41,568 nt of DNA from an uncultured Verrucomicrobia subdivision 3 bacterium (GTDB lineage: Bacteria; Verrucomicrobiota; Verrucomicrobiia; Limisphaerales; UBA11358), in contig CAINLR010000095.1 in assembly GCA_903850425.1 (NCBI GenBank), positions 1 to 41,568 of the forward strand. Reading direction: 5' to 3'. A program made the position numbers and the translations under genes. Positions within the stretch are counted from its first letter, which is position 1; each line of letters opens with the position of its first letter. Positions 1 to 41,568 of the stretch are shown one piece after another. The notes below the pieces were generated by a model, which did no database searches, was not told the DNA's origin, and saw only the letters and a list, made by a program, of their open reading frames with translations.

Positions 1-84
1 CGGTGTCGTTGGTGCCCGCACCGACGCTTCCAACGCCGTGCGTTGATCCGAATCCAGTTCCAAACCGCGTATGGGTCTTGCCAT
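1..84 (-). mobile_element. IS630-family transposase, N-terminal part, runs off the left edge
   Basis: The reverse strand opens with an ATG at 84-82 and reads MARPIRGLELDSDQRTALEA followed by SVRAPTTP up to the window edge. This matches the start of IS630/Tc1-like transposases, in which a short N-terminal stretch before the helix-turn-helix ends in a conserved RAPTTPQ-like sequence. Only 28 codons are visible, so the catalytic DDE domain is outside the window. The element's outer end must lie between 85 and about 150, where the neighbouring exonuclease reading frame loses its phage-like sequence. Family assignment is from recognition of the N-terminus only. Confidence 0.6.
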
Positions 85-109
85 GCACCCAGTTTAAACA
101 AATATCATG

Positions 110-559
110 TTATGTCCACTGTATTCGAGAACACAACACTACGTTGCCTTGAAACCAATCGCGATATAGATTGAGCCAGGGTGACAGCAATTCGGCGCGA
201 TCCACCTCCAGCGACTTGGCGATCTGTTCCGCGCCGTGATGAAACGCCGTGCCGAAATCCGCCGCGCCATCGCGCGTCGTGAGCGAGTCCGTCACGACCC
301 GTCTGGCAAACGCATCTTCGCTTTCGCCGGCAATGCGCGGCAGCGTGAGCGCCGCCAACACCGCCTGTTCCTGCATCCAGGAAGTGAGTCCCGGCTTGGC
401 GATCACGCCCAGGATGTTGGTGACACTCGGCAAGAGGCCGAGCTTGCGGGCATCGCGCAGCGTCGTTGCGCGCGGCTCGCCCTTGAGTGACAACACCGTG
501 TGCAACGGCGCACCGTCGCGCTGATACCAATGCGCCGAATCAGGAGAGAATAATTTCAT
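110..559 (-). pseudogene. Phage exonuclease-like protein (PD-(D/E)XK type suspected), C-terminus cut off by IS630
   Basis: The 149-residue frame begins MKLFSPDSAHWYQRDG and contains LLPSVTNILGVIAKPGLTSW (residues about 42-61), then a DFGTAFHHGAEQI segment near 101-113. An SVTxIL/KPGL block followed by a histidine-bearing helix is seen in phage and plasmid RecB-like exonucleases, which are usually about 250-300 residues. Here the frame ends after YRDWFQ with about 12 unrelated residues that fall in the IS630 end, so the catalytic D/E-x-K part is missing. It is the last gene of a leftward phage module. The start has an AAAAAATTATG context and no obvious Shine-Dalgarno. The nuclease assignment is an inference; the truncation is seen directly. 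Confidence 0.55.
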
Positions 560-569
560 AATTTTTTAA

Positions 570-590
570 ATGGTGACCGTCCGTAAGGAC
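570..590 (-). repeat. Dispersed repeat R1, inverted copy
   Basis: The reverse complement carries GTCCTTACGGACGG followed by TCACCAT. It differs at two positions from the copies at 7227-7250 and 9142-9165. The GTCC-TTRC-GGAC core can form a small hairpin. This copy lies between two leftward phage genes and is followed at 591-620 by more non-coding sequence. Confidence 0.6.
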
Positions 591-626
591 TTTGTAGCAG
601 CCGACGTGAGGAGGCTCTGGCCTTGC

Positions 627-667
627 CTCCCTCTCCCCCCATCGGGAGAGAGGGCTGGGGTGAGGGG
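627..667 (-). repeat. Dispersed GC-rich hairpin repeat R2, copy A (inverted)
   Basis: The reverse complement reads CCCTCACCCCAGCCCTCTC followed by a short loop and GGGGAGAGGG. It shares the same CCTCACCC-GGCC-CTCTCCC ... GAGAGGG pattern as 6888-6922 and 7950-7996. It resembles REP-like palindromic elements and lies in the 164-base gap between the exonuclease fragment and the next gene. Confidence 0.6.
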
Positions 668-723
668 GCATCTATGGAATCACGTCGAAGTTTTCGTTTG
701 TGTCGTTTGCGCCTTTTTGCGGC

Positions 724-1386
724 TCAAAATCCGACTTCGGGATCGAAGTCATTGCCAGTGCGGCTCGCACCGGGCGGCGTGGTCGCCGCGTTGCTTTTGT
801 TGCTGGGTGGAACAGGCGACCCGCCTGCCGTGGCCGGCGGCCCGCCGGGCACATTCCCCGGTTGGATGGTCGGCGTTGAATGTTGAATGTTCGGTGTTCC
901 CCCGTTCGCTTGTTTCGCTTTCCAATCCGCGTAACGCTGCCGCGCCGCCGCCGGATCGTATGTCCCGCTGGGCGTGACCTTCCGCGTCGGCTTGCTCACT
1001 GCATCAATCGCGGCGTAAGTCTTGCCACTCAGATTTTTCTGATGCGAGATCACCAGCGTGCAGCACGCGCCAATCAGTTTATCCAAGCTGATCGTTTCGC
1101 CCGGCAGCACCGGCCGGCCGCGCCACTTGCCGATGAAACCTGACAGATTCGACTTCGGGAACAGCGACGCCGTGAAACTTTTCGACACCGTGCAGGGTTT
1201 GCCCTCGCTGGTTTTTGCTTCCGACTCGAAGGTGATTTTCACCTTCGGCTTCAGACTGCGCTGACCTTGGAACTCGCTCTCCACCAGACCGAGATCCAGG
1301 ACACCCACACACACCGCCGGATGAATCCCTTCGGGATGCGGCTCAAAATTGCCACCTTCATTGCATTGCAGGATCATGTTGCTCAT
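724..1386 (-). CDS. Phage accessory protein, partner of exonuclease (family not recognised)
   Basis: The 220-residue protein starts MSNMILQCNEGGNFEPHPEG. An upstream in-frame extension to 1539 is rejected because it is low-complexity and overlaps the nuclease gene; the chosen ATG has AGAAGAAAACGT just before it. Residues 1-150 look like a compact folded domain (VCVGVLDLGLVESEFQGQR, KVKITFESEAKTSEGKPCTV). Its position between a resolvase-like nuclease and an exonuclease suggests a recombination or single-strand-binding accessory role, by context only. The last ~60 residues are Pro/Gly/Thr-rich, are encoded by DNA that looks like dispersed repeats (around 770-905), and end in an acidic FDPEVGF. 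Acidic tails ending in aromatic residues are typical of phage ssDNA-binding proteins, which is a possibility here. Confidence 0.6.
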   Translation of the reverse strand: MSNMILQCNEGGNFEPHPEGIHPAVCVGVLDLGLVESEFQGQRSLKPKVKITFESEAKTSEGKPCTVSKSFTASLFPKSNLSGFIGKWRGRPVLPGETISLDKLIGACCTLVISHQKNLSGKTYAAIDAVSKPTRKVTPSGTYDPAAARQRYADWKAKQANGGTPNIQHSTPTIQPGNVPGGPPATAGGSPVPPSNKSNAATTPPGASRTGNDFDPEVGF

Positions 1387-1399
1387 ACGTTTTCTTCTT

Positions 1400-1897
1400 T
1401 CAGTTGCTTGGTTGTTGTTTTGTTGCTGGCCGAAGACACACCTCCCCGGCCAAATTGTTTTCGGTGGTGGGGTGCGTGCCCGTCCGGATCGGACCTCCGT
1501 GCGCGCCATCATTTGTCGCACTGGTCCCATTCGTCCCATCCCCCGGCGGCAGCTCCCCGCGCAGCAAGCGGAAGAACGTCTCCGCCCGCATCGTGATCAG
1601 CCACGGCGCGTGATTGCGGCGGTGCGCTACAATCCATGCCAGTTTTTTCTCCCCATTGGATCCAAGCTTCGCTTGGTCGCCTTCGGCTTGCACACACGCA
1701 TCGGTGAGATTCAGATTTTGAACCCGCTTCACTTCGACATGCAGCCAGGCGAGCGCGTCGCTGACCACGTCGGGGGACTCCGCCGAGCCGCTGAACTGCT
1801 GCCCGCGCCGCGCATCAAACCCGTGCTCGCGCAACAGTGATGCAAATTCGCGTTCGCCGACTTTGCCCTTGTTGCGACTGTTGATGGTTTTTGTCAT
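1400..1897 (-). CDS. PD-(D/E)XK endonuclease, putative Holliday junction resolvase
   Basis: The 165-residue protein begins MTKTINSRNKGKVGEREFAS. Residues 11-60 hold the resolvase-like pattern: KGKVGEREFASLLREHGFDA, RRGQQFSGSAESPDV, then LHVEVKRVQ. The E in GERE, the D in SPDV and the E-x-K in HVEVKR (about 53-57) fit the catalytic E...D...ExK of the PD-(D/E)XK fold. The domain ends near residue 110; the rest (GDGTNGTSATNDGAHGG) is low-complexity and may be added or read-through. It probably cleaves branched DNA during phage recombination. It sits 13 bases upstream of the accessory protein gene in the same leftward unit. Confidence 0.7.
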   Translation of the reverse strand: MTKTINSRNKGKVGEREFASLLREHGFDARRGQQFSGSAESPDVVSDALAWLHVEVKRVQNLNLTDACVQAEGDQAKLGSNGEKKLAWIVAHRRNHAPWLITMRAETFFRLLRGELPPGDGTNGTSATNDGAHGGPIRTGTHPTTENNLAGEVCLRPATKQQPSN

Positions 1898-1923
1898 GGG
1901 TGAGAATTGGTAATACTCGTGAC

Positions 1924-2103
1924 TTAGCTCCGAGTCTCAGATTCCCCTGGCGGGCGTTCGCAGGGACTTGCCCACAGTAGAAGGACCAGCGCCACGGCCG
2001 TGCCGGGCGTGATGGCGAGGCCAGGGAAGAAGTGGACCGCCGCCTTCACCAGTTTGGCTTTGAACTCGCGCGGCCGCAGGTTTCGCCACTTGGGATTGGG
2101 CAA
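1924..2103 (-). other. Possible small membrane protein or +1-frame tail of the DUF6573 gene
   Basis: In the frame one base on from the DUF6573 gene, a TTG at 2103-2101 opens 59 codons reading LPNPKWRNLRPREFKAKLVK, then HFFPGLAITPGTAVALVLLL. This has one plausible transmembrane segment and better protein-like composition than the main frame, which becomes Arg/Pro/Gly-rich here. Either the main gene is frameshifted around 2103, or a short TTG-started gene overlaps its end. A TGA stop in this frame directly precedes the TTG. No family is recognised. Confidence 0.3.
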
Positions 2104-2431
2104 TCAACTTCACCAGCTTGGCGCGGTGATTGTCGTTGCGGACATACAAGGCGACGGGAACGCGGTCTTGGCCGCTGCGACTGCGCAGGATGGCAAATCT
2201 CAGCATCCAGCAAACATCCCAAAGCCTTCCGGCTTCATCCTGGCCGGTCACGCCTTCCGGCACGGCGACATAGGCGTCAAACACCGTGCGCGTCAGGAAC
2301 ACCGGAAAGCTGATGCCGGCTTCCTTGGCGGTCTTAGTCACGTCCACCTGCACGCCATCGGCGACGGCTTGCTTGCGGGTGTAGGAATAAATAACGGGAC
2401 CAAACGGGGAGTCATTTTGTTCTGTATTCAT
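1937..2431 (-). CDS. DUF6573 family phage/plasmid protein with divergent C-terminus
   Basis: Residues 8-115 match DUF6573 as I know it: FGPVIYSYTRKQAVADGVQV, DVTKTAKEAGISFPVFLTRT, then GRLWDVCWMLRFAI and the LYVRNDNHRAKLVKLIAQ strand. This family is widespread on plasmids, ICEs and phages and has no known function. Family members normally continue with KAVCGPGD-like residues and an acidic end. Here residues 116-164 are Arg/Pro/Gly-rich and look like an out-of-frame tail. The gene lies 12 bases from the following gene and uses an AATTATG start context. Confidence 0.65.
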   Translation of the reverse strand: MNTEQNDSPFGPVIYSYTRKQAVADGVQVDVTKTAKEAGISFPVFLTRTVFDAYVAVPEGVTGQDEAGRLWDVCWMLRFAILRSRSGQDRVPVALYVRNDNHRAKLVKLIAQSQVAKPAAARVQSQTGEGGGPLLPWPRHHARHGRGAGPSTVGKSLRTPARGI

Positions 2432-2443
2432 AATTGGGGAGGA

Positions 2444-2662
2444 TTAGCGGTTAAGGATGGGAATTTCCGACTGTGGCGAAATACGCTCCAGCTTGGGGCT
2501 GGGCTGAATGGTCACCGGCTTCCCGAATCGGGGAATGATGGTGCGCGGCTTCTGCACTACCGCCACCACGGCGGCGGACTCGCTCACGCGGATGACTCGG
2601 CACGGCTGGCCGGCATACTCAACGACATCGCCAATGCGCAGGGTGAAAAGATTGGTAATCAT
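2444..2662 (-). CDS. Small phage-island protein, beta-rich, unknown function
   Basis: The 72-residue protein starts MITNLFTLRIGDVVEYAGQP. The ATG at 2662 is preceded by GGAGGATTT, one of the clearest Shine-Dalgarno sequences in the window, which fixes the start over an upstream extension to 2803. RIGDVVEYAGQPCRVIRVSE suggests a small SH3- or KOW-like barrel that might bind nucleic acid, but this is a guess. It sits between the DUF6573 gene and the gene at 2676-3095, with gaps of 12-13 bases, so all are probably co-transcribed. Confidence 0.55.
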   Translation of the reverse strand: MITNLFTLRIGDVVEYAGQPCRVIRVSESAAVVAVVQKPRTIIPRFGKPVTIQPSPKLERISPQSEIPILNR

Positions 2663-2675
2663 AAATCCTCCAAGG

Positions 2676-3095
2676 TCACGCGGGCCGCTCGTCGCCGGGA
2701 TAGTAGGAGGAATATTTTTCGTGCGGGTCGCCGGAGTCACGCAAGCGGAATGCGCCGCACGGGTGCTGCCAAGCCTGCCGCTCGCGATTCCAATGGAAGC
2801 CAAGCTGCGCCAACTGCTGTCTGAGACTGGCGGCGGGCTGCTCTTTGAACTGCACCCAAATCCATTTTCCTACAACCTCGGCGAGATTGAACAGGTCGGG
2901 ATTGACGGTGTGCAACAAGGCCAAAACCTTGTCGGTCGGTAACGTGCGATTAGCTTTCCGCGCCTCGGTATCAATCGGCAAACGCGTGTCCACGCGCTCC
3001 GGCTGCGGTGTGCTGGTAGGCTGCACGGCAGCCTGCTGTGATTGCTTCGATTCTTGAGGGAGCCTGTTCGATTTTTTTTGTGATGTAGTTTTCAT
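2676..3095 (-). CDS. Conserved mobile-element protein with Trp-rich C-terminal domain
   Basis: The 139-residue protein starts at MKTTSQKKSNRLPQESKQ; an upstream GTG at 3113 would add six residues. The first ~45 residues are polar and disordered. The C-terminal half holds a compact domain: VGKWIWVQFKEQPAASLRQQ, LAQLGFHWNRERQAWQHPCG, then YSSYYPGDE. The pattern GKWxWVxF...LGFHWNxxRxxWQHPCG recurs in plasmid and phage proteins of unknown function. It is the first gene of the leftward module, so its promoter should lie in 3096-3316. Confidence 0.55.
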   Translation of the reverse strand: MKTTSQKKSNRLPQESKQSQQAAVQPTSTPQPERVDTRLPIDTEARKANRTLPTDKVLALLHTVNPDLFNLAEVVGKWIWVQFKEQPAASLRQQLAQLGFHWNRERQAWQHPCGAFRLRDSGDPHEKYSSYYPGDERPA

Positions 3096-3316
3096 AGTCT
3101 TTTTTTTATGCACTGCTCGCCCCTCATCCGTCGGTCGCCTTGTTCGCGAAAAAGCCGAGCCGCCAGCCCTCCTGCGTGGAAGTAGTCTTCAGAAGGAGCC
3201 GCGCAATTGCGGGCTGGTGTTTTCGGCGAGGCCGTGACAAGGCGACGAAAAGAAATCTCTGAGCAAAAAAAGCCGAATGGCGGATGAACAACTAAACTGC
3301 TAACGTCAGCGGCAAG

Positions 3317-3472
3317 ATGAAACCGACGCAAAAACCGATGGTGAAAGAAAAAAATCCTGCTGCCGTGGCGCTGGGCCGACTCGGTGGATTGAAAGGCGGC
3401 AAGGCGCGGGCGAAAATGCTGACGGCAGCGCAACGCAAGGCGAGCGCACAAAAAGCAACTCAAACACAGTGA
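3317..3472 (+). CDS. Small KGG-type basic protein
   Basis: A 51-residue frame starts MKPTQKPMVKEKNPAAVALG and continues RLGGLKGGKARAKMLTAAQR before KASAQKATQTQ and a TGA. The LGRLGGLKGGKARA-x-x-L pattern is common in very small basic bacterial proteins, sometimes next to toxin-antitoxin-like or nuclease genes; function is unknown. It is divergent from the leftward phage module and lies 49 bases before the ATPase gene, so it may be its leader gene. It is only 156 bases long. Confidence 0.55.
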   Translation: MKPTQKPMVKEKNPAAVALGRLGGLKGGKARAKMLTAAQRKASAQKATQTQ

Positions 3473-3480
3473 GCGATAAA

Positions 3481-3498
3481 TCTAAAGTTGCCTTTAGA
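3481..3498. promoter_or_regulatory. Perfect inverted repeat upstream of the ATPase gene
   Basis: TCTAAAG-TTGC-CTTTAGA is a perfect 7-base inverted repeat with a 4-base centre, ending 23 bases before the ATPase start. An A-run and a GATATATC palindrome (3504-3511 region) follow. It could be an operator or an RNA hairpin in the leader. Confidence 0.4.
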
Positions 3499-3521
3499 AA
3501 AAGGCGATATATCTTAAGCCA

Positions 3522-4766
3522 ATGTTTGATCGATGGTATGCCAATGAAATGCAGGCGAAGTTAAGCCGGCCCTATGTCCATCTGCTGTTCGGAGCCCGGC
3601 AGACGGGCAAATCCACCTTGCTGAATGGGCTGATTCCCGCCGACGCCCTGCGCTTCAATCTGGCAGACCCGCAGGAACGCTCGCGGCATCTGGCTAATCC
3701 GGGCGAGTTTGCCCAAGCCTGCCGGAGCCTGCCGACGAATAAAAAAGGCCAGTTCGTCTTCGTGGATGAGGCGCAATCCGTGCCTTCCATCTTTGACGCG
3801 GTGCAGGCGCTTTACGACGCGGACAAAACACGGTGGCGCTTTGTGCTATGCGGCAGTTCGGCCAGAAAGTTGCGGTTGACTGGTGCCAACCTGCTGCCTG
3901 GCCGCAGTCTGGTGCATCACTTGTATCCGCTGACGCTGGCCGAACATCCGGCGAAGGAGGCTAAAATCCCGCACGCAACCTCGCCGCTGCCTTTTCCGTG
4001 GAGTGATGGGAAACAGGCGAAACATCCGTTTCCAGAGTGGGATTTGCAGACGCGGCTGACGTATGGCGCGTTGCCGGGCATCGTGACGGCGGACAAGCAG
4101 GATCGGCAAGGGTTGTTGAAGGCTTACGCGTTCGTGCATCTGGAGGAGGAAATTCGCCGCGAGGCATTGGTGAAAGATTGGGGCGCGTTCGTGCGCTTCC
4201 TGCAACTGGCGGCTGTCGAGTCGGGACAGATTTTGAACTATTCAAACATCTCGCAGGAGGCCGGCATCTCCCAACCGACGGTGAAGGGCTATTATCAATT
4301 GTTAGAAGATATGTTCATAGGCATCCGGGTGCCAGCCTACTCCAAGAGTCCGCGCAAGAACCTGCTCTCGACGCCGAAATTTTTATTTTTTGATCTAGGC
4401 GTGCGGCACGCGGCGGCGGGACTGGTTCCATCCAGCGATACGGTGAAAGCGAATCCGGGACCGATCTTTGAACAATGGGTGGGCATCGAGTTGTGGCAGC
4501 GCCTGCAATATCTCGGCGAAGGCAAGCTGTATCATCAACGCTCCCGCGATGGTGCAGAAGTGGATTTCATTGTCGAACATGGCGGCAGCCTGACGCCCAT
4601 CGAAGCGAAATGGACAGAGCATCCCACCTTGAACGATGCGCGGCATCTGCTGCCGTTCCTGCAAGAAAAAAAGAAAGAGGCGAAGCATGGCTATGTGGTT
4701 TGCCGCTGCCCGCGACCGCTGCAACTGCATGACCAGATCACGGCGCTGCCGTGGTTTGCCTTGTAA
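3522..4766 (+). CDS. ATP-binding protein, AAA_14 plus DUF4143 domains
   Basis: The 414-residue protein has Walker A GARQTGKST at residues 24-32 and a Walker B-like FVFVDEAQ at 78-85 (D82, E83). A sensor-like FVLCGSSARK follows near residue 110, and TRLTYGALPGIV lies mid-protein. The second half fits DUF4143: YYQLLEDMFIGIRVPAY, FLFFDLGVRHAAAG, then the nuclease-fold-like AEVDFIVEHGGSLTPIEAKW near 345-365. Such proteins are very common singletons in bacteria; their substrate is unknown and some neighbour mobile or defence genes. The length is normal and no residue looks broken. It is transcribed alone or with the KGG gene. Confidence 0.85.
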   Translation: MFDRWYANEMQAKLSRPYVHLLFGARQTGKSTLLNGLIPADALRFNLADPQERSRHLANPGEFAQACRSLPTNKKGQFVFVDEAQSVPSIFDAVQALYDADKTRWRFVLCGSSARKLRLTGANLLPGRSLVHHLYPLTLAEHPAKEAKIPHATSPLPFPWSDGKQAKHPFPEWDLQTRLTYGALPGIVTADKQDRQGLLKAYAFVHLEEEIRREALVKDWGAFVRFLQLAAVESGQILNYSNISQEAGISQPTVKGYYQLLEDMFIGIRVPAYSKSPRKNLLSTPKFLFFDLGVRHAAAGLVPSSDTVKANPGPIFEQWVGIELWQRLQYLGEGKLYHQRSRDGAEVDFIVEHGGSLTPIEAKWTEHPTLNDARHLLPFLQEKKKEAKHGYVVCRCPRPLQLHDQITALPWFAL

Positions 4767-4866
4767 AGTGGAATTCGCTCATCAACAACCGCAGTTAATC
4801 CTGCATGGCAGGGCATTTGGTCGGCTGCTTCGGGATTATCAATGACTGACTCCCTGCTGCAAAAAC

Positions 4867-5109
4867 TCATCTTTCCTCCTTCCAGTTAGCTTTCGCCATT
4901 TCAATCATCTCGTCCACTTCCCAACCGTTGCGATCGCATAGGTGAAAAATGTCACTGAACAGGTCTGCTGCGTTATAAGATTGCAGTTCGTCTGACGGGA
5001 AAATTTCAAATGCTTCGCGTATGGCTTGCTCAGCCCGATCGGCGCGCACGGCATTTGTTTGGCCAGCATCGTCTATATCTTTGCTGGGTTTGAACCTGAA
5101 TTTACCCAT
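4867..5109 (-). CDS. Small acidic protein, unknown, divergent from XRE regulator
   Basis: The 80-residue protein starts MGKFRFKPSKDIDDAGQT; an upstream ATG at 5130 would add seven residues. It has a predicted helix RADRAEQAIREAFEIF and ends DLFSDIFHLCDRNGWEVDEM followed by IEMAKANWKEER. An Ala/Arg helix, then DLxxDxxHxCDxxGxxxDEx, resembles small plasmid and phage proteins of unknown function. It is divergent from the XRE gene across a 116-base region with two palindromes, so the two may be co-regulated. Confidence 0.5.
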   Translation of the reverse strand: MGKFRFKPSKDIDDAGQTNAVRADRAEQAIREAFEIFPSDELQSYNAADLFSDIFHLCDRNGWEVDEMIEMAKANWKEER

Positions 5110-5149
5110 ATTTGAACCAGAATATCGCATTTACAAAAACCAACTTCCA

Positions 5150-5163
5150 CAGACTATAGTCTG
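5150..5163. promoter_or_regulatory. Perfect 14-base palindrome, probable operator
   Basis: CAGACTATAGTCTG is perfectly self-complementary and sits in the 116-base divergent region between the small acidic gene and the XRE regulator. A second, imperfect palindrome lies at 5178-5192 (GTTCTTTTAAGGAAC). Controller proteins of restriction-modification systems and phage repressors bind paired sites of this size, so this is the likely XRE operator. Confidence 0.5.
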
Positions 5164-5225
5164 CCAAGAACTCTGTTGTTCTTTTAAGGAACATTATCAA
5201 ACCGCCTTTCTGATAAAAACGCAAG

Positions 5226-5507
5226 ATGACAGCAGGCGACAAAATGCCACAGAGCCGCAATATCGTTGGCAAACGCGTTAAAGAGGCGCGGCAATCTCAC
5301 TTTCCCCCGCTGACGCAAGATCAACTTTCCGGAAAGCTCGCAGCCAACGGATTACAGCTGGACCGCGTAGCAATTGCAAAAATTGAAACGGGCATTCGTT
5401 GTGTTTTTGATTTTGAAATAAAGGCGCTGGCTAGAATACTGAAGGTTGATGCCAACTGGCTTTTAGGCATTGGAGGACGGTCTCAAACCGCACGAAAGCA
5501 CAAGTAA
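5226..5507 (+). CDS. XRE-family HTH regulator, possible controller protein
   Basis: The 93-residue protein is a single Cro/CI-type helix-turn-helix: RVKEARQSHFPPLTQDQLSG, KLAANGLQLDRVAIAKIETG, then FEIKALARILKVDANWLLG. The size and single-domain layout fit phage repressors and R-M controller proteins. It sits directly upstream of an HNH nuclease gene, with 4 bases between its stop and the next ATG, which is the classic C-protein/REase arrangement. Likely autoregulated through the palindromes at 5150-5192. ATG at 5226 is used; another ATG at 5244 is possible. Confidence 0.8.
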   Translation: MTAGDKMPQSRNIVGKRVKEARQSHFPPLTQDQLSGKLAANGLQLDRVAIAKIETGIRCVFDFEIKALARILKVDANWLLGIGGRSQTARKHK

Positions 5508-5511
5508 CTCC

Positions 5512-6144
5512 ATGAGCTTTCAAACCGCGAAATACTTGCGCAAAGCGACCGGGCGAGCCAAATCAGACGTGGCAAACAAGCTCGTCAGCATGTTTCTCCA
5601 TGAAGTCAGCCGTAAAATTACTGCAAAGGTTGGGTTGAGTGTTGCCGATCCAAAATATGTTCACGCTGTTGAGTCCGAATTTGGCGGCCATTGTTGTTAC
5701 TGCGGCCGATCATTGGAAAGCGACCGCGCAGCAGTCGAACATCCAGACGGGATGAACCGATTTCGAGCGGGTTTACACATCCCCGGCAACGTGGTTGTTT
5801 CTTGCAAGAAATGTAATAACGAGAAACGCCGCGACGACCAGCTTCACAAACTCACCTTGGCAACAACCGGCTGGGAATCATTTCTTTCGCATGATGGAAC
5901 AAAATGTGACGCAAACTGTAAAACCTGCGCCTATTGGAGTTCAATTTGGCCGGACGAAATGAAAGGGGAAAATCTAAAAGCAGCACGGCAAAAGATTTTA
6001 CAATTTCGTGCGCGCTACAAGGAATCAATTATTTTAAACCACAAGGCACATAATTCGCTTCGACAGGAATTAGATAAAATTTATCGGGACTGCCAGTTGT
6101 TTGCTACGAACAGAATTAAAGTCGCGGTTGAAGCCTTTTCTTAA
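5512..6144 (+). CDS. HNH endonuclease, candidate restriction enzyme
   Basis: The 210-residue protein starts MSFQTAKYLRKATGRAKSDV; an overlapping TTG at 5470 would add 14 residues. The HNH core spans about 60-110: C61-x2-C64 (HCCYCGRS), VEHPDG with H77, IPGNVVVSC with N93, and C98-x2-C101 followed by NNEKR. This is a zinc-ribbon-stabilised beta-beta-alpha-metal nuclease. A further Cys-rich stretch (KCDANCKTCAYW) lies near residues 135-146. Its place right behind an XRE regulator and tail-to-tail with a cytosine methyltransferase fragment suggests a Type II restriction role, by context. It could also be a plain phage HNH. Codon use is more A/T-rich than the flanking genes, suggesting separate acquisition. 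Confidence 0.75.
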   Translation: MSFQTAKYLRKATGRAKSDVANKLVSMFLHEVSRKITAKVGLSVADPKYVHAVESEFGGHCCYCGRSLESDRAAVEHPDGMNRFRAGLHIPGNVVVSCKKCNNEKRRDDQLHKLTLATTGWESFLSHDGTKCDANCKTCAYWSSIWPDEMKGENLKAARQKILQFRARYKESIILNHKAHNSLRQELDKIYRDCQLFATNRIKVAVEAFS

Positions 6145-6506
6145 AACTTGGCGGAAGCAAATCCTGGGACATTTTCAAAAAGGACGGCACGCGGCCTAAT
6201 GTGATCAACAAGGTCCAAAGCTGCGGGAAACATGTCGCGTGAATCATCGGCGCCAAGTTGTTTGCTGGCGATGCTAAATGGCGGGCATGGCACGCCGGCG
6301 GCAAGAAGGTCAATTCCGGTGAAATCTTCATGCCTGAGATGTCGGATGTCCTGCTGAATCACATTCCAGTGTGGGCGGTTTTTTCGCAACGTGGTGCAAT
6401 ATTGTGCCTCGTATTCCACGGCGGCGGCATGATGGAAGCCGGCCATCTCAAGACCGAGGGCCTGACCGCCACCGCCTGCGCAAAGTTCCAGAACAGCAAA
6501 GCTCAT
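6141..6506 (-). pseudogene. C5 cytosine DNA methyltransferase, truncated after motif VI
   Basis: The 121-residue frame from MSFAVLELCAGGGGQALGLE carries motif I (residues 6-20), motif IV with catalytic Cys in GVPCPPFS (C74), and motif VI ENVP at 111-114. It then stops after GFASAKF. Full enzymes are 300-450 residues; motifs VIII-X and the target recognition domain are absent, so it cannot methylate alone. Its TAA at 6143-6141 overlaps the TAA of the convergent HNH gene (6142-6144) in the sequence TTAA. No continuation is found in other reverse frames, which are antisense to the HNH gene. An upstream extension to 6581 is possible but unlike the family. It is either a deletion remnant or half of a split enzyme. 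Confidence 0.8.
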
Positions 6507-6610
6507 TTGCATAGATTTGACATCATCTGCTGCATGACTGCAAGCGGGTAACAGTTGAAATAACTTTTTTGCGATTTCCAAACCCCGTCAAATTATTTTT
6601 TGCGGAATTT

Positions 6611-6657
6611 TGTTCGTGACTGTTCGGCTGGCGGGGGGTGCTGTTCGCGACTGTTCG
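6611..6657 (+). repeat. Two direct 16-base repeats, 31-base period
   Basis: TGTTCGTGACTGTTCG at 6611-6626 recurs as TGTTCGCGACTGTTCG at 6642-6657, with one mismatch. Each unit holds two TGTTCG half-sites, giving four in 47 bases, about three helical turns between units. It lies in the 431-base non-coding stretch (6507-6937) before the phage head genes, so it may be a binding array for a transcription factor. The rest of that stretch holds a hairpin and repeat R2. Confidence 0.5.
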
Positions 6658-6815
6658 CAAGCGGTTTGGGCGCGGTGAAAATATTTCAAAAAGGCGTGCT
6701 AAAGTGCCGAAAGCCAGACCAGAAATCTGAGACCTGAAACCTGAATGAAAACACGTCAAATTTATTTTTGCAGGTTTTTTGGCGGCGTCGGTCGGCGTGT
6801 GGCGGTTTGTGGCAG

Positions 6816-6837
6816 CGTGTGACAACACACGTTTTTT
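6816..6837 (+). terminator. Weak intrinsic terminator-like hairpin
   Basis: CGTGTG-ACAA-CACACG is a perfect 6-base stem directly followed by six T residues. The stem is short. No gene is seen upstream on this strand after the HNH gene, so it may end read-through from there or act in the leader of the head-gene transcript. Confidence 0.35.
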
Positions 6838-6887
6838 GCGGTCGGAAATATTTGGAAAAACGTGGTGTATAACACGGACGCGGGGCA

Positions 6888-6922
6888 CCTCACCCCGGCC
6901 CTCTCCCCAGCGCGGAGAGGGA
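6888..6922 (+). repeat. Dispersed GC-rich hairpin repeat R2, copy B
   Basis: CCTCACCCCGGCCCTCTCCC followed by CAGCGCGGAGAGGG. The CTCTCC/GGAGAG arms form a hairpin. The copy ends 15 bases before the next start codon, in the leader of the head genes. Confidence 0.6.
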
Positions 6923-6937
6923 GAAAATAAAAAAATT

Positions 6938-7141
6938 ATGGCTGAAAACGAAAGTGCCAGCGGCACGGGCAATGATAACGAACTGCCGCAGCGGAATCCG
7001 TTCCGCAGCAAGACGTGGAATCTCACGGCGCAAATGCAACTGCTCCGCGATGATCCCAAAAAGGCGCGTCGGCTGAAAGCCGAGGCGGAAGTGGATGGCG
7101 AGGCGGCAGGCCCCAAGGTGGGGCGTCGCAAATTTTATTAA
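6938..7141 (+). CDS. Small phage protein carrying the NPFR...NLTxQM motif
   Basis: The 67-residue protein starts MAENESASGTGNDNELPQRN in an AAAAAAATTATG context. Residues about 21-48 read NPFRSKTWNLTAQMQLLRDD then PKKARRLKAEAE. This matches the C-terminal 30 residues of the scaffold-like protein at 8944-9720 (NPFRKESFNLTEQMKLQKTD, then PATAARLKAAA). It is thus a free-standing copy of a head-assembly peptide motif with an acidic disordered N-terminus. The motif is known at the ends of phage assembly proteins, where it may contact portal, capsid or protease; here that role is inferred. It is the first gene of the head module. Confidence 0.55.
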   Translation: MAENESASGTGNDNELPQRNPFRSKTWNLTAQMQLLRDDPKKARRLKAEAEVDGEAAGPKVGRRKFY

Positions 7142-7194
7142 CCGCGAAATACACGAAACACCTTGCGGTGGGGCCAATTTGAAAACCTGAAATC

Positions 7195-7227
7195 ATGCCG
7201 GTGAATAGCACTCATCCTGATTATGAC
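7195..7227 (+). pseudogene. Relic of a second portal gene start
   Basis: From an ATG at 7195 the frame reads MPVNSTHPDYD, the same eleven residues as the true portal start at 7280, but most codons differ only synonymously. The frame then enters repeat R1 (7227-7250) and stops soon after. This is not a simple recent duplication: the third-position divergence points to recombination between two related phage genomes or an old duplication split by the repeat. Confidence 0.6.
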
Positions 7228-7250
7228 GGTCCTTGCGGACGGCCACCATG
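7227..7250 (+). repeat. Dispersed repeat R1, copy between the two portal starts
   Basis: This 24-base sequence (core GTCCTTGCGGACGG then CCACCATG) is identical to 9142-9165 and nearly identical, inverted, to 570-590. It directly abuts the eleventh codon of the portal start relic. Confidence 0.7.
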
Positions 7251-7279
7251 CCGCACCGTCAAGATTCTGCCCAATGCCT

Positions 7280-8905
7280 ATGCCTGTTAACTCCACTCAT
7301 CCAGACTACGATGCCAATATCCTGCCGTGGATGCGGGCGCGGGATGTCTATGCCGGCGAGGATGCCGTGAAGGCGGCGGGGCAGCGTTATCTGCCGCGGC
7401 TGGATTGCCAGGATGATACGGAGTATGCGGCGTATAAACAGCGGGCGTCGTTTTTCAATGCCACGGCGCGGACGGCGGACGGATTCACGGGCCTGATCTT
7501 CCGGCGGGAACCGGTCGTAAAACTCCCTCAAGACCCATTGCCAATTTCCAATCGCCAATTGCCAAATAGTGCTTCGCGCTTGGCGGCGGCGTTGAAGGAG
7601 TTTTTGAACAATTGCGATTTGCTGGGCACGACGCTATCGGCCTACGCAAAAATGTTGGTGGCGGAAATCATCCTCGTGGGTCGAGCGGGGACGTTGGTGG
7701 ACTGGGAAAGCGATGGTGTGCCGCGTGCGTATGCGGTGCGTTACAAGGCGGAAGACATCCTGAATTGGCGCACGTCCATGGTGAACGGGCGGCAGGTGCT
7801 TTCGCTGGTGGTGCTGCGTGAAGACGTGGCATCCGGCAAGGATGATGGGTTTGTGTGCGAGCCGGTGGAGCAAATTCGCGTGTTGCGACTTGAACCTGTC
7901 GAAGCTGGACCTGCCACCGGGGGGCGTAAAAATGGTTCTTCCCGTTCAACCCTCACCCGGCCTGCGGCCACCCTCTCCCGCTCCCGCGGGCGAGGGACAA
8001 GCGCCGAATGGCAATGTGTCGTGGAGATTTGGCAGCGCGGCAGCACGGGCAAAAGGGAATGGCAGTTGGTGGAAACGAAGGTGCCGGTGCGCCGGGGCAA
8101 ACCGCTGCCGCTCATTCCCTTTGTCTTTCATGGGCCGCGTCACTCGCTGCCGGAAGTGGACAAGATCCCGCTCGACGACATCATTGCCAAGAATCTGGAT
8201 CACTACCGTCTGGATGCTGACTACAAACATGGGATGCACTACACCGCATTGCCTACCGCCTGGGTATCTGGCTTCGACAAGAACTCCAGTCTGCGCATTG
8301 GTAGCAGCACGGCCTGGGTCGCTGAAACGCCCGGCGCGACGGCGGGCTATCTTGAATTTCATGGTCAAGGTCTGGCCACCTTCGAACGCGCGATGGATCG
8401 TGACGAACAACTCATGGCCGTCCTCGGCACGCGAATGCTGGAATCCAAGAAGCGCGTCGGCGAAACGGCTGCGGCCATCGAACTGCGGCAGAGCGGCGAG
8501 AACTCCATTCTCAACACGGTCTCTCTCAGCGTCAGCGCATCGCTCACACAAGTCTTGCGCTGGGTCTATTGGTGGAACTCGACGGAAGCAATCCCGGATG
8601 CCATCGGTCCTGACCTGGTCTTGGTCACGCTGAACAATGACTTCAGCATCACCGGCATGTCGGCATTGGAAATCACCGCACTCGTGGCCGCATGGCAAGC
8701 TGGTGCCATCAGTCAGGCAACCATGCTCGACCTCTTCCGCGCTGGTGAGGTCATCGCCCCCGGTCGCACCAACGATGAGGAAATCCAACTACTGCAAAAG
8801 CAGAAAGCAGAAAATGGGAAAGCTGAAAGTGCTGCCACGCGGGCACCAGCAATCCCGCCGACTGCGCCCGGTGATGTGAACGCCACGCCGGTCAACACGA
8901 ACTGA
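7280..8905 (+). CDS. Phage portal protein, DUF4055-like
   Basis: The 541-residue protein starts MPVNSTHPDYDANILPWMRA; an ATG two codons earlier (7274) is also possible. It has the N-terminal signature WMRARDVYAGEDAVKAAGQR and YLPRL of DUF4055 portal proteins, then FFNATARTADGFTGLIFRRE. A central LIPFVFHGPRHSLPEVDKIP block and late ESKKRVGETAAAIELRQSGE follow, with an A/Q-rich C-terminus. It forms the dodecameric DNA gate at the capsid vertex and anchors the terminase. Residues about 224-239 (LTRPAATLSRSRGRG) are encoded by an R2 repeat, so a short foreign peptide interrupts the chain. No terminase gene is found upstream, which is unusual. Confidence 0.85.
   Translation: MPVNSTHPDYDANILPWMRARDVYAGEDAVKAAGQRYLPRLDCQDDTEYAAYKQRASFFNATARTADGFTGLIFRREPVVKLPQDPLPISNRQLPNSASRLAAALKEFLNNCDLLGTTLSAYAKMLVAEIILVGRAGTLVDWESDGVPRAYAVRYKAEDILNWRTSMVNGRQVLSLVVLREDVASGKDDGFVCEPVEQIRVLRLEPVEAGPATGGRKNGSSRSTLTRPAATLSRSRGRGTSAEWQCVVEIWQRGSTGKREWQLVETKVPVRRGKPLPLIPFVFHGPRHSLPEVDKIPLDDIIAKNLDHYRLDADYKHGMHYTALPTAWVSGFDKNSSLRIGSSTAWVAETPGATAGYLEFHGQGLATFERAMDRDEQLMAVLGTRMLESKKRVGETAAAIELRQSGENSILNTVSLSVSASLTQVLRWVYWWNSTEAIPDAIGPDLVLVTLNNDFSITGMSALEITALVAAWQAGAISQATMLDLFRAGEVIAPGRTNDEEIQLLQKQKAENGKAESAATRAPAIPPTAPGDVNATPVNTN
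7950..7996 (+). repeat. Dispersed GC-rich hairpin repeat R2, copy C inside the portal gene
   Basis: CCCTCACCCGGCCTGCGGCC continues ACCCTCTCCCGCTCCCGCGG and GCGAGGG. It has the same layout as the copies at 627-667 and 6888-6922. It keeps the portal frame open, adding about 16 residues rich in Arg, Ser and Thr. Confidence 0.6.
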
Positions 8906-8911
8906 CTTAAC

Positions 8912-8940
8912 CGCAGAGAACGCAGAGAACACAGAGAAAA
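8912..8940 (+). repeat. Dispersed CGCAGAG-type repeat R3, half copy
   Basis: ACCGCAGAGAACGCAGAGAA then CACAGAGAAA fills the 38-base gap between portal and scaffold-like genes. It matches the left arm of the complete copy at 9726-9799. Such CGCAGAG tandem units are a common intergenic repeat in environmental genomes. Confidence 0.6.
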
Positions 8941-8943
8941 TTT

Positions 8944-9720
8944 ATGGCCCTGAAATACAAATTCGCAACCAAGCAGGAAATTCCTGCTGAACATCAATCC
9001 CTGTATGTCGAGCGCGATGGCGCTTGGCTGCTCGATGCCGATGGTGTCGTGAGTCAGACCAAGCTGGATGAGTTCCGCCAGAACAACATCACGCTCACCA
9101 ACCAACTGAAACGCTTTGATGGCATTGACCCTGACGACGTGCGGTCCTTGCGGACGGCCACCATGAAGATGCAGGAAGAAAAGCTCAAGCTGGAAGAGGC
9201 GGCGCAGATCAAGGCCGGTGAAGTGGACAAGGTCATTGAGGCGCGACTGAAAGCCGCCCGCGCCGAATGGGACAAGACGCATGGCGTCGTGGTTGCCGAA
9301 CGTGACGCGCTCACTGGTCGCCTGACGGCGATTCAGATTGATCAAGCCGTCGTCACTGAAGCCACAAAACGTGGCCTGCGGCCGACGGCGATTACGGACA
9401 TTACTTCTCGCGCTCGCCAGACGTTCAAGCTCGTCAATGGCGTGCCGCAATCTTTCGAGGCTGACGGCCAGACTGCCCGCATGGGCAAGGATGGCGTGTC
9501 GCCGATGACTTTGGCCGAATGGGTGGATGCGTTGGTGTCTGACGCACCGCACTTATTCGAAGCAAATGCTGGCAGCGGTGCTGCGGGCTCTGGTGGCGGT
9601 GCCGCTAGTAACCGGTCCGTGAAAAATCCGTTCCGCAAGGAATCGTTCAATCTCACGGAGCAAATGAAATTGCAGAAAACCGATCCCGCGACGGCGGCGC
9701 GACTCAAGGCCGCGGCGTGA
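8944..9720 (+). CDS. Phage scaffold-like head assembly protein
   Basis: The 258-residue protein starts MALKYKFATKQEIPAEHQSL in an AAAATTTATG context. The N-terminal YVERDGAWLLDADGV, a long charged coiled-coil region (about 60-130, KMQEEKLKLEEAAQIKAGEV), a Gly/Ala linker near 205-225, and the C-terminal motif NPFRKESFNLTEQMKLQKTD are visible. Position between portal and capsid, helix-rich sequence and moderate length fit a scaffold protein. Residues 67-74 (VRSLRTAT) are encoded by repeat R1. A role in capsid assembly is inferred from context. Confidence 0.65.
   Translation: MALKYKFATKQEIPAEHQSLYVERDGAWLLDADGVVSQTKLDEFRQNNITLTNQLKRFDGIDPDDVRSLRTATMKMQEEKLKLEEAAQIKAGEVDKVIEARLKAARAEWDKTHGVVVAERDALTGRLTAIQIDQAVVTEATKRGLRPTAITDITSRARQTFKLVNGVPQSFEADGQTARMGKDGVSPMTLAEWVDALVSDAPHLFEANAGSGAAGSGGGAASNRSVKNPFRKESFNLTEQMKLQKTDPATAARLKAAA
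9142..9165 (+). repeat. Dispersed repeat R1, copy inside the scaffold-like gene
   Basis: Identical over 24 bases to 7227-7250. It is read in frame as RSLRTATM at the start of the coiled-coil region. Either the repeat inserted here, or this coding sequence is the source of the other copies. Confidence 0.65.
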
Positions 9721-9725
9721 GATCA

Positions 9726-9799
9726 ACCGCAGAGACGCGGAGACGCGGAGAAAACAAAAACTGAATCTGAAAACTCTGCGCCTCAGCGCCTCGGCGGTG
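9726..9799. repeat. Long inverted repeat R3 between scaffold and capsid genes
   Basis: The left arm ACCGCAGAGACGCGGAGACG plus CGGAG (9726-9750) pairs with the right arm CTCTGCGCCTCAGCGCCTCG plus GCGGT (9775-9799), with mismatches. The ~24-base A-rich centre forms the loop. It fills most of the 99-base gap and could act as an attenuator or RNA-stability hairpin ahead of the capsid gene. Confidence 0.7.
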
Positions 9800-9819
9800 A
9801 AATAGAAAATTAAAACATT

Positions 9820-10495
9820 ATGGCCAAGACACAACTTGCAGACATCATCGTGCCAGCGCAGTTCGCTGGTTACGTTCTCCAACGGACGGCGGAGAAATCC
9901 GACCTATTCCAATCCGGCATTGTCATCCGCACGCCGGACTATGACACGCGGGCCGCGCTGGGCGGCACGCAAGTCAACATGCCGCACTGGAATGATCTGA
10001 CGGGCAACCGCCAGCCGCTTTCCGATTCGGCACCGCTCGTGCCGGCGAAACTGGTCGCCGACCAGGACATCGCCCGCATCCAGAACGACGGCAATGCGTG
10101 GTCGTGGAATCATCTGGCAACGCAAGTCTCGGGTGATGATCCGGCCTTGGCGCTGGCGGATTTCCTCGCCGAATACTGGAACCGCCAGAACCAATACATG
10201 CTCATCAACTCCCTCACCGGCGTGTTCGGCGCGGCGAGCATGGCGGGCAATCTGTTGGCGATTCAGAGTGAATCCGTCGCCGCGCAGACGGCCGCCACGC
10301 GGCTCAACGGCGCGACCTTCGTGGACGCGACGCAACGGCTCGGTGATCGCGGCGACCGGCTCGTGGCCGTGGCGATGCACTCGGCCACCGAAGCCGCGCT
10401 GCGCAAGCTCGACCTGATTGACTTCATCCCGGATAGCCAGGGTGAAACTCAAATCAAGACGTTCCAAGGCCGGCGCGTCATCGTGGATGACGGCT
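9820..10495 (+). pseudogene. Phage major capsid protein, C-terminus lost
   Basis: The frame starts MAKTQLADIIVPAQFAGYVL. It continues AALGGTQVNMPHWNDLTGNR, then LADFLAEYWNRQNQYMLINS and FQGRRVIVDDG, a pattern typical of HK97-unrelated coat proteins encoded after a scaffold gene. About 225 residues are capsid-like; families of this type run to 320-360. After VDDG at about 10495 the frame runs 42 more codons (to 10623) that are antisense to an integrase, so the shell protein is incomplete. The break is a clean fusion to the integrase tail, best explained by a deletion that removed the rest of the phage. The island therefore cannot make virions alone. Confidence 0.8.
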
Positions 10496-10498
10496 GGC

Positions 10499-11434
10499 GT
10501 AGGAACGATGCACGGCCGAGCTGTTGTGCCCCAGCGCCTCTTGTGCGAAACGTTCGGGATAACCGGCCGTTTTTGCGCGCTCAGCCTACGCATATCGATA
10601 CGAATGCAGCGTCACGCCTTTGATTGCCAATCCCCGGCAGCGCTGCTTGAACTCGGTGGCGCGGTCCCCCGCCCGCACCGTGGCAAGATACGGAAACAGC
10701 GGGCCGCTGCCCGGCAGGTCCTGTAAGACCGCCGCCAAGCCCGCGCCAAAATGCAGCCGCGCCACGCTCTTGGTCTTGCGCCGGAAAAAGCTGATGACCT
10801 TTTGTTCCCAATCCACGTCCTCGGCCGTGAGCATGGCCAGATCCGTCTGCGCCGCGCCCAGGTGCCATGCCAGTTGATAGAAGGCCCGGCGCTCGGGATT
10901 GCGTTCCCGCGCGAGGATGGCTTCATGCTCGGCCAGCGTCACGGCGCGTTTCTCCTGATACACCGGCTTGGGCCATTGCCGGCGCGGCACGAGCGATTTG
11001 GGCAGCCAGTTCATATCCAGGGCGAAGTTGTGCAGCCGGCGCAGATAGACATTGGTGGACACGGTGCCGGTGCGCAGGACTTTGAGGAGGTGATCGGCGC
11101 GGGTATCCAGCAACGGCAAATCGCGGATGAGGTCCAAGGCGTGGTCCGCCCAGGCGGTGACGTAGCGGTCGCGGGTGACGGTTTGTTTGGTGGCGGTCAT
11201 CTCGTCCATGACGAAACGCCACTGGCGTTTGGCGGCTTCAGCATCGGTGGCGCTGAGATACGCCAGCGCAATCTGGCGGTTGAGGATGGGTTGCCGGGAC
11301 GCCTCGTTCTTGGAATGAAGCAGGGCCTTGGCGGCGGCTTCATCGCGCGTGCGCAGGCTCGCCTGTTTGCCGTTCTGCGTGTCCTGGGCGTAGTAGATGC
11401 CGTTGCGGCGGTAGAGGCTGAACTGGGGTTTCAT
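10499..11434 (-). pseudogene. Tyrosine recombinase (integrase) with in-frame amber stop
   Basis: From MKPQFSLYRRNGIYYAQDTQ the frame encodes an arm/core-binding domain and a catalytic domain with FFRRKTKSV (lysine hairpin), LHSYRYA (H-x-x-R box), a TAG at 10588-10586, then AERAKTAGYPERFAQEALGH followed by NSSAVHRSY. The tyrosine (codon 10501-10499, residue 312 if the TAG is read through) fits the nucleophile. A Trp is expected at the TAG position, so a single G-to-A change explains it. The usual Arg of box I is absent: the region reads GAAQTDLAMLTAEDVDW. The C-terminal tail after the Tyr is replaced by capsid DNA. It lies next to tRNA-Cys, as expected for an integrase acting at that gene. It would excise or integrate the island if suppressed; otherwise it is dead. 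Confidence 0.8.
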
Positions 11435-11621
11435 AACATTGTCTTGCTGCCGGCAATGTTATTTTGTTCGACGACTCCTCGTGATTGAGCAGGTGGTGAG
11501 TTGGCCATGAGTAGCTACTGAGTTAAGCGAAGTTCCGCGAACGGGCACCGCTTTACTGGCAATTTCACTGGCAATGACCACCTGCCGCCCCGTAAGACAC
11601 TAATGCACAAGCATTAAAGCT

Positions 11622-11695
11622 TGGAGGCGAGAGTCGGAATCGAACCGACGATGCAGCTTTTGCAGAGCCGTGCCTTACCACTTGGCTATCCCGCC
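11622..11695 (-). tRNA. tRNA-Cys (GCA anticodon)
   Basis: The reverse strand reads GGCGGGATAGCCAAGTGGTA through the anticodon arm GGCTCTGCAAAAGC and T-arm GGTTCGATTCC to TCTCGCCTCCA. The acceptor GGCGGGA pairs with TCTCGCC (one G-T), the discriminator is T, CCA is encoded, and the anticodon is GCA. It decodes UGC/UGU as cysteine. The integrase pseudogene starts 187 bases away, so this gene is the likely attachment site of the island. Confidence 0.93.
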
Positions 11696-11750
11696 ACCGG
11701 GAACTCACAGCCTAATTTTCTTTTTCTCCCGGTGCAAGTTCAATCGCCAT

Positions 11751-12854
11751 TCAATCGCGGAGGCCCAACTGTCGTCGGTGTTTCCATAATTCCGCTGGCT
11801 TGATTATTCCGGCGGGCGTGATGAGGCCGGTGATCAAGTCCGAGGGCGTCACATCGAAACCTGGATTGCGCGCACCGCTGGTGGAGTTAGCCACGCGGAC
11901 ATATTCGCGCTGGCCGCGCGGGTTGACGCCCCACGCGCCAAGGACTTCGCTTTCGTGCCGCTCTTCGATGGGAATGTCGAAGCCGCGTTTTATTTTCCAG
12001 TCAATCGTCGAAAGTGGAATGGCGACGTAAAAGGGGATTTTATGGCGCGCGGCCAAAACGGCTTTGGTGTAAGTGCCGATTTTATTCGCGACTTCGCCGG
12101 TGCGGCCCAGCGTGCGGTCGCTGCCGACGATGACCAGGTCAATCTCGCCGTGCTGCATCAAATGGCCAGCGGCGTTGTCGGCAATGATGTGATGCGAAAT
12201 CTTTTGCTGCGCGAGTTCCCACGCGGTAAGGGTGGCACCCTGCGAGCGAGGTCGGGTTTCGTCGCAGAAGACGTGGAATTGTTTGCCTTGCGCCTGTGCG
12301 GCATACAGGGGGGCAGTGGCGCTGCCGATGTCCACGAACGCGAGCCAACCGGCATTGCAGTGGGTCAGGATGTTCATGCCGTTGCGAATCAGCTTGGCAC
12401 CATGCTCACCAATTTCGGCGCAATGACGAGCATCCTCGTTGGCGAATTCCTCGGCGGCAGCGAGGGCGAGGGCTTGCTGCTCCGCGACCGTTTCACCGGT
12501 GCGCATCGCGGCGCGCACAGCGCTCATGGCATTGACCGGATCCACGGCGGTGGGCCGCGCATCGCTGAGCGTTTGATAAACAAATTCGACGTGCGCGAAA
12601 AATGTCTTCAGGTCGCGCCCGCGAAAAGCCCGGGCACCTTGCGCCAGGCCGTAAGCCGCCGTGGCTCCAATCGCCCCGGCGCCGCGCACCACCATGTCGG
12701 CGATCGCGCGGGCGGTCGCCCGGAAGTTTTTGGTGGCGACGATTTTGAATTCGTGCGGGAGCAACCGTTGCTCGATGAGCAAGACGGAGTTCTTGCCGGC
12801 GTCGAAGGCGACGGTGCGGAAGGGTTCGGTGCGACCGGAGACGGTGACGTTCAT
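11751..12854 (-). CDS. mtnA: Methylthioribose-1-phosphate isomerase
   Basis: The 367-residue protein converts methylthioribose 1-phosphate to methylthioribulose 1-phosphate in the methionine salvage pathway, in the cytoplasm. It shows the family order: LIEQRLLPHEF, VVRGAGAIGATAAYGLAQ (residues about 56-73), LTHCNAGWLAF with the catalytic Cys (near 164), CDETRPRSQGATLTAWEL, then VIVGSDRTLGRTGEVANKIG with the catalytic Asp. These separate it from eIF2B subunits. The length is normal. No other salvage gene is adjacent. It is the first chromosomal gene beyond the tRNA-Cys and is transcribed toward it. Confidence 0.93.
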   Translation of the reverse strand: MNVTVSGRTEPFRTVAFDAGKNSVLLIEQRLLPHEFKIVATKNFRATARAIADMVVRGAGAIGATAAYGLAQGARAFRGRDLKTFFAHVEFVYQTLSDARPTAVDPVNAMSAVRAAMRTGETVAEQQALALAAAEEFANEDARHCAEIGEHGAKLIRNGMNILTHCNAGWLAFVDIGSATAPLYAAQAQGKQFHVFCDETRPRSQGATLTAWELAQQKISHHIIADNAAGHLMQHGEIDLVIVGSDRTLGRTGEVANKIGTYTKAVLAARHKIPFYVAIPLSTIDWKIKRGFDIPIEERHESEVLGAWGVNPRGQREYVRVANSTSGARNPGFDVTPSDLITGLITPAGIIKPAELWKHRRQLGLRD

Positions 12855-12857
12855 GCC

Positions 12858-13046
12858 CTATCCAATAATGGATCGGGCAGATTTGGCAAGCGATTCCGCG
12901 CTGGTGATGCGGGCATTCACGGCGTGCACAAGGAAATCAAAAAAACTGCGAACTATTTTCGGCTCGTGCGGGAACGAAGCGGCCGGCGCGACAATCGGAT
13001 TACGGCCAAAGTGCTGCGCAACCCGGCCTATAATGTCGTGGCGCAC
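12858..13046 (-). other. Gap between mtnA and pseudouridine synthase with a weak 62-codon ORF
   Basis: The 291-base stretch 12855-13145 has no recognised gene. A reverse frame starting GTG at 13046 reads MRHDIIGRVAQHFGRNPIVA then FPHEPKIVRSFFDFLVHAVN with balanced composition. The frame stays open upstream to about 13130 without a better start. It could be a small unknown protein or a relic, and it would end 4 bases before mtnA. No family is recognised. Confidence 0.25.
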
Positions 13047-13145
13047 GCTGCGAAATGCGTCCGGCCAGGTTCCGTGCCGATCGTCTCCAACGACCTGCAG
13101 CCGCTGCCAAATGTGCCTTTCAAAACACTGCCTTCACCATCAGCC

Positions 13146-14156
13146 TTACAGTTGGGAGCAGCGCAAGGCGGTTTCGAGTTGGCGCAAGTCTTTGGGCAGT
13201 TCGGCGGTCCAGGACCGGCGCTGGCCAAGATGTTCGGGATGTTCCAGCGTGAGGACTTCGGCGTGCAAGGCTTGACGCGGAAAATCAATGGCCGTGCCGG
13301 CGGAATGCTCTCCACGCCAAGCCGGATGATACGTGCGGTCGCCAATCAAGGGCAGCCCCGCGTGGGCCGCTTGGGCGCGGATTTGATGTTTGCGACCGGT
13401 CTCCAGCCGGAGCCGCAATTTGGTGACGACGCCTTTGCCGTCGGCGCGCGGATACTCGTGGATGACTTCGTAATGCGTGATGGCTTCCTGGGCCTCGCCT
13501 CCGGGAGCTTTTGCCGGCGTTGCCGAAAGCACGTGCTGGCGCAGTTCGTCCCGGCTCAATTGCAGCCAGTGCCGCCAGGTGCCGGTGGGCGTGCCCGGAC
13601 GCCCTTCCACAAACGCCACATATTGCCGCCTCATGGTGTGTGTTTTTAATTGCTCGATGAGGTGGTGACGCGCGGCGGGGTTCGTGGCCATGCAAAAAAT
13701 GCCACTAGTATATTGGTCGAGGCGATGAACCGGCAAGGGCGCGAGCCGGCGATAGGCGGGCGGCAATGATTTCCCGGCGATACCTCGGTCCTGGGCTTTC
13801 AATTTTCCCGCCAGCAAATCGGCGAGGATGCTGAGCGCGGAAAGATGGCAGTTCGACGCCGGCACGGAGATGAGGCCCGGCCATTTGTTGACGATGGCCA
13901 GGGCGGAATCCAGATACAGCAACGAAACACTCGGATGAATCTGCCACCCGGAACCGCAATCCAGCGTGGTGGCATGGCTGCCGCCCAGCTCCAGTGTAGC
14001 GCCCGGATCCGTGAGGCGGTGATGCGGTTTACGGATGACGACGCCGTTGACGCGCACCCGCCCCGCCTCGATCCACTGTTTGGCACGGCTCTTCGGCGTG
14101 TCGGGATATTGCCGCAACAACCCATCCAATAAAGTGCTGACTTGGGGCGTATCCAT
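13146..14156 (-). CDS. RluA-family RNA pseudouridine synthase
   Basis: The 336-residue protein has an N-terminal S4-like RNA-binding domain (residues 10-58: LLRQYPDTPKSRAKQWIEAG, RVRVNGVVI). The catalytic domain has the motif HRLDQYTSGIF at 144-154 with catalytic D147, then the late RLETGRKHQIRAQAAHAGLP motif (about 262-281) and GDRTYHP. It isomerises uridine to pseudouridine in rRNA or tRNA; the target (RluC-, RluD- or TruC-like) cannot be told from sequence alone. The length fits RluC/RluD-like members. The gene stands alone. Confidence 0.88.
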   Translation of the reverse strand: MDTPQVSTLLDGLLRQYPDTPKSRAKQWIEAGRVRVNGVVIRKPHHRLTDPGATLELGGSHATTLDCGSGWQIHPSVSLLYLDSALAIVNKWPGLISVPASNCHLSALSILADLLAGKLKAQDRGIAGKSLPPAYRRLAPLPVHRLDQYTSGIFCMATNPAARHHLIEQLKTHTMRRQYVAFVEGRPGTPTGTWRHWLQLSRDELRQHVLSATPAKAPGGEAQEAITHYEVIHEYPRADGKGVVTKLRLRLETGRKHQIRAQAAHAGLPLIGDRTYHPAWRGEHSAGTAIDFPRQALHAEVLTLEHPEHLGQRRSWTAELPKDLRQLETALRCSQL

Positions 14157-14494
14157 GATTTAGCCTTCCGCCCTTTTTCCGGACGAATCACTTTGCAACG
14201 GTGCATGTGCCCAAGGCATGTTGTGCCGGGAGGTGGCGCTAAACTTGAGGTCTGGATTGAATTGAAAACAAAGGACCGGATTGCGCCGCTCTGCTTCACG
14301 CCAACCATGCCGCTGATTGGGCATGGGCTCTAGCTTGATGCCGTGCCGGCGCTCCCGGGAATGGTTGGATGGTGATAGCATGCGATTACAATTCTCCCCG
14401 GAATGCTTGGTCTAAGCTGGCCGGAAGTAAAGCGTCCAGTTCGGCGGTGTCGGCCTGCAGGCGCGTGCACGCGGCCGCCTCCGCTCACCAACCC
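14157..14494. other. 338-base intergenic region, no gene recognised
   Basis: The stretch lies between the start of the RluA-type gene and the end of the ABC permease gene, both leftward. A reverse open frame (14160-14381) has no recognisable features. The promoter of the pseudouridine synthase should be here. No terminator-quality hairpin was seen. Confidence 0.4.
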
Positions 14495-16174
14495 TCAACG
14501 ATGGCGTCCGAGATTCAAAGCCAGGGGCGCAAAGCCAATTCTCGCCAGCGGCAGCATCAAGATAATGCCGAGACAAAGCGTCAGCGTGCCACTCTCTTGA
14601 TGGCACACGATGATGACTGGGGCCAGAAAGACGACCGCGAGCGACGACCAAATGAACAGGTATTGGATCAGCGTGCGGCGGGCGATCAGTTGCTTTTTGA
14701 AAGCAGCGCGAAACGTCCACTGTGCCAGGAACAGCTTTAACACAACCAAGAATGCAAGCAGGCCAGGGAGCATCTGGAAAAAAGTTTCCCGAAAAAGCGT
14801 GTTTCGATGCGTGACGGCAAACAGCCATGCCAGACCCAGGCCAAACACGGCGAAGGTCATAGCTCCGTAAACCCGGTGAATCCAGGTTCCTATCGTCGCG
14901 CCCACCCACACCCTGTCCGCTCCGGAAGCCCACGTGCAGATGACCAAGCCCAGCAAAATGACCGGGATCAGCGGGCGGATGTAGTGCAGATATTCCGGCG
15001 ACAACAAGGAGCTGATGAAACTTAGATCTCCGATGAGAATGACGACGCCCAGAAAAAATAAAGTCACAAGCCAGGAAAGAGCCGTGCTCAAGGCCATGAC
15101 CTGCCACTGCGCCACAATGATCTCGCCGTTGTTGAGCGGGCGATTGGCGGTGAACTGCGGCATCGTTCGTTCATGGGAAACCCCTTGGAAAAAGTGGATG
15201 AAGAGCGGGACGGCCAGGAGATAGACACATAGGCTGCAGGTGGTATCTCCGCTAACGGAACCCGGATGAAGGATTAGCTCGGGAATCATCACCAGGACCG
15301 GGGCGACTGTGAGCGCACAGACGGTGTAAAATACTTTGCGGCCTTGCCGCCGCCATTCAAACCAAAACTGGGCTTGGGCTGCGGAGCGAAAAGATTTTGG
15401 CCCACTTAACTCCGTTCGCGTGCTGGCAAAAGGGATCCGCCATTCCCACAGCCATCGCTGCCAGCCGCCATGTCGGATTTTTTCCAAGCCAACAAAGCCA
15501 AGGGCGCAACCAATCACGATGAGCGACAATTGAATCGGCGTTTGATGCGCCGAAAGGGAGCGAGCCCATTGAAAATCTGGATGCGCGAGGAGGGAGAATG
15601 TAATCACAAGCAGCAGTAACATGCGGGTGAATGGAAAGGCATCAAGTGACCAGACGATGGCTTGCGACAGGATCAGCAAAGTAATCCACGCGAGGCCATC
15701 GCTGAATCCGTCGAACACGGGAATGTGCGGCAGGTGAACCAGCCGCGTCCATCCCAGATAAACCAATAAGACGGCGGCCGTGCCGCTGGCGATCAATCGC
15801 GTTGCCAAAAATCTTGTCGCGATCGGCAGCGTGAACAACCGTTTCGGAAACGAAAAAGGCTCGCGTGGATTCAAATCGGTAAACGTAAAAATCCATATCA
15901 CATATAGCAGCGAGCAGATCATACAGGCCGCCGGAGCGCAGATGAAAATAAACCAGGCCAGCATTTGGGAAATTTCCGCCCGGGTGCCATGCATCCGCGC
16001 GGCATTCTCGGCGAGAAAGTCGAGTGCATTGGAACTGTTCAGGTTCAACCCGATAGACGCGCAGAGTTTTGAATAAAACAAAGCGAAGCCCAGAAGAACG
16101 AAAAGAACCGTGAGCAAGCGCTTCCGGTGCCGGCACCAGATTTCCCACGTCAATGCTGCGGATGGCGAGTTCAT
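14495..16174 (-). CDS. ABC transporter permease, multi-spanning
   Basis: The 559-residue protein starts MNSPSAALTWEIWCRHRKRL. It has many hydrophobic spans: one near residues 20-40 (LLTVLFVLLGFALFYS), a pair around 75-110, more through the middle, and a C-terminal set (SSLAVVFLAPVIIVC near 515). The start is fixed by AAGGAATAAC-ATG, one base after the ATPase stop, so the two are translated together. It is the membrane half of a GntR-controlled two-gene ABC exporter; the substrate is unknown. Exporters of this layout often give resistance to peptides or handle cell-envelope stress. Confidence 0.75.
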   Translation of the reverse strand: MNSPSAALTWEIWCRHRKRLLTVLFVLLGFALFYSKLCASIGLNLNSSNALDFLAENAARMHGTRAEISQMLAWFIFICAPAACMICSLLYVIWIFTFTDLNPREPFSFPKRLFTLPIATRFLATRLIASGTAAVLLVYLGWTRLVHLPHIPVFDGFSDGLAWITLLILSQAIVWSLDAFPFTRMLLLLVITFSLLAHPDFQWARSLSAHQTPIQLSLIVIGCALGFVGLEKIRHGGWQRWLWEWRIPFASTRTELSGPKSFRSAAQAQFWFEWRRQGRKVFYTVCALTVAPVLVMIPELILHPGSVSGDTTCSLCVYLLAVPLFIHFFQGVSHERTMPQFTANRPLNNGEIIVAQWQVMALSTALSWLVTLFFLGVVILIGDLSFISSLLSPEYLHYIRPLIPVILLGLVICTWASGADRVWVGATIGTWIHRVYGAMTFAVFGLGLAWLFAVTHRNTLFRETFFQMLPGLLAFLVVLKLFLAQWTFRAAFKKQLIARRTLIQYLFIWSSLAVVFLAPVIIVCHQESGTLTLCLGIILMLPLARIGFAPLALNLGRHR

Positions 16175-16175
16175 G

Positions 16176-17087
16176 TTATTCCTTTCGGGCGGCTTTTGCG
16201 CCGGCACGCGCGACGAAAATTTCATCCAACGAAGCGGTATCTTCCGCCACGACTTGGCCGCCGACGCGCGCGACGCCCGCCATCACTGCCGAGCGGCTGC
16301 CGTTGCAGATCGCCGTCCATTCCCGTCCGGAACCGGTCAGGCTCAGGACGCCCGGAATTCCCGGCGCGCCGGCCGGCGGCGATTCAAAATGAAGGATCAA
16401 CCGGTGATGATTCTCCTTGATGTCATCGAGCGTTCCCGTCAAAACCACTTCGCCCGCAAACATCATCGCGATGTCGTCCGCCACCCGCTCCACCTCCTCG
16501 AGCAAATGCGACGAGAAGAAAACGGTGCGCCCTTCATCGGCAACGGTGCGGATGATGGCCTCCAAAATGTCGCGGCGAACCATCGGGTCGAGGCCGGAGC
16601 TGGGCTCATCGAGGAGGAGCAGTTCGGGGCGAAAAGCCAGCGCGATCAACAAACCGGCCTTGGCATTTTCACCGCGCGAAAGATTTTTGATTTTGGCGGC
16701 AGGATCCAGACCAAACTGATTGCGCAACTCCTCCGCGAAAGCCGGGTCCCACTTGGGATAGAACGCCTGGGTATAGCGGAGCAGTTCATCCACGCGCATC
16801 CAGGGTGGAAGATCGCGGTTTTCCGACAGATAGCCGATGCGACTGAGAACGGCGACCGGGTCGGTCACCGGGTCAAAACCAAAAACGCGAACCGAACCGC
16901 TTTCGGCTCGCAGCAAACCAAGAACATGTTTTATGAGCGTCGTTTTGCCCGCGCCATTTTCGCCGACTAATCCAAAAACGCGCCCGCGCGGAATTTTCAG
17001 CGAAACATTATTGAGCGCCAGTTTCTGGCCAAACTGCCGGCTTAACCCGGAAGTTTCGATGAGGGGAGAATTGTCGGATGCGTTCAT
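16176..17087 (-). CDS. ABC transporter ATP-binding protein
   Basis: The 303-residue protein has Walker A GENGAGKTT at 42-50, signature LSRGE at 136-140 in place of LSGGQ, Walker B LLLLDEPSSGLDP (D160, E161), and the H-loop FFSSHLLEEVERVADD. The C-terminal ~80 residues form an extra domain. YtrB/CcmA-like ATPases that partner large permeases in GntR operons have this layout. Its first codon overlaps the end of the regulator gene (17084-17087, ATGA type). It drives transport through the permease encoded downstream. Confidence 0.88.
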   Translation of the reverse strand: MNASDNSPLIETSGLSRQFGQKLALNNVSLKIPRGRVFGLVGENGAGKTTLIKHVLGLLRAESGSVRVFGFDPVTDPVAVLSRIGYLSENRDLPPWMRVDELLRYTQAFYPKWDPAFAEELRNQFGLDPAAKIKNLSRGENAKAGLLIALAFRPELLLLDEPSSGLDPMVRRDILEAIIRTVADEGRTVFFSSHLLEEVERVADDIAMMFAGEVVLTGTLDDIKENHHRLILHFESPPAGAPGIPGVLSLTGSGREWTAICNGSRSAVMAGVARVGGQVVAEDTASLDEIFVARAGAKAARKE

Positions 17088-17473
17088 TTATTTTCCTCCA
17101 GTTGCATGGATTGGTGGCGGTCTTTGATGAGCTTGAATAAATCGTCGGGAGCGACCTGCATGTGGGCGGCTTCGGCCAGCAGGGCATCCACCCGGTGAGA
17201 TATAATTTTCAGCCGTTCCTTCCGCGCGAGCGGCGAACCATTGTCGGAAATGTAAGTGCCCGAACCGTGGCGCTTCACCACGACGCCGGCGCGTTCGAGT
17301 TCCAGATAAGCGCGGGCAACGGTGTTGGGATTGATTAGGAGTTGATGAGCCAGCACCCGAATGGGCGGAATCTCCTCACCCGGCGCGAGCCGACCGGCCG
17401 CCACCAGATACTTCACCTGGTTGGCAATCTGCAAATAAATGGGCACGCCGTCGGTGGTGATGTGCAGTTGCAT
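17084..17473 (-). CDS. GntR-family regulator, YtrA type
   Basis: The 129-residue protein starts MQLHITTDGVPIYLQIANQV. The winged helix follows: YLVAAGRLAPGEEIPPIRVL, AHQLLINPNTVARAYLELER, then AGVVVKRHGSGTYIS. The short C-terminal helical part (about 50 residues) without a large ligand domain marks the YtrA subfamily. Such regulators repress their own operon of ABC exporter genes, which is exactly the order here. A palindromic site lies at 17475-17488, right before the start codon, which supports ATG 17473 over the upstream extension. Confidence 0.85.
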   Translation of the reverse strand: MQLHITTDGVPIYLQIANQVKYLVAAGRLAPGEEIPPIRVLAHQLLINPNTVARAYLELERAGVVVKRHGSGTYISDNGSPLARKERLKIISHRVDALLAEAAHMQVAPDDLFKLIKDRHQSMQLEENK

Positions 17474-17474
17474 T

Positions 17475-17488
17475 GTGTATGAATACAC
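17475..17488. promoter_or_regulatory. GntR/YtrA operator candidate
   Basis: GTGTAT-GA-ATACAC is a perfect 6-base inverted repeat starting two bases upstream of the regulator start codon, followed by another TAATACAC half-site at 17489-17496. YtrA-type regulators bind GTGTA-n-TACAC sites, so this is the expected autorepression site overlapping the promoter or leader. Confidence 0.6.
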
Positions 17489-17694
17489 TAATACACTTTC
17501 AAAACTTGTCAACCCCATTTGCAGGGTGGGCACTCTACGGTTGGAACTGCTCTCCGCGAAGTCGAGCGCTGCGGGCGGCAAAAAATGTGGCGGCAGGCTT
17601 GCAAAGGCATCGCACTCGCCGCCGCGCTGACTTTCCAGTGCAAGGCTGGACGGCAGCGGCGCGGGTGAGTTTTCGGGTTGCCCTCACACGAAAT

Positions 17695-17811
17695 ATGAAG
17701 CGCACATTTTTCAATCTGGCATTTGTCTTTCTTGTATCGGTTTGTTCACTCCAGGCTTATTCTGGCCTGACAAAGAGCGACAAGCACCAAAGTAAACACT
17801 ATGAGCGATGA
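17695..17811 (+). CDS. Short secreted or membrane peptide, unknown
   Basis: A 38-residue frame, MKRTFFNLAFVFLVSVCSLQ then AYSGLTKSDKHQSKHYER, has a signal-peptide-like N-terminus and a short charged tail. Its end overlaps the next gene by 11 bases, suggesting coupling. No family is recognised; it could also be the leader of the next gene. Confidence 0.35.
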   Translation: MKRTFFNLAFVFLVSVCSLQAYSGLTKSDKHQSKHYER

Positions 17812-18034
17812 TGCGCCACTTCCCAAGCCTGCGGATTTCCCGGTCGGGACGACCTTCGTCATTAAGGAAGACGATGTTCCCTTGGTGTGGATTCCCCGCC
17901 GAGGTTGGCTGAACTGGTTTGGCGGCACGCCGCGCCCATATGAGCCATCATTCCTCAAAGTGGATAACAACCGGCCCGCCGAATCGTTTGAGGAGTGGGT
18001 CCAAATCCTGGCAGCATCGCTGAAGCGAAAATAG
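17801..18034 (+). CDS. Small hypothetical protein
   Basis: The 77-residue frame begins MSDDAPLPKPADFPVGTTFV and includes VPLVWIPRRGWLNWFGGTPR and SFEEWVQILAASLKRK. Composition is protein-like, with several Trp and Pro residues, and it contains no obvious membrane span. It is not recognised as a known family. It overlaps the peptide gene before it and ends 32 bases before a convergent relic. Confidence 0.5.
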   Translation: MSDDAPLPKPADFPVGTTFVIKEDDVPLVWIPRRGWLNWFGGTPRPYEPSFLKVDNNRPAESFEEWVQILAASLKRK

Positions 18035-18065
18035 GCTAACCGAGCGCGGCTAGCCCACGGATCAT

Positions 18066-18491
18066 TCATGGTTCAGCCGGCGTGGCGGGCCCGCGCCACA
18101 CGCTGCCGCCAAAGGTGGTCACGCGGATGACGCTGTCGTCGGTGGGATCAAACTCCACCCGCTGGATGTTCGAGAACGGCAGGTCATCAAAGGCCCGCCA
18201 GGATTTGGCATTGTCGCGTGAAAGCCAAAGCCCCGCGCCAGGCGCATCTTCGGTCAAGGTCAGGTAAATCCAACCAGCGTGCTGCGGGTGAAAATAGCCG
18301 CCGAAAGTCTGCGGTCCTTGGCGGCCGATGCGCGCCCAAGTTTGACCACCGTCCTCGGTGAGGTAAAGGCCGCCGGACTGGTCGCGGCCCGCCATTGCTT
18401 TCGCGTGGAGATAATCTCCATTAACAGTGATACCCGCCCCAATCCCCCTTTGCGGCGAATGGACATGCGCGGTTTCAGACCTGGCAGTTAG
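18066..18491 (-). pseudogene. C-terminal fragment of a BNR-repeat (sialidase-fold) exported protein
   Basis: The reverse frame is open from 18491 and reads ETAHVHSPQRGIGAGITVNG, then GGLYLTEDGGQTWARIG and LWLSRDNAKSWRAFDD. These are Asp-box repeats (SxDxGxxW type) of beta-propeller proteins such as sialidase-like and VPS10-like enzymes. Full proteins are 350-1000 residues; here about 140 remain, and a TGA plus loss of similarity mark the cut. The first ATG in frame is internal to the fold (18395). It ends convergent with the small gene at 18034. Confidence 0.6.
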
Positions 18492-18552
18492 TCAGCTGCC
18501 CGGCTTGTTTCAATCTCCACGCTACTCAATTCGAGAAGCGCGCGTTGACGAG

Positions 18553-19560
18553 TCAGTTTTGCAACACCGGTCGCAAAACCAGATTGCGGTATTCGATCCC
18601 AGTGTGGTCGCCTTGCAGGTAGATCGGGCCGGGACGATCCACTTCGGGCCACAGCGCGCCGCCGGTCGGACCGAGGACGGGCTGGTTGTCTAGGATCAAC
18701 TTTCCGTTGAGCGTCACGGTGACATGGCGCTGCGCCAGAATGATGTCGAGCGTCTGCCATTCGCCCGCCGGTTTTTCCGCCGCCACTAACGGTTTGATGC
18801 GGCTGTAAATGGCCCCCATGTTGTGCGTGTCCGTCGGCTTGCCGAAGCTGTCGAACACCTGCACCTCGTAAATGCCGCGCAAATAAATGCCGCTGTTGCC
18901 GTCCTTCGCGACCCGCGCCTCAGCGTGCAGGGAGAAATCTTCAAACTCGGCCTCGGTGCGCAGATTGCCGAAGTGCCGGCGCGACTGCCCGGGAACTTCG
19001 GCAATGTCGTTCACCAGAATCCCGTCGGTGGCACGCCAGCCGTTGACCGCCCCCTTCTCCACTAACCGCCAGCCGTCGAGATTGGTGCCGTTGAAGAGTT
19101 GAATCGGCGGGCCGAATTTCACGGCGCTTAGGTCCGGCGCAGACGGCAGCGGCGGCTGGCGGTGTCCGGAAAATTCCGCGCGATTTTCACCACCACCGTC
19201 CTTGGGTGTGACGGTGACGAATTTAATATTGTCGCCGTCGAGCGTAGCGGCAAGGGTTTCGGTGACCATGATCGGCTTGCCATCGGCGTCTTTGCGATTG
19301 GTTTTATGCCGGCGCGTGACGATCAATTTGTCTTGTTGAACGCTCGCGCTGTCCAGCGGAAAAACACTGCCGCCGCCCCAGAGCATTTCGGCCTGGAGAC
19401 GGGTGCCGCTGCCGCTGACGCCGAGCCAGCCGGTGCCGCCACCGGGCAGGTGCAACGACCAATAGCCCAGAAACGGATTGTCCGCGGCGCGACTTTGAAA
19501 GTTCAAGAGACCAAACGTGACGCACAAAAAAAACGGAACCAATCGGCGAAGGGAATTCAT
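18553..19560 (-). CDS. Secreted DUF1080 (3-keto-disaccharide hydrolase fold) protein
   Basis: The 335-residue protein starts MNSLRRLVPFFLCVTFGLLN with a signal peptide likely cut after SRAA. Residues ~25-135 form an N-terminal beta-rich domain. The DUF1080 domain follows: PIQLFNGTNLDGWRL (about 150), then LRTEAEFEDFSLHAEARVAK, NSGIYLRGIYEVQVFDSFGK and a final IEYRNLVLRPV. These concanavalin-like domains are abundant in Verrucomicrobia and Planctomycetes and act on glycans outside the cytoplasm. A substrate cannot be named. It is divergent from the pilin operon. Confidence 0.85.
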   Translation of the reverse strand: MNSLRRLVPFFLCVTFGLLNFQSRAADNPFLGYWSLHLPGGGTGWLGVSGSGTRLQAEMLWGGGSVFPLDSASVQQDKLIVTRRHKTNRKDADGKPIMVTETLAATLDGDNIKFVTVTPKDGGGENRAEFSGHRQPPLPSAPDLSAVKFGPPIQLFNGTNLDGWRLVEKGAVNGWRATDGILVNDIAEVPGQSRRHFGNLRTEAEFEDFSLHAEARVAKDGNSGIYLRGIYEVQVFDSFGKPTDTHNMGAIYSRIKPLVAAEKPAGEWQTLDIILAQRHVTVTLNGKLILDNQPVLGPTGGALWPEVDRPGPIYLQGDHTGIEYRNLVLRPVLQN

Positions 19561-19749
19561 CTGCGCTTTATGCGGAAAAGACGTTGCGATCACAAGTCAA
19601 AATTATTGCTTCACGGGGCCACGGGGCCTGGCCTTGGGCTTCGCGGGATTAGTGGTTGCGAGGTTTAACAAATATGGTAAAGCTCTGCGAAACGACGCTG
19701 TTTTATGATTGTGAAAGCCGCCACTGCTAAAATTAAAGAGTTTTTTTTA

Positions 19750-19766
19750 TGGCACAAGGCGTGCTA
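19750..19766 (+). promoter_or_regulatory. Sigma-54 (RpoN) promoter candidate for the pilin operon
   Basis: TGGCACAAGGCGTGCTA has GG (19751-19752) and GC (19763-19764) separated by exactly 10 bases and matches TGGCAC-N5-TTGCW at all but one of the conserved positions. An A/T-rich run with eight T residues precedes it. Transcription would start near 19776, about 12 bases before the first possible start codon. PilR/RpoN control of pilin genes is well known in proteobacteria, which supports the call. Confidence 0.55.
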
Positions 19767-19787
19767 GACTAATGTTGATAATTAAAC

Positions 19788-20528
19788 GTGAAACTATACT
19801 CAAGACGCTTTTTGGCCACTGTGAGCGCCGCCGCAAAGCGGTTCTTTGCCGGCAAGCCCATGGGTTTCGTGCCGGACATCTCCGAAAAACGGAGCCGGCC
19901 AAGGCCGACGGGCTGGGAAGATCACGGCTTGGCGCGGGGTGACGGGTTGCTCACCCGTTGGTGGACTTCCCGAAACGATTTGCGCCCGACGGTTCCAGGT
20001 CGGACTACCCGCGCTGGCATCCACCAAAGCAATGGGCGGATGGCCTTCACGCTGGTTGAAGCCCTGATCTCGGTGGGCATTCTGGGCATTTTCGTGGCCG
20101 GCTGCCTGACGGCCATCGTCATTGACCAGGTCAGCATCCGCAAAGCCAAGGAAGAGGCGATCGTCATGGACTTCCTGATCAAATATGTTGAAAACATTAA
20201 GGCCCTGCCCTTCGGCTCGGTGGCGCAGGGCCAGCCGATCAACTCGCTTTACAACGGGGTCAGTGGCGCGCCGCTGATCGTCATCCCGGCCAACACTTCC
20301 TGGGTGGCGCTGGACACCACCAATTTCCAAACTTTTTATCCCGATTTGTTGTGGTTGAGCAATCGCAATCCGAAGATGCTGGTGAATTTGACCCAGCAAA
20401 GCGTGGCGGGTTCCGTGCATGATAAGGAGATCAACGTCAAAGTGGATTGGGACGCACCGCTCGTCCGCGGCGGACGGCTGGAAGTGCAAGTTGATTTCTT
20501 GCGAACCGTAAATGTGCCGACGTTATGA
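19788..20528 (+). CDS. Type IV pilin-like protein (PilV/pseudopilin) with long leader
   Basis: The 246-residue frame contains the class III signal MAFTLVEALISVGILG at residues about 85-100, with the conserved Glu at +5 and a hydrophobic helix (GIFVAGCLTAIVID). The mature part has the N-terminal helix then a C-terminal globular domain. The 84-residue stretch before the cleavage site is abnormal: pilin leaders are usually 5-20 residues. Its DNA holds inverted repeats (GGGTGAc...TCACCC, near 19938-19956). The GTG at 19788 fits the sigma-54 start; ATG at 19859 is another choice. The first gene of a four-gene unit whose ends overlap. Confidence 0.7.
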   Translation: MKLYSRRFLATVSAAAKRFFAGKPMGFVPDISEKRSRPRPTGWEDHGLARGDGLLTRWWTSRNDLRPTVPGRTTRAGIHQSNGRMAFTLVEALISVGILGIFVAGCLTAIVIDQVSIRKAKEEAIVMDFLIKYVENIKALPFGSVAQGQPINSLYNGVSGAPLIVIPANTSWVALDTTNFQTFYPDLLWLSNRNPKMLVNLTQQSVAGSVHDKEINVKVDWDAPLVRGGRLEVQVDFLRTVNVPTL

Positions 20529-21136
20529 AATTCTTCCGCACTCATTTGTCGGCGACCGGCGGCCAGCGAGCCTTCTCACTGATTGAATTGATGATGGCTC
20601 TGGGCATCGGCTTGGTGCTGGGCGGAACGGTGATTCTGCTACTGCTCCAAGCCGCCAAGGAGCAACGGAAAGGAATGGTCAACGCGACCGTCGAACAGAA
20701 AGCTTACGGGTTGCAGGCGAACATCACTGCGTGCCTGCGCAGTGCCAGCGCCAATCAAGGCATCACGCCGGACTATTCGAGCGGCCTCTTGGACGCCAGC
20801 GGAAACCTGCTGGGCTACGGGACCATTTTTGTGTTTTGCCCCACCAATGGAGGCTACCTCACCGGGCTGATCCAATACACCCGGGCGTCGGGGCGAGTCC
20901 TCTACACGCCGAATGTTTTGACCCCTTCAACCCAGCAACTGTGGATGACCAACAGCCAGACGGCGGCGTTGACCAACCTCTGCTTCTCCACCTCTTTCAA
21001 CCCCGATGGCTCGAAGAATAGTTCGCTCGTGAATGTCCGCTTCCAAATGGATGACCGCGGCTATTCGCAATCGAACCCGACCAATAATCCGGCCAGCATC
21101 TATCGCAGCTTTTCCGTTCAAATGCGAAATGATTAA
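20525..21136 (+). CDS. PilW-like minor pseudopilin
   Basis: The 203-residue protein starts MKFFRTHLSATGGQRAFSLI. The prepilin cleavage region GGQRAFSLIELMMALGIG has the conserved Glu and is followed by LVLGGTVILLLLQAA as the membrane helix. It overlaps the previous stop by four bases (ATGA), so translation is coupled. The globular part is Asn/Ser/Thr-rich, with two cysteines that could form a disulfide. Minor pilins prime pilus or secretion pseudopilus assembly in the inner membrane. Confidence 0.8.
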   Translation: MKFFRTHLSATGGQRAFSLIELMMALGIGLVLGGTVILLLLQAAKEQRKGMVNATVEQKAYGLQANITACLRSASANQGITPDYSSGLLDASGNLLGYGTIFVFCPTNGGYLTGLIQYTRASGRVLYTPNVLTPSTQQLWMTNSQTAALTNLCFSTSFNPDGSKNSSLVNVRFQMDDRGYSQSNPTNNPASIYRSFSVQMRND

Positions 21137-21156
21137 GCCTTAAATTCTCACTCACC

Positions 21157-22818
21157 ATGAATACCACCGCCACCAAAAGTCCGTCCGCGCAAGGCTCCGC
21201 GCTGATGACGGTCGTCGTCATCGGCGGGATCGTGTGCGTCATCACCGCCGCCATGCTTCTGGTCAGTAGCAATTCCCTGAAAAATGCCTACGGGCGGACG
21301 GATTGGAACAAGGCGTTCTTCAGTGCGGAAAGCGCCGTGGTCTGGGCGGCGCAAAAGGCCTTTGACTCGGGGCAAGCCGCTGGCACCACCCGCACGAACT
21401 CGACCGCGCTGGGCACTCTGCCATTGAGCGCCCTGGTTTCAATCACCAACGATCCGGCCTTCCGCGGGGCCTGGGTGAAAGTGCAGCAACCGGCCACTTC
21501 CATGAACAATGTTTTCATCATCACCGCCTCCGCCCGGATCAACGACAAGATCCGCACCATTCAGACCCAGATTACGACCCGGCCGCCCAGCCTGGTGTTC
21601 GACTATGAATATTTTTTGAACAACTGGGGCTGGTGGTGGGGGAGCAGCATCACGGGCCAAGGGGCGCAACGCGCCAACTGGGATTTTGATTTCCGCAGTG
21701 GCCCCACGGTCAACGGGGCCATTTACGCCGCCAACGAAGTGCAGCAAAATGAAGTCGCCATCCAGAACATTTCGACGATGCCCTTTGGTGGGTTGGCCGG
21801 CAGCGATATCACCAATCTCGTGCATCAAGGCGCCCCCCGCGTCACCATGCCGAATTTGCTAGATTTCAGCAATTACATCGCCACGGCGATGGCGAATACG
21901 AGCAGCAATGGCATCTGGCTCGGCACCACCCAGTTCGTGCTCGGGGTGCAAAACGACGCCAGCAAGCCGGGAATCTATCTCGCCGGCACCGCCGCCAAAC
22001 CGGTTACCATTAAAGGCACCGTGGTGATTCCGGGCGACGTGGTCATCCAAGGAAAAGTCACCGGCCAGGGCACTCTGTATGTCGGCGGGAATCTCTACAT
22101 CGCCAATAACACCACCTATGCCAATGGCCCGGACTTCAGCAGCCCCCCGGAAACCATGGTTGTGACCAACCGTGACAATTGGGTGCAACAAAACATTGCC
22201 AAGGATCTGGTCGCCTATGCCGTGAAAGGCTCGATTTTTGCCGGCGACGTGACGGATTCCGATTGGGTCAGCAAGTGTTACAATTATCCCGGATCGGGCC
22301 TCGCAGTGGTGGGCGATGAATCGCACCTCGGCATGGACGGGATTGCCGGCACCGGCGACGACAACATCCCGTTTCTCCACCCAGATGGCACGACGAGCAC
22401 TTGGTATGATGACGATGGCAACGGCTTGGTCAACGCCAACTACAATTACTCCCGCGACATAAACATGGATAACACCCGCGCCGCAAAAATCCTGGGATAT
22501 CCAACGGATGGCAGTGGAAATGTCGTCGCCTTCAATCAGGTGGCGACCGACAACATGGGCACCTTGGAGGGAATATTTTATACCGACCACGCGGCAGCCA
22601 TGCGGCTGGCCCAAAGCACCTCAACTTTCCACGGCGTCATTGTTTCGCGCAATGAACAGATTATTTTTCAGAGCCAGCTCACTTTTATTTATGACTCACG
22701 CGTCCACAGCCGCTATAGCAACAACCCGAATCGCTTTATCAACCTGGGCCTGCCTTGGGGCAAGCCGCTCGCCGTAAACAGCTTTGTCGAACTGCCGCCC
22801 GACGCCACCGGCCTGTGA
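21157..22818 (+). CDS. PilX-like long pilin-associated protein
   Basis: The 553-residue protein starts MNTTATKSPSAQGSALMTVV. The segment QGSALMTVVVIGGIVCVITA has the G-x-A-L-x-x-x-x PilX-type signal and lacks the Glu of major pilins, which PilX-class proteins often do. A helix ending AAMLLVSS precedes FFSAESAVVWAAQKAF. The large C-terminal part (about 200-550) is Asn/Gly-rich with beta character (VTIKGTVVIPGDVVIQGKVT, GQGTLYVGGNLYI), suggesting a surface beta-helix-like domain. It probably sits at the pilus tip or as an exported adhesin. Confidence 0.7.
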   Translation: MNTTATKSPSAQGSALMTVVVIGGIVCVITAAMLLVSSNSLKNAYGRTDWNKAFFSAESAVVWAAQKAFDSGQAAGTTRTNSTALGTLPLSALVSITNDPAFRGAWVKVQQPATSMNNVFIITASARINDKIRTIQTQITTRPPSLVFDYEYFLNNWGWWWGSSITGQGAQRANWDFDFRSGPTVNGAIYAANEVQQNEVAIQNISTMPFGGLAGSDITNLVHQGAPRVTMPNLLDFSNYIATAMANTSSNGIWLGTTQFVLGVQNDASKPGIYLAGTAAKPVTIKGTVVIPGDVVIQGKVTGQGTLYVGGNLYIANNTTYANGPDFSSPPETMVVTNRDNWVQQNIAKDLVAYAVKGSIFAGDVTDSDWVSKCYNYPGSGLAVVGDESHLGMDGIAGTGDDNIPFLHPDGTTSTWYDDDGNGLVNANYNYSRDINMDNTRAAKILGYPTDGSGNVVAFNQVATDNMGTLEGIFYTDHAAAMRLAQSTSTFHGVIVSRNEQIIFQSQLTFIYDSRVHSRYSNNPNRFINLGLPWGKPLAVNSFVELPPDATGL

Positions 22819-23276
22819 CCCCCGCCCTACCCCATCGCATTTTCCGGTCCCGCTGCCTTGGGCTGACCGCGCTGCTGATCACGCTCGCCATAGGCTTGGG
22901 TGCCCGCGCCGCCATCTCGGAAGGACCCAAACCCATCAACGAGTATGAAGCGCAGAAGCGCCGCAATGTCGAGTTGTTTGAAGCCAATCAGTCGTATCAA
23001 GAACAATTGCGCGTGGGGCAGGAGCGGTATCGTCAGATGCAAACGAACCGGGCCAAAATCATCGCCAGCATGGCGGCGGAATTTCAAGCCCGCCAACAAG
23101 TCGTGGTGCTGCAGCCCGCCGCCGCTCCCCCGGCCAAGCCAAAGGAACCGATCAAGGGGCTGAAGCCGATATTGGCGGCGGTGCTGCTGGGGATCGGTTT
23201 TTTTGGTTTTGGCTATTACCTCTACATCCACCGCGAACGCGAACCGGCGGCACCCAGCCCGAAGCGGCCAGAATAG
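22815..23276 (+). CDS. Membrane-anchored coiled-coil protein of the pilin operon
   Basis: Translation likely begins with GTG at 22815, overlapping the previous TGA (GTGA), giving 153 residues. The N-terminal hydrophobic stretch LGLTALLITLAIGLGARAAI could be a signal. A charged coiled coil follows (NEYEAQKRRNVELFEANQSY, QEQLRVGQERYRQMQTNRAK) and a C-terminal membrane helix ILAAVLLGIGFFGFGYYLYI ends the protein, leaving HREREPAAPSPKRPE outside or in the cytoplasm. No family is recognised; position suggests a pilus assembly accessory. Confidence 0.6.
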   Translation: MTPALPHRIFRSRCLGLTALLITLAIGLGARAAISEGPKPINEYEAQKRRNVELFEANQSYQEQLRVGQERYRQMQTNRAKIIASMAAEFQARQQVVVLQPAAAPPAKPKEPIKGLKPILAAVLLGIGFFGFGYYLYIHREREPAAPSPKRPE

Positions 23277-23353
23277 TTTTTGATCCTGGCCAGGTTCGAT
23301 CGCTGATGCATCATCCCGGTTGAACTGCCAAGGCTGGGAATGCAACCAATGTG

Positions 23354-24121
23354 CTAGGCCGGCGGCTTCAGATAAGTGTCGTAAATCAGCTTGAGCGTGA
23401 GGAGGACGACCATGGTGAGGAAGACGGGCCGGATGAAACGGGTGCCGCGCGTGACAACCATTTTGCTGCCCGCCCGCGCGCCCAGCCACTGGCCCGCGCC
23501 CATGATGAGGCCCGCCGCGAACCAGATTTTTCCCACCATTAAAAACAAAATGAGCGACGCGACGTTGCTCGCCCAGTTGAGCGCCTTGGTGTTGGCCGTG
23601 GCACGCGTCAGGTTGAAGCCCAGTCCGAGCATGAACGCCAGCGCCAGAAAAGTTCCCGTGCCCGGCCCGAGAAATCCGTCATAGACACCGATGCCGAACG
23701 CGAAGATAAAGTCAAACTTCCCCCGCGAGATGCGTGGATGGATGTCCTGCGCGCCAAGTTGCGGACGCAGCCAGACGAAAACCGCCACTGCAAATAGCGC
23801 CACGGGCACGATGCGCTTCAGCAAATGGGAATCAAATTGCTGCACCAGAAAGGTCCCGCACAGCGCCCCAAGAAACGCCAGCAGCCAGGCGCGACGGACT
23901 TCGCGGTAATTCAACATCCCGGCGCGAGCATAGTGAAACGTGGCGCTGGTGGAACCAAACGTGGATTGCAGTTTGTTCGTGCCGAGCGCGATAATCGGGT
24001 CCGGGCAAAGGCTCAACAGCACTGGCACGGTGATCAACCCGCCACCGCCTGCAATCGAGTCCACAAAGCCCGCCACCAGGCCCGTGCCGAGCAACAAACC
24101 GATTTGTGACGCTTCCATCAT
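23354..24121 (-). CDS. TSUP family (TauE/SafE, YfcA-like) membrane transporter
   Basis: The 255-residue protein has eight or so hydrophobic spans. The N-terminal motif GFVDSIAGGGGLITVPVLLS (residues 18-37) and the repeat-half motif FGIGVYDGFLGPGTGTFLAL (about 148-167) are the two pseudo-symmetric TSUP signatures. Members export sulfite, sulfoacetate or related organosulfur anions across the inner membrane. The substrate is unknown here. It stands alone, convergent with the pilin operon and divergent from the outer-membrane gene. Confidence 0.88.
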   Translation of the reverse strand: MMEASQIGLLLGTGLVAGFVDSIAGGGGLITVPVLLSLCPDPIIALGTNKLQSTFGSTSATFHYARAGMLNYREVRRAWLLAFLGALCGTFLVQQFDSHLLKRIVPVALFAVAVFVWLRPQLGAQDIHPRISRGKFDFIFAFGIGVYDGFLGPGTGTFLALAFMLGLGFNLTRATANTKALNWASNVASLILFLMVGKIWFAAGLIMGAGQWLGARAGSKMVVTRGTRFIRPVFLTMVVLLTLKLIYDTYLKPPA

Positions 24122-24220
24122 CGTGGAATTCTAGCGGCGCGGCGGCGACGCGCAAGACACCGGCAATAAATCGCAAACAGGCGACAGCGAGGAGTTGCCG
24201 CAATGGCTATGCTCTCCGCG

Positions 24221-25093
24221 ATGAAAAAAATCTTGTTTCACGTTTTGATGATGACAGCGCTGGCCACGTTCGCCGGCGGCAAACTTCTGGCCGATGAGCC
24301 GATCGCGGCGAACACGCGTTACGGTTGGTTCAACGGACTCGATCATCGCAGCAGCTACGGCCAGGGTGTCTATCCAGAACCGTTTTTGGTGGATGACTCC
24401 GACTTGGAAACCGGCGAATTCCGGCTCGACTGGCTGCACACCGCCAACGGCAGCAGCCACAGCGACAACGCCAAGGCGGAGATTGAATATGGCATCGGCC
24501 TGATGACGCTGGAGCTTGAAGTGCCCTACGAGCGCGATGTGGAAGCGGATGAAATCACGAAAGGCATGGCGAACATTGACGTCGGCGCGCGGTATCCGTT
24601 TTATCAATTCGTTTCGCGGAACAACCGCTTTGACACGACCTTTGGCGCGGGCGTGGAACTTGGCATTCCCACGACCTCGGACGTGAGCCACAACACCGAG
24701 TTCGTCCCGAAAATTTTCAACGACACGAAAATCGGCAACTTCACCGTGCAGTCCATTTTCGGTTATTCCATGCTGTTCGGCCCCGGCGAGGATGGCGGCG
24801 TGAACACGTTTGAATACGGCTTCACCTTCGGCTACGACATTCCGCGCAAAATTTTGCCACTGCCGGGCGTGGAAAAAATAATCCCCGTTGTTGAATTGTC
24901 CGGCGAAACACAATTGAACAAAGATGCCGCCGGCCAAAACAGTCTCCTCGGCGGCGTCGGCTTGCGCGCAAATCTCAAGGCCATTGGGCGCATCCAGCCA
25001 CGGCCGGGAATCCTGTTTGTTTTTCCCGTGGACAACGGCGCGCGCACGGAGACACACTGGGGCATCATGACCAGTCTGGTTTTTGAATTTTGA
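24221..25093 (+). CDS. Outer-membrane beta-barrel protein, phenol-degradation MetA-like
   Basis: The 290-residue protein starts MKKILFHVLMMTALATFAGG with a signal peptide ending near LLADEP; upstream ATGs at 24203 and 24209 are also in frame. Alternating strands such as AKAEIEYGIGLMTLELEVPY and NRFDTTFGAGVELGIPT and the terminal aromatic F (SLVFEF) fit a 12-14 strand outer-membrane barrel. It ends 1 base before the Rieske gene, so the two are one unit with the peroxidase next. It may form a pore or a sensor domain; no substrate is implied. Confidence 0.6.
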   Translation: MKKILFHVLMMTALATFAGGKLLADEPIAANTRYGWFNGLDHRSSYGQGVYPEPFLVDDSDLETGEFRLDWLHTANGSSHSDNAKAEIEYGIGLMTLELEVPYERDVEADEITKGMANIDVGARYPFYQFVSRNNRFDTTFGAGVELGIPTTSDVSHNTEFVPKIFNDTKIGNFTVQSIFGYSMLFGPGEDGGVNTFEYGFTFGYDIPRKILPLPGVEKIIPVVELSGETQLNKDAAGQNSLLGGVGLRANLKAIGRIQPRPGILFVFPVDNGARTETHWGIMTSLVFEF

Positions 25094-25094
25094 C

Positions 25095-25499
25095 ATGCGC
25101 GTCAACCGCCGCACTTTTCTGGTTTTGAGCGCGGCGTTCGCCGCCGGGTGCGTATCAACGCCCGGCGGCGCAAATTTGTCTGCCGGCAATCACGAGAACA
25201 TCGTCAACGCCGGACCGGCTTCACAATATCTGGCTGACGGTGTTTACGCGCGCTATCGCGACCGGGGCTTTTTCCTCGTGCGGCGCGGCGCAAATCTTGT
25301 TGCGCTCTCCGCGATTTGCACGCATCGCAAATGCAAGCTCGATGCGGAAGCGGATGAAACTTTTTATTGTCCGTGCCACGGCTCGACGTTCGACGTGGAC
25401 GGCAAAGTGACCGAAGGCCCGGCGCGGCGCGATTTGCCGGCGTATGAAATTTTCACCAATGAAAAGGGTGAACTGCTGGTGAAAATCCCGGCGGGGTAA
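25095..25499 (+). CDS. Rieske [2Fe-2S] protein, exported
   Basis: The 134-residue protein starts MRVNRRTFLVLSAAFAAGCV, a Tat-like RRTF signal ending in a possible lipobox (AAGC, C19). The cluster is bound by C75-T-H77 (ICTHRKCKL) and C92-P-C94-H95 (CPCHGSTF), giving the usual two Cys and two His. It is short, with no other domain, like single-domain Rieske ferredoxins. Its neighbours, an outer-membrane protein and a di-haem peroxidase, suggest a periplasmic electron-transfer role, perhaps as donor for the peroxidase. Confidence 0.85.
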   Translation: MRVNRRTFLVLSAAFAAGCVSTPGGANLSAGNHENIVNAGPASQYLADGVYARYRDRGFFLVRRGANLVALSAICTHRKCKLDAEADETFYCPCHGSTFDVDGKVTEGPARRDLPAYEIFTNEKGELLVKIPAG

Positions 25500-25587
25500 G
25501 ATAATTTGCCCGCACCGCAAACCCGCGACAATAATCCGCAAGCCGGCGCTAGCACGCCATTTTTCTTTGCGGCAGACTTTTAGCACT

Positions 25588-26754
25588 ATGAAACACGCCG
25601 GAATGATTCTTGGAAAAATCCAGTTTGCTCTTGTATGCGCGGCACTGTGCGTCATGCCTGCGCCCGCGCAAAATGTAAACTCAGCCTCGCCGAACGAACG
25701 AACCGACCTCGAACGGCTGGGCCGGAAAATTTATTTCGACACGTCGCTGTCCACGCCGCCCGGGCAGTCATGCGCCAGTTGCCACACGCCGGCCGCCGGC
25801 TTTGCCGACCCGGATCATTCATTGTCTGGTTCGCGCGGCGCGATCAAATCTCGCACTGGCTTTCGCAACGCGCCGACGGCGGCTTACGCCAAATTTATTC
25901 CGCCGCTGCATTACGACGCGGACGATGAAACTTACGTCGGCGGATTGTTCTGGGATGGGCGCGTGAATTCGCTCGCCGAGCAGGCGCAATTTCCCTTTCT
26001 CAATCCGGTCGAAATGCACAACCCCGACCAGCAGGCGGTCGTGGCCAAAGTTCGCGCGGCGGAATATATGCCGCTGTTCCACAAGGTTTTCGGGGCCGCA
26101 TCATTGAACCCCAACAATCATCAACTCGCCTACCAACAAATCACCAAGGCGATTGCCGCATTTGAACAGACGCCGCGCTTCAGCCCGTTCACGTCCAAGT
26201 TTGATTATTATTTGAAAGGCACAGTGAAGTTGACCGCAAAAGAACTCCGTGGACTAGCGCTCTACAATGACAAGGCCAATTGTTTTGCATGTCATCCGAG
26301 CGGCGCGGCGGCCGGGCAGCCTGGCCCGATGTTCACGGATTTTACTTATGACAACATCGGCATTTCGAAAAATTGGAGCAGCCCATATCTAAAACTGCCG
26401 CCGAGCCTGAATCCTGACGGCCAAAATTTCGTGGACTACGGTCTGGCCAACACTGTCGCGAAATTTGATCCCGACCACGCCGCTGAGCAAGCCGGGCGGT
26501 TCAAAGTTCCCACGCTACGTAATCTCGCGCTCACCGCGCCTTACGGCCACAACGGTTATTTCAAAACGCTCAAGGACATTGTGCATTTCTACAACACGCG
26601 CGACGTGCCGGCGGCTGGCTGGCCGGAAAGTGAAGTGCCGGCAACGGTCAATCACGACGAACTGGGCGACTTGGGCATGACCGATGCGGAGGAAAACGAT
26701 TTGGTCGCATTTTTGCTCACGCTGACCGACGGATACCCAGCGCCGCACCGGTAA
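25588..26754 (+). CDS. Di-haem cytochrome c peroxidase (MauG/CcpA family)
   Basis: The 388-residue protein starts MKHAGMILGKIQFALVCAAL with a signal peptide ending near PAPAQ. Two c-type haem sites are present: C62-A-S-C65-H66 (SCASCH) and C232-F-A-C235-H236 (NCFACH). Between them ALFRKVFG-type helices and the loop NPVEMHNPDQ appear, and KVPTLRNLALTAPYGHNGYF follows near the end. It reduces H2O2 with electrons from a periplasmic donor, or oxidises a partner protein as MauG does. It likely shares transcription with the Rieske gene 88 bases upstream. Confidence 0.9.
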   Translation: MKHAGMILGKIQFALVCAALCVMPAPAQNVNSASPNERTDLERLGRKIYFDTSLSTPPGQSCASCHTPAAGFADPDHSLSGSRGAIKSRTGFRNAPTAAYAKFIPPLHYDADDETYVGGLFWDGRVNSLAEQAQFPFLNPVEMHNPDQQAVVAKVRAAEYMPLFHKVFGAASLNPNNHQLAYQQITKAIAAFEQTPRFSPFTSKFDYYLKGTVKLTAKELRGLALYNDKANCFACHPSGAAAGQPGPMFTDFTYDNIGISKNWSSPYLKLPPSLNPDGQNFVDYGLANTVAKFDPDHAAEQAGRFKVPTLRNLALTAPYGHNGYFKTLKDIVHFYNTRDVPAAGWPESEVPATVNHDELGDLGMTDAEENDLVAFLLTLTDGYPAPHR

Positions 26755-27029
26755 CACCCCGACGATTCGCCTACGATTGATTGGGCTGCTTATTCCGCCG
26801 GCAAACTCCGCTTCCCCCAATTCTAATTCCACCGAAAACAGCGGGGAACCGGCATAATGATTTTAACTATAAAACATAAGGCCGGATGCGCCAGCCCAAC
26901 AATTGCGGCTTCCAGTGGTCGCTAACCATTGCTTTTTCCCGGCTTTATTTTGCGCGCAAGCCGCCGACAACCATTCGCAAACCGCAGGCAGCGCGGGCGA
27001 AACATCATGCGCGATAATGCACGCATGAT

Positions 27030-28343
27030 ATGAATGTGCCGGCAGCAGATTTGAAATGGTTGAAACCGTTGGCGGAATTTTTTTTCGGTCTCGCGTTTTT
27101 CGCAAGCGCGTGTCCGGCGCACGGCGATGAAATGGAAGCCGCGCCAACCACGTTGACCGGCGGCTGGAGTGCGCGGACGAAGCTCGCAAGCCACGGCGTC
27201 GCGCCGTTCGCCACGCTGACCGGCGAGTTCTGGGGCAACGCCGCCGGCGGATTGCAGACCGGCGCACAGGGCGACACACAACTGGACTTCGGCGTCCAGC
27301 TCGACACAGCGAAACTTGGCGGCTGGCCGGGCGGCAGTTTCCTGGCGGAATTTCACTGGCTGCAAATTTTCGGACACGGTTGCTTCGCCGAAAAAACCGG
27401 CGCGGCCAATCCCGTCAGCGGACTCATCGCGGCGGATCATTTCCGGCTGTTCAATTTGTATTACCGCCAGTCGTGGAAAAATGACGCCGTGATTTTCAAG
27501 ACCGGCCAGATTGCCGTGGACGATGATTTCATGCGCTCGGATTATGCCGGACTGTTTCTCAACTCGGCCTTCGGCGCGATGCCTTCGCAAACGGGCACGC
27601 GGCTCGCGGCCTGCTGCGGTTACGAACCGCCGTTCCCGATGTATCCGGTGGCCGGGCCGGGCGCGTTCGTTTCGGTGAAGCCGTCGGGGGAAATTGATTT
27701 GCAGGCTGGCGTTTACGACGGGCAGCCCGGCACCGACACCGAAAGCAATCACGGCTTTGACTGGAGTCTCCGTGACGAAACCGGCATCGGCGTCTTTTAT
27801 GAAGGCGACCTTGCTTACGCCATCGAAAAACATGCCGGCACTTTCCGGCTCGGCGGCACTTATCACAGCGGCCTCTTTGATGACTACGCCCGGATCAACG
27901 CCGGTTTTTCCGACGCCGCCAAAAATGGCATTCACAGTTTTTACGCCGTCAACGATTTTGCGTTGCTCGCCCCGGACACCGGGAAAACTGTGCTCGGCCT
28001 GTTCACACGCGCCGGCATCAGCCCGCAAACTGATCGCAGCATCGTGACCGTTTATGCCGACGCGGGCTTGAACTGGTTCGCGCCGTTGCCGGGACGCGAC
28101 AACGACGTCGCGGGCATCGCTTTTTCCTGGACGAAATTCAGCGGGGATTTTCGCCGCGCGCCCGGTTCCGGCGGCGTGCCGGCGTCGCAGTCCGCGCTGG
28201 AACTGACTTACAGTGCGCAGGCCACGCGCTGGCTGACACTTCAGGCGGACGCGCAATTTTTATTCAATCCGGTAGCCGTTTCAAATTCCAGTTCCGGTGA
28301 AACCGCCGTCGTGCTGGGCTTGCGCGCGGTGATCAAATTTTGA
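27030..28343 (+). CDS. Carbohydrate-selective porin, OprB family
   Basis: The 437-residue protein starts MNVPAADLKWLKPLAEFFFG with a signal peptide ending near PAHGDE. It has the OprB pattern: LGGWPGGSFLAEFHWLQIFG (about 105-125), DHFRLFNLYYRQSW, then IKTGQIAVDDDFM and later long-strand repeats ending VVLGLRAVIKF with a terminal Phe, typical of outer-membrane porins. It allows diffusion of sugars across the outer membrane. The region 26755-27029 before it (275 bases) holds no gene and should carry its promoter. Confidence 0.85.
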   Translation: MNVPAADLKWLKPLAEFFFGLAFFASACPAHGDEMEAAPTTLTGGWSARTKLASHGVAPFATLTGEFWGNAAGGLQTGAQGDTQLDFGVQLDTAKLGGWPGGSFLAEFHWLQIFGHGCFAEKTGAANPVSGLIAADHFRLFNLYYRQSWKNDAVIFKTGQIAVDDDFMRSDYAGLFLNSAFGAMPSQTGTRLAACCGYEPPFPMYPVAGPGAFVSVKPSGEIDLQAGVYDGQPGTDTESNHGFDWSLRDETGIGVFYEGDLAYAIEKHAGTFRLGGTYHSGLFDDYARINAGFSDAAKNGIHSFYAVNDFALLAPDTGKTVLGLFTRAGISPQTDRSIVTVYADAGLNWFAPLPGRDNDVAGIAFSWTKFSGDFRRAPGSGGVPASQSALELTYSAQATRWLTLQADAQFLFNPVAVSNSSSGETAVVLGLRAVIKF

Positions 28344-28449
28344 ATTTTACCAACCATAGCGGCTGGCGATTGCGGCCGACATCCCTCCGCAAACCCGTCA
28401 CCCAATATTTGCTTGCGCCCGCCGCGCGCTCGGCAACTACTGGCGACGC

Positions 28450-28605
28450 ATGGTCGCCATTATTTTCGGTTTGCTGGTTTTCGTCATGATGGGTGGCTTC
28501 GGCTTGGCGGCCGCTGCCGCCACTTTCCCCTTTGCACTTCCGCGTGGCAACTTTACGCTGGCAGCATGTTTCGTCCGTGCATTGACCTGCATGAAGGCAA
28601 AGTAA
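28450..28605 (+). other. Possible small membrane ORF overlapping hisA start
   Basis: A 51-codon frame, MVAIIFGLLVFVMMGGFGLA then AAAATFPFALPRGNF, has one strong hydrophobic helix. It overlaps the first 40 bases of hisA in another frame. The open frame extends upstream without another good start. No family is recognised; it may be a chance ORF. Confidence 0.25.
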
Positions 28606-29321
28606 AGCAAATCGTCGGCGGCACGCTCGGCGACGCGGGCTTGCGCACTAATTTTGTCTCCGAAAAATCGGCAGCGTGGTTCGCCGAATTGTATCAGCGC
28701 GATAGGCTCTTCGGTGGCCACGTCATCCAACTCGGTGCGGGCAACGAAACTGAGGCGCGCGCCGCCCTCGCCGCTTTTCCTGGCGGACTGCACCTTGGCG
28801 GCGGCGTCAACGCAGCGAACGCGCGCGGCTGGCTTGAGGCCGGCGCGTCACACGTCATCGTCACCAGTTGGGTTTTTCGCGAGAGCGGCGTGGATTGGGA
28901 ACGGCTCGGCGAACTCGTGAATGCCATTGGCAAACATCGGCTGGTGCTCGATCTAAGTTGCCGCAAACGCGGGGAGAAATACTTCGTCGTCACCGACCGC
29001 TGGCGGAAATTCACCGAACTCGTCGTGAACGCTGAGACGCTGAAAAAGTTTTCCAGCTTCTGCTCGGAATTTTTAATTCATGCCGTGGACGTGGAAGGTT
29101 TATGCCGGGGCATTGACAGCGAACTCGTCGCCAAGCTCGGCCAGTGGTCGCCGATTCCGATGACTTACGCCGGCGGCGCAAACTCGCTGGCGGACTTGGA
29201 AACGGTCACCGGGGTTGGCGGCGGGAAAGTGGATCTGACAATTGGTTCCGCCCTGGACATCTTTGGCGGCAGCGGCGTGAGCTATGCAGATTGTGTAAAA
29301 TTCAACCGCCGCCAGAAGTGA
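28566..29321 (+). CDS. hisA: Phosphoribosyl-formimino-AICAR ribotide isomerase, eukaryotic-type HisA
   Basis: The 251-residue protein starts MFRPCIDLHEGKVKQIVGGT, the N-terminus of the HIS6-type isomerase, with DLHEGKVKQIVGG binding phosphate. Further TIM-barrel signatures are LHLGGGVNAANARGWLEAGA, then HAVDVEGLCRGIDSELV and TYAGGANSLADLE. It performs the fourth step of histidine synthesis, an Amadori rearrangement, in the cytoplasm. Bacterial HisA differs clearly in sequence, while this resembles yeast His6, which is known in some PVC and Legionella-like bacteria. No other his gene is adjacent. The ATG at 28566 is preferred over an upstream extension to 28413. Confidence 0.85.
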   Translation: MFRPCIDLHEGKVKQIVGGTLGDAGLRTNFVSEKSAAWFAELYQRDRLFGGHVIQLGAGNETEARAALAAFPGGLHLGGGVNAANARGWLEAGASHVIVTSWVFRESGVDWERLGELVNAIGKHRLVLDLSCRKRGEKYFVVTDRWRKFTELVVNAETLKKFSSFCSEFLIHAVDVEGLCRGIDSELVAKLGQWSPIPMTYAGGANSLADLETVTGVGGGKVDLTIGSALDIFGGSGVSYADCVKFNRRQK

Positions 29322-29334
29322 ATTCTGACGGCGG
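29306..29334. terminator. Hairpin at the end of hisA
   Basis: CCGCCGCCAGAA and TTCTGACGGCGG form a stem with one mismatch around GTGAA; the hisA stop codon lies in it. There is no T-run on the plus strand. It resembles the hairpin at 30489-30520 and may stop transcription from either of the convergent genes. Confidence 0.55.
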
Positions 29335-29373
29335 CGAAAGGGGCGGATTGCCGTTGGACTTGCAACCTGCGAC

Positions 29374-30349
29374 TTAAGCTTGACGGCGGTGGCGGCGAGC
29401 CAACAACCAGCCGGATGCACCCAAAACGGCCAGCGCGCCGGTGGCCGGTTCGGGAATCTGCGTGACGACCACATTGTCAAACAAACCGAAATTCAGAGCC
29501 GTCCCATTTGCATCCGTCGAAGCCGTCGTATTGATGTCACTTTGCACCAACAAAATGTTGTTGCCGCCGAGAACCCCATTGGTGGAAATGTCCAAAGAAG
29601 CAATCAACGTCCCATCAATGTTCCAAGTCACCGCGTTTCCCACCTTGGTGATGGTGATATCATGCCACGACCAGCCCAGCGCACCGGCCAGCGTGCTACC
29701 AGTTTGCGACGGGTAAAGCGTAATCTGCGCGGCGGGCGCCGTGTGGGCGGGGAAAAGCGCAGTGTAGAAAGTGGCTGAATTGTTGACCGAACCGGCCACG
29801 TAAACTCCACTGTTAGCGGGCTGGCTGCCTTGGGCCGCAGGAGTGTAGGCGCGAAAATCAGCCGAGGAATTACCATCGCCGGTGCCGGCAAACCAAATGC
29901 CATTGGCCGAGCCCGCATAGTTGGCGGTTGTCCCGGACGTGCCGATGCCACCGCCAGTGATCTGCGTTGAGCCGCTGCCGCCGGCCGGGCCCGGGCCGAT
30001 GAAATTCGCCCACATGTCGAAACGCAATTGATAATCACCCGTGAAACTCTGACCAGTAGGCGAGATGCTCACCCCGCCCAGCGCCTGCCCGGCGACGGTG
30101 TTGTTGGCGTTGAGCTTCACACCCCAAGTCGTGCCACCCGTAGAATGCGGAGCGGAGGGGATGCCGACACTGCTATAGTCGAAGAAAATATTGGCCGTGT
30201 TCACACTCGCACCACCGCCGGAATTCACGTTCCAGTTCGCCGTATCGTTGACGTCGAAATTATCCGAGAACAATGCTTGCGCGTTCAAGGCTGACGGGGA
30301 TAACGCCATCGCCGCGCAGGCACCGAGGATGAATTTTTTTTGACTTCAT
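29374..30349 (-). CDS. PEP-CTERM exported protein with a frameshifted signal peptide
   Basis: The main frame (to 30309) encodes a ~300-residue beta-rich domain (FSDNFDVNDTANWNVNSGGG, LFDNVVVTQ) and ends with PEPATGALAVLGASGWLLAR then RHRRQA, the PEP-CTERM sorting signal for cleavage by exosortase. It lacks a good start: the true one is the ATG at 30349-30347, which would give MKSKKFILGACAAMALSPSA, a perfect signal peptide, if the A-tract at 30341-30334 were seven bases. It is eight here, so the two halves are out of frame by one base. It could be a real inactivation, phase-variable slippage, or a sequencing error. The protein would be secreted with exopolysaccharide. Confidence 0.85.
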
Positions 30350-30488
30350 GGCTGATTGGGCGGTGTCAATTGATTGCTCGTGGTTTATTTCTGCGACCGG
30401 CCAGAATGAATGACATGCCCGTTGGTTTTTTGCAAGCAGAACAGTCGGTCCGCCATCAGCCCCGTTTTCCTGGGGAGGAGGCAAGACC

Positions 30489-30520
30489 AACCGCCGCCGG
30501 AAAAATTTCCAGCGGCGGTT
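30489..30520. terminator. Strong hairpin between two leftward genes
   Basis: AACCGCCGC and GCGGCGGTT are perfect 9-base arms with inner GGAAA/TTTCC arms and a single mismatch, so the stem has about 14 pairs. It lies 19 bases after the end of the gene at 30540-30869 and likely ends it. No T-run is seen. It resembles the hairpin at 29306-29334. Confidence 0.6.
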
Positions 30521-30539
30521 GATCGAAGAATGAGGCCGA

Positions 30540-30869
30540 TTATTTTACGGCTTCCAGCTTGGTGACGGTCAGCATTTGCTTTCCATCTTTCTCTTCCAGC
30601 TTGCCGGTGGCGGTCACTTTCTTGGAATCGCCGTGACAGACGTCTTCATGCATCGCGTCGCTCACGTCGTTTTTGACCAGATAATAATTGACGGTCTTGC
30701 CGCCCTTCTCCACCTGAATGACATTCTGGCAGGCCTTCGTTTCATGCAGTTTGCATTTTCCACAGACCATGTTCCCGGTGATGGAAGTTTCCGTTTCAGC
30801 GGCGAACCCCTGCGAGGCAAGGCCGACCAGCACCAAGCCGGTCAGCACTGTGACGATTGATTTTTTCAT
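30540..30869 (-). CDS. Small exported cysteine-containing protein
   Basis: The 109-residue protein starts MKKSIVTVLTGLVLVGLASQ with a signal peptide ending GFAAE. The mature part has GNMVCGKCKLHETKACQNVI (Cys-x2-Cys plus a third Cys) and YYLVKNDVSDAMHEDVCHGD with a fourth Cys and His, then KKVTATGKLEEKDGKQMLTV. The order (SGxxxCxKCxL...CQxVIQV...YYLxxNxVSxxxH) recurs in Planctomycetes and Verrucomicrobia exported proteins (I think DUF6370-like). The Cys/His set could bind metal or form disulfides. Function is unknown. Confidence 0.65.
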   Translation of the reverse strand: MKKSIVTVLTGLVLVGLASQGFAAETETSITGNMVCGKCKLHETKACQNVIQVEKGGKTVNYYLVKNDVSDAMHEDVCHGDSKKVTATGKLEEKDGKQMLTVTKLEAVK

Positions 30870-30945
30870 GATTTTATTGATTTGGTTTTGGGACTACGGG
30901 TTTAAGACAACACGTCTAATGCTTTTGTTCAACTAAAATAATAAC

Positions 30946-31416
30946 CTAGACCGTGAACAAATCCATCACCACGATTTTAAACTGCGGCACCAGCTTCTCC
31001 GCCAGCACTTCGCGGCCGCCGAGAATGCCTTTCAATTGCAGGCCAAACTCGGTGCTGTGATACACCTCCACATTGTCGTAGCGCGGGTCAATCATCCACA
31101 GGCGCGGCACGCGGACTTGATCGTAGATCTCCTTCTTGTTCACAGTATCCACGCGATGATCGTCGCGACTGATGATTTCCACGGCCAGCACGAGCTTGCC
31201 CGTGGCGGCCGCCACCAGCGCCAGGTCCGGGCAAAAGGCCGTGGTGCGGGCGATCTGGATGCGGGTGCGTGTCGGCAGCAATTGCATGGCGGCCAGACCG
31301 GCCACGCTGGCAGCCATCTCCCGGTGCAAGCGGTCGCAAATCTGCTCGTGGCGCGCCACGGGGGCGCAACGCGGGAAGGTTGCGCCCTCGATCAATTCTT
31401 CATAGGGCCGAGTCAT
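30946..31416 (-). CDS. Uma2 family (DUF820) nuclease-fold protein, short
   Basis: The 156-residue protein starts MTRPYEELIEGATFPRCAPV. It shows the Uma2 core: AFCPDLALVAAATGKLVLAV (PD... with D), VEIISRDDHRVDTVNKKEIY, then VPRLWMIDPRYDNVEVYHS. The PD and E-x-I-S motifs with the K in KKEIY fit the restriction-like fold. Typical members are about 190 residues; about 30 N-terminal residues are missing or divergent. Uma2 proteins are abundant in cyanobacteria and PVC bacteria and lack a proven role. An upstream ATG extension is antisense to rpsP and rejected. Confidence 0.75.
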   Translation of the reverse strand: MTRPYEELIEGATFPRCAPVARHEQICDRLHREMAASVAGLAAMQLLPTRTRIQIARTTAFCPDLALVAAATGKLVLAVEIISRDDHRVDTVNKKEIYDQVRVPRLWMIDPRYDNVEVYHSTEFGLQLKGILGGREVLAEKLVPQFKIVVMDLFTV

Positions 31417-31555
31417 GGCCTCAAGAAAACATCCCGGCACGCATTCAGCAAGTGACGTTTTTGGCGTCCTCGTCTCCGCGATCCAATTATTATTCAAAAC
31501 AGAGCTTGCAAAACGGGATGCGGCCCGATAGTTTCCACGTCCTTTTGAAAAATTT

Positions 31556-31813
31556 ATGTCAGTAAAAATTCGCATGAAACGTGTCGGCACCAAGAACACC
31601 CCGGTGTTCCGCATCGTGGTGGCCGACAGCCGCAGTCCGCGTGATGGCAAGTTCATTGAGGAACTCGGCACGTATCATCCCCTCAAGCCGGGTGATAATT
31701 ACACCCTGAAACTGGACCGCGCGCAATACTGGTTGAGCAAAGGCGCGCAGCCGAGCGACACCGTGGCGAGCTTCATCAAGAAGTCCGTCAAAGCCGCGCC
31801 CGCCGCCGCTTAA
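31556..31813 (+). CDS. rpsP: 30S ribosomal protein S16
   Basis: The 85-residue protein begins [20 protein letters not shown], the conserved S16 N-terminus, followed by [20 protein letters not shown] and [20 protein letters not shown]. It binds 16S rRNA during 30S assembly. The length is typical. It starts in an AAAAATTTATG context without an SD. It heads the rpsP-khpA-trmD-rplS operon; a weak promoter-like TTGCAA...GATAGT is seen at 31506-31532. Confidence 0.95.
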
Positions 31814-31828
31814 ACGATTTTCCGCGTC

Positions 31829-32071
31829 ATGCAGGAGTTCGTCGAATACGTCGTCAAGGGACTCGTGCAACATCCGGACGTGGCGAGCGTCACACCGGTG
31901 GTGCGCAATGCCGTGACGGTTTACGAATTGCGACTGCATCCGTCGGACGTGGGCAAGATCATCGGTCGCCAGGGCGTGACCATCAATGCGATCCGTTCCC
32001 TGCTGCTGGCGGGCAGCGCGAAAAAGGGATTGCGCTGCTCGCTGGAAATTGTGGAAGACGGGAAGAATTAA
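31829..32071 (+). CDS. khpA: KH-domain RNA-binding protein KhpA
   Basis: The 80-residue protein has a single KH type II domain with the GxxG loop in VGKIIGRQGVTINAIRSLLL (residues about 46-65). The N-terminus is MQEFVEYVVKGLVQHPDVAS. KhpA binds RNA, often with KhpB, and influences cell division, sRNA and mRNA stability. It is placed between rpsP and trmD, the usual order in many phyla. Confidence 0.9.
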   Translation: MQEFVEYVVKGLVQHPDVASVTPVVRNAVTVYELRLHPSDVGKIIGRQGVTINAIRSLLLAGSAKKGLRCSLEIVEDGKN

Positions 32072-32149
32072 AAATGCAAAATTAAGAATGTAAAATGGAG
32101 CGCGGCCCGGCGCCGGCATTTTTAATGTTTAATTTTTGATTTTGCATTT
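32072..32149. repeat. A/T-rich inverted repeat between khpA and trmD
   Basis: AAATGCAAAAT at 32072-32082 is perfectly complementary to ATTTTGCATTT at 32139-32149, directly before the GTG of trmD. The 56-base loop is mixed, with a GC-rich centre (GCGCGGCCCGGCGCC). The hairpin would place the trmD start at its base and could control its translation or act as an internal processing site. Confidence 0.6.
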
Positions 32150-32818
32150 GTGAAGATTGACGTGCTGACTTTGTTTCCGGCGATGTTTGCCGGGCCGTTG
32201 GATGAAAGCATCATCAAGCGGGCACGCGCCAAGGGTTTTTTGGATCTGAAAATCCATGACCTGCGCGATTGGACGCATGACAAGCATCGGACGGTGGATG
32301 ATCGTCCGTTTGGCGGCGGACCGGGGATGTTGATGAAGGTGGAGCCGCTGTTTGAAGCCGTGGAAAGTCTGCGGCGTGAAAAAACGCGTGTGATTCTATT
32401 TTCGCCAAGCGGGCGGAAGTTTGATCAGGCCATCGCGCGCGAACTGGCGCAATTGGAAGATTTGTTACTCGTCACCGGGCATTACGAGGGTTTTGACGAG
32501 CGGGTGCGCGCCGCGTTGGTGGATGACGCATTGTCCGTTGGTGATTATGTGCTGACGAACGGCGCCCTGCCCGCGATGATTGTGGTGGACGCCGTGACGC
32601 GGCTATTGCCGGGCGTTTTGGGCGACGATACGAGTTCGCTCGACGAATCGTTCAGCCACGGAATGCTGGAATACCCGCAATACACGCGGCCGGCGGAATT
32701 TCGCGGGATGAAAGTGCCGGAGATATTGCTTTCGGGCAACCACGCCGAGATTGAAAAATGGCGGCGCGAACAGGCCAGATTGCGGACGCAGGCAAAGCGT
32801 CCGGATTTGTTGAAATAA
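32150..32818 (+). CDS. trmD: tRNA (guanine-N1)-methyltransferase
   Basis: The 222-residue protein starts (GTG) [20 protein letters not shown] and contains [20 protein letters not shown] then [16 protein letters not shown], the TrmD N-terminal signature. The knotted SAM site is [14 protein letters not shown]...[17 protein letters not shown], and it ends with the C-terminal domain [36 protein letters not shown]. It methylates G37 of tRNAs read by CNN codons and prevents +1 slippage. The usual length is 230-250; this one is slightly short. Confidence 0.95.
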
Positions 32819-32829
32819 AGATTTGACGA

Positions 32830-32876
32830 GTGATGCGTGATGCGTGACCAGAAGACTTTCACGCATCACGCATCAC
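32830..32876. repeat. Perfect 18-base inverted repeat between trmD and rplS
   Basis: GTGATGCGTGATGCGTGA at 32830-32847 is the exact reverse complement of TCACGCATCACGCATCAC at 32859-32876, followed by GCATCAC (32877-32883), another repeat unit. Each arm is two copies of a 7-base unit. It is a very stable 18-pair hairpin with an 11-base loop, leaving only 19 bases to the rplS start. Confidence 0.8.
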
Positions 32877-32895
32877 GCATCACAAAAAATAATTT

Positions 32896-33273
32896 ATGAA
32901 CCAGACATTGTTGAAAAAAATTCAATCGGCGCAGTTTCGCAAAGAGGAGGCAATTTTCTCCGTCGGCGACTCGGTGAAAGTGCATACCAAGGTTGTGGAA
33001 GGCGACAAGGAACGCATCCAGATTTTCTCAGGCGTCGTCATGGGCAAACGCGGCACGGGCTTGAACGAGACGTTCACCGTCCGCCGCATCAGCTATGGCG
33101 AAGGCGTGGAACGCATCTTCCCCATTCACTCGCCGCGCGTTGACAAAGTCGAAGTCGAGCGCCACGGCTCCGTCCGCCGCGCCAAGCTCACCTACCTGCG
33201 CAAGCGCGTCGGCAAGGGTGCGACCTTGGTCAAAGAACGTGCCCGCGTCGTGGCTCCGAAAGCGGCCAAGTAA
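32896..33273 (+). CDS. rplS: 50S ribosomal protein L19
   Basis: The 125-residue protein has the L19 core: [60 protein letters not shown], then [20 protein letters not shown]. It lies at the 30S-50S interface. It is the last gene of the operon, ended by a strong terminator at 33296. The start is in an AATAATTTATG context. Confidence 0.95.
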
Positions 33274-33295
33274 CCCGCCCGGAACATTTCCATCC

Positions 33296-33323
33296 AAGGC
33301 GAGGTTCACTCCTCGCCTTTTTT
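33296..33323 (+). terminator. Intrinsic terminator after rplS
   Basis: AAGGCGAGG-TTCACT-CCTCGCCTT is a perfect 9-base stem followed by TTTT, 23 bases after the rplS stop. It closes the rpsP operon. Confidence 0.8.
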
Positions 33324-33425
33324 CTGCTGCAAACGGCTGGTTTCCTTGAAGATTGACGCGGGCTGGTCTGACTCGCTACACTCAACCACCGACTAACGCA
33401 TGAAGCTTGGCCGGTAGAAAAATTT

Positions 33426-33632
33426 ATGTCTGAAGGATATTGCGTCAAATGCAAAGCCAAAAAGCCCATCGCCGACGGCGTTGAGGAAACCATGAAAAAT
33501 GGGCGCAAAGCCATCAAAGGTAAATGCCCCACTTGCGGCACCGTCATGTTTAAGATTTTAGGCAAAGCCGCCGCCACCCCCACGCCAACCGCAGCTACAC
33601 CCGAAACACCCACCACCCCGCCCCAGTTATAA
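33426..33632 (+). CDS. DUF5679 zinc-ribbon protein
   Basis: The 68-residue protein starts MSEGYCVKCKAKKPIADGVE. It has the two pairs C-V-K-C (residues 6-9) and C-P-T-C (about 36-39) of a small zinc ribbon, with the family pattern GRKAIKGKCPTCGTVMFK. A Pro/Thr/Ala-rich tail follows. It starts in an AAAAATTTATG context and ends 3 bases before the NDK gene, so the two are co-transcribed. Function is unknown. Confidence 0.8.
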   Translation: MSEGYCVKCKAKKPIADGVEETMKNGRKAIKGKCPTCGTVMFKILGKAAATPTPTAATPETPTTPPQL

Positions 33633-33635
33633 TTT

Positions 33636-34808
33636 ATGTCCCAACAGCTCGCTTACGTCATCATCACCCCGTATTCCCTTTATAAATCCCGCACCGGCGG
33701 CATTCTCACCCGCCTGATCACCCGCACCGGGCTGGATCTGGCCGGCCTGCGTATGTTCGCTCCCAGTCCGGAACTCGTGAAGGAATACGCCGACACCATC
33801 ATTTCCGCCCACGACCCGCAGGACCGGAAAATCCAGGAACTGCTCCAGCAATACGTCCTCAAGAACCTCGCGCCCGACCCGAAGACCGGCCGCCGCCGCC
33901 GCGTCATGATGATGCTGTTTCGCGGTGACGAAGCCGTGCGCAAAGTCCGTTCCGTCGTCGGCAACCTCAGTCCCGACCGCCGCAATGGGGAAACCATTCG
34001 CGACACCTACAGCGACCTGATCATGGACGATGAAGGTGGTGTCCGTTACTTCGAGCCGGCGGTGCTGGCCTCGCCCAACGTCGAGGAAGCCGATCGCAAA
34101 TTGAAGATGTGGGCACGCTACTCCGACGCCGATGGCGGCATTCTGGAAAACGTCATCAACTACGGACCCAACGACAAGCCTGAGCGCACGCTGGTGCTGA
34201 TCAAGCCCGACAATTTCCGTTTCCCCACCGGCCGCCCCGGCAACGTCATTGATTTCTTCTCCCGCACCGGCCTTTACATCATCGGTGCCCGTGTCCTGCC
34301 CATGAGCACCGCGCAGGCGATGGAATTCTACGGCCCCGTCCGCGAATTCCTCCGCACCAAGCTCAAAGATGGCGTCAGTGCCAAGGCAAAGGACATTCTG
34401 GAAAAGGAATTCGGCTTCAAGATTTCGGCCGATGCCCAGAAGTCGCTCGGCGACATCCTCGGCCCGATCCAAGGGGACAATCAATTCGACAGCATTGTTC
34501 GCTTCATGTCCGGCCACGCGCCCGGCGACATTCCCGAAACCGACTGGGCCAAGCCCGGCACTGAAAAATGTATCGCCCTCGTTTATGAAGGCGTCGGTGC
34601 CGTGAACAAAATCCGTGACGTCCTCGGGCCGACCGATCCGTCCAAGGCCCCGCCCGGAAGCATCCGCCGCGAATTCGGCTCCACCATCATGGTCAACGCC
34701 GCACACGCCAGCGACTCCGCCGAGAACGCCCAGCGCGAATTCGGCATCGTCAAGCCGGGTGAAAACAACTTCAAGCAAGTGGTCGAAGAAAGCCTCGGCA
34801 AAGTCTGA
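33636..34808 (+). CDS. Two-domain nucleoside diphosphate kinase
   Basis: The 390-residue protein carries two NDK folds: residues about 5-160 (AYVIITPYSLYKSRTGGILT...GETIRDTYSDLIM) and about 190-390 (RTLVLIKPDNFRFPTGRPGN...GSTIMVNAAHASDSAENAQR EFGI). The second has the phosphohistidine motif NAAHASD with H357. In the first, the matching site (TIRDTYSDLIMDDEGGVRYF) has no His, so it may be regulatory or structural. Ordinary NDK is ~140 residues. It balances nucleoside triphosphates by a histidine-phosphate intermediate. A strong terminator lies at 34828. Confidence 0.85.
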   Translation: MSQQLAYVIITPYSLYKSRTGGILTRLITRTGLDLAGLRMFAPSPELVKEYADTIISAHDPQDRKIQELLQQYVLKNLAPDPKTGRRRRVMMMLFRGDEAVRKVRSVVGNLSPDRRNGETIRDTYSDLIMDDEGGVRYFEPAVLASPNVEEADRKLKMWARYSDADGGILENVINYGPNDKPERTLVLIKPDNFRFPTGRPGNVIDFFSRTGLYIIGARVLPMSTAQAMEFYGPVREFLRTKLKDGVSAKAKDILEKEFGFKISADAQKSLGDILGPIQGDNQFDSIVRFMSGHAPGDIPETDWAKPGTEKCIALVYEGVGAVNKIRDVLGPTDPSKAPPGSIRREFGSTIMVNAAHASDSAENAQREFGIVKPGENNFKQVVEESLGKV

Positions 34809-34827
34809 TCCCCCTGCCCTTTTTGCA

Positions 34828-34865
34828 CCGGCGAAGGTGTCCGCACCTTCGCCGGTTTTGTTTTG
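34828..34865 (+). terminator. Strong intrinsic terminator after the NDK gene
   Basis: ACCGGCGAAGGTG-TCCG-CACCTTCGCCGGT is a perfect 13-base stem with a 4-base loop, followed by TTTGTTTTG. It ends 20 bases after the NDK stop. Confidence 0.9.
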
Positions 34866-34867
34866 CC

Positions 34868-35019
34868 TGCATCAACCGGCCTGGCTCGGCGGTATCCCGG
34901 ACGCAGACGTAATGGCGGCGATCACCGCGGTCCACGCCGATGGTGAAGCCTGCGGCCGGCATCGGAGCAGCGGGAAGAAGAACGACAGCGGGCGGAGTTT
35001 TGGTGGTTTTAGTTTTCAT
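34868..35019 (-). pseudogene. IS110-like transposase N-terminal relic
   Basis: From an ATG at 35019 the reverse strand reads MKTKTTKTPPAVVLLPAAPM, then AAGFTIGVDRGDRRHYVCVR DTAEPG before merging into the NDK terminator. GxDxGDRxHYVCVxD is the RuvC-like first acidic strand of IS110-family transposases (DEDD). Here only about 45 residues remain, so it is a fragment. It ends against the terminator region with no element end visible. Confidence 0.5.
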
Positions 35020-35421
35020 TGGCAGAGTCGAGAAACCCTGTCACGGGCACCGGGCCGCTGCCTGCTCATTCTATGTTGGCTGCGTTTTTGTCATCGTCCT
35101 CTCTCCAGCCAGCAATCTATAGACACAGTGCCTCCAAACTCTGCGAGCAACGGCAATTCCTCTGAATCAAATCCCAAAGCGCGCGGCTGGGGGTGATGAT
35201 ATGTAATGTGAATGAAAAAGTCCGGAGCGCCAGCAGCACGAAGAACAGGCATCAATGGGAATGCCAAAGCGTGCAAATACCGGATGCCATCCTGCTCACT
35301 CTCTGGAACAGAAAACGTGGCAGAACCAGCGGACACGGGAGCTCCGCGATAACGGCCTGGCCATTTCGGCGGAACAATCCTCGCGCTGGACATTAGCGGC
35401 CAGTTGCGGCAGGCTCGCCGC
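35020..35421. other. 402-base stretch with no gene
   Basis: Both strands have only composition-poor open frames. It lies upstream of the exporter operon and beside an IS110 relic, whose non-coding left end may make up part of it (35020-35100). A transposon left end and the exporter promoter are expected here; no clear motif was identified. Confidence 0.4.
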
Positions 35422-36837
35422 GTGAATACTCCGCCTGTTCTGCCCCCGAAGCTCGACGCTCCGAAACCCCGTCGCAAGGGGCACAAGAAATTAATTATCT
35501 TTTCCCTCCTCGGCCTCATTGCCCTGGGCGTGGCCATGTTCTATGCGCTGCATAAAAACGAAAAGGCCGTGACGGTGCAGACGGAGAAAATCGTCCGGCA
35601 CACCATCACGGAAACGGTGATCGCCAACGGAAAAATATATCCGGTGTTGCAGGTTCACATCAGCGCGGAGGTCAGCGGCGAGATCATCGAGCTGCCCGTC
35701 AAGGAAGGCCAATTCGTCCACAAGGGTGATCTGCTGCTCAAGATCAACCCCAAGACGCCGCTGGCATATCTGAACCAATCCAAGGCGAGCTACCAGTCGT
35801 CCCTCGCCTCGGTGACAACGAGCGCGGCCAACCTCGAAAAAGCCGAGGCGGAATTCAAGCGCAACAAGGAGTTGTTTGATCGCAAGCTGATTTCGGATTC
35901 AGACTTCATCACCTACAAGGTGGGGCTGGACATCGCCCGCGCACAGTTGGAGAGTGCCGGTCATTCCGTGGAGCTCGCCAAGGCCGCAGTGGATAGCGCG
36001 CAGGATTCCATGGACAAGACGACGATTGAAGCGCCATTGGACGGCACGATCACCAAGCTGAATTCGCAGCTCGGCGAACGCGTGCTGGGCACGGTGCAAA
36101 ATGCGGGCACGGAGATCATGACGATTTCGGACCTGAGTAAAATGGAGGCGCGCGTGGACATCGGCGAGATGGACATCGTGCTGTTGCAGGTCGGCCAGAA
36201 AGCGCGGCTAGAGGTGGATTCGTTTAAGGACAAAAAATTTGCCGGCACGGTCACGGATGTGGCGAACTCGTCCGAGGGTTTGAACACGTCGGCGGCGTAT
36301 GCGAGTTCCTCATCGTCTTCGTCGTCGGCCACGCAGTTTCAAGTGCGCATCCGGCTCACGGAAGGCGCGGAATTCCGGCCGGGCATGTCGGTCAGCGCCA
36401 CCGTCGAAACCCGCACGCATTCCAACGTCATTTCCGCGCCGATTGCCAGTGTCACGACGCGCGTGCCGAAGTCCAAGGATAAGAACAAATTGTCCGGGGC
36501 AGCCACCAACGCCGTTCCGACCAACACCATGGCGGCGGTGACGGCCACCAATGGCGCCAGCCCGGCGGAAACCAACGCCATGAAGGCCGACAAGAAAGGC
36601 GACGAGAAGCTCAAACCCGTGGAAGTGGTGTTTGTCGTCACCGGCGACCAGGTCAAATCCGTGCCGGTGAAAATCGGCATCAGCGATGACAATTACTGGG
36701 AAATCACGGACGGTTTGAAGGAGGGCGATGAAATTGTCACGGGCGGCTACCGGGCCATCGGCCACGATCTGGACGACGGCAAGCGCATTCAAAAAGGCGT
36801 CGCCACCGACAAGGAAGCGGAGAAACCCAAGGCCTGA
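35422..36837 (+). CDS. MacA-like periplasmic adaptor (RND/HlyD membrane fusion protein)
   Basis: The 471-residue protein starts (GTG) VNTPPVLPPKLDAPKPRRKG; a TTG at 35404 would add six residues. One membrane helix lies at LIIFSLLGLIALGVAMFYAL (about 25-44). A beta-barrel/lipoyl half follows (ETVIANGKIYPVLQVHISAE), then a long coiled coil (YLNQSKASYQSSLASVTTSA ... EFKRNKELFDRK) and the matching lipoyl half (IEAPLDGTITKLNSQLGERV). A Ser-rich linker (residues about 295-304) and a Thr/Asn-rich insert (about 355-395) are unusual. It links the inner-membrane ABC unit to an outer-membrane channel. Confidence 0.88.
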   Translation: MNTPPVLPPKLDAPKPRRKGHKKLIIFSLLGLIALGVAMFYALHKNEKAVTVQTEKIVRHTITETVIANGKIYPVLQVHISAEVSGEIIELPVKEGQFVHKGDLLLKINPKTPLAYLNQSKASYQSSLASVTTSAANLEKAEAEFKRNKELFDRKLISDSDFITYKVGLDIARAQLESAGHSVELAKAAVDSAQDSMDKTTIEAPLDGTITKLNSQLGERVLGTVQNAGTEIMTISDLSKMEARVDIGEMDIVLLQVGQKARLEVDSFKDKKFAGTVTDVANSSEGLNTSAAYASSSSSSSSATQFQVRIRLTEGAEFRPGMSVSATVETRTHSNVISAPIASVTTRVPKSKDKNKLSGAATNAVPTNTMAAVTATNGASPAETNAMKADKKGDEKLKPVEVVFVVTGDQVKSVPVKIGISDDNYWEITDGLKEGDEIVTGGYRAIGHDLDDGKRIQKGVATDKEAEKPKA

Positions 36838-36864
36838 CCACTGGCCGCACCCGCCGGTTAATTT

Positions 36865-36885
36865 ATGTCCGCCTCTGACCAATGA
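36865..36885 (+). other. Six-codon leader ORF overlapping the ATPase start
   Basis: ATGTCCGCCTCTGACCAATG then A encodes MSASDQ and stops in the TGA whose ATGA overlaps the ATPase start at 36882. Its ATG sits in the TTAATTTATG context that serves as the real start of many genes here, while the ATPase itself has no SD. Ribosomes could load on the mini-ORF and re-initiate. Confidence 0.35.
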
Positions 36886-37580
36886 GCCTGATCCGCCTCC
36901 AGAACATTTCGCGGCGCTACCAGATGGGCACCGAAACTGTCCATGCGCTGCGCGAAGTCTCGCTGGACATCCAGCACGGCGAATACGTCGCCATCATGGG
37001 CCCTTCCGGTTCGGGCAAGTCCACGCTCATGAACCTGCTTGGCTGTCTCGACACGCCGACGGGCGGCGAATATGAGCTCAATGGTGCCCGCGTGAGCGAA
37101 ATGAATGACAATCAGCTCGCTGAAATCCGCAACCGCGAAATCGGTTTTGTCTTCCAGACCTTCAACCTGCTCCCCCGCTCTGACGCGTTGCGGAATGTGG
37201 AATTGCCCTTGGTCTATGCGGGCATCCGTGCGAAGGAACGACGCCGGCTGGCGATGGAAGCGCTGACCAGCGTGGGCCTCGCCGACCGCGTGCATCACAA
37301 ACCCAACGAACTTTCTGGCGGACAACGCCAACGCGTGGCCGTCGCCCGCGCGCTCGTCAACAAGCCATCCATCCTGCTGGCGGACGAGCCGACGGGTAAT
37401 CTCGATTCCAAAACCGGCACGGAAATCATGGCCTTGTTCCAGCTCCTCGCCGATCACGGCAATACGATCATCGTTGTCACGCACGAAGAAGAAGTCGCCC
37501 TGCATGCGCAGCGCGTCATCCGCATCCGTGACGGACTTATTGCGAGCGATGAGCTGGTCAAAAAGAGTTTTGCCGGATGA
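36882..37580 (+). CDS. MacB-like ABC exporter ATPase
   Basis: The 232-residue protein has Walker [10 protein letters not shown] at 40-48, signature LSGGQ at 144-148, Walker [14 protein letters not shown] (D168, E169) and a [11 protein letters not shown]-loop. [20 protein letters not shown] and DSKTGTEIM match LolD/MacB-type ATPases (MacB normally fuses this to the permease; here they are separate). The first codon overlaps the mini-ORF and the last codons overlap the permease (ATGA). Confidence 0.92.
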
Positions 37581-38878
37581 ACTTCCTCACCGAACTCCGC
37601 GAAGGCCTGGCGATTTCCTGGGGCGCCATTTTGGCGAACAAGCTGCGTTCGGTGCTCACCACGCTGGGCATCATCATCGGCATCGTCACCGTGACGCTCA
37701 TGGGCACGGCGATCCAGGGACTCAACCAGTCGTTCATGAACAGCGTGTCCACCATCGGCGCGGACATGCTTTATGTAGATCGCTTCAGTTGGTTCATCAA
37801 TTCGGTTCAAGAGTGGATGCGGGCGATGAAGAATCCGCGGATCACCCTGGAAGAATCCGATACCGTCGAGCGGCAGATGCAACCCGACGAGAATGGCACC
37901 AATCCGTCATCCACCGCGGCCGGCGAAGCCAGCGCTTTGTTGCGCGAGATGAAACTGGCCATTGCGGTGGCGCCGGTCGCGCAGAATGACGCACCGGTCA
38001 AATACAAGAAACGCAGCACGGACAGCGCCCCGGTGCGCGGCACCACCGAACAATTCCTGGTGACGGGTGGCCTGACCCTGGCGGACGGCCGTTTCCTGAG
38101 CGCGGCGGAGTGCGATGGCGGAAGGCCCGTGTGCGTGATCGGCTCCGACATTGCCACCAATCTGTTTCTAGGCGATTCGCCCGTCGGCGAGACCATTTCC
38201 GCCAATCACCATGATTTCCGCGTGGTGGGGGTGCTCGCCAAACAGGGTGGTTTCGCCGAGAACGGCGGGGCGGACAATCAAATCATCGTGCCGATTTCGC
38301 AGTTCACCCGCGCGTTCTGGGCCAAACCGGATTACCAGATTCAAGTCAAGGCTCGCAGCGTCGCCGAACTGGCCGACGCCAAGGAAGAACTACGCACGGT
38401 GCTGCGGCGTTACCGCCACATCGCTCCGGGCGATGGGGACAACTTCGCGATCAACCAGCAGGACCAGATTCTGGATTTTTTCCACAAAGTCGCCGGCACC
38501 ATCGAGGCCGTCGGGCTGTTTATCACCGGCCTGTCGCTATTCGTCGGCGGCATCGGCATCATGAACATCATGTTCGTTTCGGTGGCCGAACGGACCCGCG
38601 AAATCGGCGTGCGCAAGGCCATCGGCGCGCGGAACCGGACAATCCTGCTGCAGTTTCTCATCGAAGCCGGTTGCATCTGCCTCATCGGCGGCGTCATTGC
38701 GCTGCTGATCGCCTGGCCCACGACGTGGCTGATGCGCAAGGCCATGCCGGCGGAACTGTCGCCCGGCATTGTCTGCCTGGCCTTGTTGGCCGCCCTGTTG
38801 ACCGGCGTATTGTCCGGCTTTCTACCCGCGTGGCGAGCGGCCCGCATGAACCCCGTGGACGCGCTGCGCAATGAATAG
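37577..38878 (+). CDS. MacB-type permease, first copy
   Basis: The 433-residue protein starts [21 protein letters not shown] first membrane helix (about 25-50: [20 protein letters not shown]) is followed by a large periplasmic domain of about 250 residues, then three C-terminal helices including [30 protein letters not shown] and [20 protein letters not shown]. This is the FtsX/MacB layout. It pairs with the ATPase upstream and the second permease downstream, which it overlaps by 8 bases. Confidence 0.88.
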
Positions 38879-40133
38879 ACAATTTCTGGCCAGCTTCACG
38901 GAGTTGCGCGAAATCACCTGGATGGCGCTGGCCGCGATTGCCGCGCACAAGCTGCGTTCGGCGCTGACGCTGCTGGGCGTGCTCGTCGGGGTGTTTTCCA
39001 TCATCGTCGTCATGACGGCAATGCGCGTGATGCAGAGCAACATTGAGCGGCAGTTAACCATGCTCGGCAGCGACACGTTCATGGTGCGCAAGTGGCCCGC
39101 CGCCTTCATCGGCGTCTCGCCCGGCGATTTTGAGAAATACTGGCGGCGCAAGAACATTGACCTGCGAGACGCCCGGCGGTTGATGGACAAAATCAACATC
39201 CCCGCCACCATCGGCATCGAGGCCACCTTCTGGTCCGGCGAAATTGTCACGCGCTACAAAAACAGCGCGCCCACCGTGCGGCTTTACGGCGAGACGCCCG
39301 GCAGCTTTGCCGCGCACAATTGGAATCTCGCGGAGGGCCGCCTGCTCATGAACGCCGACGTGGACAGCGACCGCCACGTTTGCGTGCTGGGCTATGGTCT
39401 GGCGACGAATATTTTTCCGAACAGCTCGCCCCTCGGTGAACTGGTCAAAGTGGACGGCATCAATTACACCGTGGTCGGCGTGCTCGAAGGCAAAGGCGTG
39501 GCCATGGGCGGGGATCAGGATAATTTCGCCGTGGTGCCCATCACCACCTGCTTGAACCGCTACGGCCGCTGGTCGCGCAGCCTCACTATTCTCGTGCAGG
39601 CCCCCAGCCGCGAACGCTACGAAGCCACGGTCGAGGAGGTGCGCAGCATCATGCGCATCCTCCGCAAGGTGCCGCCGGGCAAGGAGGATGATTTTGAAAT
39701 TGCCTCCAACAACTCGATGATTGACCAGTTTCAGAATTTCACGAAGAACGTGCGGCTCGGCGTGGCGCTCGTGAGCGGCATCGCGCTGCTGGCCGCGGGC
39801 GTCGGCATCATGAACATCATGCTCGTGTCAGTCACGGAACGGACGCGCGAAATCGGCATCCGCCGCGCGATCGGCGCGAAGAAGCGCAACATCATGGTGC
39901 AATTCATCATGGAGGCGATTGTCCTGTGCGAAGTCGGCGGCGCGGTCGGCGTGGTGCTGGGTATTCTCGGCGGCAACCTGCTGGCGCTGCTGCTGAAATT
40001 GCCGCCCGTGATTCCATTCGACTGGGTCGCCATCGGACTGGCGATGTGTTCCGTCGTGGGAATTATTTTCGGCACCTATCCGGCGTGGAAAGCCGCGAAT
40101 CTTGATCCGATTGAATCGCTGCGCTACGAGTAA
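38871..40133 (+). CDS. MacB-type permease, second copy
   Basis: The 420-residue protein starts [20 protein letters not shown]. It repeats the same layout as the first permease: LRSALTLLGVLVGVFSIIVV, a periplasmic domain of about 230 residues, then GVGIMNIMLVSVTERTREIG IRRAIGAKKR and FGTYPAWKAANLDPIESLRY. Two different permeases with one ATPase suggest a heterodimeric transporter. The substrate is unknown; MacAB-like systems export peptides, lipoproteins or macrolides. Confidence 0.88.
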   Translation: MNRQFLASFTELREITWMALAAIAAHKLRSALTLLGVLVGVFSIIVVMTAMRVMQSNIERQLTMLGSDTFMVRKWPAAFIGVSPGDFEKYWRRKNIDLRDARRLMDKINIPATIGIEATFWSGEIVTRYKNSAPTVRLYGETPGSFAAHNWNLAEGRLLMNADVDSDRHVCVLGYGLATNIFPNSSPLGELVKVDGINYTVVGVLEGKGVAMGGDQDNFAVVPITTCLNRYGRWSRSLTILVQAPSRERYEATVEEVRSIMRILRKVPPGKEDDFEIASNNSMIDQFQNFTKNVRLGVALVSGIALLAAGVGIMNIMLVSVTERTREIGIRRAIGAKKRNIMVQFIMEAIVLCEVGGAVGVVLGILGGNLLALLLKLPPVIPFDWVAIGLAMCSVVGIIFGTYPAWKAANLDPIESLRYE

Positions 40134-40282
40134 AGGCGACGCGCGGCGTTCACGCGGTTTCCGGCGGCGGCGGGTTCAACAACGGATTGCCAGGACGCTC
40201 CGCGCGTTCACCCCGCAACCAAAGTCACAGCCTCACCGCGCTCCGGTCCTTTCAATCCTTTGGTGGTTGGCCGGCGGCGTGC

Positions 40283-40858
40283 TCATCTATCAACAACCTC
40301 GTCCACGATGCCGTATTCAACTGCCTGCTCGGCAGAAAGAACCCGCGTGCTGCCGAACGGCAATGGAATCCATGACTGAGGCAATCGCGCCCGCCGGCGC
40401 CAGAAGTCCGTGTAGGTATCCTGAACTGCTTCAACAAATCCTGGTGGGGGATTCCCACGAACCTCCAGCCCATGAATTATGATCCACGCTCCGTGAAACG
40501 CGCGTCTCTTGCCAGTCCCAGCCGCCAGCAATACCGTCCCCCCAGAGTTGCATTCTGACAAGGCGTAGGTGTTCACTGGGGAGTGGATAAGCCTCATCGT
40601 CTCTTCGATAGCAAACGCACCTTTCATGTCGCCGCCCGGCGTTTGGAGATAAAGATCAATAGGGTCGTGGCTCTTGTCATCAAGATAAAGCAGCTTTTGG
40701 ATGGTCAGTTCGGCCGCTCGCTGGTCAATCGGCCCGAACAAAAGAACATGGCGACTATTTAGAACCGGGTCGGCGAAGTCCACTCGCTGTGGCGTGGAGC
40801 ATCCTTGTAACAGTGTTCCCAGAACAACGACGGGCAAAAGAATAATGAATCTGCGCAT
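40283..40858 (-). CDS. ClpP-like serine protease-fold lipoprotein, catalytic Asp replaced
   Basis: The 191-residue protein starts MRRFIILLPVVVLGTLLQGC, a lipoprotein signal with lipobox LLQGC (C20). The ClpP fold follows: LFGPIDQRAAELTIQKLLYL, PIDLYLQTPGGDMKGAFAIE, then ECNSGGTVLLAAGTGKRRAF with S105 in the nucleophile position and IIIHG with H129. The third catalytic residue, Asp in RD of E. coli ClpP, is Thr here (T171, in GSTRVLSA), so activity is doubtful. Normal ClpP is cytoplasmic; a lipoprotein anchor would place it at the cell envelope. An upstream start at 40891 would remove the signal and is rejected. Confidence 0.8.
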   Translation of the reverse strand: MRRFIILLPVVVLGTLLQGCSTPQRVDFADPVLNSRHVLLFGPIDQRAAELTIQKLLYLDDKSHDPIDLYLQTPGGDMKGAFAIEETMRLIHSPVNTYALSECNSGGTVLLAAGTGKRRAFHGAWIIIHGLEVRGNPPPGFVEAVQDTYTDFWRRRARLPQSWIPLPFGSTRVLSAEQAVEYGIVDEVVDR

Positions 40859-40886
40859 AATGCAAAGCCGCCTAACGAAAAAAGAA

Positions 40887-40958
40887 GGCATGTTGAAGTT
40901 GTTGGCGCAACGGGCGACAACTAGGGGTGGTAGTTAAACAACCAAACTCAAACATGCC
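40887..40958. other. Structured left end of an IS110 relic, possible bridge-RNA region
   Basis: GGCATGTTGA at 40887-40896 pairs with TCAAACATGCC at 40948-40958 (one bulge), enclosing nested arms AGTTGT...ACAACT and GTTG-GCG-CAAC. The transposase ATG lies at the inverted repeat's right side. In IS110-family elements the non-coding left end upstream of the transposase encodes a structured bridge RNA. Here the region is short (about 70 bases) and may be decayed. Confidence 0.35.
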
Positions 40959-41334
40959 TATGAAAACGAATACGTCTCTCCATGCGCAAACGCAAGACCG
41001 AATCCAGCAACTCAAACTCGGGGTGGACTGGCACGTCGAACATTTCCGGGTGGTCCGAATGGGCGATGGCCAGTCGCCGCAACCCGCCCAGCGGTTCAGC
41101 CCGGCCAGCTTCCTGGACTTCGTCAAGCAACAACTCCCGCTGGCCGAGCAGGTGGTCGTGGTTTACGAAGCCGGTCCGGGCGGCTTCCATCCCCCCCGCC
41201 CCCACGCCGCCGCCGAAATGTCCGGGCTGCGGGAAGTCCATGTTCTTATGCGGCACGCTGCCGCGGGCACCGACGTGAAGCGCACCATAGGTCATGGATT
41301 ATGGGCCAGGCAAAGCGCGCCGACCGCGCGCTGA
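40954..41334 (+). pseudogene. IS110-family transposase N-terminal relic
   Basis: From an ATG at 40954 (or 40960) the frame reads TQDRIQQLKLGVDWHVEHFR, then PAQRFSPASFLDFVKQQLPL AEQVVVVYEAGPGG. LGVDWHxxHFRVVR and VVVVYEAGPxG are the first two acidic motifs of the IS110 RuvC-like domain. After YEAGP (about residue 85) the sequence becomes unrelated (FHPPRPHAAAEM). In another frame at about 41187-41278 the reading PPPKCPGCGKSMFLCGT has a zinc-ribbon look and may derive from a second element. The DEDD catalytic core is therefore incomplete. Confidence 0.65.
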
Positions 41335-41568
41335 GGGCCGGGTCTGGTCGCGCGCCGGGAAAGGAGGGATTAGCCACGACTCCGGGCCGGTCACCGGACG
41401 GAGCCTAGGCGGCTGATGGGCCAGAGTAGCGATCGCGTCGTCAGCCAGCGGCGCAACGGCGGGCGGCAGTAGCGATTGTTGCTGGTCTCAGCGGGCAAAG
41501 GCGGGAAAAGCAAAAGGCAGGAAGGATAACTTCAGTAACTCGGGGCTGGTTCAACAACGGATGGAAAG
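41335..41568. other. Right edge, no gene recognised
   Basis: The last 234 bases hold no protein-like frame. Purine-rich runs (GGGAAAGGAGGG) and CCGGGCCGGTCACCGG-type inverted repeats are seen. It may be part of the mobile-element relic that starts at 40887. Confidence 0.3.

Follow-up and report, generated by a model that had tools for sequence, protein, structure and literature searches.

A conserved XRE-HNH nuclease cassette beside remnants of NgoMIV/NaeI-class restriction-modification operons, and its possible role in their displacement

We analysed a stretch of 41,568 nucleotides (the window), which is the entire contig C95 of a 6.9-Mb genome (197 contigs, 96% complete), and found that an XRE-type regulator gene and an HNH nuclease gene form a conserved cassette under purifying selection, which ends against the front part of a truncated cytosine-5 (C5) methyltransferase gene. 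The explanation that we favour, although tentatively, is that XRE-HNH displaced the rest of an M.NgoMIV/M.NaeI-class restriction-modification (R-M) operon, perhaps because the HNH protein is hostile to the methylated state. We found no published account of the XRE-HNH cassette in the open-licence PMC literature.

The XRE-HNH pair and its surroundings in the window

The regulator gene (5226-5507, + strand, 93 aa) is the first gene of the cassette and the HNH gene (5512-6144, + strand, 210 aa) the second, its ATG lying 4 bases after the XRE stop. The methyltransferase piece (6141-6506, - strand, 121 aa) comprises residues 1-121 and converges on the pair, ending at the HNH stop, so that the TTAA at 6141-6144 is common to both stop codons. 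The earlier note had described these three genes, the 4-base spacing and the shared TTAA, all of which were found in place, and it was right to speak of a broken R-M locus, since only a front-end fragment of the methyltransferase is present.

Upstream of XRE lies an operator-like palindrome, TGTTCTTTTAAGGAACA (5177-5193, no strand assigned), for which shuffling predicts 0.08 occurrences of the pattern TGTTC-N7-GAACA in the window. A palindrome of the same type was present upstream of XRE in 20/20 loci passing the filter (the wider palindrome listing across loci was read by eye), and DNA conservation on the operator side of the cassettes starts around the operator, making TGTTCTTTTAAGGAACA a candidate site of XRE autoregulation. 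The earlier note had spoken of palindromic operators. A second sequence, GACTATAGTC at 5152, lies inside a 40-base stretch (5124-5163, no strand assigned) matched, as far as checked, in locus L034 alone, with 82.5% likeness. In L034 a NaeI-type restriction gene probably starts within the shared 40 bases, which may be either a remnant of a restriction enzyme (R) gene or a part of the cassette. The protein match between 5102-5272 and L034 is partly the cassette itself, with only the 40 bases outside it in common, and the R side of the window is at best weakly indicated by this stretch.

The surroundings are phage-like, with genes for a portal (7223-8905), a scaffold (8944-9720), a major head protein (9820-10623) and an integrase (10586-11434). 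Of the 351 residues of the head protein only 1-227 fit its family, and the head gene shares bases with the end of the integrase frame; the stretch 7223-11434 looks like a decayed prophage, with which the R-M system may have arrived before the prophage decayed. On the other side, an ATPase gene at 3522-4766 encodes AAA_14 and DUF4143 domains and matches the PADLOC candidate PDC-S01 (E 6e-69).

The first full-length relative was found in genome G158 (46%), and a search with the resulting two-row alignment gave 57 further loci from Verrucomicrobiota and Acidobacteriota, or 58 including the window. An XRE match adjoined HNH in 53/57 loci, and of the four remaining loci L072, L079 and L081 have HNH beginning at the edge of the stretch. 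Five HNH pairs gave Ka/Ks values of 0.06-0.16 and three XRE pairs values of 0.10-0.13, and purifying selection acts on the conserved cassette; synonymous changes in the methyltransferase fragments were saturated and gave no Ka/Ks value. The HNH relatives closest to that of the window (L031-L033, 83-86%) have neither a methyltransferase fragment nor R-M debris beside them.

Matches of XRE to the Pfam HTH models and of HNH to HNH_5 (E 0.0043) were below the cut-offs, and the family libraries identified the latter only as a generic HNH protein. Across 46 aligned homologues 41 columns were invariant, the invariant residues including H77, N93, N102, C61, C98 and C101, with C64 nearly so. A motif filter selected these rows and removed 12/58, including pieces cut by contig ends and L057, L061, L063 and L086, in which the HNH frame is broken. 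The predicted structure (mean pLDDT 92.6) consists of a long N-terminal helix, the HNH core and C-terminal helices. Fold comparison matched only the core region, covering mainly residues 43-188, mostly with Cas9 HNH domains (Z up to 7.3), and returned no whole-protein match, which is no proof of a new fold. Pfam recognised no modified-base-reading domain in the 210 residues. Searches for a phage or plasmid origin of HNH gave zero matches among phages or plasmids, while in viral contigs four matches covered 45-48 residues of the core and the two-row alignment found none.

The methyltransferase relic and its class

The piece matched PF00145 with an E of 2.8e-31, over profile positions 1-117 of 324 only, and with 121 of about 318 residues it does not extend to the target-recognition region and the C-terminal motifs. 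Methyltransferases from plasmid records were found directly before NgoMIV-family or NaeI-family restriction enzymes; the relic is 64% identical over 119 residues to one adjoining an NgoMIV-family enzyme, and shares kinship with the methyltransferases next to enzymes of either family. It is also 73% identical to the intact enzyme in L167. By these resemblances it is the front end of an M.NgoMIV/M.NaeI-class methyltransferase, which we tentatively regard as a dead relic of a presumably GCCGGC-type R-M operon. Behind the intact methyltransferase of L167 (4866-3641, - strand) come a small XRE gene and an HNH protein, neither of them that of the cassette, an arrangement that plausibly represents a true C-regulated HNH R-M system.

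NaeI is taken here to read GCCGGC as well, although the published passage prints its site differently. Recognition of GCCGGC by NgoMIV is stated in the available text of PMC4081073. This sequence occurs 69 times in the window, twice within the methyltransferase fragment, and 462 times against 523 expected in 279 kb of the window's genome. The absence of strong avoidance speaks against a nuclease that cuts unmodified GCCGGC, and cleavage of the unmethylated site by HNH was rejected as an explanation. A different sequence, GTAC, was nearly missing from the same 279 kb (window plus L030 and L172-L191, same genome), with 1 occurrence against 267 expected, and from the window alone (0 against 34). 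It was also nearly missing in L031-L033, L049 and L152, but most Acidobacteriota cassette loci retain it, so that the cassette does not explain the scarcity and GTAC was ruled out as the HNH target.

Cassettes, debris and intact systems

Using 15 intact methyltransferases split into front and back parts as queries (E 1e-3), we detected front parts of this class in 18/58 loci and back parts in 0/58. L029 was left out because it duplicates L080 and its complete enzyme is a separate one, and L063 because its C5 methyltransferase is unrelated (28% identity); nor did we count a questionable stretch of a different C5 family next to HNH in L049 (Pfam E 0.015). The fragments end anywhere from about residue 17 to about residue 160, thus varying over more than 100 residues, and in three of the 18 (L046, L066 and L069) they are short (16-28 residues). 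The nearest methyltransferase copy had its cut end towards the cassette in 18/18 loci, although it ran in the same direction as the cassette in eight (L055, L059, L064, L066, L067, L069, L076 and L080) and in reverse in ten. A second fragment in L080 has its cut end pointing away from the cassette; at this locus (G158, 7100-9904) two front-end fragments, with upstream DNA that is also similar, flank the cassette before an NgoMIV-type gene, which looks like a duplication of the operon front. L073 carries a second XRE gene remnant, reversed, between cassette and methyltransferase fragment (8740-8923, - strand).

Junctions were close. In 13 of the 22 loci with HNH-side debris within about 1 kb, the HNH stop was at most 40 bases from the debris or within it (the window, L036, L037, L039, L040, L043, L055, L067, L069, L072, L076, L079 and L081), the coordinates being tblastn ends accurate to some tens of bases, and in L037 the HNH frame continues into antisense methyltransferase sequence. 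Genes or pieces of NgoMIV type were present at 6 loci, NaeI type at 6, HNH-type R remnants at about 11 and Vsr at 12, with family searches backing NaeI in L034, NgoMIV in L045 and L077, and Vsr in L068. Most R genes looked broken: they were shortened in L042, L043, L055, L059, L063, L066 and L069, had no clear start in L077, and were without the expected active-site residues, whose roles we presume, in L044 and L059; those of L034, L045 and L080 appeared intact. Vsr looked shortened or frame-shifted in 9/12. Altogether about 36/58 loci contained R-M debris (a union made by hand), and about 22/58 cassettes were without it.

Debris of R or Vsr was located on the far side of the cassette, on the strand expected of an operon of methyltransferase and R, in L055, L064, L067, L069, L076, L080, L039, L040, L043 and L046. 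Exceptions were L036 and L073, with HNH-type R debris on the unexpected strand, and L058, with Vsr on the unexpected side; in L059 and L066 R is on the strand opposite the methyltransferase, as it is in the intact L211. HNH-type R debris of a second kind (L039-L041, L046-L048 and L053) was only 30-37% identical to the R of intact systems in the HNH region.

In a tree of 35 methyltransferase front parts, ten fragments (L095 among them) were scattered among intact enzymes, requiring 5 changes, and a single clade of fragments was rejected (p-AU 2.5e-72). The presence of fragments in several methyltransferase lineages indicates that displacement recurred. On the HNH tree (46 rows), fragment presence needed 12 changes, and orientation needed 6 among 29 hand-labelled rows from which the L050 label had been removed. 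The L095 fragment (G233) ends near a contig end, where a cassette can be neither seen nor excluded, and it was used in the tree without being counted among the 18; likewise uncounted were G086, where an open frame of 218 residues close to a contig end belongs to a different C5 subfamily, and a case in G408 that a contig end cuts off. According to the earlier note, HNH genes occurring without any methyltransferase, together with the lack of a complementary half, would make the fragment an unrelated relic. HNH does occur without a working methyltransferase and no complementary half was found, but the fragment is not unrelated, because its association with the cassette recurs in independent lineages.

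Intact systems of this class consist of the methyltransferase and an R of NgoMIV, NaeI or HNH type, often with Vsr, and the XRE-HNH cassette was absent from the 24 examined with their flanks (20 + 4). We also sampled 387 Verrucomicrobiota and 297 Acidobacteriota genomes (684 in all), of which seven had the cassette at E 1e-20. Class fragments at E 1e-30 were present in 3/7 cassette genomes (G000, G221 and G228) and in 0/677 others (p 6.6e-7, or p 0.007 once the search centres G000 and G228 are removed), at a cut-off that overlooks short pieces such as two shorter fragments in G158; G264, G226 (= L065) and G581 were debris-free. A full-length class methyltransferase (at least 56% identity) occurred in 0/7 cassette genomes and 25/677 others (p 1.0, not significant), and an intact one in 1/50 with the cassette and 21/385 without (p 0.26, not significant); in the comparison of 9/50 with 0/385, the cassette set is not a random sample. 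One genome, G214, contained both the cassette (L052) and an intact pair of methyltransferase and R (L092), so that any incompatibility may not be strict.

Displacement, its alternatives and known systems

Taken together, these results suggest that the cassette and this R-M class are rivals. We tentatively interpret XRE-HNH as an independent, self-regulated nuclease cassette and not as a C-regulated R-M system. XRE would repress its own promoter at the palindrome, and HNH would, in the least certain step, attack DNA bearing this class of methylation in a type IV-like manner, in which case a cell could keep the cassette only if the methyltransferase were lost. A loss reaching from the middle of the methyltransferase gene into R would simultaneously disarm the restriction enzyme and leave front parts only. 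Whatever the type of R, the back end of the methyltransferase is always lost; the cassette therefore appears not to coexist with this enzyme or with the mark that it makes.

We counted in favour of displacement the 18/58 front and 0/58 back parts, the facing cut ends, the close junctions, the debris, the scattered lineages, the 24 intact systems without the cassette and the 3/7 against 0/677 genomes, together with the non-avoidance of GCCGGC and a published conflict between an HNH enzyme and a C5 methyltransferase (PMC8989522). Against it we counted the roughly 22/58 debris-free cassettes, including L031-L033, the broken HNH frames in L057, L061, L063 and L086, and the lack of a recognised modified-base-reading domain. 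The co-occurrence in G214 and the absence of a significant deficit of intact methyltransferases also counted against it, above all against the proposed hostility to methylation. Finally, R looks intact in L034, L045 and L080, yet no class methyltransferase was found in G197 and G207, so that under the displacement reading R must be silent there.

The decay of Vsr, R and methyltransferase alike, and the existence of debris-free cassettes, would also be expected if XRE-HNH merely rode in defence islands and the neighbouring R-M genes decayed randomly after its arrival, and corruption of one partner is common among R-M genes according to the available portion of PMC3488263. We nevertheless consider this unlikely, given that class fragments were found only with the cassette in the 684 sampled genomes, that 18 front parts contrast with 0 back parts, and that the junctions with the HNH stop are tight. 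HNH is a common fold of homing nucleases, and homing normally retains both flanks at one site. The main novel alternative is that HNH cuts the methyltransferase gene, the cassette is copied into the break, and it spreads through the R-M family like a gene drive. The recurrent position inside the methyltransferase, in both orientations and in several of its lineages, is in keeping with this, as is a published homing insertion, hiding an HNH enzyme, in a phage methylase (available text of PMC11855218). Homing fits the junctions less well than displacement does, since the break points vary over more than 100 residues, the back of the gene is never kept and a single insertion site with both gene flanks was not seen, and about 22/58 cassettes lie elsewhere; we regard it as quite improbable.

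A small chance may be given to the view that XRE and HNH were the regulator and restriction enzyme of this very methyltransferase, which was lost once HNH had become harmless. The gene order resembles a C-R pair with a convergent methyltransferase, and an R of HNH type is found in some intact systems of this class. However, HNH is still under purifying selection, debris of NgoMIV- and NaeI-type R lies beside the cassette, and no intact case was found at 58 loci or in 24 intact systems. The proposal of a C-controlled R-M system with an HNH restriction enzyme is not supported either: none of the 58 loci had an intact cognate methyltransferase beside the cassette, and the 24 intact systems were without XRE-HNH, so that XRE-HNH and the methyltransferase were ruled out as one R-M system. 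Split C5 enzymes exist, and the 121-residue piece retains the regions of motif I and the PC motif in an open frame, so that it could in principle work with a C-terminal partner encoded elsewhere, as the earlier note had also considered. Searching the window's genome (96% complete) turned up no such half; the sole other C5 enzyme found there (contig 67, 509 aa, near a gene read by eye as Vsr-like) is complete. Nor was a C-terminal half present beside any homologue at the 58 loci, where the break points differ (from about residue 17 to about residue 160), and a split enzyme, to which we assign hardly any probability, was ruled out by these genome and locus searches.

Returning to displacement, a bolder version, which we think doubtful, is that XRE-HNH is a compact selfish element, held in check by its repressor, that preys on GCCGGC-class R-M operons by destroying the methyltransferase in mid-operon and has spread through two phyla. 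R-M systems behave like selfish, addictive elements and are expected to be hard to evict. If displacement is correct, a small cassette that replaces one R-M class again and again, across several lineages and two phyla, would be a natural record of addiction breaking, and would allow a conflict between nuclease and methylation mark to be tested. For annotators, an HNH gene next to a methyltransferase piece should not be read as an R-M system.

Among known systems, conflict between an HNH enzyme and a cytosine methyltransferase does occur: the available text of PMC8989522 describes PcaRCII, an HNH endonuclease that depends on methylation and conflicts with the PcaRCI R-M system. The cassette resembles PcaRCII in being a solitary HNH nuclease without its own methyltransferase, opposed to a C5 methyltransferase, the likeness being one of description. 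There, according to the same text, promoter methylation keeps the nuclease gene silent and the two persist, whereas in the present case the methyltransferase has been destroyed and the cassette carries an XRE regulator of its own. As in the type IV HNH enzymes ScoMcrA and TagI, as excerpts describe them, an HNH catalytic core stands without a methyltransferase partner and is proposed to act on modified DNA, although, unlike in those enzymes, a modified-base-reading domain was not recognised. A nuclease gene beside a truncated methyltransferase gene also recalls the solitary restriction enzymes near a corrupted methyltransferase in the available portion of PMC3488263, but in those cases the nuclease was formerly paired with the methyltransferase, while HNH is foreign to the system around it. 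With C-protein-controlled type II R-M systems the cassette has in common a small XRE gene directly before the nuclease gene and a palindromic operator upstream, and differs from them in having no working cognate methyltransferase at 58 loci. Finally, the relic methyltransferase belongs with the NgoMIV/NaeI-class R-M systems, which in their intact form comprise a methyltransferase, R and often Vsr, without the XRE-HNH pair.
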